Below are positions 1 to 64,000 of a DNA stretch of 64,000 bases, in pieces. Position 1 is the first letter of the stretch. Each line of letters begins with the position of its first letter. The notes below the pieces were generated by a model. It was not told where the DNA came from. It worked only from the letters and a program-made list of their open reading frames with translations, and searched no databases. The DNA comes from Billgrantia antri (GTDB taxonomy: Bacteria; Pseudomonadota; Gammaproteobacteria; Pseudomonadales; Halomonadaceae). Both the position numbers and the translations under genes were made by a program. Location of the stretch: the NCBI RefSeq assembly GCF_019430905.1, contig NZ_JAHYCA010000002.1, positions 186,001 through 250,000 of the forward strand, in the 5' to 3' direction.

Positions 1-149
1 ACATCGGCGAACTCTTCATCCTGCATCCAGGCATGACGCTTGACGACTTCTTGGTGTACCAAAGGGATCATCGAGGGGCCTCCACCGAACCCGAGTAGGC
101 CGATTCGGAGAAAGGAAAAGAACAACTTGCCCTGTAGTGATGCTGTCAT
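1..149 (-). CDS. Chromate transporter, N-terminal fragment (cut by window edge)
   Basis: Only the first 49 codons lie in the window; the gene continues beyond base 1. They carry the N-terminal signature of CHR-family transporters, GLLGFGGGPSMIPLV followed by HQEVVKRHAW, and match closely the start of the complete chromate transporter subunit at 10871-11443. The family exports chromate across the inner membrane. The ATG at 147-149 is the first in frame. A 9-bp inverted repeat at 183-210 lies just upstream. Whether this is a full-length ChrA or a half-size subunit cannot be seen here. Confidence 0.8.
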   Translation of the reverse strand, partial: MTASLQGKLFFSFLRIGLLGFGGGPSMIPLVHQEVVKRHAWMQDEEFAD

Positions 150-182
150 GTCAGCCGATGTCCTAGTCTGTGCGTCTCACCC

Positions 183-210
183 TATGCTTAAAAACAATCG
201 CTTAAGCATA
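183..210. promoter_or_regulatory. Inverted repeat between the divergent chromate transporter and GntR genes
   Basis: TATGCTTAA, ten bases, then its exact reverse complement TTAAGCATA. The site lies 34 bases upstream of the chromate transporter start and 112 bases upstream of the GntR gene. Perfect 9-bp arms with about two helical turns between arm centres suit a dimeric regulator. The regulator is unknown. Confidence 0.45.
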
Positions 211-283
211 AGAGAAAGCTATTTTTCTAGTAAAAATCGATTATTTGACCTAGATTATGTCTCACAGCTTCAAGCGTCAAGCT

Positions 284-293
284 CGGTATACCA
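284..293. promoter_or_regulatory. GGTATACC palindrome, site 1 (putative GntR operator)
   Basis: GGTATACC core at 285-292, about 29 bases before the start codon of the GntR gene at 322, so binding here would repress that gene. The same core occurs at 1065, 8542 and 8758, always upstream of genes in this pathway region. Short GTATAC-centred palindromes are typical operators of FCD-type GntR proteins. Confidence 0.6.
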
Positions 294-321
294 AATTCCA
301 TAAAGAGAATGGAGTCACGCC

Positions 322-978
322 ATGAATGAAGTGCTCAAGCAGGGCAGTGCCACGACGGCCAGCAGGATCTACGAAATGCTCCGCCAGGATCTGCTCGATG
401 GCCGCTACGCTGCCGGCGAGCGGCTGTCGATCGCATTGCTGCGAGAAACCTATCAGGTGGGCCTGAGTCCGCTGCGCGAGGCGCTGAACCGTCTGGCGGC
501 CTATGGTCTGCTGCGCCAGGAGAACCAGCGCGGCTTTCGCGTGCTGGAGTTGAGCCGCGACGAGCTTGCCGATATCACCGAAATGCGCCGTCAGCTAGAG
601 GGCAAGGCGTTGGAGCTTGCCGTCAAGCATGGCGATGAAGAGTGGGAATCCCAGCTTTTGGCCGCGAATCATCGCCTATCGAAGGTCTGCGCTCATACGC
701 CGGTCGTGGAGTGGGAGCAACTGCACTCGCGCTTCCACAATGCCCTCGTCGCCCCTTGTGGTTCGGTCTGGTTGTTGCGCTTCATCTCGCAGCTGCACGA
801 CCAATTCGATCGCTATCGGCGCGTGGCGCCACGCGCCCAGGAGCTGCGTCATCAGCTCGATGCCCAGCATCAAGAACTGGTGGACCTGGCTCTGGCTCGC
901 AATGCTAGCGGTGCCCGGGAATTGCTGGAGGAGCACATCACGCTTTCCAGCGAAGTGGCGCAGAAGAGCTGCCGCTAG
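322..978 (+). CDS. GntR-family regulator, FCD subfamily
   Basis: 218 aa. Winged helix-turn-helix at about residues 12-78 with the GntR recognition segment LSPLREALNRLAAYGLL, then an all-helical FCD effector domain (about 85-210) with the typical LHSRFHNAL motif and a late HQELVDLALARN helix. Such proteins are usually repressors released by small organic acids or related ligands. GGAG at 310-313 supports the ATG at 322. A GGTATACC palindrome lies between promoter and start, which suggests autoregulation. The same palindrome precedes the creatininase-family gene, the oxidase operon and the MFS gene, so this is the likely local regulator of all of them (inference). Confidence 0.88.
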   Translation: MNEVLKQGSATTASRIYEMLRQDLLDGRYAAGERLSIALLRETYQVGLSPLREALNRLAAYGLLRQENQRGFRVLELSRDELADITEMRRQLEGKALELAVKHGDEEWESQLLAANHRLSKVCAHTPVVEWEQLHSRFHNALVAPCGSVWLLRFISQLHDQFDRYRRVAPRAQELRHQLDAQHQELVDLALARNASGARELLEEHITLSSEVAQKSCR

Positions 979-1062
979 GCAGCCCTGGCGCGGCGTACTG
1001 AAGTCCTTTGCCGTAGCCCCCCCCTCTTTACAGGGGCGGTTAGCTTCGGCTAGTGTTGGTTT

Positions 1063-1074
1063 ATGGTATACCAA
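1063..1074. promoter_or_regulatory. GGTATACC palindrome, site 2
   Basis: ATGGTATACCAA, with the core at 1065-1072, lies 81 bases upstream of the preferred start of the creatininase-family gene. It is part of the four-site set in this region. Confidence 0.6.
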
Positions 1075-1153
1075 TTACACCTGTATCATGCCATAGACCA
1101 CAACACGCGACCAGGCGTTGAAGTTCGCCGCGCAGGTGCCGAGGGAGAGCGGG

Positions 1154-1984
1154 ATGGAAGGTCAGAGTGAGAATCAGAAGAGCCAGGTAGATAGCTATGT
1201 GTTAACGGAGATGACCTGGCCGGAGGTCGAGGAGGCGCTCAAGACCGTCAAGATGGCCATCGTGCCGGTCGGAGCGCACGAGCAGCATGGACCGCACATG
1301 AACGAGAGCTGCGATGCAGTACTTGCCATCGAGATGGCCAAGCGCCTCGCCGCTGTGCTGCACCCACAGGTGCTGGTGACGCCCACGGTCAACATGGGAG
1401 TCTCCCCGCACCACCTGAACTTTCCCGGCACCATCAGCCTGCGCCCCGAAACCCTGCTGGCCGTGCTGCGCGACATGGTCGTCTCGCTGCAGCGTCACGG
1501 AATCGACAAGGTGTTGTTCCTCAATAGTCATGGTGGAAATCAAGCCACGCTTGGCCTGGCCTGTGCCAGCTTCATTCAGGAATTAGGCGTGGCGTGCTAC
1601 TACGCCAAGACCACCGCTTCCGCCAAGAAGGCCATGAAGGAGCACATTTCCTCAACCCTGTTCGGCCATAGCTGCGAGCGCGAGGTTTCCGAGGCGTACT
1701 ATCTAGCTCCCCACCTGGTGCGCTCGGAACGGCTCGAAAAGGGCGACATCGTGCACGGAGGCTATTGGGAGGGATTGCGCCCGGGCAACCCTCTCCAGGG
1801 CTTTTACTACTACGAAGAAATGACCCGCAACGGCTGCATCGGCGACGCCACCCGGGCAAGCCATGCCATCGGCAAGGCCATCGTCGAGGAGGCGCTCGAG
1901 GAGCTATCGGCGGCGCTGCGGCCGCTGCTTTCCGAAACTGTCCAAGCCCAGGCTGAGCACGATGATAGAGAGCTTGCCACCTGA
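1154..1984 (+). CDS. Creatininase-family amidohydrolase
   Basis: 276 aa. Residues matching the family's metal and catalytic ligands are all present: E43 and H45 in PVGAHEQHGPH, D54, H126 in NSHGGN, and E177 in HSCEREVSE. The family hydrolyses cyclic or linear amide bonds with a dinuclear metal centre (creatininase, several ring-opening hydrolases, peptide-processing MftE). The substrate here is unknown. I chose the ATG at 1154 because GAGGGAGAG precedes it; an in-frame TTG at 1118 has no good ribosome site. An upstream GGTATACC palindrome ties it to the GntR gene at 322. A hydrolase beside an oxidase, aldehyde dehydrogenase and amino-acid-dehydrogenase-like operon would fit degradation of a nitrogen-containing compound. 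Confidence 0.85.
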   Translation: MEGQSENQKSQVDSYVLTEMTWPEVEEALKTVKMAIVPVGAHEQHGPHMNESCDAVLAIEMAKRLAAVLHPQVLVTPTVNMGVSPHHLNFPGTISLRPETLLAVLRDMVVSLQRHGIDKVLFLNSHGGNQATLGLACASFIQELGVACYYAKTTASAKKAMKEHISSTLFGHSCEREVSEAYYLAPHLVRSERLEKGDIVHGGYWEGLRPGNPLQGFYYYEEMTRNGCIGDATRASHAIGKAIVEEALEELSAALRPLLSETVQAQAEHDDRELAT

Positions 1985-2039
1985 AGGGGTACTGACAAGA
2001 AACGAGCGGTTGGTCAAATCACAACGAGAGAGCGATGAC

Positions 2040-2345
2040 ATGTACATCATTTTGACAAGCAAGCTGGGCGAATACGATGCCCGGCCGGGGCAAGGCATCG
2101 CCCCCGTCGAATCTTACGAATACTTCTTTTATGGCAGGAAGAAGGCCGACTTCACCATTGCCGAGGTCAATGGTGACCAGGGCCGGGTCAGCATTGTCGA
2201 GACCGGGGAGGGCGGCAAGACCAATAGCGTGCCGCTGAAATTCTTTGAACGCTTCGACACCATCGCAGCGGCGCGAGCCGAACTCGAGCAGCTGGTGACC
2301 TTCGGCAGCATCGACACTCGTCTGGAGAAGGCGCCGCTGCACTGA
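2040..2345 (+). CDS. Small protein of unknown function
   Basis: About 101 aa, soluble and acidic to neutral, without signal peptide or membrane segment. I do not recognise the family. It begins MYIILTSKLGEYD and contains an aromatic YEYFFYGRKK stretch. It sits 55 bases after the creatininase-family gene and ends just before a strong terminator, so the two are probably cotranscribed. CGAGAGAGCG precedes the ATG at 2040. A longer form starting inside the previous gene's 3' end is possible but less likely. Confidence 0.65.
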   Translation: MYIILTSKLGEYDARPGQGIAPVESYEYFFYGRKKADFTIAEVNGDQGRVSIVETGEGGKTNSVPLKFFERFDTIAAARAELEQLVTFGSIDTRLEKAPLH

Positions 2346-2368
2346 GCCGGCCGTCTATCTGTCATCCT

Positions 2369-2406
2369 CGCCCCCCGTTCCCATCGGTACGGGGGGCGTT
2401 GTTTTT
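2369..2406 (+). terminator. Rho-independent terminator after the creatininase-family operon
   Basis: Ten-base stem CGCCCCCCGT (2369-2378) with ACGGGGGGCG (2389-2398), a ten-base loop, then TTGTTTTT. It closes the 1154-2345 unit. Confidence 0.9.
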
Positions 2407-2489
2407 CTGGACCTTCGTGTACCAGATGCCAACGTTTTGACGCGATGTGATAAGATACTTTTTGACGAACCCTAGCTTCGAGACAACCG

Positions 2490-3161
2490 ATGGTAGCCCG
2501 AATGGCAGAATCCTGGACACAGGAAGACCTTTCACCGATCCGCGACAAGGTATATGCCTATCTCAAGGACGCCATACTGCGCGGCGAGTACAAGGCTGGT
2601 GACCGTCTGGTCGAAAGGGTGCTGGCCGAAAAGCTCAACATCAGCCGCACGCCCATCCGCGAGGCGCTGTTTCGCCTCGAGACCCAGCGTTTCGTGCGTA
2701 CCGTGCCGCGCAAGGGAGTGGTGGTCAACGAGATCACCCAGGCGGAGATTCTCGAGGTGTTCATGATTCTGGCCTCATTGGAGTCGCTGGCGGCTCGCCT
2801 GGCCGCGCAGAAGGTCAACGACGAGATCGTTGCCGAGATCGACCGCCTCATGGCCGAGATGGACGAAGCCCTGCAGGACGGTGACGGCGATGAGGTAGAG
2901 CTCAACATCAAGTACAACGACCTGATTGGCCGGGCCTCGGGGAATCCGAAGCTTCACGAGATGCTGGTCGACCTGAAGGACTATGTGCGCGCCTTTTCGA
3001 ATCTCAGCAGCGCCCTGCCCGGGCGCACCAAAGAGGCCTTGCGCGAGCACCAGGACATCCTCGGCGCCATTCGCGGTGGGGAAGAGGACCTGGCCGAGAG
3101 CTTCACCCGGATTCACCTCGAGAAGTCGCGCAAGGCGTATATGAACCGTTCGCAGGTCTGA
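2490..3161 (+). CDS. GntR-family regulator, FCD subfamily (second copy)
   Basis: 223 aa. Winged helix at about 18-85 (IRDKVYAYLKDAIL, NISRTPIREALFRLE) and an FCD domain at about 90-215 with the EVFMILASLESLAARLAA and YNDLIGRASGN helices. Only loosely similar to the regulator at 322, so it probably has its own ligand. It has its own promoter region after the terminator at 2369-2406 and converges on the six-gene operon. No GGTATACC palindrome lies upstream. Start at 2490 (ATG) or possibly 2502 (ATG); neither has a strong ribosome site. Confidence 0.87.
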   Translation: MVARMAESWTQEDLSPIRDKVYAYLKDAILRGEYKAGDRLVERVLAEKLNISRTPIREALFRLETQRFVRTVPRKGVVVNEITQAEILEVFMILASLESLAARLAAQKVNDEIVAEIDRLMAEMDEALQDGDGDEVELNIKYNDLIGRASGNPKLHEMLVDLKDYVRAFSNLSSALPGRTKEALREHQDILGAIRGGEEDLAESFTRIHLEKSRKAYMNRSQV

Positions 3162-3199
3162 TCGGGCAGTAGAGACAAGCGATACAGGACAGAAAAGGC

Positions 3200-3232
3200 A
3201 AGCCGAGCGCTCACAGTGCTAGCGTCCGGCTT
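3200..3232. terminator. Hairpin between convergent genes, likely bidirectional terminator
   Basis: Near-perfect 12-bp stem (3200-3211 with 3221-3232, one mismatch and one wobble) around a nine-base loop, in the gap between the GntR gene and the convergent aspartate-dehydrogenase-like gene. On the minus strand it is followed by GCCTTTTC, on the plus strand by CATTTCAT, so termination is plausible both ways. Confidence 0.55.
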
Positions 3233-3269
3233 CATTTCATACCCCTTCCGTTGGCGTGGCAGTGGCTGT

Positions 3270-4088
3270 CTAACCGATCACCAGCGGTGAGGAGAGATTC
3301 TTCAGCGCACGGGCCACGCTCATGGCAACAATATAGCCGGTCTTGGGGTTGTCGGGCGAAGGCGTGTTCTGCACTTCGATACGTACCTCGCCGAACAGGC
3401 CTTTGGCGGAAACCTCATGCACATTCTTCTCGATGGTGGGATCGACCAGTACTCGAACCTGGGTGGCCTCGAAGCCCACTCCGGCCAAGCTCAGCGCCGC
3501 CGAGACGTTGACGCTCTCGGGAAATACACGTGAAGACTCACGGGCATTGCCCTCGAAGATCAGCGTCGGCTGCGTCACCGTGTCGAGATCCACAACTTCC
3601 TCGGCGTAGGTGTCACGCCACGCCTTTACCGGCTTGCGGGTCGTCAGCGTAACGCGCTCCAGTGGGCCCTGGGCGGCAGCGGCGATACGGTCGAGACCGG
3701 CAATCGCCGCCGAGGGTATCAGCACGCGCTTTTGCTGCTGGCTGGCGCTGGCCATGATCCGGTCATATAGCTTCTGGTCGCAGAAGGCGCCGACCGAGAC
3801 CACCATGAAATCGCAGCCGTGTTGCAGTGAAGTCTCGGCATAGCGAATCACGGCTTCGTGTCCTGCCGTCTCGACCACCACGTCGGGGCGAAAGGCAAAG
3901 AAGGTCTCTTCGTTGTCGGTAATCGTGCAACCGTCCAGTGAGATGTCGTCATACTTGCCGGCATTGCGTACTAATACGCTGGTCAGGCGGGTGTTACCCG
4001 CCTGACCGCTGAGGATGGCCTCGGCGACATCCTTGCCTGCCGTACCGTAGCCGATGAGCCCAACTCGAATCGCGTGTTGCTCTGTCAT
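3270..4088 (-). CDS. Aspartate-dehydrogenase-like NAD(P) oxidoreductase (DUF108)
   Basis: 272 aa, usual length for L-aspartate dehydrogenase (NadX/AspDH). N-terminal Rossmann motif GYGTAG (G13-G18), then the conserved VSVGAFCD and PSAAIAGLDRI segments, TRKP around the middle and the C-terminal NPKTGYIVAMSVARAL block of the family. Known members reversibly deaminate L-aspartate to oxaloacetate or iminoaspartate. There is no nadA or nadC nearby, so a catabolic role on an amino or imino acid made by the operon is more likely than NAD synthesis (inference). It is the last of six minus-strand genes, eight bases after the ferredoxin gene. ATG at 4086-4088; another ATG lies four codons upstream. Confidence 0.82.
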   Translation of the reverse strand: MTEQHAIRVGLIGYGTAGKDVAEAILSGQAGNTRLTSVLVRNAGKYDDISLDGCTITDNEETFFAFRPDVVVETAGHEAVIRYAETSLQHGCDFMVVSVGAFCDQKLYDRIMASASQQQKRVLIPSAAIAGLDRIAAAAQGPLERVTLTTRKPVKAWRDTYAEEVVDLDTVTQPTLIFEGNARESSRVFPESVNVSAALSLAGVGFEATQVRVLVDPTIEKNVHEVSAKGLFGEVRIEVQNTPSPDNPKTGYIVAMSVARALKNLSSPLVIG

Positions 4089-4096
4089 TGCGTGCC

Positions 4097-4435
4097 TCAT
4101 GCCTCTGCCTTGGGTTTGACCTGGCACGTGCCGGCAGCACCGCCCTTGGGTGTCTCTTCCCAGGAAACCTTGACGTCGCCCTTGAGAAAGGTCTGGCAGG
4201 CGAGGCGATAGCCCTGCTCCAGCTCTTCGGCAGAAAGCAGCTTCTCCTCCTTCTTCTTTACGGCGTCGGTGTTCTCGCGGCCCTCCTCGACGAGACATTT
4301 GCAGGTGCCGCAAAGCCCGCCGCCGCACTTGAACGGGATACCGCCCTTCTCGCGCAACGAGATGCGCAGCAGGTTGGAATCTTCCGGGGCGCTGATGACC
4401 TTGCCGCCGCTGGTAATGAAAGTGATGTCCGGCAT
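4097..4435 (-). CDS. 2Fe-2S ferredoxin (plant type)
   Basis: 112 aa. Cluster ligands C37-x4-C42-x2-C45 and C80 in the order FKCGGGLCGTCKC and LACQ, the plant/bacterial oxygenase-type arrangement. A small one-electron carrier. It sits between the reductase gene (30-base gap) and the aspartate-dehydrogenase-like gene, so it is the natural electron shuttle from that reductase to the HDO-type oxidase at the head of the operon (inference). Confidence 0.88.
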   Translation of the reverse strand: MPDITFITSGGKVISAPEDSNLLRISLREKGGIPFKCGGGLCGTCKCLVEEGRENTDAVKKKEEKLLSAEELEQGYRLACQTFLKGDVKVSWEETPKGGAAGTCQVKPKAEA

Positions 4436-4465
4436 GACGATTACCTCGCTGGATCCGGTGATGCC

Positions 4466-5482
4466 TCAGGCCACGCTGCCTTCGAGCTCATGGGTGAAGT
4501 TAAAGCTGTCGGCATAGATGCGCTCGACGTCGAGGCCGCGCTGGGAAAAGCTCGTCTTGGCGGCAGCGATCATCGGCGGCGGGCCGCACAGGTAGGCATC
4601 GAAGGCGCTGAGGTCCTCGAAGTCCTGGCACACCGCCTCGTGCACGAAGCCGCGGCGACCGCCCCACTCGGGGTCGGGCTCCGAGAGCACGGGCACGTAG
4701 CGGAAGTTGGGCAGCGTTCGTGCCCACTGGCGTAACTGCTCGTCGAGGTAGAGGTCCTCTACACGGCGTACGCCCCAATAGAGGGCGATGCCGGGACGCT
4801 CGGGTTCGTCCAGCAGCGACTCGATGATGCTCTTGAGCGGTGCCAGGCCGGTGCCACCGCCCACCATCAGCAAGTCGCGTGGACTCTTGGCGTCATGGCG
4901 GAAGTTGCCCAGCGGCAGTTCCACGTCGAGGGTGTCGCCTGGTTTGTAGTCGGTCTCGAGTCGGCCGGTGAAATGGCCGCCGGGGACGCGACGGATATGG
5001 AAGTCGAACAGCTCGCCGCGGTGGGGCGAAGCCATGGAGAAGCTGCGGGGGCTGCCGTCGTCCAGCATCACGTTGAGGTACTGGCCCGGATGGAACACCA
5101 CCTCGCTGGCCGTGGGGATGCGCAGTACCAGGTGGGTCACATCGTGGCTCAGCTTTTCAAGCCGCTCGATGGTAGCAACATGGAAATCGGCCGGGATGTA
5201 GCCTTCCGGCAGCAGCTTGGCACTGATGGTCAGGTCGCTCTGGGCGCATGCCTGGCAGGCCAGTGCGTAGCCCGCCTCGGCTTCCTCTTCGGTCAGTCCG
5301 AAGGGGAACTCCTCGTAGTCGACCGTGCCTTCAAGCAGCTTGATGCGGCAGGCACCACAACCACCGAAGCGGCAGTCGTGAGCGAGCGGAAAACCGGCAC
5401 GCTCGGCAGCCTCGAGCAGTGGTTCGCCCGTCTGGGCTTCGAAGCTTTCTGAGGTCTCGGAGAGAGTAATACGGTAGCTCAT
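4466..5482 (-). CDS. 2Fe-2S/FAD/NAD(P)H electron-transfer reductase
   Basis: 338 aa. N-terminal ferredoxin domain (C37, C42, C45, C76), FAD-binding domain with RSFSMAS at 146-152, and an NAD(P)-binding domain with GGGTGLAP at 208-215 and a C-terminal CGPPPM motif. Same layout as phenol hydroxylase, benzoate dioxygenase and CDP-6-deoxyglucoseen reductases: it takes hydride from NAD(P)H and passes single electrons to a partner oxygenase. A strong AGGAGG lies before the ATG. The neighbouring separate ferredoxin and distal HDO oxidase are the likely partners. Confidence 0.9.
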   Translation of the reverse strand: MSYRITLSETSESFEAQTGEPLLEAAERAGFPLAHDCRFGGCGACRIKLLEGTVDYEEFPFGLTEEEAEAGYALACQACAQSDLTISAKLLPEGYIPADFHVATIERLEKLSHDVTHLVLRIPTASEVVFHPGQYLNVMLDDGSPRSFSMASPHRGELFDFHIRRVPGGHFTGRLETDYKPGDTLDVELPLGNFRHDAKSPRDLLMVGGGTGLAPLKSIIESLLDEPERPGIALYWGVRRVEDLYLDEQLRQWARTLPNFRYVPVLSEPDPEWGGRRGFVHEAVCQDFEDLSAFDAYLCGPPPMIAAAKTSFSQRGLDVERIYADSFNFTHELEGSVA

Positions 5483-5601
5483 GGCAGCCTCCTGGAGTGC
5501 ACCCGTTTCAAGGCATGGTCTTGTCGTTGTTGCAGGGTGTCTGTGCTTGGCTGATCGTCAGGGGAGTCGGCAAGGGCGGGCCGCTTGCCGACGTCGCATG
5601 C

Positions 5602-6081
5602 TTATTTCTTGATGTCGGCTTCGACCACGACCTCATGGCCGGAGTCGCGCAGGTGATTCTGTAGCGCTTGCAAGGCCGCCAGTCCGGCCTGGGTGTCCTG
5701 CTCGCCGTTGCCGCCGCTCAGGCCGACGCCGCCAATCACCTCGCCATCGACGACGATGGGAAAGCCGCCGACGAACACGGCAAACTTGCCCTCGAAGCTC
5801 CATTGAATGCCGAAGGCTTCGTTGCCCGGCAGAGCGGGGCCGTTGGGGGCGGTATTGAACAGGTGGGTCGAACGCTTGTGCCCGGCAGCGGTGAAGGCCT
5901 TGTTCCAGGCGATCTGCGGGCCGGTGACGCGGGCGCCGTTCATGCGCTCCAGCGCCAGCGGGTAGCCGCCGTCATCCACAACGCAGATGGTTTCCAGCAC
6001 GCCGATCTCTTCGGAGCGCTGCTTGGCGGCTTCCACCATCAGCTTGGCTTCTTCCAGTTCCAGTCGAAATACCTGTTTCAT
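5602..6081 (-). CDS. GlcG/HbpS family protein (DUF336)
   Basis: 159 aa, single domain with the family's LELEEAKLMVEAA helix, ICVVDDGGYPLALERMNGA strand-turn, and GGFPIVVDGEVIGGVGLSGG near the C-terminus. Members bind heme or cobalamin-type cofactors or serve as small accessory proteins in catabolic operons; the precise role is unsettled. No signal peptide, so cytoplasmic. Lies between the aldehyde dehydrogenase (41-base gap) and reductase genes in the same operon. Confidence 0.87.
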   Translation of the reverse strand: MKQVFRLELEEAKLMVEAAKQRSEEIGVLETICVVDDGGYPLALERMNGARVTGPQIAWNKAFTAAGHKRSTHLFNTAPNGPALPGNEAFGIQWSFEGKFAVFVGGFPIVVDGEVIGGVGLSGGNGEQDTQAGLAALQALQNHLRDSGHEVVVEADIKK

Positions 6082-6122
6082 GGGCTTACCTTGTCGTCAG
6101 GTTGTCGTTGTGAATGCCGCAC

Positions 6123-7577
6123 TCAGCGGCCGATGTAGACAGTCTTGGTCTGGGTGAAGAAATCCAGCCCGGCGCGACCCGACTCTCGAAACGTTGAGGT
6201 GCTCGACTGCTTCAGGCCGCCGAAGGGCGCGTTGACCAGATTGCCGGTGGTGGTGCGGTTGACCTTGACCGTGCCGGCCTGGATATCGAGCGGGAAGCGC
6301 TGGATATAGGCGATGTCGTTGGTTACCAGCGCGGCTGACAGGCCGTAGGGCGTATCGTTGGCCTTGACGATGGCATCCTCGTAGCCGTCGATCTCGATCA
6401 CCGCGACCACCGGGCCGAAGATCTCCTCGCGGGCGATGCGCATCTCCTGGGTGACGTCGCTGAAGATCGCCGGCGCCACGTAGAAGCCCTTGGCATAGTC
6501 GCCCTCGCTGAGGTGCTCGCCGCCATGCACGTGCGTGGCCTCCTGCTTGCCAGACTCGATGTAGCCAAGCACGCTGTCGAGCTGCTGGCGGGTGGCCAGC
6601 GGACCGATCTGGGTGCCTTCGGTCATGCCGTTGCCGATCTTCAGCGTCTTGACCTTCTCCACCAGCCGCGCGAGGTACTCTTCTTTCAGGCTGCGGGCGA
6701 TCAGCACCCGGCTGGTGCCGGTGCAGGCCTGGCCGGTCAGCGAGAAACCGCCCTTCACGGTCAGGTCCACCGCAGTATCGAGGTCGGCGTCTTCCAGCAC
6801 GATCAGCGGATTCTTGCCGCCGAGTTCCATCTGGGTGCGGGTGGCCATGGCTGCGGCGCGGTGAATGCGCTCGCCGGCGGCGGTGGAGCCGGTGAACGAG
6901 ATCGCCTTCACCACGGGGTTGGCGGTGATCTCCTCACCTATCGCCGAGGCGGCCCCGGTGATGAAGTTGAATACCCCTGCCGGGGCGCCGGCATGATGCA
7001 GGGCCTCGGCCAGGCGGTAGCCTATCAGCGGCGCATCGGACGAGGGCTTGAACACCACGGTATTGCCGGTAATCAGGGCCGGGGCGATCTTGCGGGCCGG
7101 GATCGAGATCGGGAAGTTCCACGGCGTGATGACGGTGGCCACGCCGAGCGGCTCGCGCTGGGTGTAGACCATCATCTTGGCGTCGTCCTGGGGGAAGGTC
7201 TCGCCGGTGATGGTCTGGCCTTCGATCGCGTAGAAGCGCAGGGTCTGGGCGGAACGCGCGATCTCGTCGCGGCTGTTGGCCAGCAGCTTGCCTTCCTCGC
7301 GGGTCAGTTCCTCGGCGAACTGTTCGACATTCTCCATCAGGTAGTCGGCGGCCAGATTGAGGATCTTGGCGCGCTGCGAGATCGGAGTCGCGCGCCAGGC
7401 GGCGAAGGCGTGGTCTGCTGCCGCGATGGCCTGGCGTGCATCTTCGACGGAGGATGCCTGGAAGTGGCCGAGCAGGTCGTCCTGGTCGGCGGGGTTGCGG
7501 TTCTCGAAGGTTTCCCTCGAGGTGCTGGCGACCCACTGGCCGTCGATATAGTTGAGAAACTGGGTTGCGTTATCCAA
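6123..7577 (-). CDS. NAD(P)-dependent aldehyde dehydrogenase
   Basis: About 484 aa with all catalytic residues: N154 in TPWNFP, K177 in FKPSS, E251 in MELGGKNP and the nucleophile C285 in GQACTGTSR. The GGFSLTGQACTGTSRV block resembles alpha-ketoglutarate-semialdehyde dehydrogenases, but the substrate cannot be fixed from sequence. I prefer the TTG at 7577 because AGAGGT lies seven bases before it and this gives the usual family length; a GTG at 7613 would add 12 residues without a good ribosome site. Second gene of the six-gene operon, 89-125 bases after the oxidase gene. It probably oxidises an aldehyde released by the oxidase step. Confidence 0.9.
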   Translation of the reverse strand: MDNATQFLNYIDGQWVASTSRETFENRNPADQDDLLGHFQASSVEDARQAIAAADHAFAAWRATPISQRAKILNLAADYLMENVEQFAEELTREEGKLLANSRDEIARSAQTLRFYAIEGQTITGETFPQDDAKMMVYTQREPLGVATVITPWNFPISIPARKIAPALITGNTVVFKPSSDAPLIGYRLAEALHHAGAPAGVFNFITGAASAIGEEITANPVVKAISFTGSTAAGERIHRAAAMATRTQMELGGKNPLIVLEDADLDTAVDLTVKGGFSLTGQACTGTSRVLIARSLKEEYLARLVEKVKTLKIGNGMTEGTQIGPLATRQQLDSVLGYIESGKQEATHVHGGEHLSEGDYAKGFYVAPAIFSDVTQEMRIAREEIFGPVVAVIEIDGYEDAIVKANDTPYGLSAALVTNDIAYIQRFPLDIQAGTVKVNRTTTGNLVNAPFGGLKQSSTSTFRESGRAGLDFFTQTKTVYIGR

Positions 7578-7702
7578 GACGCTTACCTCTTCGTCGTCGC
7601 TGGCTGTCGTCACGGGCTGTTATCACGCTCCCAGCCGCGTGGTGGCCATCCGCCGGCATCGGGCCGGCAGATGACATCACGCGAGGCTAGGTAGGGGCTC
7701 GA

Positions 7703-8434
7703 TCAAGCCGCCATGTCGAGCTCGGTGAGAGGCAGCTCGTCGGCGACATAGTCGTAGTACAGCGCGGTGGTATAGAGCAGGCGCATCTGGGCGCCGATCT
7801 CGCAGATCTTCAGGCAGCGCTGCTGCAGCTCGACGGTGTCGGCGTGTTCCAGCACGATCTGGTAGCCGCGCTCGCCATGGATCTCGTCGGAGACGATGTG
7901 CAGGTCGAAGAACTCGACTTCCTCGTCGGTGAAGCCGTACTTCTCACGCAGGGTCGGGGTCTGTCGGCGGTAGATCGAGGGCACCTGGGACTCCAGGCCG
8001 ACGACCAGGGCTGCCACGGCGACGACCGGATGCTCGCGCATGGCCACGGCGTAGCACCAGCTCTGCAGGCCACGGGTGGTGGGCGACATGTTGTCCGGGT
8101 TTTCGACGCGCTCGCGAGTGGTACCGCAGGCCTCGGCGAAGCGGATCAATAGGTCGGTATGACGATCGCCACCCAGCTCCTCCTCATACATGTTTTGCAG
8201 CAGGAAGTCCTTGGCTTCGGTGTGGCTTTCCGGGGTGTTGGCATAGATGTAAGCCAGGTAGTCGGCGAAGGGACCGACATAGTGGTAGTGGTTCTCGGCC
8301 CAGCGGGCGAGGTGGTTGCGAGACAGCTTGCCGCTGGCCCAGGCCACGCTGAACGGTGCCTTGTTGGCGCTCTTGCCCTTGATGGCTTCTTCCAGGGCGG
8401 TACGGAATTCGTCGCGATTCATCAACTGTGCCAT
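7703..8434 (-). CDS. Heme-oxygenase-like (HDO/PqqC-type) putative diiron oxidase
   Basis: 243 aa, related to PqqC, TenA and CADD proteins. Unlike cofactor-free PqqC, it shows what look like all six metal ligands of the HDO diiron enzymes: E85 and H92 in EELGGDRH, E148 in VGLESQ, and the H179-x3-D183-x2-H186 signature in LHIVSDEIH. HDO enzymes use two irons and O2 for C-C cleavage, desaturation, N-oxygenation or amine chemistry. Here the gene heads an operon with a reductase and ferredoxin able to supply electrons, and an aldehyde dehydrogenase able to use an aldehyde product. A GGTATACC palindrome lies about 108 bases upstream. ATG at 8434, with AGGAG ten bases before it. Substrate unknown. 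Confidence 0.82.
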   Translation of the reverse strand: MAQLMNRDEFRTALEEAIKGKSANKAPFSVAWASGKLSRNHLARWAENHYHYVGPFADYLAYIYANTPESHTEAKDFLLQNMYEEELGGDRHTDLLIRFAEACGTTRERVENPDNMSPTTRGLQSWCYAVAMREHPVVAVAALVVGLESQVPSIYRRQTPTLREKYGFTDEEVEFFDLHIVSDEIHGERGYQIVLEHADTVELQQRCLKICEIGAQMRLLYTTALYYDYVADELPLTELDMAA

Positions 8435-8539
8435 GGGGGAGGACTCCTGTTTGTCGCTCGTGCGCCGCCTGGCCTGTCAGGCCGCGCTGTTGTTTTTGCT
8501 GTCCGGTGCCGGTCGTTCGGCGGTTTTTCTAGATGGCTT

Positions 8540-8551
8540 ATGGTATACCAA
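8540..8551. promoter_or_regulatory. GGTATACC palindrome, site 3
   Basis: ATGGTATACCAA with core 8542-8549, upstream of the six-gene oxidase operon. GGCTT and AAGCC flanks extend it to a 22-base palindrome with one mismatch per arm pair. Confidence 0.65.
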
Positions 8552-8755
8552 AAGCCATGTGAAGGAGCGTATTCCTACGAATTTCCCCTGTCAAGTAATT
8601 TTGGCCCAGGGGAGTCTGGGGCGGCGCGCCAAGTTGGAATGCAGCCCGGGGCTATAGCTGGCCGCTAGAATAGACCGAGGAGGGGACGGTCGACTGTAAC
8701 GTCAGCGATTCGATAGTGACTGTTGTCGGTTCTGTGAGTGGGAATGAATCTGTTT

Positions 8756-8767
8756 TTGGTATACCAT
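8756..8767. promoter_or_regulatory. GGTATACC palindrome, site 4
   Basis: TTGGTATACCAT with core 8758-8765, 137 bases upstream of the MFS gene. This links the transporter to the same regulator. Confidence 0.6.
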
Positions 8768-8902
8768 TGACATAAGCGATAGCGCTGATCGTCAAGGTGC
8801 GCAGAGAAATCAAGGTGGCAGCGAAATGAGCAAGCGATGTCCGGCGAGGTTGGGGAACGGAGAGGCAGGAGCCTGGTGGCATCCGCACGGTGAGAGTTTG
8901 TC

Positions 8903-10291
8903 ATGCTGAAGCGGCTCTTCGAAGAGCGCCCCGGAGATGCCGGACTGGGTGGGCAGCAGCGACGCATGGCTACGCTCGTGGTGGTGTTGGCCACCTTGTT
9001 GGCCGTACTCGACCTGGGCATCGTCAATATCGCCTTGCCGTCACTGGCCAGTAGCCTGGGAGTGGAAGAGTCTCGAGCGGTTTGGGTTGCCACGACCTAT
9101 CAACTGGTGTGCGCTGCTTCGCTGCTCTCATTCGCGGCGCTTAGCCGCCTGGTGGGGCAATGGCGCGTCTTCACTAGTGGTTTAGCGCTCTACAGTCTGG
9201 GCGCGCTGGGCGCGGCGCTGGCTCAGAATCTGGAGTTGCTGCTGGTCTGGCGGGTCGTGCAAGGGCTGGGTGGTGCGGCAATCCTCAGCTTGGGGCCATC
9301 GCTTTATCGAAATATCTTTCCGCACCGGCTGCTGGGGCGGGCGATCGGATTGAATGCGATGGTCGTTGCCTTTGGCTTGGCATCAGGACCCACGCTCGGG
9401 GGCCTGGTACTGACGCTGGGCAGTTGGCCTTGGGTTTTTGCGCTCAATGTCCCCGTGGGACTGGTAGCTATCGGGCTGGCTTGGCGAGTGCTGCCAAGCG
9501 AACCATGGCGGCACGGCGGCTTCGATTGGCCGGGGGCGCTACTCTCCGTTCTGATGATGGGGGGCTTCGTGCTCACCATGGAACGGTTCGGCCATGGCGG
9601 GCATTACCTCTTGGTAGGTGGGCTTGGGGTGCTTAGTTTGCTGTCCATGGCTGTCTTCATCTGGCGGCAACGCCGCACTTCCACACCGCTGGTACCGTTG
9701 TCGTTGTTCGAGGCGCCCCGCTTTGCCACGGCATCGATAGTGACGGTGCTGGCCTTCACCGCCCAAGGCGCGGCTTTCGTCGCGCTGCCCTTTCTCTATC
9801 AGAGCGTGATGGGGGTGTCGCCACTCGAAGCGGCCCTGCTCTTCACCCCCTGGCCGCTGGCGCTGCTGGTCTCGGGGCCGGTCGCCGGCCGCCTGGCCGA
9901 CAAGCGAGATCCTGCGCTTCTCGTGGCAGGTGGGCTGGGCTTGTTCCTGTGCGGAATGGTCGGTCTGGGCTGGTTGAGTACCGCCGGTTCTGCACTCTAC
10001 TTGTTGATTCCTTCACTGCTGTGCGGCCTGGGTTACGGCTTCTTCCAGGCGCCCAACAATCGCGAAATCATGGGCAGCGCCCCCTTGACGCTAAGCGCCA
10101 GCGCATCCGGGGTGTTGGCGTCACTTCGCACTTTCGGCCAGTGCCTGGGCTCCGCACTGGTGGCATTGGTCATGGCGCTGCCATTCGGCAATGTCACCCT
10201 GGCTCTGTGGCTGGCGGCTGTGTTGGCGCTGCTGGCCTTGTTGGCCAGTGTGTTGCGTCTTTCACAGCCTGCGCAGGTCACGGCTGCATGA
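8903..10291 (+). CDS. MFS transporter, DHA2 (14-TM drug/proton antiporter) type
   Basis: 462 aa, very hydrophobic, with about 14 membrane helices. TM1 carries the DHA2 motif LAVLDLGIVNIALPSLA; a GRLADKRD loop motif and a WRVVQGLGGA motif are also seen. The family exports drugs, organic acids or metabolites with proton uptake in the inner membrane. Divergent from the oxidase operon and preceded by GGTATACC site 4, so it may export a substrate or toxic intermediate of that pathway (inference). Confidence 0.87.
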   Translation: MLKRLFEERPGDAGLGGQQRRMATLVVVLATLLAVLDLGIVNIALPSLASSLGVEESRAVWVATTYQLVCAASLLSFAALSRLVGQWRVFTSGLALYSLGALGAALAQNLELLLVWRVVQGLGGAAILSLGPSLYRNIFPHRLLGRAIGLNAMVVAFGLASGPTLGGLVLTLGSWPWVFALNVPVGLVAIGLAWRVLPSEPWRHGGFDWPGALLSVLMMGGFVLTMERFGHGGHYLLVGGLGVLSLLSMAVFIWRQRRTSTPLVPLSLFEAPRFATASIVTVLAFTAQGAAFVALPFLYQSVMGVSPLEAALLFTPWPLALLVSGPVAGRLADKRDPALLVAGGLGLFLCGMVGLGWLSTAGSALYLLIPSLLCGLGYGFFQAPNNREIMGSAPLTLSASASGVLASLRTFGQCLGSALVALVMALPFGNVTLALWLAAVLALLALLASVLRLSQPAQVTAA

Positions 10292-10343
10292 CATGTCAGT
10301 CAGTTACCAGGCCAGCACGGTGCCGTTGGTGCGTGGCTTGGTA

Positions 10344-10874
10344 TCAGCCGAGGAAGAGGCCGCCATACATCAGCGCGGCGAGTATCACGAAGGCTGGATG
10401 CACGCGGAAGCGCAGCAGGGCGATGGCGGCAGCCGCGGCGATCAGCAGCGTATGCCGCAGGCCGGCGCCTTCCAGTCCTGTACTGAAGAAGCTCCAGGTC
10501 AGCCAGGCCATCATGACGGCGATCACCGGGCGCACCCACTGACTCATGCGCTTGACGCGCGGCGAGTCGCGATGGCGATAGAGCAATCCGAGGGCTCCCA
10601 GCATTAGCAGCAGCGACGGCACCACCGTGGCCAGCACGGCGATCGCGGCGCCGGCGATGCCGGCGACATCGTAGCCCACGTAGCCGGCCATCTTGGTGGC
10701 GATGGGGCTCGGCAGGGCGTTGCCCAGGGCCAGGGTCTCGGCGAACTCCTGTGCGTTCATCCAGCCATAGCGGCCCACCACCTCGGCTTCGATCAGCGGA
10801 ATGATCGCCGGGCCGCCGCCATAGCCGATGATGTTGGGCACGAAGAAGGCGAGAAACAGCTGCCAGTAGATCAC
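10344..10874 (-). CDS. Chromate transporter, second half-size subunit
   Basis: 176 aa CHR domain with several membrane helices and the PNIIGYGGGPAIIPLIEAEVV motif, a variant of the FGGGPAMIPL signature. The GTG start overlaps the stop of the upstream half (10871-11443) as GTGA, so translation is coupled. Two short homologous CHR proteins encoded in tandem act together as a chromate exporter in several bacteria. Confidence 0.9.
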   Translation of the reverse strand: MIYWQLFLAFFVPNIIGYGGGPAIIPLIEAEVVGRYGWMNAQEFAETLALGNALPSPIATKMAGYVGYDVAGIAGAAIAVLATVVPSLLLMLGALGLLYRHRDSPRVKRMSQWVRPVIAVMMAWLTWSFFSTGLEGAGLRHTLLIAAAAAIALLRFRVHPAFVILAALMYGGLFLG

Positions 10875-11443
10875 GGCGTCGCTCCCTTGCGCCGACGAGC
10901 GGGGTAGAGCAGGGCGGTGAGCAGCAACGCCCCGATGACCCAGCCGGGATGGACTCCCACGAGATAAATGAGTCCGCCGGCTGCGGTTGCCATGGCAAGG
11001 CTGATGGCCCAGCCCAGGGCGAGGCGCGACTTGTTCCAGAAATCCATTGTCAACTGGGCCATCATGACCATGACCACTGGCACCACGGCTTGTCCCATGC
11101 CGTGGATCCAGGCCACGTCGCGATAGCGGCTGAGCGTCGTTAACAGCACGATCATGACGGCAATCATGGGCAGGATCACGGCAGCCACGGCGATCACGCA
11201 GCCGCTCGCGCCCGCCACCCGATAGCCGATGTAGCCGGGCATCTTGGTGGCGATGGGGCCGGGCAGGGTGTTGGCGATGGCGAGGATGTCGGCAAACGCC
11301 TCGTCATCGAGCCAGGCGTGACGCTTGACCACTTCCTGCCGGACCAGGGGGATCATGGCAGGACCGCCGCCGAAGCCGAGTAGACCGATGCGGACAAAGG
11401 CCCAGAACAGGGCGCCGAGGGGCGCCTTGGCAGGCGGCATCAT
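10871..11443 (-). CDS. Chromate transporter, first half-size subunit
   Basis: 190 aa with the GLLGFGGGPAMIPLVRQEVV signature at about residues 18-37 and hydrophobic helices throughout. Closest relative in the window is the fragment at 1-149. GAGGAG precedes the ATG, which is followed at once by a second ATG codon. Pairs with the downstream half to form a two-protein transporter. Confidence 0.92.
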   Translation of the reverse strand: MMPPAKAPLGALFWAFVRIGLLGFGGGPAMIPLVRQEVVKRHAWLDDEAFADILAIANTLPGPIATKMPGYIGYRVAGASGCVIAVAAVILPMIAVMIVLLTTLSRYRDVAWIHGMGQAVVPVVMVMMAQLTMDFWNKSRLALGWAISLAMATAAGGLIYLVGVHPGWVIGALLLTALLYPARRRKGATP

Positions 11444-11558
11444 GGAGACTCCTCAATTGGGGAACGCAGTAAAGGGTCGTTACTGTAGGGCCATTGCCCG
11501 GAAAGGTTTACCCTACTGACTCGCCTCTGCGCAAATGGCAGGCGCCCCGGGGCAGCAG

Positions 11559-12176
11559 CTAAGCGTCGATCAAGGCAAGTCTGCCGCGCAGGCGGGCCTC
11601 CAGCGGGGTGAGATCGACCTCGGTGTCGCTGGGCCAGCCTACGCTGAGCAGCACACCGTCGCTGGCGTAGTCAGCGACCTCGATCGGGACGTCGCGGGCC
11701 TCGAGCCAGGCGCGGGCTTCGGCCTCGCCGGCGAAGTCGACCTTCAACCTGAGTACGGTACGCTCGACCACTTGCCGCAGCGGCAGGTCGTCGAGCCCTC
11801 GGGCCACGGCCTGGGCATAGGCACGGGCCAGGCCGCCGGTGCCCAGCTTGGTACCACCGAAGTAGCGGGTCACCACGCAGCCTACCTGGCCCAGGCCCGA
11901 GCCTTCCAGCACCTGGAACATCGGGCGGCCTGCCGTGCCGCCGGGTTCGCCGTCGTCTGAGAAGCCGATGGCGTGCTGTTCTCCGGGAGGCCCGGCAATA
12001 TAGGCACTGCAGTGATGGCTGGCGTTAGGGTGGGCCCGACGGGCTTCGGCCAGCAGGGCCTCGAAAGCCGTCGGGCTGGGGGCATGGCAGAGCCAGGCGA
12101 TGAAGCGGCTCTTCTCTACCTCGTGGAGGCTTTCCCGCCAGCCACCGGGCGGCAGGTCGGGCACCGGGTAGCGCAT
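11559..12176 (-). CDS. yigZ: IMPACT/YigZ family protein
   Basis: 205 aa. N-terminal IMPACT domain with EKSRFIAWL, GFSDDGEPGGTAGRPM and the VVTRYFGGTKLGTGGLARAY block, then a short C-terminal ferredoxin-like domain (DUF1949). YigZ proteins are cytosolic and linked to translation or stress; their biochemical role is not settled. The ATG overlaps the stop of the LexA-like gene (ATGA), so it is cotranscribed with an SOS-controlled gene. Confidence 0.92.
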   Translation of the reverse strand: MRYPVPDLPPGGWRESLHEVEKSRFIAWLCHAPSPTAFEALLAEARRAHPNASHHCSAYIAGPPGEQHAIGFSDDGEPGGTAGRPMFQVLEGSGLGQVGCVVTRYFGGTKLGTGGLARAYAQAVARGLDDLPLRQVVERTVLRLKVDFAGEAEARAWLEARDVPIEVADYASDGVLLSVGWPSDTEVDLTPLEARLRGRLALIDA

Positions 12177-12655
12177 CAGTGGGTCAGCTCACGGTGTTCC
12201 TGCTGACGCACCACGCCCATCACCATGCCGAGCACCTGGATATCGCTGTTCTTGAGGTAGATGGGGGCCATGTTCTCGTTGGCCGGCTGCAAGCGCACGC
12301 CGCTCTTCTCGATGTAGAGCTTCTTCAGTGTCACTTCCTGCTGGTTGATCAGCACCACGGCGGTTTCGCCGTTCTCGGCGCTCTCCTGACGCTCGATGAT
12401 GATCACATCGCCATCGAAGATGTTGCAGTCGATCATCGAGTCGCCACGCACCCGCAGTGCATAAGTATTGCGGCGTACCATGCAGGCTGGGGCGTGGATG
12501 CTGTCGCCGCTGGGGCAGGCTTCGATGGGCAGGCCCGCCGCGACGTCACCCAGCAGGGGCACCTCGGTCAGGTCGGTGGCGTCGACGCTGGCCCAGGAGG
12601 TGGCGATGGGCAGGTTGGGGCGTCGGTACAGGTACTGCATGGAAGGCGTTGGCAT
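12176..12655 (-). CDS. LexA/UmuD-like S24 autopeptidase without DNA-binding domain
   Basis: 159 aa from the ATG at 12655. Autocleavage bond A40-G41 in LLGDVAAGLP, catalytic S73 in RGDSMID and K111 in VTLKKL, spaced as in LexA and UmuD. There is no N-terminal winged helix: only about 30 residues precede the cleavage region, so it is built like UmuD rather than LexA, yet no umuC follows. A perfect SOS-type box lies 24-39 bases before the start. A longer reading from 12724 would place this box inside the gene, so I reject it; AGAGGGGG supports 12655. Could be a polymerase accessory protein or an antirepressor-type S24 protein. Confidence 0.82.
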   Translation of the reverse strand: MPTPSMQYLYRRPNLPIATSWASVDATDLTEVPLLGDVAAGLPIEACPSGDSIHAPACMVRRNTYALRVRGDSMIDCNIFDGDVIIIERQESAENGETAVVLINQQEVTLKKLYIEKSGVRLQPANENMAPIYLKNSDIQVLGMVMGVVRQQEHRELTH

Positions 12656-12678
12656 TGGCGTTCCCCCTCTTTGCGACC

Positions 12679-12694
12679 CTGTTGAAATGTACAG
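12679..12694 (-). promoter_or_regulatory. LexA (SOS) box
   Basis: On the minus strand it reads CTGT-N8-ACAG, the gammaproteobacterial LexA consensus. Positioned 24-39 bases upstream of the S24 peptidase gene, so this gene and yigZ should be DNA-damage inducible. Confidence 0.8.
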
Positions 12695-12858
12695 GTATCC
12701 TGCATCATACCAAGCGGTCGCCAAGTGGCAAGTTTTGCCGATGCCTTGTTGCCTTGACCTGTGGCAAGGGTGGCGCCGTGACGCACCTCGTTCGCTAGCG
12801 GCTACAGGCCTTTCCGTGTAGCATTTCGGTCGAATTGACCCTTTCCTGGAGAGTGCCG

Positions 12859-13503
12859 TTGAGCCTGCGTCTGCAAGCGCGAAACCTGGCCTGCGAACGA
12901 GATGACCGCTGGCTGTTCCGGGGCTTGGACCTGGATATTCGCGCCGGCGAGATCGTGCGGGTGGAAGGCCCCAACGGCAGCGGCAAGACTACTCTGTTGA
13001 AGATTCTCTCCGGTCAGCTCGCCGACTACGAAGGCGAGCTGTTCTGGAACGAGCAACCGATGCGCAAGTCGCGTGACGCCTTCCTTGCCAACCTGCTCTA
13101 CCTGGGCCACGCGCCCGGCGTCAAAGCGGCGCTGACGCCGCTGGAAAACCTCGCCTGGTACCAGGCCCTTGCGGGCCATGCGCCGAGCGAAAAGACGCGC
13201 ATGAGTGCGTTGGAGGAGCTCGGTCTGGTGGGCTTCGAGGACGTCCCGGCAGCCCAGCTCTCCGCCGGTCAGCAGCGCCGCGTGGCGCTGGCACGCCTGT
13301 CGCTCACGCCGCGTCCGTTGTGGGTGCTCGACGAGCCCTTCACGGCAATCGACCGCGACGGTGTCGCGGCGCTGGAGCGCCGGCTGGTCGAACATGCTCG
13401 CCGCGGTGGTTGCGTGCTGGTCACCACCCATCACGAACTGACGCCGTGTGCCGAGTTACGCCGTATCCGTCTCGGCGGGGGAGGGGCCAATGCCGGCATC
13501 TGA
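12859..13503 (+). CDS. ccmA: Cytochrome c maturation ABC transporter ATPase CcmA
   Basis: 214 aa. Walker A GPNGSGKT at 37-44, ABC signature LSAGQQRRVALARL and Walker B LWVLDEPF. With CcmB it powers release of heme-loaded CcmE from CcmC in the inner membrane. First gene of the ccm operon. The TTG at 12859 follows TGGAGA at a normal distance; a GTG at 12853 is the alternative. The 3' end overlaps ccmB by 14 bases. Confidence 0.93.
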   Translation: MSLRLQARNLACERDDRWLFRGLDLDIRAGEIVRVEGPNGSGKTTLLKILSGQLADYEGELFWNEQPMRKSRDAFLANLLYLGHAPGVKAALTPLENLAWYQALAGHAPSEKTRMSALEELGLVGFEDVPAAQLSAGQQRRVALARLSLTPRPLWVLDEPFTAIDRDGVAALERRLVEHARRGGCVLVTTHHELTPCAELRRIRLGGGGANAGI

Positions 13504-14227
13504 AGGCGCTCTGGGGAAGGAGGAGGCGGTGGTTCGCGCGGAACCTCGCGGCGGTCTTGCTGTCGCAGTGTGGGCAACACTGAAGCGGGACCTGCTGTTG
13601 TTGCTGCGGCGGCGCAGCGAAGTGCTCAACCCCCTGGTGTTCTTCGCCATCGTCATCACCCTGTTCCCGATCGGTATTTCTCCCGATCCGGCGCTGCTCG
13701 CGGCCATCGCCCCCGGTCTGCTGTGGGTGGCGGCGCTACTGGCGGCGCTGCTGTCTCTCGACAGCCTGTTCCGGGCCGACTACGACGACGGCTCGCTGGA
13801 GCAGCTGCTGCTGACGCCCCAGCCGCTGGCGATGCTGGCCCTGGCCAAGGTGGCCGTGCACTGGCTGCTGACCGGCCTGCCCCTGGCGCTGATGGCGCCC
13901 GTGCTGGGCATCATGCTGGCGCTGCCGGCGGGCAGCTACCTGGTATTGGCCGTTTCACTGGCACTGGGCAGTGCCAGTCTCAGCCTGATTGGTGCCATCG
14001 GAGCGGCGCTGACGGTGGGGCTCTCGCGTGGCGGCGTATTGCTGTCGCTGCTGGTGCTCCCCCTTTACATTCCGGTGCTGATCTTCGGCGCCGGGGCCGT
14101 TCAGGCGGCCATCTTCGGCGATAGCGTGCTGGCGCACCTGGCGATCCTCGGCGCGCTGCTGGCGCTGGCCCTGATCTTTGCGCCATTGGCGATCGCGGCA
14201 TCGCTGCGCATCAGTATCAACGGTTGA
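13490..14227 (+). CDS. ccmB: Heme exporter membrane subunit CcmB
   Basis: 245 aa, about six membrane helices, with the conserved LKRDLLLLLRRRSEVLNPLVFF entry helix and YDDGSLEQLLL motif of CcmB. Membrane partner of CcmA. The ATG at 13490 lies inside the end of ccmA, after GGGGAGGGG. N-terminal extension of about 28 residues compared with typical CcmB; a later start is possible. Confidence 0.93.
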   Translation: MPASEGALGKEEAVVRAEPRGGLAVAVWATLKRDLLLLLRRRSEVLNPLVFFAIVITLFPIGISPDPALLAAIAPGLLWVAALLAALLSLDSLFRADYDDGSLEQLLLTPQPLAMLALAKVAVHWLLTGLPLALMAPVLGIMLALPAGSYLVLAVSLALGSASLSLIGAIGAALTVGLSRGGVLLSLLVLPLYIPVLIFGAGAVQAAIFGDSVLAHLAILGALLALALIFAPLAIAASLRISING

Positions 14228-14241
14228 GAGGTTGACGAGGC

Positions 14242-14982
14242 ATGTGGGCCTTCCTTAACAAGCTGCGTTCCCCCAAGTGGTTCTACACCATCAGCGCCCG
14301 TCTGCAGCCCTGGTTCTGGGCTGCGGCACTGATTCTGATCGTCACCGGCAGCGTCTGGGGGCTGGCTTTTGCGCCGGCCGACTACCAGCAGGGCAACAGT
14401 TTCCGCATCATCTATGTGCACGTACCGGCGGCATTCCTCGCCCAGTCGATCTTCGTCTCCCTGGCGGTGACGGGGCTGGTGTTCATGGTCTGGAAGATCA
14501 AGATCGCCGACATGGCGGCCACCGTGATGGCGCCGCTGGGCGCGGCCATGACCTTCGTCGCGCTGTTCTCCGGTGCGGTGTGGGGCGTGCCCACCTGGGG
14601 CACCTGGTGGATGTGGGATGCGCGCCTCACCTCGATGCTGATACTGCTCTTCCTCTATCTCGGCGTGATCGCCCTGCGCGGTGCCTTTGCCAGTCGCGAC
14701 AGCGCCTCCCGTGCCGCCTCGGTGCTCGCCATGGTCGGCGTGATCAACATTCCGATCATCAAGTACTCGGTAGACTGGTGGTACACGCTGCATCAGCCCG
14801 CTACTTTCACCGTCACCGGGCGCGCCGCCATGCCGATGGAGATGTGGCTGCCGCTGCTGATCATGGTGCTGGGCTTCTACTGCTTTTTCATCGCCCTGAC
14901 CCTGATGCGAACGCGCAGCGAGATCCTGCGCCGCGAGTCCAGCAAGCGCTGGGTGCGCGAGCTGGCCGAGGAGGCGAACTGA
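14242..14982 (+). CDS. ccmC: Heme handling protein CcmC
   Basis: 246 aa, six membrane helices. Carries the tryptophan-rich heme motif [17 protein letters not shown] between helices and His residues in IYVHVPAA and TLHQPATF. CcmC presents heme to CcmE at the periplasmic face. The stop overlaps the ccmD start. Confidence 0.96.
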
Positions 14983-15221
14983 TGGCTTTCGACACCTTCC
15001 AGGAATTTCTCGCCATGGGCGGGCACGCACGTTACGTCTGGTCGGCCTGGGGCCTGACCGCCGTACTGTTGCTGGGGGCAGTGCTGCATGCCCGCTTCGA
15101 GCGTCGTCAGCTCATGCGCCAGCTGAAACGGCGTCTGCGCCGCGAAGCTCACCAGGCCGGACACGCCGGCGGGGCGCAACCGATTCCAACTAGCAGGGGT
15201 AGAAGCACCAATGAGGCCTAA
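14982..15221 (+). CDS. ccmD: Small membrane protein CcmD
   Basis: 79 aa, one membrane helix (about residues 16-35, YVWSAWGLTAVLLLGAVLHA) followed by a very basic cytoplasmic tail. CcmD stabilises the CcmABC-CcmE complex. It starts in the ATGA overlap with ccmC and its end overlaps ccmE. Confidence 0.9.
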   Translation: MAFDTFQEFLAMGGHARYVWSAWGLTAVLLLGAVLHARFERRQLMRQLKRRLRREAHQAGHAGGAQPIPTSRGRSTNEA

Positions 15222-15714
15222 ACGTAAACAGAAGCTCTTCCTGGCCCTGGGGCTGGTGTCTCTGGCGGCGATCGCCGTGGGGCTGACGCTCTATGCGCTG
15301 CGGGCCAACATCAATCTGTTCTTCAGCCCGATCCAGATCGTCGCCGGCGACGCGCCTTACGAGCGCCAGATCCGTGCTGGCGGCATGGTCAAGGAGGGCA
15401 GCGTGGCGCGCAATCCCGACAGCCTCGATGTCGAATTCACCGTGACCGACTATGTCGAGGACGTCCGCGTGCACTACAGTGGCATCCTTCCCGACCTGTT
15501 CCGTGAAGGGCAGGGGGTGGTGGTAGTCGGCCAGCTGCAGCGCGACGGCTACATCAAGGCCGACCAGGTACTGGCGCGCCATGACGAGAACTACATGCCT
15601 CCCGAGGTATCCGAGGCGCTCGAAGCGGCCGGTTACTCCCCCGCCGACTACCAGGCCAAGGCCGCCGAGGTGGCCGAGCGCCTCGAGGCGCGTGAGGGTG
15701 CGAGCCAGAATTGA
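15211..15714 (+). CDS. ccmE: Heme chaperone CcmE
   Basis: 167 aa. Basic N-terminus, signal anchor at about 9-30, then a periplasmic OB-fold. The covalent heme-binding motif is H124-DEN-Y128 (LARHDENYMP). It carries heme from CcmC to CcmF. Confidence 0.96.
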   Translation: MRPKRKQKLFLALGLVSLAAIAVGLTLYALRANINLFFSPIQIVAGDAPYERQIRAGGMVKEGSVARNPDSLDVEFTVTDYVEDVRVHYSGILPDLFREGQGVVVVGQLQRDGYIKADQVLARHDENYMPPEVSEALEAAGYSPADYQAKAAEVAERLEAREGASQN

Positions 15715-15726
15715 TCCGGAGACGTC

Positions 15727-17733
15727 ATGTTCATTCGTTTGATCCCTGAAATCGGCCATTTCGCCCTGGTCGTCGCCATGTTGATGGCGGCGGTACAGGG
15801 GGTGATGCCGCTGGCCGGCGCCGCGCTGCGCCGGCCGTTGTGGATGGCCTATGCCCGCCCCATGGTCGCCGGTCAGTTCCTGTTCGTGTTCATCGCCTAC
15901 CTCTGCCTCACGGCAAGCTACCTGCTCGACGATTTCAGCGTGGCCAACGTGGCCAACAATTCCAACTCGATGCTGCCGTGGTACTACAAGTTCAGTGCCG
16001 TGTGGGGCAACCACGAGGGCTCGGTGCTGCTGTGGAGCCTGATGCTGGCCGGCTGGAGCTACATGGCGGCGCGCTTCTCCCGCGAGCTGCCGCGCGACAT
16101 GGTGGCGCGGGTGATCGGCGTGCTGGGCCTGGTCGCCGTCGGTTTCCTGGCCTTCGTGCTGGTTACCTCCAACCCCTTCGAGCGGTTGCTGCCGAACGTG
16201 CCGAGCGACGGCGCCGACCTCAACCCGCTGCTGCAGGACATCGGCCTGATCCTGCACCCGCCGATGCTGTACATGGGCTACGTGGGCTTTTCGGTGGTCT
16301 TCGCCTTTGCCATCGCTGCGCTGCTCGGCGGTCGCCTCGATGCGGCCTGGACCCGCTGGGCGCGGCCCTGGACCAACCTGGCCTGGGCCTTCCTCACCGT
16401 GGGAATCGCACTGGGTAGCTGGTGGGCCTACTACGAGCTGGGCTGGGGCGGCTGGTGGTTCTGGGATCCGGTCGAGAATGCCTCGCTGCTGCCCTGGCTG
16501 ACCGGCACTGCGCTGATGCACTCACTGGCGGTCACCGAAAAGCGCGGTTCGTTCAAGAGCTGGACGGTGCTGCTGGCGATCTTCACCTTCTCACTGTCGC
16601 TGCTGGGCACCTTCCTGGTGCGCTCCGGCGTCTTGACCTCCGTGCATGCCTTCGCCAACGACCCCTCGCGCGGCTTCTTCATCCTCGTCCTGCTGGGCAT
16701 CACCGTGGGCCTGTCGCTACTGATCTTCGCCCTGCGCGCGCCACGGGTCAGCCAGCGCACCGGCTTCAATTGGCTGTCGCGTGATGCCCTGCTGCTGATC
16801 AACAACATCCTGCTGGTGATCATGACCATCACCGTGCTGATGGGCACCGTCTATCCACTTCTGCTCGACGCGCTCGACCTGGGCAAGATCAGCGTGGGCC
16901 CGCCCTACTTCAACACCCTGTTCGTGCCGCTCACGGTCATCATGTGCGTGTTCATGGGCCTGGGCCCGTCGGCGCGCTGGAAGCAGACCGACCCACGCCT
17001 GATGCTCAAGCGGCTGTGGCTCGCCGGCGTCGCGGCGTTGGTCATAGCCGCGGCGATGCCGTTCGTCATCGGCGGCGAGTGGAACGCCTGGGTCGCCCTC
17101 GGCCTGGTGGCGGCGATGTGGATCGTACTGCCGACGCTGCGCGACCTCTATGACAAGACCCGTCGCGCCGAGTCGTTCGGCGCCGGTCTCAAGAAGCTGT
17201 CGCTGGCCTACTGGGGCATGCAGCTCGGCCACCTGGGAGTGGCGGTAACCATCATCGGCGTGGCGGTGGTCTCCAACTTCGAGATCGAGCGCAACGTACG
17301 CATGTCGCCCGGCGATAGCGTCGAGGTCGCCGGCTACACCTTCACCATGCAGGAGCTGACCTCCCGGCGCGGGCCCAACTACATCGCCGATGGTGCCGCG
17401 ATCGAGGTGCGCCGCGGCGACAGCCGGCGCAGCTTCGTGATGAACCCGGAAAAGCGGCTCTACATCGCGCGTGGCATGCCCATGAGCCAGGTGGCACTGC
17501 GCCCCGGCCTGTTCCGTGATCTCTACGTGGCCATGGGCGAGGATCTGGGCGACGGCAGCTGGGCCATGCGTGTACAGTACAAGCCCTTCGTACGCTGGCT
17601 GTGGCTCGGCGCGCTGCTGATGGCGGCCGGCGGTTTGCTTGCCGTCATCGATCGCCGCTATCGGCGCCTGGCAACGTCGCGCGATCCCGAAGAGAAGGCT
17701 CGCGAAGGCGCGGCGCGGGAGGCTACGGCATGA
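15727..17733 (+). CDS. ccmF: Cytochrome c heme lyase subunit CcmF
   Basis: 668 aa, about 15 membrane helices, with the periplasmic heme motif WGGWWFWDPVENASLLPW near residue 240 and conserved histidines (WGNHEGS, ILHPPMLYMGY). It attaches heme to CxxCH motifs of apocytochrome c together with CcmH and CcmI. The stop overlaps ccmG as ATGA. Confidence 0.96.
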   Translation: MFIRLIPEIGHFALVVAMLMAAVQGVMPLAGAALRRPLWMAYARPMVAGQFLFVFIAYLCLTASYLLDDFSVANVANNSNSMLPWYYKFSAVWGNHEGSVLLWSLMLAGWSYMAARFSRELPRDMVARVIGVLGLVAVGFLAFVLVTSNPFERLLPNVPSDGADLNPLLQDIGLILHPPMLYMGYVGFSVVFAFAIAALLGGRLDAAWTRWARPWTNLAWAFLTVGIALGSWWAYYELGWGGWWFWDPVENASLLPWLTGTALMHSLAVTEKRGSFKSWTVLLAIFTFSLSLLGTFLVRSGVLTSVHAFANDPSRGFFILVLLGITVGLSLLIFALRAPRVSQRTGFNWLSRDALLLINNILLVIMTITVLMGTVYPLLLDALDLGKISVGPPYFNTLFVPLTVIMCVFMGLGPSARWKQTDPRLMLKRLWLAGVAALVIAAAMPFVIGGEWNAWVALGLVAAMWIVLPTLRDLYDKTRRAESFGAGLKKLSLAYWGMQLGHLGVAVTIIGVAVVSNFEIERNVRMSPGDSVEVAGYTFTMQELTSRRGPNYIADGAAIEVRRGDSRRSFVMNPEKRLYIARGMPMSQVALRPGLFRDLYVAMGEDLGDGSWAMRVQYKPFVRWLWLGALLMAAGGLLAVIDRRYRRLATSRDPEEKAREGAAREATA

Positions 17734-18257
17734 CGCGACGCCTGCTGCTGATGCTGCCGCTCGTAGGCTTCCTGGTGTTGGGCGCCTTTCTCTATCAGGG
17801 ACTTTCGCTGAATCCCTTTCAGCGTGAATCGGCGTTGATGGCACGGGAGTTCCCAGCCTTTCAACTTCCCACTCTGGAGGATCCTGAGCGGATCGTGGAT
17901 GAATCCTTGCTTGAAGGCGAAGTCACCCTGGTCAACGTCTGGGGCGAGTGGTGTCCGACCTGCAAGCAGGAAATGCCGCAGTTGCTCGACCTGGCCGATC
18001 GCGGTGTCCGTCTGGTCGGTGTCGACTACAAGGATACTCGAGAGAAGGGGGGAGCATTCCTCGCCGAGTTTGGTAATCCGTTCGAGGTCAATATCTTCGA
18101 TTCCGAAGGCGTTCTAGGTTTTGATCTGGGTGTCTACGGTGCACCGGAAACATTTCTGGTCGACCGAGATGGCATCATCCGCTACCACCATACCGGTTAC
18201 ATCAAGCCGGAAGATGTTCACGATGTGATTCTGCCGGAGGTGAGGAAATGGCAGTGA
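17730..18257 (+). CDS. ccmG: Thiol:disulfide interchange protein CcmG/DsbE
   Basis: 175 aa. Signal anchor at about 4-22, thioredoxin fold with the active site W74-C75-P-T-C78 and the GAPETFLVD cis-proline region. It reduces the apocytochrome cysteines in the periplasm. Overlaps both neighbours (ccmF by 4 bases, ccmH by 10). Confidence 0.95.
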   Translation: MTRRLLLMLPLVGFLVLGAFLYQGLSLNPFQRESALMAREFPAFQLPTLEDPERIVDESLLEGEVTLVNVWGEWCPTCKQEMPQLLDLADRGVRLVGVDYKDTREKGGAFLAEFGNPFEVNIFDSEGVLGFDLGVYGAPETFLVDRDGIIRYHHTGYIKPEDVHDVILPEVRKWQ

Positions 18258-18715
18258 TACGATGGTTCTTCGTGATTCTGCTCCTGGCTACCGGCATGGC
18301 GCATGGCGGTGCCGTTGAGGTTCGTGAGTTCAGCAACCCGGTGCTCGAGCAGCGTTACCAGAGCCTTACGGCCTCGTTGCGTTGCCCCAAATGCCAGAAC
18401 CAGGCGATCAACGACTCCGACTCTCCCATCTCCCAGGATATGCGTGAGAGGGTCTATGCCATGCTGCAGGACGGCCGCTCGGACATGGAAATCCGCGATC
18501 ACATGGTGCAACGCTTCGGTGACTATGTGCTCTATAACCCGCGCCTTGAAGGTCGTACCTATCTACTATGGGGATTGCCCGCGGTACTGGTCGTGGCCGG
18601 TGCCGTTCTGGTGATGCTGCTGATTCGCGCGCGTCGCAATGCTTCGGTGCGTGCCCTGAGCAACGAGGAACGTCATCGCCTGGAGGCATTGATCAAGCAG
18701 GAGAAAGGCCAATGA
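18248..18715 (+). CDS. ccmH: Cytochrome c maturation protein CcmH (CycL)
   Basis: 155 aa. Signal peptide to about residue 20, LRCPKCQNQ redox motif with C46 and C49, and one C-terminal membrane helix (about 103-125). Only the N-terminal CcmH module is present; the TPR part is the separate ccmI gene, as in Pseudomonas rather than E. coli. Confidence 0.95.
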   Translation: MAVIRWFFVILLLATGMAHGGAVEVREFSNPVLEQRYQSLTASLRCPKCQNQAINDSDSPISQDMRERVYAMLQDGRSDMEIRDHMVQRFGDYVLYNPRLEGRTYLLWGLPAVLVVAGAVLVMLLIRARRNASVRALSNEERHRLEALIKQEKGQ

Positions 18716-19941
18716 TCGCGCTGTGGTTAGCCTTCGGCCTGCTGCTGTTGCCGGCGCTGTGGCTGCTGGTGGCGCCGATGCGGCGTGCGCGTCTGGTGCA
18801 CGATGCTCAGGCCAGCTTCGAAGCCAACGACCGTGCGACCGAACAGAACGTAGCGATCTATCGTCGTCGTCTGGCGTCGCTGGAAGCGGCGCTGGAGCGC
18901 GGTGACATCGACCAGGCGCAGTTCGACGAGGATCGTCTAGAACTCGACCGCAGCCTGCTGGAAGATACCGCGAATCTCACACGTCGCCCGCTGCATTCGC
19001 CCGCTGCGGGGCGTTTCGCGGTGCCTGTCGTGGCCTTGGCGCTGGTGATTTCCGCCATGCTCTGGTATCAGCACGAAGGTGCCGAAGGGGACCTGCGCCT
19101 GCTCGCCGCCTTCGAGGAGAGCGATTCACTGCCGGCCCTGCTGGAGCGCCTGCAGCAGGAGGCCCAGCGTCAGCCTGACAATGCCGATGTCTGGGCCTCG
19201 CTGTTTCCACTTTACCGCGATTCAGGCCAGGGCGAGGCCGCCATAGAGGCGCTGGATCGACTGATCGCGCTCGAAGGCCGGCTGCCTTCGCTGCTCGCTC
19301 AGAAGGCGCAGCTGCTGTTCTTCATCAACGACCGCACCCTCACTGACGAGGTGCAGGCGCTGGTTGATGAGACACTTGAACTCGATGCCCGCGAGCCGAC
19401 CATTTTCGGCATGTTGGGCGTACACGCCTTCGACCGCGGCGACTACGAGCAGGCCATCGACCACTGGCGGCGAGCCATCGCCGGCATGTCCGATTCCAGC
19501 TCCGCGCAAGCCTTGCGTGAGGGAATCCAGGTGGCCCAGCAGCGCCTCGGCGTCGCTTCCGAGGGGGGAGAGGCCGGAGTTGCCCAGGGGCCGGGAGTGC
19601 GGGTGAGCGTCAGCCTAGACGAGGAACTCGAGGGCCTGCTCGACGACGATACCCGCGTCTACGTCGTGGCCCGCGACATGGCAGGTGAGCTGCCGCCGCT
19701 GGCGGTGGCCCGGCTGACCCTCGGCGACTTGCCGACCACGCTCACGCTCGACGACCGCCACGCCATGTCCGAGGCGGCGAGCCTGTCCCAGGCCAGCGAG
19801 GTGCGTCTGGTGGTCCGCGTGACCCGGAGCGGCGGAGCCACGCCCGAGTCCGGCGACATGTATGGCGACGTGGAGGGCGTGCCGGTGGGCGACGTTGAAG
19901 GCGAGCCCGTGGAGGTAGTGATCGACCGTGTCATAGAATAG
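18712..19941 (+). CDS. ccmI: Cytochrome c maturation protein CcmI (TPR)
   Basis: 409 aa. Two N-terminal membrane helices (about 1-20 and 95-115) around a cytoplasmic coiled coil, then periplasmic TPR-like repeats (LLERLQQEAQRQPDNADVWASL, GMLGVHAFDRGDYEQAIDHWRRAI) and a C-terminal beta domain. It holds the apocytochrome C-terminus for heme ligation. ATGA overlap with ccmH. Last gene of the operon; smc starts four bases later. Confidence 0.93.
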   Translation: MIALWLAFGLLLLPALWLLVAPMRRARLVHDAQASFEANDRATEQNVAIYRRRLASLEAALERGDIDQAQFDEDRLELDRSLLEDTANLTRRPLHSPAAGRFAVPVVALALVISAMLWYQHEGAEGDLRLLAAFEESDSLPALLERLQQEAQRQPDNADVWASLFPLYRDSGQGEAAIEALDRLIALEGRLPSLLAQKAQLLFFINDRTLTDEVQALVDETLELDAREPTIFGMLGVHAFDRGDYEQAIDHWRRAIAGMSDSSSAQALREGIQVAQQRLGVASEGGEAGVAQGPGVRVSVSLDEELEGLLDDDTRVYVVARDMAGELPPLAVARLTLGDLPTTLTLDDRHAMSEAASLSQASEVRLVVRVTRSGGATPESGDMYGDVEGVPVGDVEGEPVEVVIDRVIE

Positions 19942-19945
19942 CCGG

Positions 19946-22900
19946 ATGCGACTCACCTCGATCCGCCTGAGCGGTTTCAAATCCTTCGTCGATCCGGTCA
20001 CGGTGCCCTTCGATGGCAATATGACCGCGATCGTCGGCCCCAACGGCTGCGGCAAGTCGAACATCATCGACGCCGTGCGCTGGGTCATGGGCGAATCCTC
20101 GGCCAAGACCCTGCGCGGCGAGTCGATGACCGACGTCATCTTCAACGGCTCCACCGCGCGCAAGCCGGTAGGGCAGGCGGCCATCGAGCTGCGCTTCGAC
20201 AACAGCGACGGAACCATGGGCGGTCCCTATGCCCAGTACGCCGAGATCGCGGTCAAGCGCCTGGTCGCCCGCGACGGCCAGTCGAGCTACTTCTTCAACG
20301 GCCAGAAATGCCGCCGCCGCGACATCGCCGACCTCTTTCTCGGCACCGGCCTCGGCCCGCGCTCCTACGCCATCATCGGCCAGGGCATGATCTCGCGCCT
20401 GATCGAGGCGCGTCCCGAAGAGCTGCGCGCCACCCTCGAGGAGGCCGCCGGTATCTCCAAGTACAAGGAGCGCCGCCGCGAGACCGAAAACCGCATGCGC
20501 CGCACCCGCGAGAACCTCGAGCGCCTGGAGGACATCCGCGAGGAGCTCGACAAGCAGCTCGAGCGCCTGCGGCGTCAGGCCGAGGCCGCACGGCGCTACC
20601 AGACCCTCAAGGAGGAGGAGCACCGGCTCAAGGGCGAGCTGGCGCTGCTGCGTGGCCGTGCGCTGCGTGCCCGGCAGCGCGAGGAAGAGCATCGCGTGCG
20701 CGAGCTGGAGACCGCGGTCGAACGCGAGATCTTGGGCCTGCGCCAGTGCGAGACCCGTCTCGAGGAGGCGCGCGCCGATCACGACGCGCTGGCCGAGACC
20801 CTGGAGGCGCGACAGGCGCGCTTCTTCGAGACCAGCGGCGCCATCGCCCGCCTCGAGCAGAGCCTGGAGCACGCCCGCAGCCGCGAGGGGCAATTGGCCC
20901 GCGACCTGGAGAGTGCCCGCCAGGAGCTGGTCGAGCTGGATCGCTTGGGCGAACACGACCGCGAGCGACTGGTGCGCCTCGACGAGCGGCTCGAGACCCT
21001 GATACCGGAACAGGAGGAACTTGCCGAGCAGCTCGCCGAGCTGGAGGCGATGCTGGAGGAGGCAGAGCCCGGCGCGGAGGAGGCCGAACAAGCCTTCGAA
21101 GCTTTCAGCGAAGGCTGGCGCGAGACCAGCCGCGACGCCGAGCGCAGCCAGGATCGCCTGCGTGAGCTCGAGAACCGCCTGGCCCGTCTCGAAGCCGATG
21201 CCCAGCGTCGCCGCCAGCAGCAGCAAGAGTTGCCTGACCTGGCCGAGTTGACCGCCCGGCGCGACGAATTGAAGGAGCGGCTCGCCGAATTCGGCCTGGC
21301 CCAGGAAGAGACCGAGGCGCGCCGCGAACGACTCCAGGCCACCCGGGAGGAGGCGCGCGAGGCCGCCGCCGAGTTGGAGCGCGAGCGAGAGACCGAACGC
21401 ACCCGGCGCAGCACGCTGCAGGGTGAGCTCGCTTCGCTCGATGCCCTGATCCAGGCGGCCCTCAACGATCCCGACGAGGCCCTGACCGAGCACTTGGCGA
21501 GCCATGAGCTGGGCGGCCTGCCTAGGCTGGGCGAATCGCTCGAGGTCGACCCCGGCTGGGAAGCCAGCGTCTCCTGGGTGCTGGCTCCCTGGCTCAAGGC
21601 GCGCCTGGCGGAGCCCATGGGGTTTCGTTCGGCAAGCGCCGCACCGCCTGCCGAACTGGGGGCGCTATCGCCTCGTGGCGATGCCGAGTTCGCCCCGCAT
21701 AGCCTGGCCGCGAGGGTGCGTGGGGCTGGAGCCGCTGCGGCCTGGCTGGCGCCGATCCGTTGCGTCGAGAGTGATGAACGCGCCTGGGAGGCGCGAGAGG
21801 GACTGGCCGCCGGCGAGAGTCTGATCACCCCCCAGGGGCTGTGGCTGGGGCGCGACTGGGTGCGACATCGCGGCCAGGGGGCCGGTCCTGATGCGCTGCT
21901 GGTAAGTCGCCGCCGCTTCGAGGAGGTGGCCGCCGAGCTCGACGAGATCGAGACCCGGCTGGCGTCGCGTGACCAGGCCATCGCCGCTGAGCACGAGCGT
22001 GTCGGCCAGGCCGAGCGCGACCTCGAGGCGATCCGCCAGGAGGAGCGTCGCCTGGCCGGCGAGCAGCAGCAGTTGGCGGTGCAAGACAGCGGCCTGGCCA
22101 GTCGTCTTGAGCATCTGCAGGGGCGTGCCGGCGAGCTGGCCGAGGAGTTGGCGGGGCTCGACGAGGCCCGCGAGGAGACGCGTCAGCTCATCGAGGCGGC
22201 GCGCGAGCAGTGGCAGCAGGCCATGGCGCGGCTCGAGGAAGGCGCCGAACAGCGTGAACGGCTGGAGCGGGCGCGCAGCGACGCCCGCGAACGCCTGGCC
22301 TCCCTGCGTGCCCGGCAGCGCCCGCTCGATGAGCGCCGCCAGCAGCTGGCGCTGGAGCGCCAGCGTCTCTCCACCGAGCGCGACGGCCTGGCCGAGCAGC
22401 AGGGGCGCAGCCTCGATACCCGCGAGCGTCTGCTGGCGCGCTGCGAAGAGTTGACCGAGACCCTCGAGCAGCTGCGCGAGCCCGACGAAGAGCAGCGCGA
22501 AAAGCTCGACGAGCTGTTGCATCGCCGCGAGGGTGACGAGCGCGCACTGAATGAAACCAAGGCGCGTGCCGCCGAGCTGGTGGAGCGACTACGCGAGGAC
22601 GAGCTGGCGCGGCAGAACCATGAGCGCAATCTCGAAGGCATTCGCGAGCGTTTGCAGGAAGCGCGCATGCAGGTGCAGGCCCTGGCACTCAAGGCCGAGA
22701 CCCAGGACGAGCAGCTCGCCGAGCTGGGCCACCAGACCGCCGAGCTGGAGGAGCGCCTCGATCCCAACGCCACCGAGTCGGCCTGGCAGACCCGCCTGGA
22801 GGAGGTCGGCGAACGCATCCGCCGCCTGGGGGCGATCAACCTGGCCGCTATCGAGGAGTACGACCAGCAGGCCGAGCGACGCAACTATCTCGAGGCCCAG

Positions 22901-23440
22901 CAGTCGGAACTCAATGAGGCGCTGGAGACGCTGGAGAAGGCGATTCGACGCATCGATCAGGAGACGCGTACCCGTTTTCGCGACACCTTCGAGCGAGTCA
23001 ATCAAGGCCTGCAGTCCCTTTTTCCACGAGTCTTCGGTGGTGGAACCGCATGGTTGACGCTGACCGGCGAGGATTTGCTCGACACCGGGGTGGCCATCAT
23101 GGCGCGCCCTCCCGGAAAGAAGAACAGCACCATTCATCTCCTCTCCGGTGGGGAAAAGGCATTGACGGCCTTGTCGCTCGTCTTTGCCATCTTTCAACTC
23201 AATCCGGCGCCTTTCTGCATGCTCGACGAAGTCGATGCACCACTCGATGATGCCAACGTCGGTCGCTATGCCAAACTGGTGAAGGACATGTCCGAGTCGG
23301 TGCAGTTCATCTATATCACCCACAACAAGATTGCCATGGAAGCCGCCGAAAGATTGATGGGGGTCACCATGCAAGAGCCCGGTGTGTCACGCCTGGTAGC
23401 TGTCGGGGTGGAGGAGGCGGCGGCGCTTGCCGAAGCCTGA
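19946..23440 (+). CDS. smc: Chromosome segregation protein SMC
   Basis: 1164 aa. Walker A GPNGCGKSN at 31-39, long arginine- and glutamate-rich coiled coils (about 165-500 and 660-990), a hinge at about 510-650, and the C-terminal signature LLSGGEKALTALSLVFAI with Walker B CMLDEVDAPLDD. It organises the chromosome as a dimer. It starts directly after ccmI, so readthrough from the ccm operon is likely. Having SMC rather than MukB separates the organism from enterobacteria. Confidence 0.96.
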   Translation: MRLTSIRLSGFKSFVDPVTVPFDGNMTAIVGPNGCGKSNIIDAVRWVMGESSAKTLRGESMTDVIFNGSTARKPVGQAAIELRFDNSDGTMGGPYAQYAEIAVKRLVARDGQSSYFFNGQKCRRRDIADLFLGTGLGPRSYAIIGQGMISRLIEARPEELRATLEEAAGISKYKERRRETENRMRRTRENLERLEDIREELDKQLERLRRQAEAARRYQTLKEEEHRLKGELALLRGRALRARQREEEHRVRELETAVEREILGLRQCETRLEEARADHDALAETLEARQARFFETSGAIARLEQSLEHARSREGQLARDLESARQELVELDRLGEHDRERLVRLDERLETLIPEQEELAEQLAELEAMLEEAEPGAEEAEQAFEAFSEGWRETSRDAERSQDRLRELENRLARLEADAQRRRQQQQELPDLAELTARRDELKERLAEFGLAQEETEARRERLQATREEAREAAAELERERETERTRRSTLQGELASLDALIQAALNDPDEALTEHLASHELGGLPRLGESLEVDPGWEASVSWVLAPWLKARLAEPMGFRSASAAPPAELGALSPRGDAEFAPHSLAARVRGAGAAAAWLAPIRCVESDERAWEAREGLAAGESLITPQGLWLGRDWVRHRGQGAGPDALLVSRRRFEEVAAELDEIETRLASRDQAIAAEHERVGQAERDLEAIRQEERRLAGEQQQLAVQDSGLASRLEHLQGRAGELAEELAGLDEAREETRQLIEAAREQWQQAMARLEEGAEQRERLERARSDARERLASLRARQRPLDERRQQLALERQRLSTERDGLAEQQGRSLDTRERLLARCEELTETLEQLREPDEEQREKLDELLHRREGDERALNETKARAAELVERLREDELARQNHERNLEGIRERLQEARMQVQALALKAETQDEQLAELGHQTAELEERLDPNATESAWQTRLEEVGERIRRLGAINLAAIEEYDQQAERRNYLEAQQSELNEALETLEKAIRRIDQETRTRFRDTFERVNQGLQSLFPRVFGGGTAWLTLTGEDLLDTGVAIMARPPGKKNSTIHLLSGGEKALTALSLVFAIFQLNPAPFCMLDEVDAPLDDANVGRYAKLVKDMSESVQFIYITHNKIAMEAAERLMGVTMQEPGVSRLVAVGVEEAAALAEA

Positions 23441-23666
23441 CGGAGGCTTGAAAGCGAGCGGCAAACGCGATATCAGAAGGCACGTCACGGTCATGAAGCA
23501 GATTACAAACGCGAATTGACAGGGAAAGGCGCAGGGTCGATTTGACTCTCGAGCGATAATGCCGGGGCTTGACAAACAAAAAAAGTGGCCCTTTTTCCGG
23601 CAATCGCGCTATGCTGTTCACGAACATCCATCCGGCATGGCGCCCTAGTGATAGGCAAGACGACCC

Positions 23667-25286
23667 ATGGAACTTAGAGAATGGCTGATCATTCTGGGGC
23701 TGGCCCTGGTGACGCTCATCGTCATAGATGGTGTGCGTCGCCTGAAACGTCAGCGCCGAGTGCCCCGCCTGGACCAGGTAGGGGATAACAACAACCCAGG
23801 CAATGGTGAGGCAGCTGCCGACGACGATAACCCGGAGTTGCCCAACGGCGGCGCTCGTGTCGTCAGACCCGCCAGCTATACCCAAGTGCCGGCGAAGCCC
23901 AAGCTGGAACGCCAGGAACACCCCGGACCTTCGCGGGTGCTGGCTGGCCTGAAGAGTGCCGGTGCCGATACCAGACCCATGCCGAGCCCCGATTCCGGCG
24001 CCGCCGCGGCAACGCGCCCGGTGGCGTCAGCCATGCCGGAAGCGTCGCCCTCGGCCAAGCCTGCCATGGCGGAAGCGCACGAGCGCAAGGGCCGCCAGGA
24101 CAAGATCGCAGAAGAGAAGGCAAAGGCACCGGTCGAACGGGCCTCGCGGCCAGCCGAGGAGACTCCGAGCGAGCCTCAACGGTCCGTCGAGCCCGAACAT
24201 GCCGCCCGCGTCGAGACAGAAGCCGCTGGCGCCATTGCCGAGCCGCCGGCACGCGACGAACGGGAAGGGCGCCATGAGCCGACCCTCTCCGCGCTGGAAG
24301 AGGAAGCGCCGAGTCCTGCCGCAAGCGCGCCGCTGGCTGCCGACCCGGCCGACTACGATCCTCATCACGACGAGGACGAGCGTTATCGGCTGGTCGACCT
24401 GGAAGGCATGGGCGACTCGTTCATGAGCGGCTCGCGCCGCATGGGCGAGTCGGTACAGCGTTTCGGGCTCTCCATCCAGCAGCGCATGGCCAAGCGTCGC
24501 GAGCAGAAGCGCGAGGACAAGGTGCGCCGCGATCAGGCGCGTGCCGAGAAGGCCGCTCGCGAAGCCCAGCAGCGCCGTGAGGCCGCCGAGGCTCAGGCTG
24601 CGAGGGACGCCGAACGTCGCCGCCTGGAAGCCGAGGCCATCGAGCTGGCCGACGATGACGACCCGCTGTTCGCCCCGCCGCGTTCGAGAGCCGCTGAAGC
24701 GGAGCGTACGGCATACGCCGAACCGGCCGGCGCGGAGGCCGAGTCCGTCAGCGACGACGACGTGGTACGCGCGCATCCGACGCTGGCGCGGGCGCTGCGC
24801 CACAACGTCAACGCCGAGCGGGCACGGGATACGCTGAGCCAGGCCGACGAGATCATCGTCATCAGCGTGCTGTCGCGCGACGAGGAGGGCTTCTCTGGCG
24901 AGGCGCTGCTCAACCTGATGCTGGCCTGCGGCCTGCGCTATAGCAGCGAGATGGGCATCTTCCACCGCTTCGAGACCGAGGACCCCGACAGCGAGCTGCA
25001 GTTCTCGATGGTCAACGTGCTCAAGCCGGGCACCTTCCCGATCGAGGCGATGGACGAGTTCCGCACGCCGGGCATCACCCTGCTGATGCCGCTGCCCGGC
25101 GCGCTGGACACGGCGGCGGCCTTCGAAGCGATGGTCGAGACCGCCATGGTCATCGTGCGCAACCTGGGTGGCGAACTGAAGGACGAGAACCACAGCGTGA
25201 TGACCGCGCAGACCGTGGAGTTCGCCCGCCAGCGCGTGCAGGAGTTCGAACGCCGCAACCGCCTCAACCGCTACCAGGTGAATTAA
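23667..25286 (+). CDS. zipA: Cell division protein ZipA
   Basis: 539 aa, longer than the E. coli protein (328 aa) because of an extended charged linker. N-terminal membrane anchor at about 6-24, a basic patch, a low-complexity Ala/Glu/Arg linker from about 50 to 390, and a C-terminal FtsZ-binding domain (about 395-535, with IIVISVLSRDEEGFSGEALL). It tethers FtsZ to the inner membrane. The smc-zipA-ligA order is common in gammaproteobacteria. Confidence 0.94.
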   Translation: MELREWLIILGLALVTLIVIDGVRRLKRQRRVPRLDQVGDNNNPGNGEAAADDDNPELPNGGARVVRPASYTQVPAKPKLERQEHPGPSRVLAGLKSAGADTRPMPSPDSGAAAATRPVASAMPEASPSAKPAMAEAHERKGRQDKIAEEKAKAPVERASRPAEETPSEPQRSVEPEHAARVETEAAGAIAEPPARDEREGRHEPTLSALEEEAPSPAASAPLAADPADYDPHHDEDERYRLVDLEGMGDSFMSGSRRMGESVQRFGLSIQQRMAKRREQKREDKVRRDQARAEKAAREAQQRREAAEAQAARDAERRRLEAEAIELADDDDPLFAPPRSRAAEAERTAYAEPAGAEAESVSDDDVVRAHPTLARALRHNVNAERARDTLSQADEIIVISVLSRDEEGFSGEALLNLMLACGLRYSSEMGIFHRFETEDPDSELQFSMVNVLKPGTFPIEAMDEFRTPGITLLMPLPGALDTAAAFEAMVETAMVIVRNLGGELKDENHSVMTAQTVEFARQRVQEFERRNRLNRYQVN

Positions 25287-25316
25287 CGCCTGAGCGCGTG
25301 CCATGCCGCACCCGTC

Positions 25317-25346
25317 GACAACCCCGTGAGCGATCACGGGGTTGTC
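25317..25346 (+). terminator. Hairpin between zipA and ligA
   Basis: Perfect 13-bp stem GACAACCCCGTGA (25317-25329) with its complement at 25334-25346 and a GCGA tetraloop. Only a weak T content follows (GTGTTG), so termination may be partial. Confidence 0.6.
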
Positions 25347-25365
25347 GTGTTGAGGGCGGCAGTGA

Positions 25366-27722
<2,357 letters not shown>

Positions 27723-27908
27723 ACGAGCCGGAGTACTAGAAAACTCATACCAAGGTGTGAGAGCGAGTCTCCTGCAAGCTTTCCGTGAATTGATGTAAGT
27801 CAAATGAGCATTTGCCAAAAATGACGACAATGGGCGGCAATTTTCTCGTTTGGCCGGCGACTCAGGGTTGAGGTTCGGCACCACCTGTCCTTCTTGATAA
27901 GGGTCGTG

Positions 27909-30521
27909 ATGCTGACTTTAGCCCGCTCGTTCTTCACCTGCTTGAAGTCCCTGCAAGGGTTCGTACTGGTGGCGATCATTTCCGCTTCGCTCACCGTATT
28001 CGTCGGCGTCACCCTGGTCTCATCGCTGCTCTACGAGAACATCCTGGCGCGTCAGGCGGAGCAGACCTCCGAAACCCTGGCCCGGCAGAGCTTCAACGCC
28101 ATGCTGCAGGTAATGCGCCAGGGCTGGAGCCGCGATGAGATGGAAACCTTCATCGACGAGACCAAGCGCGCCCACGCCGGTGCCGGCTATCGCTTCAACT
28201 TCTATCGCGGCGAGCGGGTATCGGAGCGCTACGGCGAGATCGATCAGCCGCCCATGGACATCGTCATTCGCTCCGCCCTCGAGACGGGCAACGAGCGGGT
28301 GTGGCGCGAGAATGGCACGGTGCGTCGGATCATGCCGTTGGTGGCCCGGCCGGAGTGCCTCTCCTGCCACCAGAACGCGGCCACCGGCGACGTACTGGGC
28401 GTGATCGACATCCAGCGCGACATGGCGCCGATCAGTCGCGAGATGCGCTTCAACTACCTGGCCCTGTTCATCGTCGCCGCCTTGGTGATCCTGCTGCTGG
28501 CGCTGGGCATGTCGAAGCTGTTCGCCGAGCGGATTCAGGTCACCCTCGATCAGTTCCGCGACCGCCTGGCCGCCGTCAACTCCGTCGAGGATTTCCGCAA
28601 GCTCGACGTCAGCGACACCCGGGTACGCTTCCAGGAGCTCAACGTCGCCATGCAGCAGGTCAATGCCCTGGTCGACCGCCTCAGGAATGTGGCAGTGGAC
28701 AAGGACATCCTCGAGTTCGAGATTCGCCTGCTGAGCAAATTCATCATTACCTCCGAGGTGGTGCGCGACTGGCGCGAGTTCATCAAGGAACTGCTGGCCG
28801 ACATCAACACCATCATCCAGGCGCATACACTGGTGACGATCTTTCAAGTCGAGGACGAAGGGTACGAGCTGGAGGTGTTCTGGTACCGTGAAGTGGCGCC
28901 CGAGACCCGGGCCACCTTCGAGCAGCTGCTGACCCAGCTGCTGGAAAACAAGCATGAAGGACCGCCCGGCGGCACCATTCTCAAGGTGTTCCATCACAAC
29001 GTGCTGAGCTGCGAATCGGGTGAGGGGTTGTCAGACCTGTCGCCTGAGGACATCCGCCTGCAAACCAAGTCGCTGCTGCTCGAGGCGCCGAAGATCGGCG
29101 GTATCGTCGGCATCGGCGTGCAGTCGGACCTGGCCCAGGACCCGATCCGCCATATCGTCATCGACGGCATCCTGTCGACGCTGCTCAACCTGGTGGGCTC
29201 GGTCAAGGCGATCTACAAATACACCCAGGATCTCGAGTACTACGCCACCCGCGACCCCCTTACCAGCCTGCACAACCAGCGCATCTTCAAGGACATGCTG
29301 GCCTACGAGGTGGGCCGGGCGACGCGCCACCAGGACCACTTCAGCCTGCTGATGCTGGACCTCGACAACTTCAAGACCGTCAACGACCGCCATGGCCACG
29401 CCTTCGGCGATCAGTTCCTGCACGCGGTGGCCGATACCCTGGCGCAGTCGATACGCCCCGGCGACTTCCTGGCCCGCTACGGCGGCGACGAGTTCACCGT
29501 AATCCTGCCCCAGACCGAGGAGGAGCAGGCCTACTCGGTGGCGCTGCGCATCGCCGACAACCTCACCAGCCAGGTGCTCACCGCGCCCGACGGCACGACC
29601 GTCAGGGCGACGACCTCGATCGGCATCGCCTGCTATCCCAATCATGCCGGCAATGCCCATGATCTGTTCCTGATGGCCGACAACATGATGTACAAGGCCA
29701 AGCGCAAGGGTAAGAACTGCGTGGCCCTGCCGGAGCGGGAAGAGGTGGCGGCCGTGTTTCGCGAGGTGGGCGAGAAGAACCAGATGGTGCTCAGCGCGCT
29801 GGAGGAGCAGCGCATCGTGCCCTACTTCCAGCCCATCGCCGACGTGCGCAGCGGCGAGGTCAACGTTCATGAACTGCTGATGCGCATCCAGCTCGACGAT
29901 CGCCTGGTGCCGGCCGGTGAGTTCATCGATATCGCCGAGAGCATCGGGGTAATCCACAAGATGGACTATCAGCTGATCGAGAAGGCCTTCATCCAGATTC
30001 GCGAGCAGGGCTACCAGGGCATGCTGTTCATCAACCTGTCGCCCAAGTCGCTGATTGTGGGGGAGTTCATTGGCCGTATCCATCAGTTGGCCATCGATTA
30101 CGACATCCTGCCGGAACGCATCGTCTTCGAGCTGACCGAGCGCGAAACGGTGAGCAACCTCAAGCTGCTGGAGAAGTTCGTGCTCGAACTCAAGCTGGAG
30201 GGCTTCAACTTCGCCATCGACGACTTCGGCTCGGGCTACTCCTCGTTCCGCTACCTCAAGCAGTTCCCTATCGATGTGATCAAGATCGAGGGCGAGTTCA
30301 TCCGCAACATGCTCAGCGACGAGAAGTACATGGCCTTCGTCAAGAGCATCGTCACCTTGGCCCAGAGCCTCGGCGTCAGCACCATCGCTGAGTTCATCGA
30401 GAACGAGGAGGTGCTGGCCGCCGTCGAGGCGCTGGGCATCGACTTCGGCCAGGGCTATCACCTGGGCCGGCCGGGGCCGCGCTTCGTCAGCCGCCGCCAG
30501 CAGGTTCTCGTCGAGAGGTAG
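27909..30521 (+). CDS. GGDEF-EAL c-di-GMP protein with periplasmic c-type heme motif
   Basis: 870 aa. TM1 at about 17-40, a periplasmic sensor domain of DUF3365/Tll0287 type containing C150-LS-C153-H154, TM2 at about 183-203, a HAMP-like helix and a GAF-like region, then GGDEF (intact RYGGDEF near 522-528) and EAL (from about 645). The EAL domain reads HELLMR instead of EALxR, but the catalytic Glu, the Asn of INLSP, ELTE, DDFGSG, the Lys of IKIE, AEF and Gln of GQGY remain, so it may still cleave c-di-GMP. The CxxCH motif suggests covalent heme attached by the Ccm system. ATG at 27909 follows AAGGG; TTG 27894 and GTG 27906 are alternatives. Confidence 0.9.
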   Translation: MLTLARSFFTCLKSLQGFVLVAIISASLTVFVGVTLVSSLLYENILARQAEQTSETLARQSFNAMLQVMRQGWSRDEMETFIDETKRAHAGAGYRFNFYRGERVSERYGEIDQPPMDIVIRSALETGNERVWRENGTVRRIMPLVARPECLSCHQNAATGDVLGVIDIQRDMAPISREMRFNYLALFIVAALVILLLALGMSKLFAERIQVTLDQFRDRLAAVNSVEDFRKLDVSDTRVRFQELNVAMQQVNALVDRLRNVAVDKDILEFEIRLLSKFIITSEVVRDWREFIKELLADINTIIQAHTLVTIFQVEDEGYELEVFWYREVAPETRATFEQLLTQLLENKHEGPPGGTILKVFHHNVLSCESGEGLSDLSPEDIRLQTKSLLLEAPKIGGIVGIGVQSDLAQDPIRHIVIDGILSTLLNLVGSVKAIYKYTQDLEYYATRDPLTSLHNQRIFKDMLAYEVGRATRHQDHFSLLMLDLDNFKTVNDRHGHAFGDQFLHAVADTLAQSIRPGDFLARYGGDEFTVILPQTEEEQAYSVALRIADNLTSQVLTAPDGTTVRATTSIGIACYPNHAGNAHDLFLMADNMMYKAKRKGKNCVALPEREEVAAVFREVGEKNQMVLSALEEQRIVPYFQPIADVRSGEVNVHELLMRIQLDDRLVPAGEFIDIAESIGVIHKMDYQLIEKAFIQIREQGYQGMLFINLSPKSLIVGEFIGRIHQLAIDYDILPERIVFELTERETVSNLKLLEKFVLELKLEGFNFAIDDFGSGYSSFRYLKQFPIDVIKIEGEFIRNMLSDEKYMAFVKSIVTLAQSLGVSTIAEFIENEEVLAAVEALGIDFGQGYHLGRPGPRFVSRRQQVLVER

Positions 30522-30534
30522 CAGCGAAAGCGCA

Positions 30535-32550
30535 CTACTTGCCCTGGACCAGGTCGCGGATGGTCCGCCGCCCCGGATGCAGGTGATCCACCAGCGGCCA
30601 CTCCAGCGGCAGCGGCTCGTCGCACAGGCGCGAAGCGAGCAGCTCGGCGCACAGCGGCGCGCTGGCCATGCCGCGGGAGCCGTGGGCGGCGCTGATCCAC
30701 AGCCCGGCGTGGTGCCTGCCGGGAGCGTCGGGTATGCGGGTGGCATCCTTTGCCAGCACGGCATAGTCCTCGCGCCAGGCCTCGGCGTCGGGAACCGGTC
30801 CGGCATATGGCGACTTGTCGGGGCTGGCCGCGCGCACGCCGGTGCGTGCGGTGAGCCGTTCGGGCGAGAGGTCGGCACCGGCCTCGCGCAGCGCCGCCAC
30901 GAAGTGGGGCAGGCCGCGCTCGAGCTCCGCCAGGTTGGCGGCGTGGTCGGCCTCGCGCTCGGCGAGGTCGGTGTCGCCGGGAGCAAAGGTGGCGCCAAAG
31001 TTGAGTACCCCGTCTGCCGCCGGCGGAACGTAGCCGCCAGCGCACACCACGCGGCCCAGCGCTGGAGCGCCTTCGGGCAATGCCAGCTGGCTGACCTGGC
31101 CGCGCACCGGCTGCAGCGGCAGCGCCGCGAGTTGGCTGAACCCGGCAGCCTCGCGAGCGGCTGCGACCACCACCTGGTCGGCTTCGATGCGCTCGCCGTC
31201 GGCCAGGGTCAGCGTCCAGCCGGCTTCGCCGCCGTGCAGCGCCGTCACTTCACCACGGCGGAAGCTGACGCCGGGCGTGCGGGCCAGATGAACGCACAGT
31301 TCCAGCGGCCTGACCCAGGCGGCTTCAGGGTAATCGAGCGCCGATGCCTCGAGTCGTATTCCCGCCGCGCGGCTGGCCGCCTCGGCATCGAGGCCGCGCA
31401 CCACGCTCTCGGGCAGCGAATGGTTGGCCAGGAAACGTGCCTGGCGTGCCTGCTCCTTCTCGTCCAGCGCCAGCTGCAGCACGCCGCTGGGCCGCCACAG
31501 TGTCTCGTCCGGGTCGAGCTGGGCCAGCCAGCGCCGGCTATACAGCAGGCCGGCGAGGTAGGCACGACTCTGCAGGTTGGTCTCCACGGCCAGCTTGACG
31601 TAGAGCGCCCCCTGCAGGTGGGTGGCGCCCAGCTCGGCGCGGTCGAAGCGATCGATCAGGGTAACGGCCACGCCGCGCCGGGCCAGGGCGGCAGCGGTGC
31701 TGGCACCGGCGATGCCGGCGCCGATCACCGCCACGTGGCGCGGCGGACGTGGCGCTGGCGGGCTGAACCAGGGCGTGTTCCGGCGACGGGAATCGGCAGG
31801 CGGCTCGGCAATCTCCCCGCAGAGCATTTCCCTCTTGCGCCCGAAGCCCGACACCTTGCGCCAGGCAAATCCCGCCGCGGCCAGCCCGCGCTTGACCACC
31901 CCGGCGCAGGTGAAGGTGGCGAAGGTCGCCCCCGGCCGCGAGCGGGCGGCCATGGCGTCGAACAACTCGGGGCGCCACATCTCGGGATTCTTGGCCGGGG
32001 CGAAACCGTCGAGAAACCAGGCATCCACCCGCCCTTCGAGCAGGACGAGGCGCTCGGTGGCATCGCCGAAGTGCAGGTCCAGCGTCACCCGCTCGTCGAG
32101 CCACAACCGATGCACGCCAGCCACCGGCTCGGGCCACTGGCGCACCAGCCGTTCAGCGCGCGGGGCCAGGTCCGGCCAGGCGGCGAGCGCCCGGGTCAGG
32201 TCGTCCCGGCTCAGCGGGTAGCGCTCGGTGGAAACCAGATGCAATCGTGCCCCGGCCGGGGCGTGCGCGTCGAAGCAGGCCCAGGCACAGAGCATGTTGA
32301 GCCCGGTGCCGAAGCCGGTCTCGCCGATGGTGAAGGGCCGCGGCTCCTGCCAGGCGGCCAGGCGTCGCGGCAGGTCGTTGCCGGCGAGAAAGACATGCTC
32401 GGTTTCCGCCCGGCCGTCGTGGCGCGAGAAGTAGACGTCGTCGAAGCGGCTCGAGTGCGGAGCACTGTCGCCGGTCTCGTCGTGCTGCCAGTCGAGACGT
32501 GCGGGCTCGAGGCCGGCCAGCGGCGGAAGGGGGGCGTGGGGCAGTGACAC
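30535..32550 (-). CDS. mnmC: Bifunctional tRNA wobble-uridine modification enzyme MnmC
   Basis: 671 aa, near the 668 aa of E. coli MnmC. N-terminal SAM methyltransferase domain (ETGFGTGLNMLCAWACFDAH, WFLDGFAPAKNPEMW) and a C-terminal FAD oxidoreductase domain beginning with VIGAGIAGASTAAALARRG near residue 273. It converts cmnm5s2U34 to mnm5s2U34 in tRNAs. I chose the GTG at 32550 (MSLPHAPLPPL) because GGAG lies six bases upstream; an earlier start at 32676 would add 42 residues unlike the family. Confidence 0.94.
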   Translation of the reverse strand: MSLPHAPLPPLAGLEPARLDWQHDETGDSAPHSSRFDDVYFSRHDGRAETEHVFLAGNDLPRRLAAWQEPRPFTIGETGFGTGLNMLCAWACFDAHAPAGARLHLVSTERYPLSRDDLTRALAAWPDLAPRAERLVRQWPEPVAGVHRLWLDERVTLDLHFGDATERLVLLEGRVDAWFLDGFAPAKNPEMWRPELFDAMAARSRPGATFATFTCAGVVKRGLAAAGFAWRKVSGFGRKREMLCGEIAEPPADSRRRNTPWFSPPAPRPPRHVAVIGAGIAGASTAAALARRGVAVTLIDRFDRAELGATHLQGALYVKLAVETNLQSRAYLAGLLYSRRWLAQLDPDETLWRPSGVLQLALDEKEQARQARFLANHSLPESVVRGLDAEAASRAAGIRLEASALDYPEAAWVRPLELCVHLARTPGVSFRRGEVTALHGGEAGWTLTLADGERIEADQVVVAAAREAAGFSQLAALPLQPVRGQVSQLALPEGAPALGRVVCAGGYVPPAADGVLNFGATFAPGDTDLAEREADHAANLAELERGLPHFVAALREAGADLSPERLTARTGVRAASPDKSPYAGPVPDAEAWREDYAVLAKDATRIPDAPGRHHAGLWISAAHGSRGMASAPLCAELLASRLCDEPLPLEWPLVDHLHPGRRTIRDLVQGK

Positions 32551-32653
32551 GGGCTTCTCCAGTACCAGACAAGGCTGCTCAAAAATTGATCGATGGCGTC
32601 GCCGCGGCGTGGCATGGCGTATCGCGCAAGGCATCCGCGGCGTTTCAACAGCG

Positions 32654-32690
32654 TTATCCACAGAAGCTGTGAGCAAACTCCTGTGGATAA
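32654..32690. promoter_or_regulatory. Pair of inverted consensus DnaA boxes
   Basis: Perfect DnaA box TTATCCACA at 32654-32662 and the inverted copy TGTGGATAA at 32682-32690, 19 bases apart, in the 187-base gap between mnmC and yciI. The boxes extend to a 10-bp inverted repeat. They could titrate DnaA or control mnmC, whose start is 104 bases away. Confidence 0.6.
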
Positions 32691-32737
32691 GCGGTCTCGT
32701 CGGGGAAGGGGAGTCCCGAGCGGTCAGGGGGTCCGAG

Positions 32738-33037
32738 TCAGGGCAAGACCTTCTTGAACGGCTTCACTGTCGCCTTGGCATAGACCCCGGCGATCATGTA
32801 GGGGTCGGCATCGGCCCAGGCCTGGGCAGTGTCGAGGCTGTCGAACTCGGCCACCACCAGGCTGCCGCTGAAGCCGGCGTCGCCGGGGTTCTCGGCATCC
32901 ACCGCGGGATGCGGGCCGGCCAGCACCAGGCGGCCCTCGTCGCGCAGCTTCTCCAGCCGGGCCAGGTGGTCGGGGCGGGCGGCCAGGCGGCGCTCCAGGC
33001 TGTTCTTCACGTCTTCACTGATGATTGCGTACAGCAT
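32738..33037 (-). CDS. yciI: YciI family protein
   Basis: 99 aa, single ferredoxin-like domain with the family's His-Asp elements ([15 protein letters not shown]) and [20 protein letters not shown]. YciI proteins are small cytosolic enzymes or ligand-binding proteins of unclear reaction. ATG at 33037. Confidence 0.9.
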
Positions 33038-33152
33038 CGCAGCGTTTCCTCTGGCAAGCGCGGTATCACCGCAGACTCCAAGCGTGCGTTGACCGACCGT
33101 CGCCGGGCGCGCACCATGGGCCATCATTTTGACAAAGTTGCCTGCCCGCGTC

Positions 33153-34082
33153 ATGCCGCTGCCCGCTCTGCCCACGCGTTTCGACGGCGACTCCGCTCCT
33201 CTGGGGGTCGATCTCCACATGCACTCCACTGCCTCGGATGGCGCCCTGCCGCCCGCTGAGGTGGTCGCCCTGTGCGCTGCGCGCGGTGTGTGGCTAATGG
33301 CGCTGACCGACCACGACACGGTAGCCGGCGTGGCCGAAGCCGGCGAAGCGGCGACGCGCCTAGGCGTGCACCTGCTGCCGGCAGTCGAACTCTCGACCCG
33401 CTGGCACGGGATCGGCATTCATGTCGTGGGGCTGTTGCCGCAGGGGGCTCGTGGGGCGCTCGCCGAAGGGCTCGATGACCAGGCCCGGGCGCGCGAGGCC
33501 CGTGCCGAGGTGATCGCCAAGCGCATGGAGAAGATCGGGCTCGACGACGCCCTGGCCCGCGCCCGCGAGCAGGCCGGGCCCCATCGTCCGCTGGGTCGGC
33601 CCGACTTCGCCCGGGCGCTGGTGGCGGCGGGGCTGGTGCCCGACATGGCCACGGCGTTTCGTAAGCATCTCGGCAGCGGCAAGGCGGGCGACGTCAAGGC
33701 GCACTGGCCGGCGCTGGCCGAGGTGGTGGGCTGGGTGGTCGAAGCGGGCGGCGTGGCGGTGCTGGCCCATCCCCTGCGCTACGGGCTAACCCGACGCAAG
33801 CGCGGCCAGCTGCTGGACGATTTCGTGGCCGCCGGCGGCCAGGCCGCCGAGCTGGTCAGCGGCTTCCAGAATGCCGACGTGACCCGCGACCTGGCCCGCC
33901 AGCTCGCCGAGCGGGAACTGTATGCCTCGCTCGGCAGCGACTTCCATTTCCCCGGCGGCCACTTGGCCCCGGGCAGCATGAGCCCGGTGCCGCGCACTGC
34001 CGTGTCCCCGGTGTGGATGCACCCTCGTCTGGCTGGCGTCGTTGCGACGGGCTGCGACGCGGCCGCCCCCGGCGCGCTATAG
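33153..34082 (+). CDS. rnm: PHP-domain 3',5'-nucleoside bisphosphate phosphatase / 5'-3' exonuclease (RNase AM type)
   Basis: 309 aa. PHP metal motifs H22-x-H24 in [11 protein letters not shown] and TDHDT (D53-D55), with later conserved H in VLAHPLRY and [10 protein letters not shown]. The E. coli homologue YciV/Rnm hydrolyses nucleoside 3',5'-bisphosphates and trims 5' ends of rRNA and small RNA. Start at ATG 33153; a TTG at 33129 is possible. Followed 34 bases later by yciO, the E. coli neighbour. Confidence 0.88.
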
Positions 34083-34116
34083 TGGCGGCACGCATCAAAG
34101 ACGACAGGGAGCCCGC

Positions 34117-34740
34117 ATGAGTCAGTTCTTCCAGATCCACCCGGACAATCCGCAGAAGCGCCTGATCGACCAGGCGGTGCAGATCGTGCGCCAGGGCGGC
34201 GTGGTCGCCTATCCCACCGATTCCGGCTATGCCCTGGGTTGTCACCTGGGGGACAAGAAGGCGATCGAGAAGATCAAGTGGCTGCGCTCGCTGGACGACA
34301 AGCACAACTTCACCCTGGTGTGCTCCGACCTCTCCGACATCGGCACCTACGCCAAGGTCGACAACAGCGTGTTCCGCTTGCTCAAGGCCAATACGCCGGG
34401 GGCCTACACCTTCATCCTCAACGCCACCTCCGAAGTGCCGCGCCTGCTGCTGCATCCCAAGCGGCGCTCCATCGGCGTGCGCGTACCCGACCATCGCATC
34501 ACCCTGGCCCTGCTCGAGGCACTGGGCGAGCCGCTGATGAGCGTGACGCTGATCCCGGTGGGCGAGGAGCTGCCGATGACCGACCCGGAAGAGATCCGCG
34601 AGCGCTACGGTGCCCACCTGGATCTGGTCATCGACGGCGGCGCCTGCCATCTGGAGCCCACCAGTGTGATCGACCTGCGCGAGCTACCGCCGACCATCGT
34701 GCGCGAGGGGCGTGGCGACCTGACCCCCTTCCGGGATTGA
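34117..34740 (+). CDS. yciO: YciO, Sua5/YrdC-family protein
   Basis: 207 aa, full YrdC fold: RLIDQAVQIVRQGGVVAYPTDSGYALGC, KRRSIGVRVPDH, and LDLVIDGGACHLEPTSVIDL. YrdC/Sua5 make threonylcarbamoyl-AMP for t6A; the YciO branch is a paralogue whose role is less certain. GGGAG precedes the ATG at 34117. Confidence 0.93.
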   Translation: MSQFFQIHPDNPQKRLIDQAVQIVRQGGVVAYPTDSGYALGCHLGDKKAIEKIKWLRSLDDKHNFTLVCSDLSDIGTYAKVDNSVFRLLKANTPGAYTFILNATSEVPRLLLHPKRRSIGVRVPDHRITLALLEALGEPLMSVTLIPVGEELPMTDPEEIRERYGAHLDLVIDGGACHLEPTSVIDLRELPPTIVREGRGDLTPFRD

Positions 34741-34755
34741 GCGCCTCGCCGCCGT

Positions 34756-35640
34756 TCAATCCCTGGACGTATCGCGCGCCTGTTCGGCGAGGTGCGGGTC
34801 CGGCGTTTCCTCGTCCAGCCAGGTGCCGCACTTGAGGCAGTAAAGCGCACGCTGCTCGTGACGGTCGTGGCCGCAACCGGGGCAGGCCTGCTCGGAGTAC
34901 CGGTCGGCGCGGATCGAGCGGATCACTTCGGCGGAGAACACCCCGGTGGGGATGGCGATGATCGAGTAGCCGATCAGCATGACCAGGGTGGAGATCGCCT
35001 GGCCGAGGGGGGTGACGGGGACGATGTCACCGTAGCCCACCGTGGTCAGTGTCACGATGGCCCAGTAGATGGCCGTTGGTATGCTGCTGAAGCCGGCTTC
35101 GGCAGGCTCGATCATGTAGACCAGCGCAGCGAACAGCGTCACCAGCAGGAACATGGTGAACAGGAACAGGAAGATCTGGTGCCAGCTGCGCAGCAGTGCC
35201 TCCACCAGCAGGCGTCCTTCACCGACGAACTGCATCAGGCGCAGCACGCGGAAGATGCGCAGCACGCGCAGCAGGCGCACGATCACCAGGGTCTGGGTGC
35301 CGGGCAGCAGCAGCATCAACCAGGTGGGCAGGATGGCAATCACATCGATCACGCCGTAGAAACTGCGCAGGTAGCGCAGCGGCTTGTCGAGAATGATCAG
35401 GCGCACCGCCAGTTCGACGGTGAAGGCGAGAGTGAACCCCCACTCCAGCCAATAGAACCATTCGCCATACGCCGCGCTGAGGTGATCGACGGTATCGAGC
35501 ATGACCACCAGCACGCTGGCCAGGATCACCAGGATCAGGGCAATGTCGAAGCCCTTGGCCAGCGGCGTGTCGGATTCGAAGATGATCTGGAACAGACGTG
35601 TACGCACGCCATCGGCGGCCGGTCGGAACGGTTCGGTCAT
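34756..35640 (-). CDS. Kv-type six-TM potassium channel with C-terminal zinc ribbon
   Basis: 294 aa. Six membrane helices, an arginine-rich S4 (122-134, RLLRVLRIFRVLR), and the K+ selectivity filter TVGYGD at 200-205. After S6 a short tail carries C253-x2-C256 and C268-x2-C271, which looks like a rubredoxin-type zinc ribbon, instead of the larger ligand domains of many bacterial channels. Likely a tetrameric voltage-gated K+ channel in the inner membrane. Confidence 0.9.
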   Translation of the reverse strand: MTEPFRPAADGVRTRLFQIIFESDTPLAKGFDIALILVILASVLVVMLDTVDHLSAAYGEWFYWLEWGFTLAFTVELAVRLIILDKPLRYLRSFYGVIDVIAILPTWLMLLLPGTQTLVIVRLLRVLRIFRVLRLMQFVGEGRLLVEALLRSWHQIFLFLFTMFLLVTLFAALVYMIEPAEAGFSSIPTAIYWAIVTLTTVGYGDIVPVTPLGQAISTLVMLIGYSIIAIPTGVFSAEVIRSIRADRYSEQACPGCGHDRHEQRALYCLKCGTWLDEETPDPHLAEQARDTSRD

Positions 35641-35698
35641 GCGCTGGCTTCCTGCGGCAAGTGGCTCACTTCAGCGGTACGTGGCAATGGGAAACGGC

Positions 35699-36541
35699 TC
35701 ATGCCGCCAGATGATGGGCCAGCCGCAGCGCCACGCGACCGAAGTCGACGCCTAGCCAATCGGCTTGCTCCAGCATGGCGGCGAGACGGGCAGCGTCGTA
35801 GTCGCCCGTTGCGGCGATGGCCTGCAAGGCCTCCCGGGCCGCTTCTCTCCAGTTATCCTCGCCGGTATCGGCGAGGGCGTCCAATGCCAGCAGGGCACGC
35901 CGCAACCGTTCGCCCTTCGTCTCGCCCGGTGGCAGCGTCCAGCGGCCGCTGAGCAGGGCGCTGCCGCGGGCGGCCTTGCTGGCATCGGCGGGTCGCAGCG
36001 GCACCGTTTCGGCGAAGGCTTGCGCCAGGCTCCACAGTGCCTGGGGGGCGCCGTCCTTGAGTTCCAGTTCCAGCTCGCGGATCGGCACATGCCGTCCGGC
36101 GGCACGAATCTCGCCCTGGTCGAGCGCGACTTCGATGGTGGCTTCCGCCAGCTCCAGGCGCCAGGCACGGCGCTCGAAATCGGTGGCGAAGCGCGGCTCG
36201 AGCCGTTCCAGCACGTCGTCGCCCAACCCGGCAATGGGAGGCAGCTCGGCCAGTCTCGCGCGGTCCAGCGTCTCGCTGGCTACCGGCCACTCCCACTCGT
36301 CTCGCCGGCTGTAGCCACCGGCGCCTTCGCCGCTGGTCTTGAGGGTCTGCACCCAGCTGTCGCCATGCCGGCGCAGCCTCAGCGCCATGCGCGCGGCCTC
36401 CAGCTCGCCCGCCGGCGTGTCGAAGTAGACATTGGCCAGGTGCCGGGCGTCGTCCACGCCGCTGCGCAGGAGAGGGTGCTGCAACAGGCGCTCCGGCCCC
36501 GTCTCGCCCAGTGCCAGCTTCATTTCTATCTCTTCGCTCAT
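35699..36541 (-). CDS. CYTH-domain inorganic triphosphatase
   Basis: 280 aa. Starts with the defining ExExK motif (E4-I-E6-M-K8), then the paired basic and acidic strands of the triphosphate tunnel (MALRLRRHGDSWVQTLK, DEWEWPV, IEVALDQGEI, ELELELKDG). The last 80 residues are helical and short for a CHAD domain. E. coli YgiF is the nearest characterised relative and hydrolyses tripolyphosphate. Confidence 0.88.
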   Translation of the reverse strand: MSEEIEMKLALGETGPERLLQHPLLRSGVDDARHLANVYFDTPAGELEAARMALRLRRHGDSWVQTLKTSGEGAGGYSRRDEWEWPVASETLDRARLAELPPIAGLGDDVLERLEPRFATDFERRAWRLELAEATIEVALDQGEIRAAGRHVPIRELELELKDGAPQALWSLAQAFAETVPLRPADASKAARGSALLSGRWTLPPGETKGERLRRALLALDALADTGEDNWREAAREALQAIAATGDYDAARLAAMLEQADWLGVDFGRVALRLAHHLAA

Positions 36542-36669
36542 GTGCTTTCCTGCTGTTCGACTAGAATGAGAGCGCGTCAGGGGCTACCGTGTAAGCCAAA
36601 TATTTCAATGACGTGACAGGGTGCCATTCTTTATACTGGCGCCGCCATTCCACAAGCGCATTCTACGCC

Positions 36670-37350
36670 ATGGTCAAATCAAATCCGTTTTCGGCGATGT
36701 TCGGTCGCTCGCCGTTCCAGCCACTGCTGGCGCATATCGCCAAGTCCAACGAGTGTGCCGACCAGTTGCTGCCTTTCTTCGAGGCGTCGCTGGCCGGTGA
36801 CTGGGACGAGGCCGCCAGAGTCCGCGAGACCATCACCCAACTGGAGCATGAGGCCGATAGCCTCAAGACCGAGCTGCGCCTCAACCTGCCCAATACGCTG
36901 TTCCTCCCCGTTTCCCGCAGCGACCTGCTCGACCTGATCAGCGTCCAGGACAAGATCGCCAACAAGGTGCGCGACATCACCGGCATCATGCTCGGCCGGC
37001 GCATGCAGGTGCCCGCCGAGCTGGCCCAGCCCATGCGCGACTACATGCACACCGCCGTGGCCTGCGTCGCCCAGGCGCGCCAGGCGCTGGAGGAGCTTCA
37101 GGATCTGCTCGAATCGGGCTTCGGCCGTCATGTCGCCGACGTGATGCAGAACCTGATTCGCGAGCTGCACATTCTCGAGCAGCAGGCCGACCAGCAGCAG
37201 ATCGACATACGACGCCAGCTCTTCGAACTCGAAGACAGGCTCAAGCCGGTAGACGTGGTCTTTCTCTACAAGATCATCGACTGGGTCGGCGAACTCTCCG
37301 ATCGCGCCGAGCGCGTCGGCAGCCGTCTCCAGATTCTCACTGCCCGGTAG
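36670..37350 (+). CDS. PhoU-like DUF47 protein, Pit accessory
   Basis: 226 aa, all-helical, TIGR00153/DUF47 family: MFGRSPFQPLLAHIAKSNECADQLLPFF, ITQLEHEADSLKTELR, LLDLISVQDKIANKVRD. Lies 68 bases upstream of the Pit-type phosphate carrier, the usual pairing, and is thought to regulate it. ATG at 36670 chosen; sequence upstream of it is not conserved-looking. Confidence 0.92.
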   Translation: MVKSNPFSAMFGRSPFQPLLAHIAKSNECADQLLPFFEASLAGDWDEAARVRETITQLEHEADSLKTELRLNLPNTLFLPVSRSDLLDLISVQDKIANKVRDITGIMLGRRMQVPAELAQPMRDYMHTAVACVAQARQALEELQDLLESGFGRHVADVMQNLIRELHILEQQADQQQIDIRRQLFELEDRLKPVDVVFLYKIIDWVGELSDRAERVGSRLQILTAR

Positions 37351-37418
37351 GGCATCGTCGCCCGGCCCGGCCGGGACATGTCCTCTCAACCTGACAGCCA
37401 CATAGGACCCAACCCCCT

Positions 37419-38684
37419 ATGTCGATCATTGCAGAGCACGCGAACACCTTCATCATCCTGGCCTGCCTCTTCGGCTTCTTCATGGCCTGGGGCGTCGGCG
37501 CCAACGACGTCGCCAACGCCATGGGCACCTCGGTCGGCTCCAAGGCGATCACCATCAAGCAGGCGATCCTCATCGCGGTGATCTTCGAGTTCCTCGGCGC
37601 CTGGCTTGCCGGCGGCGCGGTCACCGAGACCATTCGCAAGGGCATCATCGACCCCGCAGCACTGCAGCACGATCCCCAGCTGCTGATCTACGGCATGCTG
37701 GCCTCGCTGCTGGCCGCCGGCACCTGGCTGTTGATCGCCTCGATGAAGGGCTGGCCGGTGTCGACCACCCATTCCATCGTCGGCGCCATCGTCGGCTTCG
37801 CCCTGGCAGGACTCGGCATCGATGCCGTGGGCTGGGCCAAGGTGGGGCAGATCGCCGCCAGCTGGGTGGTATCGCCGCTGCTGTCGGGCGTCATCGCCTT
37901 CACCCTGTTCAAGTCGGTGCAGCACCTGATCTTCGAGTCCCATGACCCGTTTGCCGCGGCCAAGCGCTACGTACCGTTCTACGTGCTGCTGGTCGGCTTC
38001 GCCATCTGCATGGTGACCCTGACCAAGGGGCTCAAGCACCTGGGGCTAAACCTTGGGTTTGGTACCAACCTGCTGCTGTCGGTTCTGTTCGGCCTCGGCA
38101 TGATGGCCCTGGGCGGCTGGATGGAGCGGCGCGTACAGGCCGGCAGCCGCCAGACCGACCATTTCGGCTTCACCGGGGTGGAGCGGGTGTTCGGCGTACT
38201 GATGATCTTCACCGCCTGCGCCATGGCCTTCGCCCATGGCTCCAACGACGTGGCCAACGCCGTGGGACCGCTGGCGGCCGTGATCAGCGTGGTCGAGCAC
38301 GGCGGCACCATCGGGGCTTCGGCACTGGTGCCCTGGTGGGTGCTGGTACTGGGCGGCGGCGGCATCGTGGTGGGGCTGGTCACCTACGGTCACAAGGTCA
38401 TCGCCACGGTGGGTACCGGCATCACCGAACTGACGCCCAGCCGCGGTTTTGCCGCCACCCTGGCCGCGGCGCTGACCGTGGTGCTTGCCTCGGGCACTGG
38501 GCTGCCGATCTCCACCACTCACACCCTGGTGGGTGCGGTGCTCGGCGTCGGCCTGGCTCGCGGCATGACGGCGCTCAACCTTCGCGTGATCGGCACCATC
38601 GCGATGTCCTGGCTGATCACTCTGCCGGCGGGGGCAGGCCTGGCAATATTGTTCTTCTTTATGTTCAAGGGAATCTTTGGTTAA
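37419..38684 (+). CDS. pit: Inorganic phosphate transporter, PiT family
   Basis: 421 aa, about ten membrane helices, with the duplicated PiT signatures GANDVANAMGTSVGSKAIT near residue 28 and GSNDVANAVGPLAAV near 272, and STTHS/STTHT motifs. Takes up metal-phosphate with protons or sodium across the inner membrane. Cotranscribed with the DUF47 gene and ended by a strong terminator. Confidence 0.94.
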   Translation: MSIIAEHANTFIILACLFGFFMAWGVGANDVANAMGTSVGSKAITIKQAILIAVIFEFLGAWLAGGAVTETIRKGIIDPAALQHDPQLLIYGMLASLLAAGTWLLIASMKGWPVSTTHSIVGAIVGFALAGLGIDAVGWAKVGQIAASWVVSPLLSGVIAFTLFKSVQHLIFESHDPFAAAKRYVPFYVLLVGFAICMVTLTKGLKHLGLNLGFGTNLLLSVLFGLGMMALGGWMERRVQAGSRQTDHFGFTGVERVFGVLMIFTACAMAFAHGSNDVANAVGPLAAVISVVEHGGTIGASALVPWWVLVLGGGGIVVGLVTYGHKVIATVGTGITELTPSRGFAATLAAALTVVLASGTGLPISTTHTLVGAVLGVGLARGMTALNLRVIGTIAMSWLITLPAGAGLAILFFFMFKGIFG

Positions 38685-38727
38685 ACGCCATCGCTCGCGA
38701 CTTAGAACTGGCTGGGTATGTATGTAC

Positions 38728-38757
38728 ACGGCGGCACCTTGATGGTGCCGCCGTTTT
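38728..38757 (+). terminator. Rho-independent terminator after pit
   Basis: Stem CGGCGGCACC (38729-38738) with GGTGCCGCCG (38744-38753), five-base loop, then TTTT. Confidence 0.88.
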
Positions 38758-38819
38758 CGCTGCTCTGATATAGTCGAAGCCGATACACCCTCCCTTTCAT
38801 CTGCTGCCGGAGAGCGGCC

Positions 38820-40133
38820 TTGGACACTCGTTTCCCCTTCGTCGACTGGTTCCGCAATTCCTCCCCTTATATCAATGCGCATCGGGGCCGAACCTTCGTG
38901 ATCCTGATCGAGGGCGAGGCCATGGCGCGAGGACGAGGCGAGCAGTTGATCCAGGATCTGGCGTTGCTGCACACCCTCGGCGTGCGTCTGGTGGTGGTGT
39001 TCGGCATCCGCCCCCAGGTGGAGCAGGCGCTGAACGAAGCCGGCATCGAGCCGCGGCGCCACGACGGCCGTTGGGTGGCCGACGAAGCGATCATGGCCTG
39101 CGTCGAGCGGGTCGCGGCCGAGCAGCGCCTGTGGCTCGAGGCGCGGCTGTCGCTGGGTCTGCCCAACACGCCACTGCACGGGGTCGAACTGACCGCGGTC
39201 TCCGGCAACCTGGTGATGGCCAAGCCGCTGGGGGTGCGCGAAGGGGTCGACTACGATCACAGCGGCGAGGTGCGCCGGGTACGGGTGTCGGCGGTGCAGG
39301 GGCTGCTCGACCGCGGCTCGCTGGTGCTGCTGCCGCCGCTGGGCTTCTCCAGTACCGGCGAGGTGTTCGACCTGGACGCCGCCGAAGTGGCCCAGCACGC
39401 GGCCATGGCGCTGGCTGCCGACAAGCTGATCCTGCTGGGCGAGGCGGCCGGGCTGTATGACGAGAATGGTGCCCTGCAGCGTCAGCTGACGCCTGCCGAA
39501 GCCGAGCCGCTGCTGAGCCAGATCGAACCGGGCTGCGAGCAGGCACGCCACATTGCCGCCGCCTGCGCTGCCGCGCGCCACGGGGTGGCGCGAACCCACC
39601 TGCTTTCGTGGCAGGATCACGATGCGCTGCTGGGCGAGCTGTTCACCCGCGACGGGGTGGGCACGATGATCACCCGGCATCGCTACGAGCAGCTGCGTCC
39701 GGCCGAGCTCGGCGATATCGCCGGCCTGCTGGAACTGCTCGAGCCGCTGGAGCGGCGCGGCATGCTGGTGCCGCGCTCGCGTGAACGCCTGGAGCACGAG
39801 ATCGACGATTATCTGGTCATCGAGCGCGACGGCATGATCATCGGCTGCGCGGCGCTGCACTGCTTTGACGAGACCCAGATGGGCGAGCTGGCCTGCGTGG
39901 CGATCCACGTCGACTATCGCGGCGGGGCACGCGGCTCGCTGCTGCTGTCCGGTATCGAGCGTCGCGCGAGACGGCTCGGGCTCGGCGCTCTGTTCGTGCT
40001 GACTACCCATACCGCCCACTGGTTCGTCGAGCACGGCTTCCGCCCCTCGGACATCGATTCGCTGCCCACCCTGCGGCGCGATACCTACAACCACGCCCGC
40101 AAGTCGAAGATCCTCGTCAAGCCGCTTTCGTGA
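38820..40133 (+). CDS. argA: N-acetylglutamate synthase ArgA
   Basis: 437 aa. N-terminal amino-acid-kinase-like domain (about 1-285, FVDWFRNSSPYINAHRGRTFVI) that binds arginine, and a C-terminal GNAT acetyltransferase domain (MGELACVAIHVDYRGGARGSLLL). Catalyses the first step of arginine synthesis and is normally inhibited by arginine. It starts with TTG at 38820, preceded by CCGGAG. Confidence 0.94.
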   Translation: MDTRFPFVDWFRNSSPYINAHRGRTFVILIEGEAMARGRGEQLIQDLALLHTLGVRLVVVFGIRPQVEQALNEAGIEPRRHDGRWVADEAIMACVERVAAEQRLWLEARLSLGLPNTPLHGVELTAVSGNLVMAKPLGVREGVDYDHSGEVRRVRVSAVQGLLDRGSLVLLPPLGFSSTGEVFDLDAAEVAQHAAMALAADKLILLGEAAGLYDENGALQRQLTPAEAEPLLSQIEPGCEQARHIAAACAAARHGVARTHLLSWQDHDALLGELFTRDGVGTMITRHRYEQLRPAELGDIAGLLELLEPLERRGMLVPRSRERLEHEIDDYLVIERDGMIIGCAALHCFDETQMGELACVAIHVDYRGGARGSLLLSGIERRARRLGLGALFVLTTHTAHWFVEHGFRPSDIDSLPTLRRDTYNHARKSKILVKPLS

Positions 40134-40171
40134 CGCCCTGATAGGGGCAGCAAAAAAGGCCGAACGAGGCG

Positions 40172-40209
40172 CAGCCGCCGCCCTGGAATCGTGTGCCGGG
40201 CGGCGGCTG
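40172..40209 (+). terminator. Long GC-rich hairpin after argA
   Basis: Perfect 12-bp stem CAGCCGCCGCCC (40172-40183) with GGGCGGCGGCTG (40198-40209) and a 14-base loop, 38 bases after the argA stop. The T content afterwards is weak (TCGCTTT). Confidence 0.6.
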
Positions 40210-40304
40210 TCGCTTTGGGGCAACGCCGCTTGAAATGTCGTCTCCAAAAGGCTACACGGCAAGTCACTGTTTTCAATAAATATCCTAAAGCCTGGTCGCA
40301 ACGG

Positions 40305-40322
40305 TGTCGCCATTCGGTGACG
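40305..40322. promoter_or_regulatory. Candidate GlrR (QseF) binding site
   Basis: TGTC, ten bases, then GACG, one base from the TGTC-N10-GACA element bound by enterobacterial GlrR. It lies about 110-130 bases upstream of the sigma-54 promoter at 40432, a usual enhancer distance. The glrR gene is 3 kb downstream. Confidence 0.4.
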
Positions 40323-40430
40323 AAAAAGAGGCCGGTGATACGCTGATTGAGCGGCTTTTGCCGTACGGTGACGGCGTGCCAACTTTTTTATCTATTTAAC
40401 TTGTTGTTTTTAAATAGATTGCCAATTTTT

Positions 40431-40446
40431 TGGCACGCAACTCGCT
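40431..40446 (+). promoter_or_regulatory. Sigma-54 (RpoN) promoter
   Basis: TGGCACG at 40431-40437 is the perfect -24 element, and the -12 GC lies exactly ten bases after the -24 GG (TCGCT at 40442-40446). Predicted start of transcription is near 40456. It points into a long hairpin-rich stretch rather than directly at a start codon. Confidence 0.75.
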
Positions 40447-40455
40447 ATATACTTG

Positions 40456-40921
40456 GTGAGCAACGAAGAAGTGATTCAAACGGCTCGAATCACTTCGGAT
40501 CGTCAAGAGGCTTGGGAACCACCACCCCCCCATGCCCTGTGCGACCCGAGCTTCACGACGATCGACGTTCGCTCCGCGATGTGTAACTTAGGTTGCGATG
40601 AGACGGGTACCGCCGATAGGCAAGGAACGGTACCAGAAGGGCAAGGATGCCCCGGCAAGGATGCCTCATCCCCTTCGGGGGATCGAATTCCGGGCCAGCG
40701 CCGGTGAATGCACCGGCGCTGGCACCAAAGGACGAAGCAAGGCGGTTCGCCGCCTGCCCGTACCGACGGCTCCTGGTAGCAACGGGTCGGCAACGGGGCT
40801 TCGGGACCCTCGGGTCCGCTGAAAGTATGGGACATGGCTCGACCAGGCGAACGATGCCCATATTTTCAACCCCTTCAGTTCCCTGCGTATTGGGCCGGCA
40901 TCTTGCCGGCCTCTTTTTTTT
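40456..40921 (+). ncRNA. Putative sigma-54-dependent structured regulatory RNA upstream of glrK
   Basis: About 466 bases without a credible gene, from the predicted RpoN start to a strong terminator. Hairpins seen: 9-bp stem 40469-40477/40487-40495; two small hairpins with AGGA loops, 40639-40652 (5-bp stem) and 40654-40665 (4-bp stem); 13-bp stem 40694-40706/40711-40723 with an AATG loop; a GGCGG-TTCG-CCGCC hairpin near 40741; terminator 40893-40921. AGGA loops are the classic recognition element for CsrA/RsmA. The locus position, directly before glrK-qseG-glrR, is that of the sRNA glmY in enterobacteria, which is also made from a sigma-54 promoter under GlrR. Size and structure differ from GlmY, so a CsrB-like or new RNA is as likely. 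A long glrK leader is the alternative, but the terminator argues for a separate transcript. Confidence 0.6.
40893..40921 (+). terminator. Rho-independent terminator ending the putative RNA
   Basis: Stem GGCCGGCA (40893-40900) with TGCCGGCC (40904-40911), three-base loop, then TC and eight T. It lies just over 100 bases before the glrK start. Confidence 0.88.
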
Positions 40922-41024
40922 CGACAGGACTGAGACGGGGAAGTAGGCGAGCGTGGAACTCTGTTATCCTTCAGGTACGTACCCTATGGTGGTCCCTTAT
41001 CCTCTCCTGAATAGAACATTGGTC

Positions 41025-42524
41025 ATGACCAAACGGGTCTCGCGCCGCTGGCGTCCACGCTCATTGCTGCAGCTCGTGCTGTTGGCGTTTCTTGTTGTAA
41101 TGCTGCCGTTGGGAATCTTGATGTACCAGGCCGGCCAGGCCTTGTCCGAACTGTCACACCTCGCGGACGTCAGTGCCCGCCAGGCGGTGGAAGAGAGCCG
41201 GCGTGCCCGGGTTCTCAGCAACCTGGCCGTCGAAATGGAGCGCAGTGCGCGCCAGTACGCGGTACTCGAGCAGGAGAGCCTGCTCGACCTGTACGCCGAG
41301 CGCCACAACGAGTTCCGCGAGCTGCTGGCGATGCAGCGCCGCTTCCTGCCCGACAACCCCGACGTGCAGGCGCTGGAAGAACAGCTGCTGCTGCTGTCGC
41401 AGCTGCCCGAACTGGATCCCGAGGCGCTCGAGGTATGGCTGTCGCTGTTCGTGCCATTTGCCGAGCATACCGAGGCAATGCGCCAAGCCACCAATCGCCA
41501 GATCGATGCCAGCATCGAGATAATCAGCGCCAGGGCGGAAGCCGTGCAGTCGCGACTATGGCTACAGACCACCGCGCTGGTCTCCGCCAGCCTGCTGCTC
41601 ATGCTGCTGTTCAGCTGGCTGATCATTCGCCCGGTGCGCCAGCTCGAGCGCCGCATTCTCAGCATCGGCAGCGGCGTCGAGACCAACGACCGCGATACCA
41701 TCCAGGGGCCCGCCGAACTGGTACAGCTCGGCGATCGGCTCGACTGGCTCTCGACCCGGCTCAGCGACCTGGAGGCACAGAAACAGCAATTCCTGCGCCA
41801 CATGTCTCACGAACTCAAGACGCCGCTTGCCAGCGTGCGCGAGGGCTCGGCGCTGCTGGCCGATGGCGTGGCGGGCGAGATGACGCCGCGCCAGCGTGAA
41901 ATCCTGGCCCTGATCGACTCCAGCGGCCGTGAACTGCAGCGCCTGATCGAACAGCTGCTCGACTACAACCTGCTGCAGCACAACCAGCGCATCACCCTCG
42001 AACAGGTGGACCTGGCGACGCTGGTCAAGGCCACCCTGGCCAAGCATCGGCTAGCACTGGAGCACAAGGGCATGCGGGTGACCGCATTCGACGGTCCCTT
42101 GGAGTGGGTAGTCGACCGTACCGCGGTGGGGCGCATCCTCGACAACCTGGTCTCGAATGCCATCGCCTATGGCGAAGACGGCGGCGAGCTGCTGCTGCGC
42201 GCCCACGCCGGACGGGAGCACCTGATTCTCGACGTCGCCAACAGCGGCGAACCCATCGCCGAGCATGATCGCGCGCGCCTGTTCGAACCGTTCTACCAGG
42301 GGCGCTCGCGGCGCAAGGGGCCGCTCAAGGGCTCCGGTATCGGGCTCTCGGTCGCGGCCGACTGCGCGCGCATCCAGAACGGCAGCCTGGGGCTGATCGA
42401 GGATAGAGAATACGAAGTGTGCTTTCGCCTGACGCTGCCGCGTCAGGCGCTTCCCTTGACCACGGAAAACAATAAGATGGAGCCCGTCGAAGTGGGCATC
42501 AGCGCAAGGAGCGAGGAACGATGA
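41025..42524 (+). CDS. glrK: Sensor histidine kinase GlrK (QseE)
   Basis: 499 aa. TM1 at about 13-34, a helical periplasmic region of about 130 residues, TM2 near 180-203, HAMP, HisKA with H262 in LRHMSHELKTPLASVREG, and an HATPase domain (DNLVSNAIAYGEDGG, GSGIGLSVAADCARIQNG). It phosphorylates GlrR encoded two genes downstream. I prefer ATG 41025 because TM1 follows directly; an in-frame GTG at 40953 would add 24 residues. ATGA overlap with qseG. Confidence 0.9.
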   Translation: MTKRVSRRWRPRSLLQLVLLAFLVVMLPLGILMYQAGQALSELSHLADVSARQAVEESRRARVLSNLAVEMERSARQYAVLEQESLLDLYAERHNEFRELLAMQRRFLPDNPDVQALEEQLLLLSQLPELDPEALEVWLSLFVPFAEHTEAMRQATNRQIDASIEIISARAEAVQSRLWLQTTALVSASLLLMLLFSWLIIRPVRQLERRILSIGSGVETNDRDTIQGPAELVQLGDRLDWLSTRLSDLEAQKQQFLRHMSHELKTPLASVREGSALLADGVAGEMTPRQREILALIDSSGRELQRLIEQLLDYNLLQHNQRITLEQVDLATLVKATLAKHRLALEHKGMRVTAFDGPLEWVVDRTAVGRILDNLVSNAIAYGEDGGELLLRAHAGREHLILDVANSGEPIAEHDRARLFEPFYQGRSRRKGPLKGSGIGLSVAADCARIQNGSLGLIEDREYEVCFRLTLPRQALPLTTENNKMEPVEVGISARSEER

Positions 42525-43135
42525 GGGTAACGAAGAGCTATCGAACGGGGAACGACCGTACGAGGAATGAGCGTACACAGAACAGCCGGGCGAGAACGGC
42601 GTTCGCTGTCGGTGGGCTGGCGCTTGCGCTGAGCGGCTGCCAGTACCTGCCCGAGCAGGCTGGACTCGGCGCGGAGCCGGAAGCGGCCCCGACGACCAGT
42701 TGCCGTACGGTGGAGCCGACGTTCGACAACGAAGCTTGCCTGCTGCCCAGTTGGGTGGCGTACGGCTTGGCGTCGCAGCGTGGCGATGGAGAGTGGCGCC
42801 GTCAGAAGCAGAATGAGCTGGACGCAGATTACGAATTGAGCGAAGCCGAGCGGGAGCTGGCACGTGCAGTGGCACTGGCCTGGGGCAGCGAGCAGGAGTG
42901 GCGGCAGGCATCGGAGCTCTATGAGGCGCACACGCATGCTGCGCCGGCCGACCTGCAGCCGCTGCTGCTCTACTGGCGCAACGAACTGGAAGGGCGTCGT
43001 GCCCTGGCCAGCAGGAGCACGGAGGCCCGCGCCCAGGTGCAAAGCCTGCAGCGGCAGAACGCCGAGCTCTCCGAAAAGCTCGAGGCGCTTACCGCCATCG
43101 AGCAGAACATGAACCTGCGACAACAATCGCCCTGA
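42521..43135 (+). CDS. qseG: QseG-like outer-membrane lipoprotein
   Basis: 204 aa. Lipobox LALSGC with C40 preceded by a basic N-region longer than usual (a shorter start is possible), then a mostly helical domain and a C-terminal coiled coil (QVQSLQRQNAELSEKLEALTAIEQN). In E. coli QseG interacts with the kinase QseE at the outer membrane. Overlaps glrK by four bases and precedes glrR. Confidence 0.85.
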   Translation: MRVTKSYRTGNDRTRNERTQNSRARTAFAVGGLALALSGCQYLPEQAGLGAEPEAAPTTSCRTVEPTFDNEACLLPSWVAYGLASQRGDGEWRRQKQNELDADYELSEAERELARAVALAWGSEQEWRQASELYEAHTHAAPADLQPLLLYWRNELEGRRALASRSTEARAQVQSLQRQNAELSEKLEALTAIEQNMNLRQQSP

Positions 43136-43167
43136 GGGGCGATCGGGCAACACGGGAGAAAGACGTG

Positions 43168-44580
<1,413 letters not shown>

Positions 44581-44610
44581 CGCCAGCCGACCTGTTATCC
44601 TGACTGTCAT

Positions 44611-44636
44611 CAAGAGCGCCCGCCACGGCGCTCTTG
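44611..44636. terminator. Hairpin between convergent glrR and xseA
   Basis: Perfect 10-bp stem CAAGAGCGCC (44611-44620) with GGCGCTCTTG (44627-44636) and a six-base loop, touching the xseA stop codon. T-rich only weakly on the plus side (TCATTT). Confidence 0.65.
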
Positions 44637-45977
44637 TCATTTGAGACGACGCTTGACCTCCACTTTCAGTTTTCCTTCACCCAGCCGAGCGGTCAGCGCC
44701 TGGCCCGGCTGGGTATCGCCCGCTCGCCGTATCACCTTGCCTTCGTCGTCCTGCAGGATGGCGTAGCCGCGCCCCAGCACCGCCAGCGGGCTGACCGCCT
44801 GAAGCTGCCGCGCCAGGCCGGCCAGGCGTTCGCGCTGGCGCGTCACGTCGCGCTGCATGGCCTGTTCGAGCCGGGCCCGGACGCGGGCCAGCCGCTCACC
44901 GGCCTGCTCGACCCGGCGCCGTGGGTGGCAGGCGTCCATGCGGCGTTGCACATGACCCAGTTGCCGGCGCTCGGCGGCGAGCCGCATGAGCATGGCGCGC
45001 CGCAGGCGGCCCTCCAGCTCGCCCAACACCTGGCGCTTGCGGGTCAACACCTCGCCGGGGTGGCGCAACCGTGCGCGCAGGTGGTCCAGCCGCTGGCCCT
45101 CGCGCTCGAGTCGCGCCTGGGTACAGCGTAAAAGTTGACGCTCCAGCCCGGCCAGGCGGCGCAGCAGGTCGCGCCTGTCGGGCACCAGCATCTCAGCGGC
45201 GGCGGAGGGTGTGGGGGCGCGCACATCGGCGGCCAGGTCCGACAGGGTGATATCCACCTCGTGACCCACCGCCGACATCACCGGCAGGCGCGAGTGATAG
45301 ATAGCCCTTGCCAGGTGCTCGTCGTTGAACGCCCAGAGATCCTCCAGGCTGCCACCGCCGCGGGTGATCAGCACCACGTCGCGGGCCGGGTCCAGCGCCT
45401 GCTGGCGGTTGAGCAGCCCCAGCGCGGCGATCAGCGCCGGCGCCGCCTCGCGACCTTGCACCGGCACCGCGATGAGCGTGACCCGGGCCAGCGGCCAGCG
45501 CGCCTTGAGCACCGCCAGCACGTCGCGGATGGCGGCACCGGTGGGCGAGGTGAGCACCAGCAGGTGACGCGGCGGGCAGGGCAGGGGCCGCGCATTGGCG
45601 AATACGCCCTCGGCGGCGAGCCGCTGCTTGAGCCGCTCCAGCGCAAGCAGCAGTTCCCCCTCGCCGGCCGGCTGCACCGCCTCGGCGATCAGCTGGTAGT
45701 CGCCGCGAGGCTCGAACAGCGACACCCGGCCGCGCACCCGCACGCGGTCGCCGTCGCGCATGGGGGCCGCCACGAAGCGGACGCGGGTGCGAAACAGTGC
45801 GCAGCGCAGCTGCGCCGAGCTGTCCTTGAGCGTGAAATAGACATGCCCCGAGGCCGGCCGCGACACGCCGGAAAGCTCACCCTCGACCCACAGCTCGCCG
45901 ATGCCCTGTTCGAGCAGCAGCCGGGCGCGGCGGTTCACTTCGCTGACGGAAAGCGCGGTATCGGTGGGTGGCGCCAT
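44637..45977 (-). CDS. xseA: Exodeoxyribonuclease VII large subunit
   Basis: 446 aa. N-terminal OB fold (LWVEGELSGVSRPASGHVYFTLKD), catalytic domain with DVVLITRGGGSLEDLWAFNDE and AIYHSRLPVMSAVGHEVDITLSD, and an arginine-rich C-terminal coiled coil. With XseB it degrades single-stranded DNA. xseB is not in this window. Confidence 0.95.
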   Translation of the reverse strand: MAPPTDTALSVSEVNRRARLLLEQGIGELWVEGELSGVSRPASGHVYFTLKDSSAQLRCALFRTRVRFVAAPMRDGDRVRVRGRVSLFEPRGDYQLIAEAVQPAGEGELLLALERLKQRLAAEGVFANARPLPCPPRHLLVLTSPTGAAIRDVLAVLKARWPLARVTLIAVPVQGREAAPALIAALGLLNRQQALDPARDVVLITRGGGSLEDLWAFNDEHLARAIYHSRLPVMSAVGHEVDITLSDLAADVRAPTPSAAAEMLVPDRRDLLRRLAGLERQLLRCTQARLEREGQRLDHLRARLRHPGEVLTRKRQVLGELEGRLRRAMLMRLAAERRQLGHVQRRMDACHPRRRVEQAGERLARVRARLEQAMQRDVTRQRERLAGLARQLQAVSPLAVLGRGYAILQDDEGKVIRRAGDTQPGQALTARLGEGKLKVEVKRRLK

Positions 45978-46071
45978 GCTTCGAGCGTCCTTGGCCGTTT
46001 GAGCGTCAGCAACTGACGCGGGAAGACCACTCTAGCATGCCCATGGCGCCAGCAAAGGCGGGAGCGAGGCG

Positions 46072-46100
46072 AAAAAAAGCGCCGGGAAGGACCCCGGCGC
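46072..46100 (-). terminator. Rho-independent terminator after the PRC-barrel gene
   Basis: On the minus strand: GCGCCGGGG, five-base loop, CCCGGCGC, then seven T. It lies 31 bases beyond the stop of the PRC-barrel gene. Confidence 0.9.
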
Positions 46101-46130
46101 AAGCGTCATGGGGAGGGCTGGGTGAAACAA

Positions 46131-46688
46131 TCAATCCTCATCGACGGCACCATCCTTGCCCCAGGTACCGCCGGATACGCCTTCGCCCTGCCAGGCGCTC
46201 ATGCCCTCATGGCGGGTGCGAAGCGCTTCGGACTCCTGGTCGAACCAATCCCGCTCGTACTCGGGGAAGCTCTCGAGATCCTCGCTGTTGGCATTGATCA
46301 GCACGCGGTGGGTCACGTAGCCGTCACCGAACGGACGATCTTCGTCGCGGTTGCTCTCGAGGCTGATGTCCTCGATGTCCGCCACGATCTCGCGACCGCC
46401 CATGCCAAGGATTTCGCCGGTCTCGATCACCAGCGCACTGACTTTCTGCTGATCGTCGAGCAGGATGTCTTCCACTTCACCAACTTCTTCGTCGGGATTG
46501 TCGCGGAGGTAGACGTCTGCATCGGTCAGGTCATCCACAGAGTACAGTCCCTGCGCTTGGGCCGACTCCTGCTGGTTCTGCTGGTTTTGTTGATCCTGCT
46601 GCTCGTCTTCATTGGCGATAGCCTGACCGCCAAAGGCCAAGCCGCCGCTTACGGCTGCCACTGCGATGGTAAGTAGATGCTTTTGCAT
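46131..46688 (-). CDS. Exported PRC-barrel domain protein
   Basis: 185 aa. Signal peptide (about 1-25, cleavage near QAIA-NED), a Gln/Glu/Asp-rich low-complexity segment (about 27-45), then a PRC-barrel-like domain (LYSVDDLTDADVYLRDNPDEEVGEVEDILLD) and an acidic C-terminal part. Strongly acidic overall, as expected of an exported protein in a halophile. Function unknown; similar proteins are stress-related. ATG 46688 chosen because GGAG lies at the right distance; ATG 46706 would include that ribosome site in the gene. Confidence 0.82.
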   Translation of the reverse strand: MQKHLLTIAVAAVSGGLAFGGQAIANEDEQQDQQNQQNQQESAQAQGLYSVDDLTDADVYLRDNPDEEVGEVEDILLDDQQKVSALVIETGEILGMGGREIVADIEDISLESNRDEDRPFGDGYVTHRVLINANSEDLESFPEYERDWFDQESEALRTRHEGMSAWQGEGVSGGTWGKDGAVDED

Positions 46689-46745
46689 GATCGCTCTCCT
46701 TTCCATGGTTCGGATCTTGCCAATCGATGGGTGTCAATCTCCGAC

Positions 46746-46943
46746 CTAGAGATTGCGCGCCCATTCATCTGCCTGGCGTTCCGCTTCTTCACGCTCCAGG
46801 CCATAGCGCTGTTGCAACTTGCCTATGAGCTGCTCCCGCTTGCCAGCAATCTGGTCGAGTTCCTCGTCGCTGAACTCACCCCAGCTGGCGCGGGCCTTGC
46901 CCATGTATTCCTTCCACTTGCCTTCGATCTGGTCCCAGTTCAT
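46746..46943 (-). CDS. CsbD family stress protein
   Basis: 65 aa, starting MNWDQIEGKWKEYMGKARASWG, the CsbD signature, with a C-terminal REEAERQADEWARNL helix. Small hydrophilic proteins of this family accumulate under general stress; mechanism unknown. AAGGAG before the ATG at 46943. Lies directly upstream of the PRC-barrel gene on the same strand. Confidence 0.9.
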   Translation of the reverse strand: MNWDQIEGKWKEYMGKARASWGEFSDEELDQIAGKREQLIGKLQQRYGLEREEAERQADEWARNL

Positions 46944-47105
46944 CTTGTCACTCCTTCCGTGAGTGATGTCGGCGTTCACTTCGTTAACCTAGAACATGCC
47001 CCTGGCACTGTAAGTCAAAGTTGGTTTCGGACTGTATCCGAGCGTAATGAGGCGTGCGCCTGGCCGCTGGAGAGTCGCGCCGGAGATTCCTGCCAGGGAC
47101 AGGCG

Positions 47106-48209
47106 CTAAGCCAGCCGGCGGCGGAAGGCGCGCAGCATGAGCGGCATCAATAACATCAAGGCCGCGATGCGCAGCAGGTGATGAGAGGTCACGAAGGCGG
47201 GGTCGATGCCGAGCGAAAGGGCCACCAGGCTCAGCTCCGGCGCGCCGCCGGGCATGTTGGCCAGCAGCGCAGCCGCCATGGAGTAGCCGGTCACGACATG
47301 AATGCTCCAGGCTGCCGCGATGGCAACCAGCATCAGCGCCGCGGCTTGCAGGGCCGCCATCCACAGGTTGAAGGCCACTGCGGCAAGCGGCGTTCCGCCG
47401 AAACGGATGCCCACCGAGACCCCGATGATGACCTGGGCGATGGCCATCACCGAAGGGGGGACCACCGCATGAGTCAGGCCCGTCAGGTGAAGCGCCGCCG
47501 ACACCAGCGCGGGGCCGAACAGAAAGGCATTGGGCAGGCGCAGCAGGCGGCCCAGGCCGATGCCGGCCACGCCTGAACCCAGCAGCCAGGCGATATCGAA
47601 GAGGGAGGGAAGCCACAGCCAGGAGGCGGCACTGGCCGGGCGCATGCCGAGTTCGACATGACCCAGCACGTCGAGCAGCGGAGGTATCGCAAGTAGCAAA
47701 ACCAGAATGCGAGTGGCGTGGGTCAGCCCGACGATACGCAGGTCCGCTCCCGACTCCATGGCCATGGCAGTGACCGCCGAAACGCCGCCGGGAATGCCGG
47801 CGTACAGGGAGGTCTCGATCGAATACCCCGCCACGCGATGCGCGAACCAGAACGAAAAAGCCCACATCACGGCCGTGGCGAACAGCATCATGCCGAGGCT
47901 GATCGTCCACGCCGCGACGTCGCCGGCCATGCCGGGAGAGAAGGCCGAACCCAGCATCACGCCGATGACCGCCAGCACGGCCTTGCGCGCCGACCCCGGG
48001 CCGCGCAGCCGCATCCCGGCCAGGCTGGGCAGGGTCGTCGCCAGCATGGCGCCCAGCAGCCAGGGCAGCGGCAGCCCGGCCCAGAAGGCGAGGCCGCCGC
48101 CGAGCAGGCCCAGCAGCAGGGTGGGGAGGAAAGCGCGCAGGGCGTCGAAACGGGGTCGCTTCGCAAGGGGCGGTTTCGAGAGGGGCAAAGTCGGTATCCG
48201 CAACAGCAA
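47106..48209 (-). CDS. AbrB family membrane protein (TIGR03082)
   Basis: 367 aa, two similar halves of five or so helices each, with the duplicated glycine motifs GLPLPWLLGAMLATTLPSLAG and RLPNAFLFGPALVSAALHLTG, and IPGGVSAVTAMAMESGAD / MPGGAPELSLVALSLGID. Once called putative ammonia monooxygenase; function unknown, probably a transporter. No AbrB DNA-binding domain. It follows the tctCBA genes on the same strand by 32 bases, so it may be cotranscribed. Start uncertain (TTG 48209 or 48203). Confidence 0.85.
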   Translation of the reverse strand: MLLRIPTLPLSKPPLAKRPRFDALRAFLPTLLLGLLGGGLAFWAGLPLPWLLGAMLATTLPSLAGMRLRGPGSARKAVLAVIGVMLGSAFSPGMAGDVAAWTISLGMMLFATAVMWAFSFWFAHRVAGYSIETSLYAGIPGGVSAVTAMAMESGADLRIVGLTHATRILVLLLAIPPLLDVLGHVELGMRPASAASWLWLPSLFDIAWLLGSGVAGIGLGRLLRLPNAFLFGPALVSAALHLTGLTHAVVPPSVMAIAQVIIGVSVGIRFGGTPLAAVAFNLWMAALQAAALMLVAIAAAWSIHVVTGYSMAAALLANMPGGAPELSLVALSLGIDPAFVTSHHLLRIAALMLLMPLMLRAFRRRLA

Positions 48210-48241
48210 GAAGAAATGCTGGGGCTAGGCCCCGGCCTGGT

Positions 48242-49744
48242 TCAGGCGCGTCCCAGGCGCGCCTTCATCATCTTGGGCAGCAGCCACGGTAGCACCAGCA
48301 GCGCCGCGGCGGCGATCCACAGGCCCAGCGAGATGCCCGAGCGCCACAGGATCTCCACCTCGCCACCGCTGATCGACAGGGCGCGGCGCAGGTTCTGCTC
48401 CATCAGCCCGCCGAGCACGTAACCGAGGATCACCGGTGCCAGCGAGAAACCCAGCTTGCGCAGCAGGTAGCCGAACACGCCGATGATCAGCATCAGGTAG
48501 ATGGCGGTGAGGTCGGAGTGGAGCTGGTAGACGCCGACGAAGGCCAGGATGGCGATACCCGGCACCAGCACCCAGCGCGGGATGGTCAGCACCCGGGCGA
48601 ACACCCCGGCGAGCGGCAGGTTGAGTGCCAGCAGCACCAGGTTGCCGATGTACAGCGAGGCGATCAGGCCGCCGGCGACTTCCGGGCGTTCGCTGAACAT
48701 CATCGGCCCGGGGGTGATGTTGTAGAGCATCAGCGCGCCGAGCAGCACGGCGGTGGTGCCGGAACCGGGAATGCCCAGGGTCAGCATCGGCACGAACGAA
48801 CCGGCGGCGGCGGCGTTGTTGGCCGACTCCGGTGCCGCCAGGCCACGCATGTCGCCGCTGCCGAAGGTGCCTTCCTTGTCGGAGAGGCGCTTCTCGGTGG
48901 TGTAGGAGACCGCACCGGCCACCGACGCCCCGGTACCCGGCAGCACGCCGATGATGAAGCCGATCAGCCCCGAGCGCAGCATGGCGCCCTTGCAGTAGAG
49001 CACCTCCTTGAGGGTGACGAACACGCGCCCCAGCGGGGGGATATCACCGTCGGCATCCTTGCGGTTGGCATGCTCGAGCATCAGCAGGATCTCGCTGATG
49101 GCGAATAGGCCGATGATCATCACCACGAAGTCGATGCCGTCATAGAGTTCGGGCATGCCGAAGGTGTAGCGCAGCACCCCGGTACCGGAATCGACGCCGA
49201 CGGTGCCGATCAGCACGCCCAGCACCGCGCCGATGGCGGTCTTGGTCGGGTCCTTGCCCATCATCACCGACATCGATGCGAAGGCGAATACCATCAGGGC
49301 GAAGAATTCGGCGGGGCCGAACATCACCGCGACTTCCGCCAGCAGCGGGGCGAACAGCGTCAGGCCGAGAATGGCGAGGGTCGCGCCGACGAAGGAGCTG
49401 ACCGCCGACAGGCCCAGCGCCGGGCCGGCAAGCCCCTGCTTGGCCAGCGGATGGCCGTCGAGGGTGGTCATTACCGCGCCGGCATCGCCGGGCACGTTGA
49501 GCAGGATGCTCGACATACGGCCGCCGTATTCGGCCCCGGTATAGATGCCGGCGAGCAGGATCAGCGCCGACTCGGCCGGCAGGCCCAGGGTGTAGGCCAG
49601 CGGCATCAGAATGGCGATGCCGTTGATCGGGCCGATGCCGGGCAGGGCGCCGAACAGCGTGCCGAGCAGGGCGCCGAGGAAGGCCAGCCCGAGATTCAGC
49701 GGGCTCAGCGCAACGCCGAAGCCCTGGATCAGGAAATCAAACAT
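48242..49744 (-). CDS. tctA: Tripartite tricarboxylate transporter large membrane subunit TctA
   Basis: 500 aa, about 12 membrane helices, with the signatures GALPGIGPINGIAILMPL and GVLPGTGASVAGAVSY. Secondary transporter subunit driven by an ion gradient and served by the binding protein TctC. Third gene of tctCBA, 12 bases after tctB. Confidence 0.94.
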   Translation of the reverse strand: MFDFLIQGFGVALSPLNLGLAFLGALLGTLFGALPGIGPINGIAILMPLAYTLGLPAESALILLAGIYTGAEYGGRMSSILLNVPGDAGAVMTTLDGHPLAKQGLAGPALGLSAVSSFVGATLAILGLTLFAPLLAEVAVMFGPAEFFALMVFAFASMSVMMGKDPTKTAIGAVLGVLIGTVGVDSGTGVLRYTFGMPELYDGIDFVVMIIGLFAISEILLMLEHANRKDADGDIPPLGRVFVTLKEVLYCKGAMLRSGLIGFIIGVLPGTGASVAGAVSYTTEKRLSDKEGTFGSGDMRGLAAPESANNAAAAGSFVPMLTLGIPGSGTTAVLLGALMLYNITPGPMMFSERPEVAGGLIASLYIGNLVLLALNLPLAGVFARVLTIPRWVLVPGIAILAFVGVYQLHSDLTAIYLMLIIGVFGYLLRKLGFSLAPVILGYVLGGLMEQNLRRALSISGGEVEILWRSGISLGLWIAAAALLVLPWLLPKMMKARLGRA

Positions 49745-49756
49745 GAGGGCGTTCCT

Positions 49757-50206
49757 CTAGATGAAGGGGCGCAGCCACTCGCCGCTGGGCAGCGAGATCC
49801 CCAGCCCCGCGGTGAACAGGTAATAGCTGCCTACGGCCATCAGCACCCCGGTCAGCAGCGCCTTGCCCCAGGGGGCGGCGAAGATCCGTGCCAGCGCGAC
49901 CGCCGCCAGCAGGGTGGTGACGACGAACCCCAGCCGCGTGAACAGCAGCGCGTAGACCAGCAGCGCGGCGAGCACCGCCAGCAGCTTCACGGCCAGGGAG
50001 CGGTCGGGCCAGTGGCCGTTGCTGCCGGGCTTGAGGACCAGCACCAGCGACAGCGCGGCAAGCAGGATGGCGAGAATCAGCGGAAAGGCCTTGGGCCCCA
50101 CCGGATCGTAGCTGAAGGGCACGTGAAGCCTGACGGCCTGGACGGCGACGAACGCCGCCAGACCGATCAGGCACAGGCCCAGCACTCGGTCGGCGGCAAG
50201 CTTCAT
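49757..50206 (-). CDS. tctB: Tripartite tricarboxylate transporter small membrane subunit TctB
   Basis: 149 aa, four membrane helices (VLGLCLIGLAAFVAVQAV, LAILLAALSLVLVL, LLAVLAALLVYALLF, LLTGVLMAVGSYYLFT). Low sequence conservation is normal for TctB; size, helices and position between tctC and tctA support it. ATGA overlap with tctC. Confidence 0.9.
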   Translation of the reverse strand: MKLAADRVLGLCLIGLAAFVAVQAVRLHVPFSYDPVGPKAFPLILAILLAALSLVLVLKPGSNGHWPDRSLAVKLLAVLAALLVYALLFTRLGFVVTTLLAAVALARIFAAPWGKALLTGVLMAVGSYYLFTAGLGISLPSGEWLRPFI

Positions 50207-51189
50207 TGGCTCAGACCCACTTCTTCAGCCAGCGACTGGAACTGCGCGACCTGCTCCTGGACGTAGCGGTCGAACTCGGGCCCGAAGCTCGACATCCGGA
50301 ACAGCCCGCGTGCCTCGCGCAGCTCGGCGAACTCCTCGGACTCGGAGAGTTCGGTGAGCCGGTCGACCCAGGCGAAGTAGGCGTCGTCGTCGACCTCGGG
50401 GCCCATGTAGTAGCCGCGCCAGATCGGCCACTGCACGTCGTAGCCCTGCTCGGCAGCGGTGGGAATGTCGGCGTAGGGCCCGTCCATCCGCTCTTCGGAA
50501 AGTGCCGCCAGCACGCGGATCTTGCCGCTTTCGAGCTGCGACTTGAGCTCGGAAAGGTCGCCGGTGAAGACCTGGATATGATCGCCGAGCAGCGCCGCCA
50601 GTGCCTCGCCGCCGCCTTCGAAGGCAACGTAGCGCAGATCCTGCGGCGAAATGTCGGCGGACTGGGCGGTCAGCGCCGCCTTCATCCAGTCCTGGCTGCC
50701 GATCGTGCCGCCGGCGCCGAAGGCGATCTCGCCGGGGTTGTCGCGCAGGTCGTCCATCAGCTCGTCGAGGTTCTGCCAGGGCGAATCGGCATTGACCACG
50801 ATGGCGCCGTAGTCGACGCCCAGGGCGCCCAGCCAGCGCACTTCGGTGGCGTCGTACTGGCCGAACTTGCCCAGCGCCAGGTTGACCGCCGCGCCGGTGC
50901 TGGCCGCCACGATCAGGTTGGGATCGTCGGTGCGCACGCCGTTGACATGGTTGTAGGCCACGGCACCGATGCCGCCCGGCATGTAGGTGACGACCATCGG
51001 CTGGTCGATCAGCCCGGTCTCCTGCAGGCCGTTGGCCGCCAGGCGGCAGGTCAGGTCGTAGCCGCCGCCCGGCTTGGCCGGGGCGATGCACTCGGTGGAA
51101 TCGGATTGGGCCTGGGCGCCGCCGGCAACCAGCATGCCGCCCAGCAGGGCCAGCCCGGAGCAGTGACGCAAAGCCTTGTTGATCTTCAT
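50203..51189 (-). CDS. tctC: Tripartite tricarboxylate transporter binding protein TctC
   Basis: 328 aa. Signal peptide to about residue 27 (GGAQA-QS), then a Bug/TctC fold with APAKPGGGYDLTCR ligand loop and YMPGGIGAVAYNHV. Delivers citrate or another carboxylate in the periplasm. AGGAG precedes ATG 51189. Transcribed divergently from the tctDE regulators, 144 bases apart. Confidence 0.94.
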   Translation of the reverse strand: MKINKALRHCSGLALLGGMLVAGGAQAQSDSTECIAPAKPGGGYDLTCRLAANGLQETGLIDQPMVVTYMPGGIGAVAYNHVNGVRTDDPNLIVAASTGAAVNLALGKFGQYDATEVRWLGALGVDYGAIVVNADSPWQNLDELMDDLRDNPGEIAFGAGGTIGSQDWMKAALTAQSADISPQDLRYVAFEGGGEALAALLGDHIQVFTGDLSELKSQLESGKIRVLAALSEERMDGPYADIPTAAEQGYDVQWPIWRGYYMGPEVDDDAYFAWVDRLTELSESEEFAELREARGLFRMSSFGPEFDRYVQEQVAQFQSLAEEVGLSQ

Positions 51190-51332
51190 GGCGAACTCCT
51201 GTTCTCTTGTTCTGGGAATGCGGAGAGGGATTTCCCCGCCTGCCATCGCCGTGGATGCCAGAACGGCCATGCTAGGCACCCAACCTTTCATCAACCTGTC
51301 ATCTCGTCACCGCCTCATAGGACTTTGGTCGT

Positions 51333-52001
51333 ATGCGTCTGCTCGTCGTCGAGGACGATCCTCTCATTGCCCGTTCGCTGCACCAGGCCCTGACGCCGCT
51401 GGGCAATACCGTCGAGGGCTTTGCGCGCCATGCCGAGGCCAGTGCGGCGCTGCGCCACGACCGCTTCGACCTGATCCTGCTCGACCTGGGGTTGCCCGAC
51501 GGCGACGGCCTGACGCTGCTCGGCGAACTGCGCGAGCGTGGCGACACCACCCCGGTGCTGATCCTCACCGCCCGCGACGGCATCGACGACCGCGTGCGCG
51601 GGCTCGACCTGGGCGCCGACGACTACCTGGCCAAGCCGTTCTCGCTCGCCGAACTCGAAGCGCGGGTGCGCGCCCTGCTGCGGCGCAGCCAGCAGCGCAG
51701 CGACAACCGCCTGCGCCTGGGTGGGCTGTGTTTCGATCCGGCGCTGGGGGTCGCCACGCTGCACGACGCGCCTCTCGAACTGCCGCGTCGCGAGCTGTGC
51801 CTGCTGGAAGACCTGCTGCTGCATGCCGGCAGCATCACCCCGCGCGAGATGCTCGAGAGCCGCCTGTTCGGTTTCGGCGAGGTGGGCTCCAATGCCCTGG
51901 AGGTCTACATCAGCCGCCTGCGCAAGCGGCTGAAGGACAGCGGGCTGCGCATTCGTACCTTTCGCGGCCTGGGCTATCGGCTCGAGGAAGAGCGCGAGTG
52001 A
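51333..52001 (+). CDS. tctD: OmpR-family response regulator TctD
   Basis: 222 aa. Receiver domain with D51 and the acidic pair at 8-9, then a winged-helix OmpR/PhoB effector domain (LPRRELCLLEDLLLHAG, ALEVYISRLRKRL). Overlaps tctE as GTGA. Divergent from tctCBA, whose promoter it should control in response to tricarboxylates. Confidence 0.92.
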   Translation: MRLLVVEDDPLIARSLHQALTPLGNTVEGFARHAEASAALRHDRFDLILLDLGLPDGDGLTLLGELRERGDTTPVLILTARDGIDDRVRGLDLGADDYLAKPFSLAELEARVRALLRRSQQRSDNRLRLGGLCFDPALGVATLHDAPLELPRRELCLLEDLLLHAGSITPREMLESRLFGFGEVGSNALEVYISRLRKRLKDSGLRIRTFRGLGYRLEEERE

Positions 52002-53409
52002 TCGAGGTCGACGGCACCCTGAAGTCGCGCCTCGCGGTATGGCTGTCCGTCACCGTCACTGCGCTGGGCGCGCTGCTGCTGGTCGAGGCCTATTTCAGCT
52101 CGCAGCGCGCCGCCCAGCGCGCCTACGACAGCCAGCTCGAATCGGCGGTGCTGACCATAGCCGAAGCGGTGCAATGGCAGGAGGGGAGGCCGGTGGTGGA
52201 AATTCCCGCCGCCGCGTTGCAGATCCTCGCCACCCGTCATCAGGAGCGGGTCTTCTACGCCGTGCTCGATGCCGAGGGGCGGCGGGTTTCGGCCAACCTG
52301 GACATGCGCATTCCGGCTGAGTGGCGCGCCCGGGTGGCTGAAGAAGGGCCGGTGTGGACGAACGCCGAACACAGCGGCGCCGAGTGGCGCCTGCATGGCT
52401 GGGAGTTCGACTCCGCGGGGTGGGAGACCCAGGACCCGGTACAGATCTGGGTCGGCCATACCCTGGCCGGGCGCCAGGCATTGACCGCAGAGCTGTTCAA
52501 GGGCGCGGTGAGCCGCTTCCTGGTCATGGTGCTGGTCGCGGGGCTGTTGATGCTGCTGGCCATGCGCGTGGCATTGAAGCCCATGCGTCGCCTGCGCCAT
52601 CTGTTGCGTCAGCGCGAGGCCGACGACATGCGCCCGCTCGACGCCAGGGTGCCGGAAGAGCTTCGCGAACTGGCCGAAACGCTTGATACCCTGTTCGCCC
52701 GCCAGCGCGAGAGCCGCGATGCGCTGCTGCGTTTCACCGCCGATGCCAGCCACCAGCTCAAGACGCCGCTGTCGGGGCTGCAGAGCACCAGCGAGCTGGC
52801 CTTGAAGAGCGATCGACCCGACGAATGGCACCGGGCACTGGCGGCAATCCACCAAGGGGCCGAACGCACCAGTCGCCTGGCGAGCCAACTGCTCAGCCTG
52901 GCGCGCTTGCGTCACGTTGCCGATGGCCGCGAAATGCACCGGCTCGACCTGTCGGCGCTGCTGCGCGACACCCTGTTCGACTGGGCCGGGCTCGACGTCG
53001 CCCAGGACCACGACCTGGGCCTGGCCGAACTTCCCGAAGCACCGTTGTACGTTCGCGGCGAGCCCTGGGCGCTGCGTGAACTGCTGGGTAACCTGATCGA
53101 CAACGCCCTGCGCTACACGCCGCCGCATAGCGTGATCACCCTTGGCCTGGTGCAGCACGGGGGAGAAGGGAAGCGCGGTGGAGAAGTGGAGCTCTACATC
53201 GAGGACGACGGCCCCGGCGTCTCCCCCGAGATGCTGCAGCGCCTGCACCAGCCCTTCGAGCGTGGCGGACGCCAGGACACCGAAGGCTCGGGGCTGGGGC
53301 TGGCGATCGTCGACTCCATTGCCCGGCGTCACGACGCCCGCCTCACGGTGGCGCTGCGCACGCCGCACGGGCTGAGAATCAGCATTATCTTCCCCCTGGA
53401 GAACAGCCC

Positions 53410-53413
<4 letters not shown>
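51998..53413 (+). CDS. tctE: Sensor histidine kinase TctE
   Basis: 471 aa beginning with GTG. TM1 about 12-30, a periplasmic domain of about 130 residues, TM2 about 170-190, HAMP-like linker, HisKA with H252 in ASHQLKTPLSGLQ and an HATPase domain (NLIDNALRYTPPH, GSGLGLAIVDSIARRH). Partner of TctD. ATGA overlap with the downstream binding-protein gene. Confidence 0.92.
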
Positions 53414-56011
<2,598 letters not shown>

Positions 56012-56042
56012 CGGCGCCGCTGATCTGGCGCCATGCGTTGTT

Positions 56043-56103
56043 GAAAACGGCCTCAGCATGCTCATTGACAACCACGTCAACTCCGCTGCTTTCGGCCGTT
56101 TTC
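56043..56103. repeat. 61-base nested palindrome between guaB and guaA
   Basis: Outer arms GAAAACGGCC (56043-56052) and GGCCGTTTTC (56094-56103) are perfect complements; inside lie TTGAC (56065-56069) and GTCAA (56076-56080), with further CAGC/GCTG pairing. It could be a REP-like element, an mRNA-stabilising hairpin or an attenuator between the two purine genes. No T tract follows, so it is not a classic terminator. Confidence 0.6.
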
Positions 56104-56187
56104 GCCTAGCCTGACGCTCAGCCAGCGACGCCGCTTGTTCGTGCCACGCCTTGCCCGCCGCCATACGTTGCCAGTAGAGACGACCCG

Positions 56188-57762
56188 ATGACCGACATTC
56201 ACGCCCACAAGATCCTAATCCTCGACTTCGGTTCCCAGTACACCCAGCTGATCGCCCGCCGCGTGCGCGAGATCGGCGTGTACTCCGAAGTGCGTGCCTT
56301 CGACATTACCGAGGAAGAGATCCGCGAATACGCCCCCAACGGCATCATCCTCTCCGGCGGCCCGGAATCCACCGTGGCGGCCGGCTCGCCCCGCGCGCCG
56401 GAGTGCGTGTTCGAGATGGGCCTGCCGGTGCTGGGTATCTGCTACGGCATGCAGACCATGGCGGTGCAGCTCGGCGGCGAGGTGGAAGGCTCCAACAAGC
56501 AGGAGTTCGGCTACGCCCAGGTCAAGATCGACGGCAGCGACGACCTGTTCCGCGACATCAAGGACCACGTCGACCACGACGGCAAGGCGCTGCTCGACGT
56601 GTGGATGAGCCACGGCGACAAGGTCGCCCGGGTGCCCGACACCTTTGCCGTGACCGCCTCCACCCCGAGCTGCCCCATCGCCGCGATGAGCTGGCCGGAG
56701 AAGCATTTCTACGCCGTGCAGTTCCACCCCGAGGTGACCCACACCCTGCAAGGCATGCGCATCCTCGAACACTTCGTGGTGGGCATCTGTGGTGCCGAGA
56801 AGCTGTGGACCCCGGCGCGCATCATCGAAGACCAGATCGCCCGCGTGCGCGACCAGGTGGGCGACCGCCACGTGCTGCTCGGCCTCTCCGGCGGCGTGGA
56901 TTCCTCGGTGGTGGCGGCGCTCTTGCACCGCGCCATCGGCGACCAGCTCACCTGCGTGTTCGTGGATAACGGCCTGCTGCGCAAGAACGAAGGCGACCAG
57001 GTGATGGAAACCTTCGCCCAGCACATGGGCGTGAAGGTGATCCGCGTGGACGCCGAGGAACTGTTCCTCTCCAAGCTGAAAGGCGAGAACGACCCGGAAG
57101 CCAAGCGCAAGATCATCGGCAACACCTTCATCGACGTATTCGATGAAGAGGCCAGCAAGATCGAAGGCGTCGACTTCCTCGCCCAGGGTACCATCTACCC
57201 CGACGTGATCGAATCCGCCGCCAGCAAGACCGGCAAGGCCCACGTGATCAAGTCGCACCACAACGTCGGCGGCCTGCCCGAGACCATGAAGCTGCAGCTG
57301 GTGGAACCGCTGCGCGAACTGTTCAAGGACGAAGTGCGCAAGCTCGGCCTGGAACTCGGCCTGCCCTACGACATGGTGTACCGCCATCCCTTCCCGGGGC
57401 CGGGCCTGGGCGTGCGCATTCTCGGCGAAGTGAAGAAGGAGTACGCCGACATCCTGCGCGAAGCCGACGCCATCTTCATCGAGGAACTGCACAACGCCGA
57501 CTGGTACCACAAGACCAGCCAGGCCTTCGCCGTGTTCCTGCCGGTCAAGTCCGTCGGCGTGGTCGGCGACGGCCGCCGCTACGAATGGGTCATCGCCCTG
57601 CGCGCCGTGGAAACCATCGACTTCATGACCGCACGCTGGGCTCACCTGCCGTATGAGCTGTTGGAGAAAGTCTCCAACCGCATCATCAACGAGATCCGCG
57701 GCGTCTCCCGCGTGACGTACGACGTCAGCAGCAAGCCGCCCGCGACGATCGAGTGGGAGTGA
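56188..57762 (+). CDS. guaA: GMP synthase (glutamine-hydrolysing)
   Basis: 524 aa. N-terminal class I glutamine amidotransferase with C85 in GICYGMQ and the HPEVTHT histidine-glutamate pair, an ATP pyrophosphatase domain with the P-loop LSGGVDSSV, and the C-terminal dimerisation domain ending PPATIEWE. The 3' end is intact although the sequence after it looks foreign. The guaA 3' end is a known island insertion site in bacteria. Confidence 0.97.
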
Positions 57763-57810
57763 GGCACGCCTAGGCAGAACGCCTGACACGGCTAAGCTGA
57801 CCAAGATCAA

Positions 57811-57840
57811 GGGCCTACCAAAGGGTAGGCCCTTTTTCTT
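57811..57840 (+). terminator. Rho-independent terminator after guaA
   Basis: Stem GGGCCTACC (57812-57820) with GGTAGGCCC (57825-57833), AAAG loop, then five T. The AT-rich island begins just after it. Confidence 0.9.
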
Positions 57841-57970
57841 TGCAATTCATTACAGGGTTTTGTTTACTCAGGTTAAGGTTGCCGAGACGACCGCCGATAG
57901 AACAGGTAGGTACAACGCAGACAGGGCTGTCGCAGGGAAAGGATGTCATCCCCGGGCGGTAGCGTGACCT

Positions 57971-58007
57971 TAGTTACGAATTATTATACTTCGATGCCTC
58001 GTAACTA
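57971..58007. promoter_or_regulatory. 9-bp inverted repeat upstream of the PIN-protein operon
   Basis: TAGTTACGA (57971-57979), 19 bases, then TCGTAACTA (57999-58007), exact complements, ending 42 bases before the first gene of the operon. Possible operator for an unseen regulator, or a hairpin in the leader. Confidence 0.45.
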
Positions 58008-58049
58008 CCCAGCCTATCGGTACAATATAAATGAAAAGAACGGATAATT

Positions 58050-59180
58050 ATGAACGAGGATTTTACTGCTTACCATTCTTTGAGTGAGTCCGATCTGGTA
58101 AGATTCATTAAAAGCGCCACATTATCGCTAGATACTAATTTTATACTCAACTTGTTTAGGTTTGAGAAAAAGCACAGAGATGCTCTACTTTCTTTGTTTT
58201 CTGTGGAAGAAATAAATGACCGAATTTTAATTACGCATCACGCCGCTTTAGAGTTCTATGAAAATTTAGAAGATGTGGCAAGCGAACCGTTGACAAAGTT
58301 CGACGACGTGGTAAAGATTATCAGAGGATTTAAAAAGGAAAACTTTAACCTCAATTCCGAGGGAAAGGAAAAAAGTATATATTCAGGGCTTTATGGAAAA
58401 ATATCAAAGGAGTTAGATAGGTTAATTCGCGAAGTTGAGCTTGAGAAGAAAGCCATTAAATCCTCGTTCAACAAGCGAGAAATATTGCAAGAAATCGAAA
58501 AAATATTTAAGGGGAAGGTTGGCAATTCCTTCGAATTTAATGAAATAAGGTCGTTAGTAAAAAAATGCTTAGAGAGATATGAGAGCAAAATTCCACCTGG
58601 CTATGGTAAAGATGAAAATAAGCCAGGGGCATATAGTTTTTGCGGTGAAACGTTGCCAAAAAAATGCGGAGACTTTTTTATTTGGGAGCAAATGCTTAGG
58701 GATGCCGAAGCCAAAGGAAGATCCGTATTATTCATATCTGATGACGAGAAAAGCGATTGGATTAAAAAAAGCAAGCAGGGGCCGCTACCTAGACCAGAAC
58801 TTCGCATCGAAGCGAGAAACAGAACGGGTAATGACTTTTATATAGTTAATACGAAACGTTTTCTGTCATTGGCTAGTAAAGCTTATCACATAGGGATTAA
58901 AGCAAGTCAAGTTAATGAAATTGGCGAGATCGCTAAGCGTCAAGGTAATTGGAAGGATGAGGTCTATAATGCCATGAGACAGCTTGGGGGCGAAGCTAAT
59001 TTGAAGGAAGTATATGACAAAGTGAATGAAAATCGAGAAGGAAATGTACCTGCTTCTTTTGAATCGATAGTTAGAAAAGCAATATACCATTATGCGCCAG
59101 AGACAGATATTTATTTGCATAAAGAAAAATTGTATGAGCAAGTGTCTTCTGGTCGTTGGAAAATAAGACAAACAGTGTAG
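58050..59180 (+). CDS. PIN-like domain nuclease (PIN_8 type), defence associated
   Basis: 376 aa, AT-rich gene. N-terminal PIN-like domain with acidic residues in the expected order: D28 in LSLDTNFILNLF, E68 in HHAALEFYENL, D208 in GDFFIWEQM and D231/D232 with D236 in FISDDEKSDW. A helical insert lies between. The C-terminal 75 residues (WKDEVYNAMRQLGGEANLKEVYDKV onward in pieces) look like a small winged-helix domain that could bind nucleic acid. Probably an RNase or DNase. First gene of a three-gene operon; 49 bases separate it from the GHKL ATPase gene. The substrate and trigger are unknown. Confidence 0.75.
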   Translation: MNEDFTAYHSLSESDLVRFIKSATLSLDTNFILNLFRFEKKHRDALLSLFSVEEINDRILITHHAALEFYENLEDVASEPLTKFDDVVKIIRGFKKENFNLNSEGKEKSIYSGLYGKISKELDRLIREVELEKKAIKSSFNKREILQEIEKIFKGKVGNSFEFNEIRSLVKKCLERYESKIPPGYGKDENKPGAYSFCGETLPKKCGDFFIWEQMLRDAEAKGRSVLFISDDEKSDWIKKSKQGPLPRPELRIEARNRTGNDFYIVNTKRFLSLASKAYHIGIKASQVNEIGEIAKRQGNWKDEVYNAMRQLGGEANLKEVYDKVNENREGNVPASFESIVRKAIYHYAPETDIYLHKEKLYEQVSSGRWKIRQTV

Positions 59181-59229
59181 AAATTAGTTTTATAAAAGGA
59201 ACATCCACCAGTCGCGATAAGGAAGAAGT

Positions 59230-60513
59230 ATGGAAAAGGTTAAAGCTACCCCTACTAAAGAATTTTTTATAAGCATGTTAACAAGGGATGTTCCTTTAGA
59301 TAGAGCTGTATTAGATCTAGTTGATAATAGCATAGATGCCGCATACCTAGCAGGCGATATAAAAAATAAAACAATAGATATCGCGATAAATCGAGATGAG
59401 TTCTGCATTACGGATAATTGCGGTGGTATGGATAAAGAAGTTGCAATTAATTATGCATTTAAATTTGGGCGATCAAAGTCAGATGCAAGAGATACACCAA
59501 ATTCAGTAGGTCAATTTGGTGTGGGGATGAAAAGAACACTTTTTAAAATAGGACGACAATTTAGCGTAAAGTCATCCCACCCAAATGGATCTTTTATTAT
59601 AGACGTAGATGTTGATAAATGGCTTGAAGAGCCGGATGATTGGGATTTTTCATTAGTACCTACGGAAACAGAAGATGCTCATGGAACAAGCATTAAAGTT
59701 ACACAGCTATTGGAAGGCGTCTCACAGAATTTTTCAACAGAGTTATTTGTTAAGCAGATATTAAACGACATAGAGAAGGCTCATTTCAAAGCTATCAGAA
59801 AAGGCGTTGTTATTAAAGTTAATGGTTCAAAAGCGGGAAAGTACGATATAAGCTTTAAGGCATCAGAATTTTTGCAGCCCATATGCATTGTAAAAGAGTA
59901 TAATGGGGTTGAATATAAAATAATAGCAGGGGTTTCCGAGCGAATACTTGAAGATGGCGGATGGTATATCATTTGTAACGGTCGTCTAATTGAGTATGCG
60001 AACAATAATACTAAAACAGGGTGGGGGCAAGCAGGGATACGGAAATATCATCCGGATTACGCTTATTTTAGAGGTGTTGTCGAATTCAATGCAGCTGAGT
60101 CCGAGCTTTTGCCATGGACTACAACCAAAACAGGCGTGGATGTCGACAACAGTGTTTATAGGAAAGCACTGAACGACATGAAAGCAGCTATGAAAGAAGT
60201 TATGTCTTTTCTGAACAAAAGACAAAAAGAAGATGAAGATTTTAAAAATGAATTAATCGAACATAAGCCTCTGAATGATGCGCTTGATAGCGCACAGATT
60301 GTCGGGTTTGAAGAGGTTAAAATTAATCATTCAATGGTCACGCCCAATACAGCAATAAGGCAGCCTGATCCAGACCCTTCAGTTAGTGTGCAATATAGGG
60401 TAAAAAAGAAACGAATTGATAGGCTTAAAGAAGCACTGGGTTTAGACACCAATAAGGATGTCGGTGTGCATACATTTGAGTATGTGTTTGAGCAAGAGGT
60501 GGGCGATGAGTAA
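59230..60513 (+). CDS. GHKL ATPase (HSP90/MutL/MORC-like)
   Basis: 427 aa. Bergerat-fold motifs: N-box D29-LVD-N33-SID (the catalytic Glu position is Asp), D62-NCGGM for adenine contact, and GQFGVGMKR (94-102) for the phosphate lid. A transducer-like domain follows to about 310, then a charged C-terminal part. Such ATPases act as clamp-like machines with nuclease partners in repair and in phage defence. AAGGAAG precedes the ATG. The stop overlaps the next gene by eight bases, so the two proteins are made together. No histidine-kinase phosphoacceptor domain is present. Confidence 0.82.
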   Translation: MEKVKATPTKEFFISMLTRDVPLDRAVLDLVDNSIDAAYLAGDIKNKTIDIAINRDEFCITDNCGGMDKEVAINYAFKFGRSKSDARDTPNSVGQFGVGMKRTLFKIGRQFSVKSSHPNGSFIIDVDVDKWLEEPDDWDFSLVPTETEDAHGTSIKVTQLLEGVSQNFSTELFVKQILNDIEKAHFKAIRKGVVIKVNGSKAGKYDISFKASEFLQPICIVKEYNGVEYKIIAGVSERILEDGGWYIICNGRLIEYANNNTKTGWGQAGIRKYHPDYAYFRGVVEFNAAESELLPWTTTKTGVDVDNSVYRKALNDMKAAMKEVMSFLNKRQKEDEDFKNELIEHKPLNDALDSAQIVGFEEVKINHSMVTPNTAIRQPDPDPSVSVQYRVKKKRIDRLKEALGLDTNKDVGVHTFEYVFEQEVGDE

Positions 60514-61489
60514 AAGCGGTGATAAAATTAATTATATGCTTCGCCCAGCTAAAAGTATTGAACGGAAATTAATCAAAGACTCATTGACTGGGGTGGTGCA
60601 AAACTTCGGGCAAGAAAAATATAAGTACATTGGATTCGGGTCAAAGTATTTTGCAGATTTTCTATACTTTCATAGACATCTGCATATTAATGAAATGATA
60701 AGCATAGAGGTCGATTCCAGCAATTCAAAAGTGTACGAATTTAACAAGCCATTTTCCTGTGTGGAACTGAAATTTGGACATTCCAACGATATCCTTCCTG
60801 AACTTGATTTGAGTTGCCCAGTTATAGTTTGGCTAGATTATGATGGTGTTTTTGACAGGACCATTACAGAGGACATAGTAAACTTGTTTTCAAGATGTTC
60901 TTCTGGCTCCGTGATTATCGTTAGTTATAATTCTAGACCATTCAAGATTGGTGAGCTACAAGCAGAATTTGATTCCAGCAGTACAAAAGGCTTAATCCAG
61001 CGAGCGCTCTCTCAAAGGGTTGGCGAAGAAGCAATTCCATATCAGTTTAATGAAAAAGGGTTGGGAAAATGGGAAGCCTTCTCTAAATTAATAAAAAAAA
61101 TAGCTGATAACCATATTCATAAGGCTATCGGAGATAGAAACGTAGGGGAGCAAGATCCATTTAAATACCAGCAAATGTTCTATTTCGATTATAAAGATGG
61201 CGTGGAAATGTCAACGATAGGTGGAATTGTTTATAAAAATAGCGATGAAGATAAATGGTTGTCAAGCTGTTCCCATAAATACTCTTTCGTGAGAGCGCAC
61301 GATGAAAGGTGTTTGATTGAAATCCCAGCATTAACATCAAAGGAAGCAAGAGAATTGTTAGCACATACGCCCATAGACAGTGATAAAATAAGAAATTTAA
61401 AGAGGGGCGGGGTTTTCAAGGAAAAAGATATAATGAAGTTTAACGAATTTTATAAATATTATCCGAGCTATTCAGAGATTGAGCTATGA
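60506..61489 (+). CDS. Rossmann methyltransferase-like protein of unknown function
   Basis: 327 aa. The N-terminal half reads as a SAM-methyltransferase-like Rossmann fold: KYKYIGFGSKYFADF in place of motif I, an acidic strand end ISIEVD, and VIVWLDYDG as the motif IV strand. A typical GxGxG is absent (GFGSKY), so catalysis is uncertain. The C-terminal half is not recognisable. The start lies inside the GHKL gene end, indicating coupled translation. It could modify, sense or label a target for the PIN nuclease; I cannot say which. Confidence 0.7.
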   Translation: MSKSGDKINYMLRPAKSIERKLIKDSLTGVVQNFGQEKYKYIGFGSKYFADFLYFHRHLHINEMISIEVDSSNSKVYEFNKPFSCVELKFGHSNDILPELDLSCPVIVWLDYDGVFDRTITEDIVNLFSRCSSGSVIIVSYNSRPFKIGELQAEFDSSSTKGLIQRALSQRVGEEAIPYQFNEKGLGKWEAFSKLIKKIADNHIHKAIGDRNVGEQDPFKYQQMFYFDYKDGVEMSTIGGIVYKNSDEDKWLSSCSHKYSFVRAHDERCLIEIPALTSKEARELLAHTPIDSDKIRNLKRGGVFKEKDIMKFNEFYKYYPSYSEIEL

Positions 61490-61520
61490 CTATATATTTT
61501 TCGTTAGACGCTGATGTTTG

Positions 61521-61541
61521 CCGCTAGCTACGGGCTAGCGG
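61521..61541. terminator. Hairpin between convergent island operons
   Basis: Perfect 8-bp stem CCGCTAGC (61521-61528) with GCTAGCGG (61534-61541) and a five-base loop, 31 bases after the last gene of the PIN operon. No T tract. Confidence 0.45.
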
Positions 61542-61647
61542 ACTTTCCAGCCCTATGGGGATGAGCGAGAGGCATATGACGCCACATTGTTTATAACCAT
61601 AGAGCTATTTTAATTTGCGAGGTCAGTCTCTTGTCTGACGCACGAAC

Positions 61648-62013
61648 TTAAGAAGTTTTATCAAGTAAGTTTTTCATTTCATATAGTGACTGAATGTGCC
61701 CTAGTTTATGTAATCCGCTGTCGATTAAAAATTGAATTACTTGTTCTATATTATCAGGTTTGAGATCTTGCTCTGTGCAGAATTGATGAACCAATGTTTC
61801 ATAAAGTTTTTCATGCTCGCCAAATAAGACATCTCGATTAATGATGTGTGTTTGCGTAGGGTGGGCTGCGTTGATAGAAGCTAATCGAGTATCTCTTAGT
61901 GCTAAGTTAATAGAAATGCGTGCGATCACATTTGGAGTAAGGCGCGTCTTGGTTTGGACGTGCTGCAAACGGTCCCAGGTTTTTTTGCTAAGGCGGATGC
62001 GGCTAGGAAACAT
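61648..62013 (-). CDS. dndE: DNA sulfur modification protein DndE
   Basis: 121 aa. The start MFPSRIRLSKKTWDRLQHVQTKT and the TPNVIARISINLALRD segment are typical of DndE, a small helical protein that binds nicked or phosphorothioated DNA and is required for DNA phosphorothioation. It follows dndD with no gap (TAA then ATG). The C-terminal part is shorter and more variable, as usual in the family. Confidence 0.88.
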   Translation of the reverse strand: MFPSRIRLSKKTWDRLQHVQTKTRLTPNVIARISINLALRDTRLASINAAHPTQTHIINRDVLFGEHEKLYETLVHQFCTEQDLKPDNIEQVIQFLIDSGLHKLGHIQSLYEMKNLLDKTS

Positions 62014-64000
62014 TTATTTCGCCTCACTCACTTTCCAGAAGTAACCTTCTTTCACGCTAGTGGCACCGGCCTGCGGCTTATACTGCAATTGGTAGGCTCT
62101 AGCGATATGTGGCATAAGCTCTTCGTAGAAATTTTTATCAACCTCAGTATCAGTTGAGAGAATAATCATTTGGTGACTCGCCGTAGGAAAGTATGCTTTA
62201 ACAAGTTTGCTCCGGTGCTTTGAATCGAGGCGCCCGAGTGGAGTGTCGACGATCATGGGAAGTTGTCGACCTGAAGTTTTTGCAAGCGCTTCAAGGATCG
62301 AAATTGCAAAAATTTGCTTTTCGCCGGCCGAAAGTTCATCTTTTCCAATTCGTCGTCCCTCTGGGGTTAGCAAATCGACAACGAAAGTATTCGGGTTGAT
62401 TTTGATATGAAGGGCCATATCTTCTTTTCGTACTAGCTTGGAAAAGCACTTTATAAATTGGTTCTCAAGTTCATGAATTTTCAATTTTGCTGTATAATTG
62501 ACATAATCTGTTAGCAAGCCACTGGTGTTGCCGATGTATTTAAACAAACGCTGCTTATCGCTATTCTTAGCTGCTTCTTCATAGAGTTTATCCAGCTGTC
62601 GTGCAGCTTCTACAGCTTTATTGGCTGCAACACGCCCTAGGCGTCTGATTTCTTCCAATTTGGCTTCCAGCTTGCCACACTGCTGTTGTTGAGTCAGTAA
62701 GTTCTCGATATCGGTAGCAATTAGTGAGTCCTCTGGGGCGCGTGCTAGTGCCGCCCCTAGCTCATCTAGATGGGTTTCAACGCGCTCAAGCTGATTAAAT
62801 AATTGACTTGCTTCATTCTTCTGTCGCCGCGCATCACTGATAGTCGAAAAGACTAGGCCAGCCTGTGAAGGGGTCAGGTCATGCGTTGGCGGGTTGGAAC
62901 TGCTGTCGAGAGCGCTTTGACAAAGTGCAGCAAGCTCTTTTTCCACAAGGCGCTGTGTTTTTTCATCCAGCTTCCCTTTTAAATTTTCCGTTGCTTTGAC
63001 AAAGAATAGTTCCAACGCTTCATTAGCATGTAGGGTGCTCTGTGTGTGCAAATCTTTCTCAATCTGTTGCTCAACACGCACACAAAACTTTTCTGCCAAG
63101 GCAATTGGGGCGGCGTCGGAAAGCAGTGCTATCAGGCGAGATGACAATATCTCTCGCTCAGAGAGAAGCTGATCGCGCTGCTCTTCAAGTTGTTTACGGG
63201 TGGCCGCGAAATGGCCGCCGCGTTCGTTAATAGTTTCTTGAAGCTGGGTTACGCGTGTCTCGGCTTCAGCCCGTGCAGCACTCACCGTGTTAAGTTGTTG
63301 CCGTAATTCTTCGATGGTCTTACAGCATTCGTCTAGAGTTGCTTTTTGAACAGTAATCTTGTCTTGTATATCTTTTTCGGAGGAGTTTTTAGCGAGTTTT
63401 CGCTTCAGAACAGTCAAGTCTCCAGAAAGACGTTCAACTATATCCAGTCCAAGCAATTTCTTTATAGACTGCTCTAATATTTCTCCGCCTTTTCTTTCAG
63501 CAAGCTCAGCGATCTTTTCCCCGTCGAAGAAAAATAAATCAGAAACGCCGATTGGTATTAGTTCATTCAAAAAAACTTGAGCTTGCTCTTTGCTCAGCCC
63601 CTTTATAGTCTGGCCGTCTTCAAAAATAGTCAGCGACTCGCTAACACTTTTTCCTTTCCGCTCCCAAGCTCTCTTGACGTTATATTCATACGTCACACCA
63701 AGTTTGGAATATGTGAATGTCAATTCTATTGAAGCAGTTTCAGAGGGGCTTGTGCCTTTTCGCGGGGCATGGATAGCATCGAGCAGGAATGCTTCATAAC
63801 GCTTTTGAGATATGTTATTTCCAAGTGAATGGCGTCCATAAAGAGCCAAGCGAATACCCAATAAAATGCTAGTTTTACCTGCACCGTTTAGCCCACCAAA
63901 AAGAATGATCGGACAATTATGGTTAGCATTTTTTCGTGGCGAAAGTTCGAAGTGATTTTTTCCTTCGAAAACGCGAAAATCAGTTAATATTAAATCTTTA
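62014..64000 (-). CDS. dndD: DNA sulfur modification ATPase DndD (5' end beyond window)
   Basis: 662 codons in the window, open to the right edge; only the first few residues seem to be missing. SMC/Rad50-like ATPase: Walker A GGLNGAGKTS near the N-terminus, a long coiled coil in the middle, and C-terminal ABC signature LSAGEKQIFAISILEAL with Walker B PMIVDTPLGRLDSKH. DndD works with DndC and DndE to place sulfur in the DNA backbone. dndC and dndB should lie just to the right. Composition is AT-rich in the first half, like the island. Confidence 0.92.
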   Translation of the reverse strand, partial: KDLILTDFRVFEGKNHFELSPRKNANHNCPIILFGGLNGAGKTSILLGIRLALYGRHSLGNNISQKRYEAFLLDAIHAPRKGTSPSETASIELTFTYSKLGVTYEYNVKRAWERKGKSVSESLTIFEDGQTIKGLSKEQAQVFLNELIPIGVSDLFFFDGEKIAELAERKGGEILEQSIKKLLGLDIVERLSGDLTVLKRKLAKNSSEKDIQDKITVQKATLDECCKTIEELRQQLNTVSAARAEAETRVTQLQETINERGGHFAATRKQLEEQRDQLLSEREILSSRLIALLSDAAPIALAEKFCVRVEQQIEKDLHTQSTLHANEALELFFVKATENLKGKLDEKTQRLVEKELAALCQSALDSSSNPPTHDLTPSQAGLVFSTISDARRQKNEASQLFNQLERVETHLDELGAALARAPEDSLIATDIENLLTQQQQCGKLEAKLEEIRRLGRVAANKAVEAARQLDKLYEEAAKNSDKQRLFKYIGNTSGLLTDYVNYTAKLKIHELENQFIKCFSKLVRKEDMALHIKINPNTFVVDLLTPEGRRIGKDELSAGEKQIFAISILEALAKTSGRQLPMIVDTPLGRLDSKHRSKLVKAYFPTASHQMIILSTDTEVDKNFYEELMPHIARAYQLQYKPQAGATSVKEGYFWKVSEAK

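Follow-up and report, generated by a model that had tools for sequence, protein, structure and literature searches.

An RNA with a conserved 3' module and CsrA-type hairpins upstream of glrK in the Halomonadaceae: a candidate GlrR/sigma-54 regulatory RNA

The textbook output of GlrKR is GlmY, an RNA of ~180 nt (against 465 nt for RNA1, the RNA analyzed here). Pseudomonas has sigma-54-dependent regulatory RNAs as well, CrcZ and NrsZ, with an activator and a partner that differ from those proposed for RNA1. The operator consensus of QseF/GlrR is TGT-N12-ACA, as given in the available part of PMC6075780. For CsrA, the parts available of two further articles give a SELEX consensus of RUACARGGAUGU with the GGA in a loop (PMC7652899) and an ANGGA motif in hairpins that was modelled over species including Halomonas hydrothermalis (PMC12889724). 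According to the accessible text of PMC10729762, Escherichia coli GlmZ binds CsrA in vitro at 6 uM, so that a link between Csr and the GlmY/GlmZ pathway has some precedent. In the text available for the matches listed from the literature on Halomonas and Halomonadaceae sRNAs, GlrR/QseF, GlmY/RapZ, and CsrA, RNA1 is not described.

The argA-glrK gap and its promoter region

The window (the whole 64,000-nucleotide stretch of Billgrantia antri DNA that was analyzed) contains, between argA and glrK and in this order, three operator-like repeats, an AT-rich stretch, a sigma-54 promoter, the ~465-nt structured RNA1, and a terminator. The neighboring genes and the elements upstream of RNA1 are:

38820..40133, plus strand: argA (N-acetylglutamate synthase), upstream neighbor; ORF, NCBIfam NF003641 at 582.1 bits versus a cut-off of 344
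40208..40225, plus strand: third and most distant GlrR-operator-like site, TGT-N12-ACG, found by eye, one change from the consensus
40239..40256, plus strand: second GlrR-operator-like site, CGTCTCCAAAAGGCTACA, pattern match with one mismatch (G000:C5:226239-226256)
40305..40322, plus strand: nearest GlrR-operator-like site, TGTCGCCATTCGGTGACG, one of two exact pattern matches genome-wide
40390..40419, plus strand: AT-rich stretch, a candidate IHF bend site judged from its sequence against the IHF consensus
40431..40446, plus strand: sigma-54 promoter (-24/-12), TGGCACGCAACTCGCT, pattern match to GG-N10-GC, kept in 107 of 112 copies
40953..42524, plus strand: glrK (sensor kinase), with Pfam HAMP, HisKA, and HATPase_c; the start codon may lie further in
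42521..43135, plus strand: qseG-like ORF, named from its position
43165..44580, plus strand: glrR (sigma-54 activator), NCBIfam NF011695, with a sigma-54 interaction domain and GAFTGA in the translation

A glrK-qseG-glrR context had been proposed from the window alone. It stands for glrR, which passes the NCBIfam GlrR equivalog cut-off (807.9 bits vs. 763); the qseG identity is one of place, with Pfam and NCBIfam profile searches of the qseG-like gene giving no match.

Within a single window the control elements are close to chance level. The sigma-54 pattern with up to two mismatches occurs 95 times in the 64 kb (76 expected, not significant alone), the operator pattern with up to one mismatch 21 times in the window (19.3 expected), and a simple scan for terminator-like sites finds three in 1 kb (1.3 in shuffles). 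Genome-wide, operator matches with one mismatch are no more common than those of a reversed control (44 vs. 55). The case for these elements therefore rests on comparison between genomes, and for the terminator it is conservation that carries the weight. In 107 of 112 copies the exact promoter pattern lies 77-149 bases 5' of the RNA core, compared with 14 of 5600 shuffles, and the remaining five copies show GG-N10-GC by eye; this count covers 112 of the 114 core copies identified in the survey below, with L173 and copies too near the locus end left out. It is this conservation that bears out the textbook RpoN promoter seen at 40431-40446 in the sequence-only reading. That reading had also marked a TGTC-N10-GACG-type element upstream, which has counterparts in relatives and two more diverged copies further upstream: 83 of 103 relatives carry one or more TGTC/CGTC-N10-GAC sites within 300 bases upstream of the promoter region, compared with 1.2% of shuffles, counted over 103 of the 114 core copies with the same kinds of exclusion (L173 and copies too near the locus end). 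In its conserved GG-N10-GC promoter with activator operators the locus agrees with sigma-54-dependent sRNAs, and in its sigma-54 promoter with QseF/GlrR operators adjoining glrK-qseG-glrR it agrees with GlmY/GlmZ.

Structure and distribution of RNA1

A GlrK search (E 0.001) matched all 58 genomes, the window's own included, with 36 genomes of the same genus at E 1e-171 or better and the best matches of other families far weaker. Among the 30 loci with upstream DNA (L003-L032) the promoter was present in 29, and the RNA, cut between a point 22 bases past the promoter start and the T-run, measures 432-487 nt in these. The 29 sequences were aligned; L017, which has no promoter, was omitted. The elements of RNA1 in the window are:

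40456..40921, plus strand: structured sRNA (RNA1), from folding, the 29-sequence alignment, and covariation; inferred 5' end at ~40455-40458
40468..40496, plus strand: 5' hairpin P1 with a conserved ACGGCUC loop; compensatory changes in two of six pairs counted, 99.2% of cells paired
40498..40563, plus strand: long helix P2 closing the 5' domain; compensatory changes in four of seven pairs in 22 sequences
40564..40687, plus strand: core, matched by covariance model R1, including GCGAUGUGURAC-UUAGGUUGCGAUGAGA
40606..40634, plus strand: GGUACC stem with CsrA-like site 1 (AAGGA, 40622-40626); helix 4, three of five pairs with changes on both sides, 100% paired
40639..40652, plus strand: CsrA-like hexaloop hairpin, site 2, GGGC-AAGGAU-GCCC; compensatory changes at all four stem pairs
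40654..40665, plus strand: CsrA-like hexaloop hairpin, site 3, GGC-AAGGAU-GCC; every one of 80 rows has ANGGAN in the loop
40871..40889, plus strand: invariant 3' module, CCCUUCAGUUCCCUGCGUA, 19 invariant positions in the 29 aligned sequences (L017 not included)
40892..40921, plus strand: intrinsic terminator, nine-pair stem and T-run, from the simple scan and conservation

The ~466 hairpin-rich bases that had been noticed in the window fold with a minimum free energy of -225.3 kcal/mol (z -8.1), and none of 100 shuffles folded as well. In the core, 17 of 29 pairs change on both sides, compared with 4.7 in shuffles and at most 6 in slid controls, and 98.5% of the pair cells are standard; both values come from 80 distinct rows that were fitted to R1, so that this alignment leans towards the model. 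The unfitted alignment of 29 rows shows changes on both sides in 27 of 88 predicted pairs. The 5' domain was analyzed in 22 of the 29 sequences, with L004, L005, L007, L010, L012, L023, and L032 left out, the last because its P1 hairpin differs. There, 6 of 17 pairs change on both sides (3.6 in shuffles, of which 11 of 500 reached the observed count; at most 2 in slid controls), and one of five measures, the number of further pair types, is not above the shuffles (14 vs. 13.8). The comparison of argA-glrK regions of relatives that had been proposed as a check thus yields helices that covary above their controls. A GAGC/GCUC pseudoknot of four pairs in the 5' domain shows hardly any variation and so gives no covariation test. 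A long-range CCUGGU/ACCAGG pairing fits most rows by eye and fails in L030 and L031. Two pairings suggested by eye, one between the UGCCCU loop and AGGGCA of site 2 and one between the 3' module and other invariant stretches, were dropped for lack of covariation. A near-perfect GC-rich hairpin (a self-match) occupies positions 40694-40723 of the window, where relatives carry other sequence.

The strong terminator that had been placed before glrK is conserved: of eight stem pairs, seven are retained in at least 28 of the 29 sequences and the outermost in 27. The sequence-only reading had also described two tandem AGGA-loop hairpins. Both are conserved hexaloops, and the count has to be raised to three ANGGA sites, the third lying inside the GGUACC stem. 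ANGGA is present at each of the three sites in all 80 distinct core rows; its second base is free to vary, all four of A, T, C, and G being seen at site 1. The loop of site 2 stays ANGGAN while its stem pairs covary, and the stem of site 3 is invariant across rows, which leaves no covariation test there. Multiple ANGGA motifs in hairpin loops, two of the three in hexaloops, fit the CsrA SELEX consensus as it appears in the available part of PMC7652899; the window genome encodes one CsrA, which the hairpins of RNA1 are predicted to bind.

A pattern for the core retrieved 114 stretches from 84,980 species genomes, 112 of them from genera that we take to belong to the Halomonadaceae. The other two are L162, which is recorded only as a Gammaproteobacteria bacterium and matches the core model at 117.9 bits (in a run whose input was 80 of the 114 pattern loci and 6 others), and L173, a Bacteroidales bin with the core pattern and none of the other features. 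Across the 114 stretches, a promoter-like match and the 3' motif each occur in 107, and three or more ANGGA motifs in 112; GlrK is encoded just downstream in 103 and ArgA just upstream in 98. Model R1 matched 144 of 250 genomes and 15 of 24 genera of the family, and 5 of 293 genomes of the order, all five within the window's family; both searches used strict filters that lose weak matches. Without filters, only L231 was clear (E 7.5e-5) among ten glrK loci. RNA1 is present in Halomonas elongata (L129). Outside the family but within the order, L238 (~1034-1440) has a sigma-54-like promoter ahead of glrK and, in place of the RNA, a gene for a small EF-hand-like protein, recognized by eye, with a terminator.

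The 3' module, a sibling RNA, and viral tails

The 3' module reaches further than the core model. A search for AGTTCCCTGCGTA followed by a T-run matched 170 of 275 genomes and 17 of 24 genera of the family, and its reversed control matched 2 genomes. The module is missing from all 82 genomes of g24 (hand count) and from all genomes of g119 (8), g120 (6), g129 (2), and g130, g131, and g136 (1 each); outside these genera it occurs in 170 of 174 genomes (hand count). At E 1e-60, GlrK was missing from all four g24 genomes examined and from the single genome examined in each of g120 and g136. Single genomes of g119, g129, g130, and g131, as well as G001 of g1, have GlrK and no module (G001, G338, G339, G340, and G328 in all). 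Loss of the RNA and loss of GlrK therefore coincide in the tested genomes of g24, the largest genus, and not always elsewhere. The g24 pattern suggests loss of the whole circuit.

Four loci that were R1-negative in the family search, L229 and L230 (g23), L231 (g122), and L234 (g134), nevertheless carry the TTCAGTTCCCTGCGTA tail and a terminator in the same slot, with a clear sigma-54 promoter in L229, L231, and L234 and, in L230, a GG-N10-GC recognized by eye that the pattern missed. Their CsrA-type sites differ: three ANGGA motifs in L231, one clear hairpin site in L229, none in an evident hairpin in L230 (by eye), and no ANGGA at all in L234, whose RNA is ~150 nt. Two other g23 genomes (L073, L074) keep all three sites. 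What all members seen have in common is thus the AGTTCCCTGCGTA module with its terminator rather than the CsrA hairpins, and since L234 and L230 lose the hairpin sites and keep the tail, CsrA titration would not be a role of every member.

The search for AGTTCCCTGCGTA with a T-run located a second copy of the tail in the window genome (C5:289986-290025, minus strand). It ends a second candidate RNA:

G000:C5 ~290196-289986, minus strand (L269 ~1987-2197): RNA2, ~209 nt, between HIT-family and GGDEF genes

Both this sibling and the module's place as the shared part of the members seen had escaped the sequence-only reading, since other genomes are needed to see them. RNA2 of the window genome has its own sigma-54 promoter, a single ANGGA with the GGA in a three-base loop of the predicted fold, and an operator-like site with one mismatch at C5:290318, a type of match no more common than in the reversed control. 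The second RNAs of 14 loci (L269-L282) show the exact promoter pattern in 12 cases and GG-N10-GC by eye in two; among these loci and L283, a GGDEF gene is present in 11 of 15 stretches and a HIT-family gene in 10 of 15. Model R1 does not match RNA2 of the window genome, so that kinship with RNA1 rests on the tail, the promoter plan, and the ANGGA hairpins found in some RNA2s (L273, L279). Two g123 genomes (L281, L282) carry RNA1 and RNA2 in tandem with one sigma-54 promoter each, with glrK downstream in the one checked (L086), and in g132 the second copies carry the RNA1 core.

The tail was also found on viral contigs. Eight IMG/VR stretches (L285, L288, L292, L295-L299) contain CTTCAGTTCCCTGCGTA, and by inspection all eight tails run into a GC-rich hairpin and a T-run; the RNA2 form CTTTAGTTCCCTGCGTA was not found in IMG/VR. 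No sigma-54 pattern was detected in up to 300 bases upstream of the eight tails. Repressor-like, Rha-like, and integrase-like ORFs nearby give the contigs the appearance of temperate phages by eye, and we take the eight stretches to be candidate phage RNAs that share, and may mimic, the host tail. Among named phages and plasmids there was no convincing match; a match in Vibrio phage VP882 covered mostly the terminator and was rejected.

Readings of the locus and comparison with known systems

Promoter, operators, structure, terminator, 3' module, and CsrA-type sites are conserved as sequence features, and we infer from them that RNA1 is transcribed, depends on GlrR, binds CsrA, and acts in trans on targets. 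The reading we prefer, with a probability of roughly 0.55, is that RNA1 is a trans-acting sRNA of ~465 nt under GlrR/sigma-54 control that combines an effector 3' module with CsrA-titrating hairpins; on the best reading it belongs to a pair of siblings whose placement and control resemble those of glmY and glmZ. Phosphorylated GlrR would activate the sigma-54 promoter from the three upstream operators, and RNA1 would be released at its own terminator ahead of glrK. The module AGUUCCCUGCGUA, directly before the terminator, would be the effector, either pairing with mRNAs or being bound by a shared protein. The three ANGGA hairpins would bind and titrate CsrA and so tie the GlrKR signal to the Csr network, a part that is strongly kept in genera matching the core model and lost in some others. 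RNA2 would most likely be turned on by phosphorylated GlrR via sigma-54 in the same way, and both RNAs would act through the tail. A scan of 51 start regions for pairing with the tail found no target of the 3' module; the top region belongs to the window gene near 1136.

A wider interpretation, which we put forward tentatively and at less than even odds, is that AGUUCCCUGCGUA with its terminator serves as a regulatory currency of the Halomonadaceae. GlrR/sigma-54 RNAs, often two per genome, would signal through it to a common hub (a set of mRNAs or a protein), the long RNA would couple in CsrA, and RNAs of temperate phages, ending in the same tail, would mimic or intercept the host circuit.

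It is unlikely, to our judgment, that RNA1 is mainly a CsrA sponge of the CsrB/RsmZ kind, with the rest of the RNA as a scaffold and the 3' module as a stability or chaperone-binding tail. ANGGA at all three sites in each of the 80 distinct rows and the covarying stem of site 2 agree with a sponge, as does the small look taken for a rival: a GacA-box search for a classical CsrB gave seven sites (one perfect), five of these loci hold 0 to 4 ANGGA per 550 bases per strand, about chance, and four have no Rfam match to a Csr RNA, so that no competing sponge was seen at the few loci examined. Three sites are few for a sponge, however, members without ANGGA hairpins keep the promoter and the module, and CsrA does not account for the invariant UUAGGUUGCGAUGAGA stretch and similar elements.

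Less probable still is that RNA1 and RNA2 stand in for GlmY and GlmZ, with RapZ handling them as decoy and effector to set the level of GlmS. The synteny and promoter plan are those of glmY (three operators and sigma-54, as described in the available part of PMC6075780), two sibling RNAs exist, one beside glrK and one elsewhere, and the window genome has a RapZ gene. Against this stand the searches for GlmY itself and the pairing of the tail. Over 39000-42000, no family of Rfam 15 (4227 families) reached its gathering score, and up to E 10 there was no match to GlmY, GlmZ, CsrB, RsmY, or RsmZ, which agrees with the earlier view of RNA1 as not GlmY-like; in L269, L273, L281, L283, L229, and L231, GlmY and GlmZ were likewise not found up to E 5, and no other family reached its gathering score. 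The GlmY model RF00128 (GlmY_tke1) has no match in the whole window genome, and the same search is positive in E. coli. A link to glmS gains no support from tail pairing, where neither glmS start region ranks among the best 12 of 51 (-18.6 kcal/mol for glmS1 and -18.4 kcal/mol for glmS2; conserved tail only, RapZ's own start region not included). The glmS1 gene follows a glmU-like gene (named by eye) after a 20-base spacer, and a second full-length glmS (L202) lies beside a CapD-like epimerase gene (by eye). Rfam matches to SorX (19.9 vs. a gathering score of 46.6) and to suhB and mmgR (17.5 to 21.9 vs. 41) were rejected; the sub-threshold suhB/mmgR matches fall repeatedly on tail and terminator in several members, which may reflect a slight resemblance of the tail.

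A structured 5' leader of glrK, acting as a riboswitch or attenuator, is very improbable: the RNA does precede glrK in 103 of the 114 stretches, but the other 11, which also include L173 and loci ending near the RNA, contain at least four second copies with the same core away from glrK (L109, L122, L134, L155), RNA2 lies elsewhere, and a conserved terminator stands ahead of glrK. A small protein gene with incidental structure, suggested by plus-strand ORFs of 74 to 99 amino acids in the window copy, is already contradicted by the alignment, in which inspection shows no frame shared by these ORFs and the gap runs do not keep one either, only 115 of 787 being multiples of three.

If the preferred reading, that of a trans-acting RNA with effector module and CsrA-titrating hairpins, is true, it would connect the Csr network with a two-component system related to the envelope and add a bacterial RNA, large and structured, whose candidate regulator is obvious. 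The shared tail offers a direct handle for finding targets; since it also occurs on viral contigs, phages may use it or interfere with it.

Like GlmY, RNA1 occupies the slot upstream of glrK-qseG-glrR behind a sigma-54 promoter and three GlrR/QseF operators (PMC6075780, in the part available), and like GlmY/GlmZ it is accompanied by a sibling RNA encoded elsewhere; it differs in its invariant 3' tail, its CsrA-type hairpins, and the lack of an Rfam GlmY match. With the same signaling genes, operators, sigma factor, and slot, and an RNA that has no detectable relation to GlmY, the control circuit is kept while its RNA output differs. With CsrB, CsrC, RsmY, and RsmZ it shares ANGGA motifs in hairpin loops and a terminator at the end, and it departs from them in its sigma-54/GlrR-type promoter, in having three sites within a large covarying RNA, and in matching no Rfam family. 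McaS and GadY have a promoter and a size unlike those of RNA1. The proposed dual action by pairing and CsrA binding is a likeness to these two RNAs, as far as the available parts of PMC10729762 and PMC7652899 describe them. Sigma-54-dependent sRNAs, CsrA-binding sRNAs, and the glmY-glrK arrangement are thus each already known singly; what is new is an RNA, absent from Rfam 15, that combines a known control circuit with CsrA-type hairpins and a shared tail.
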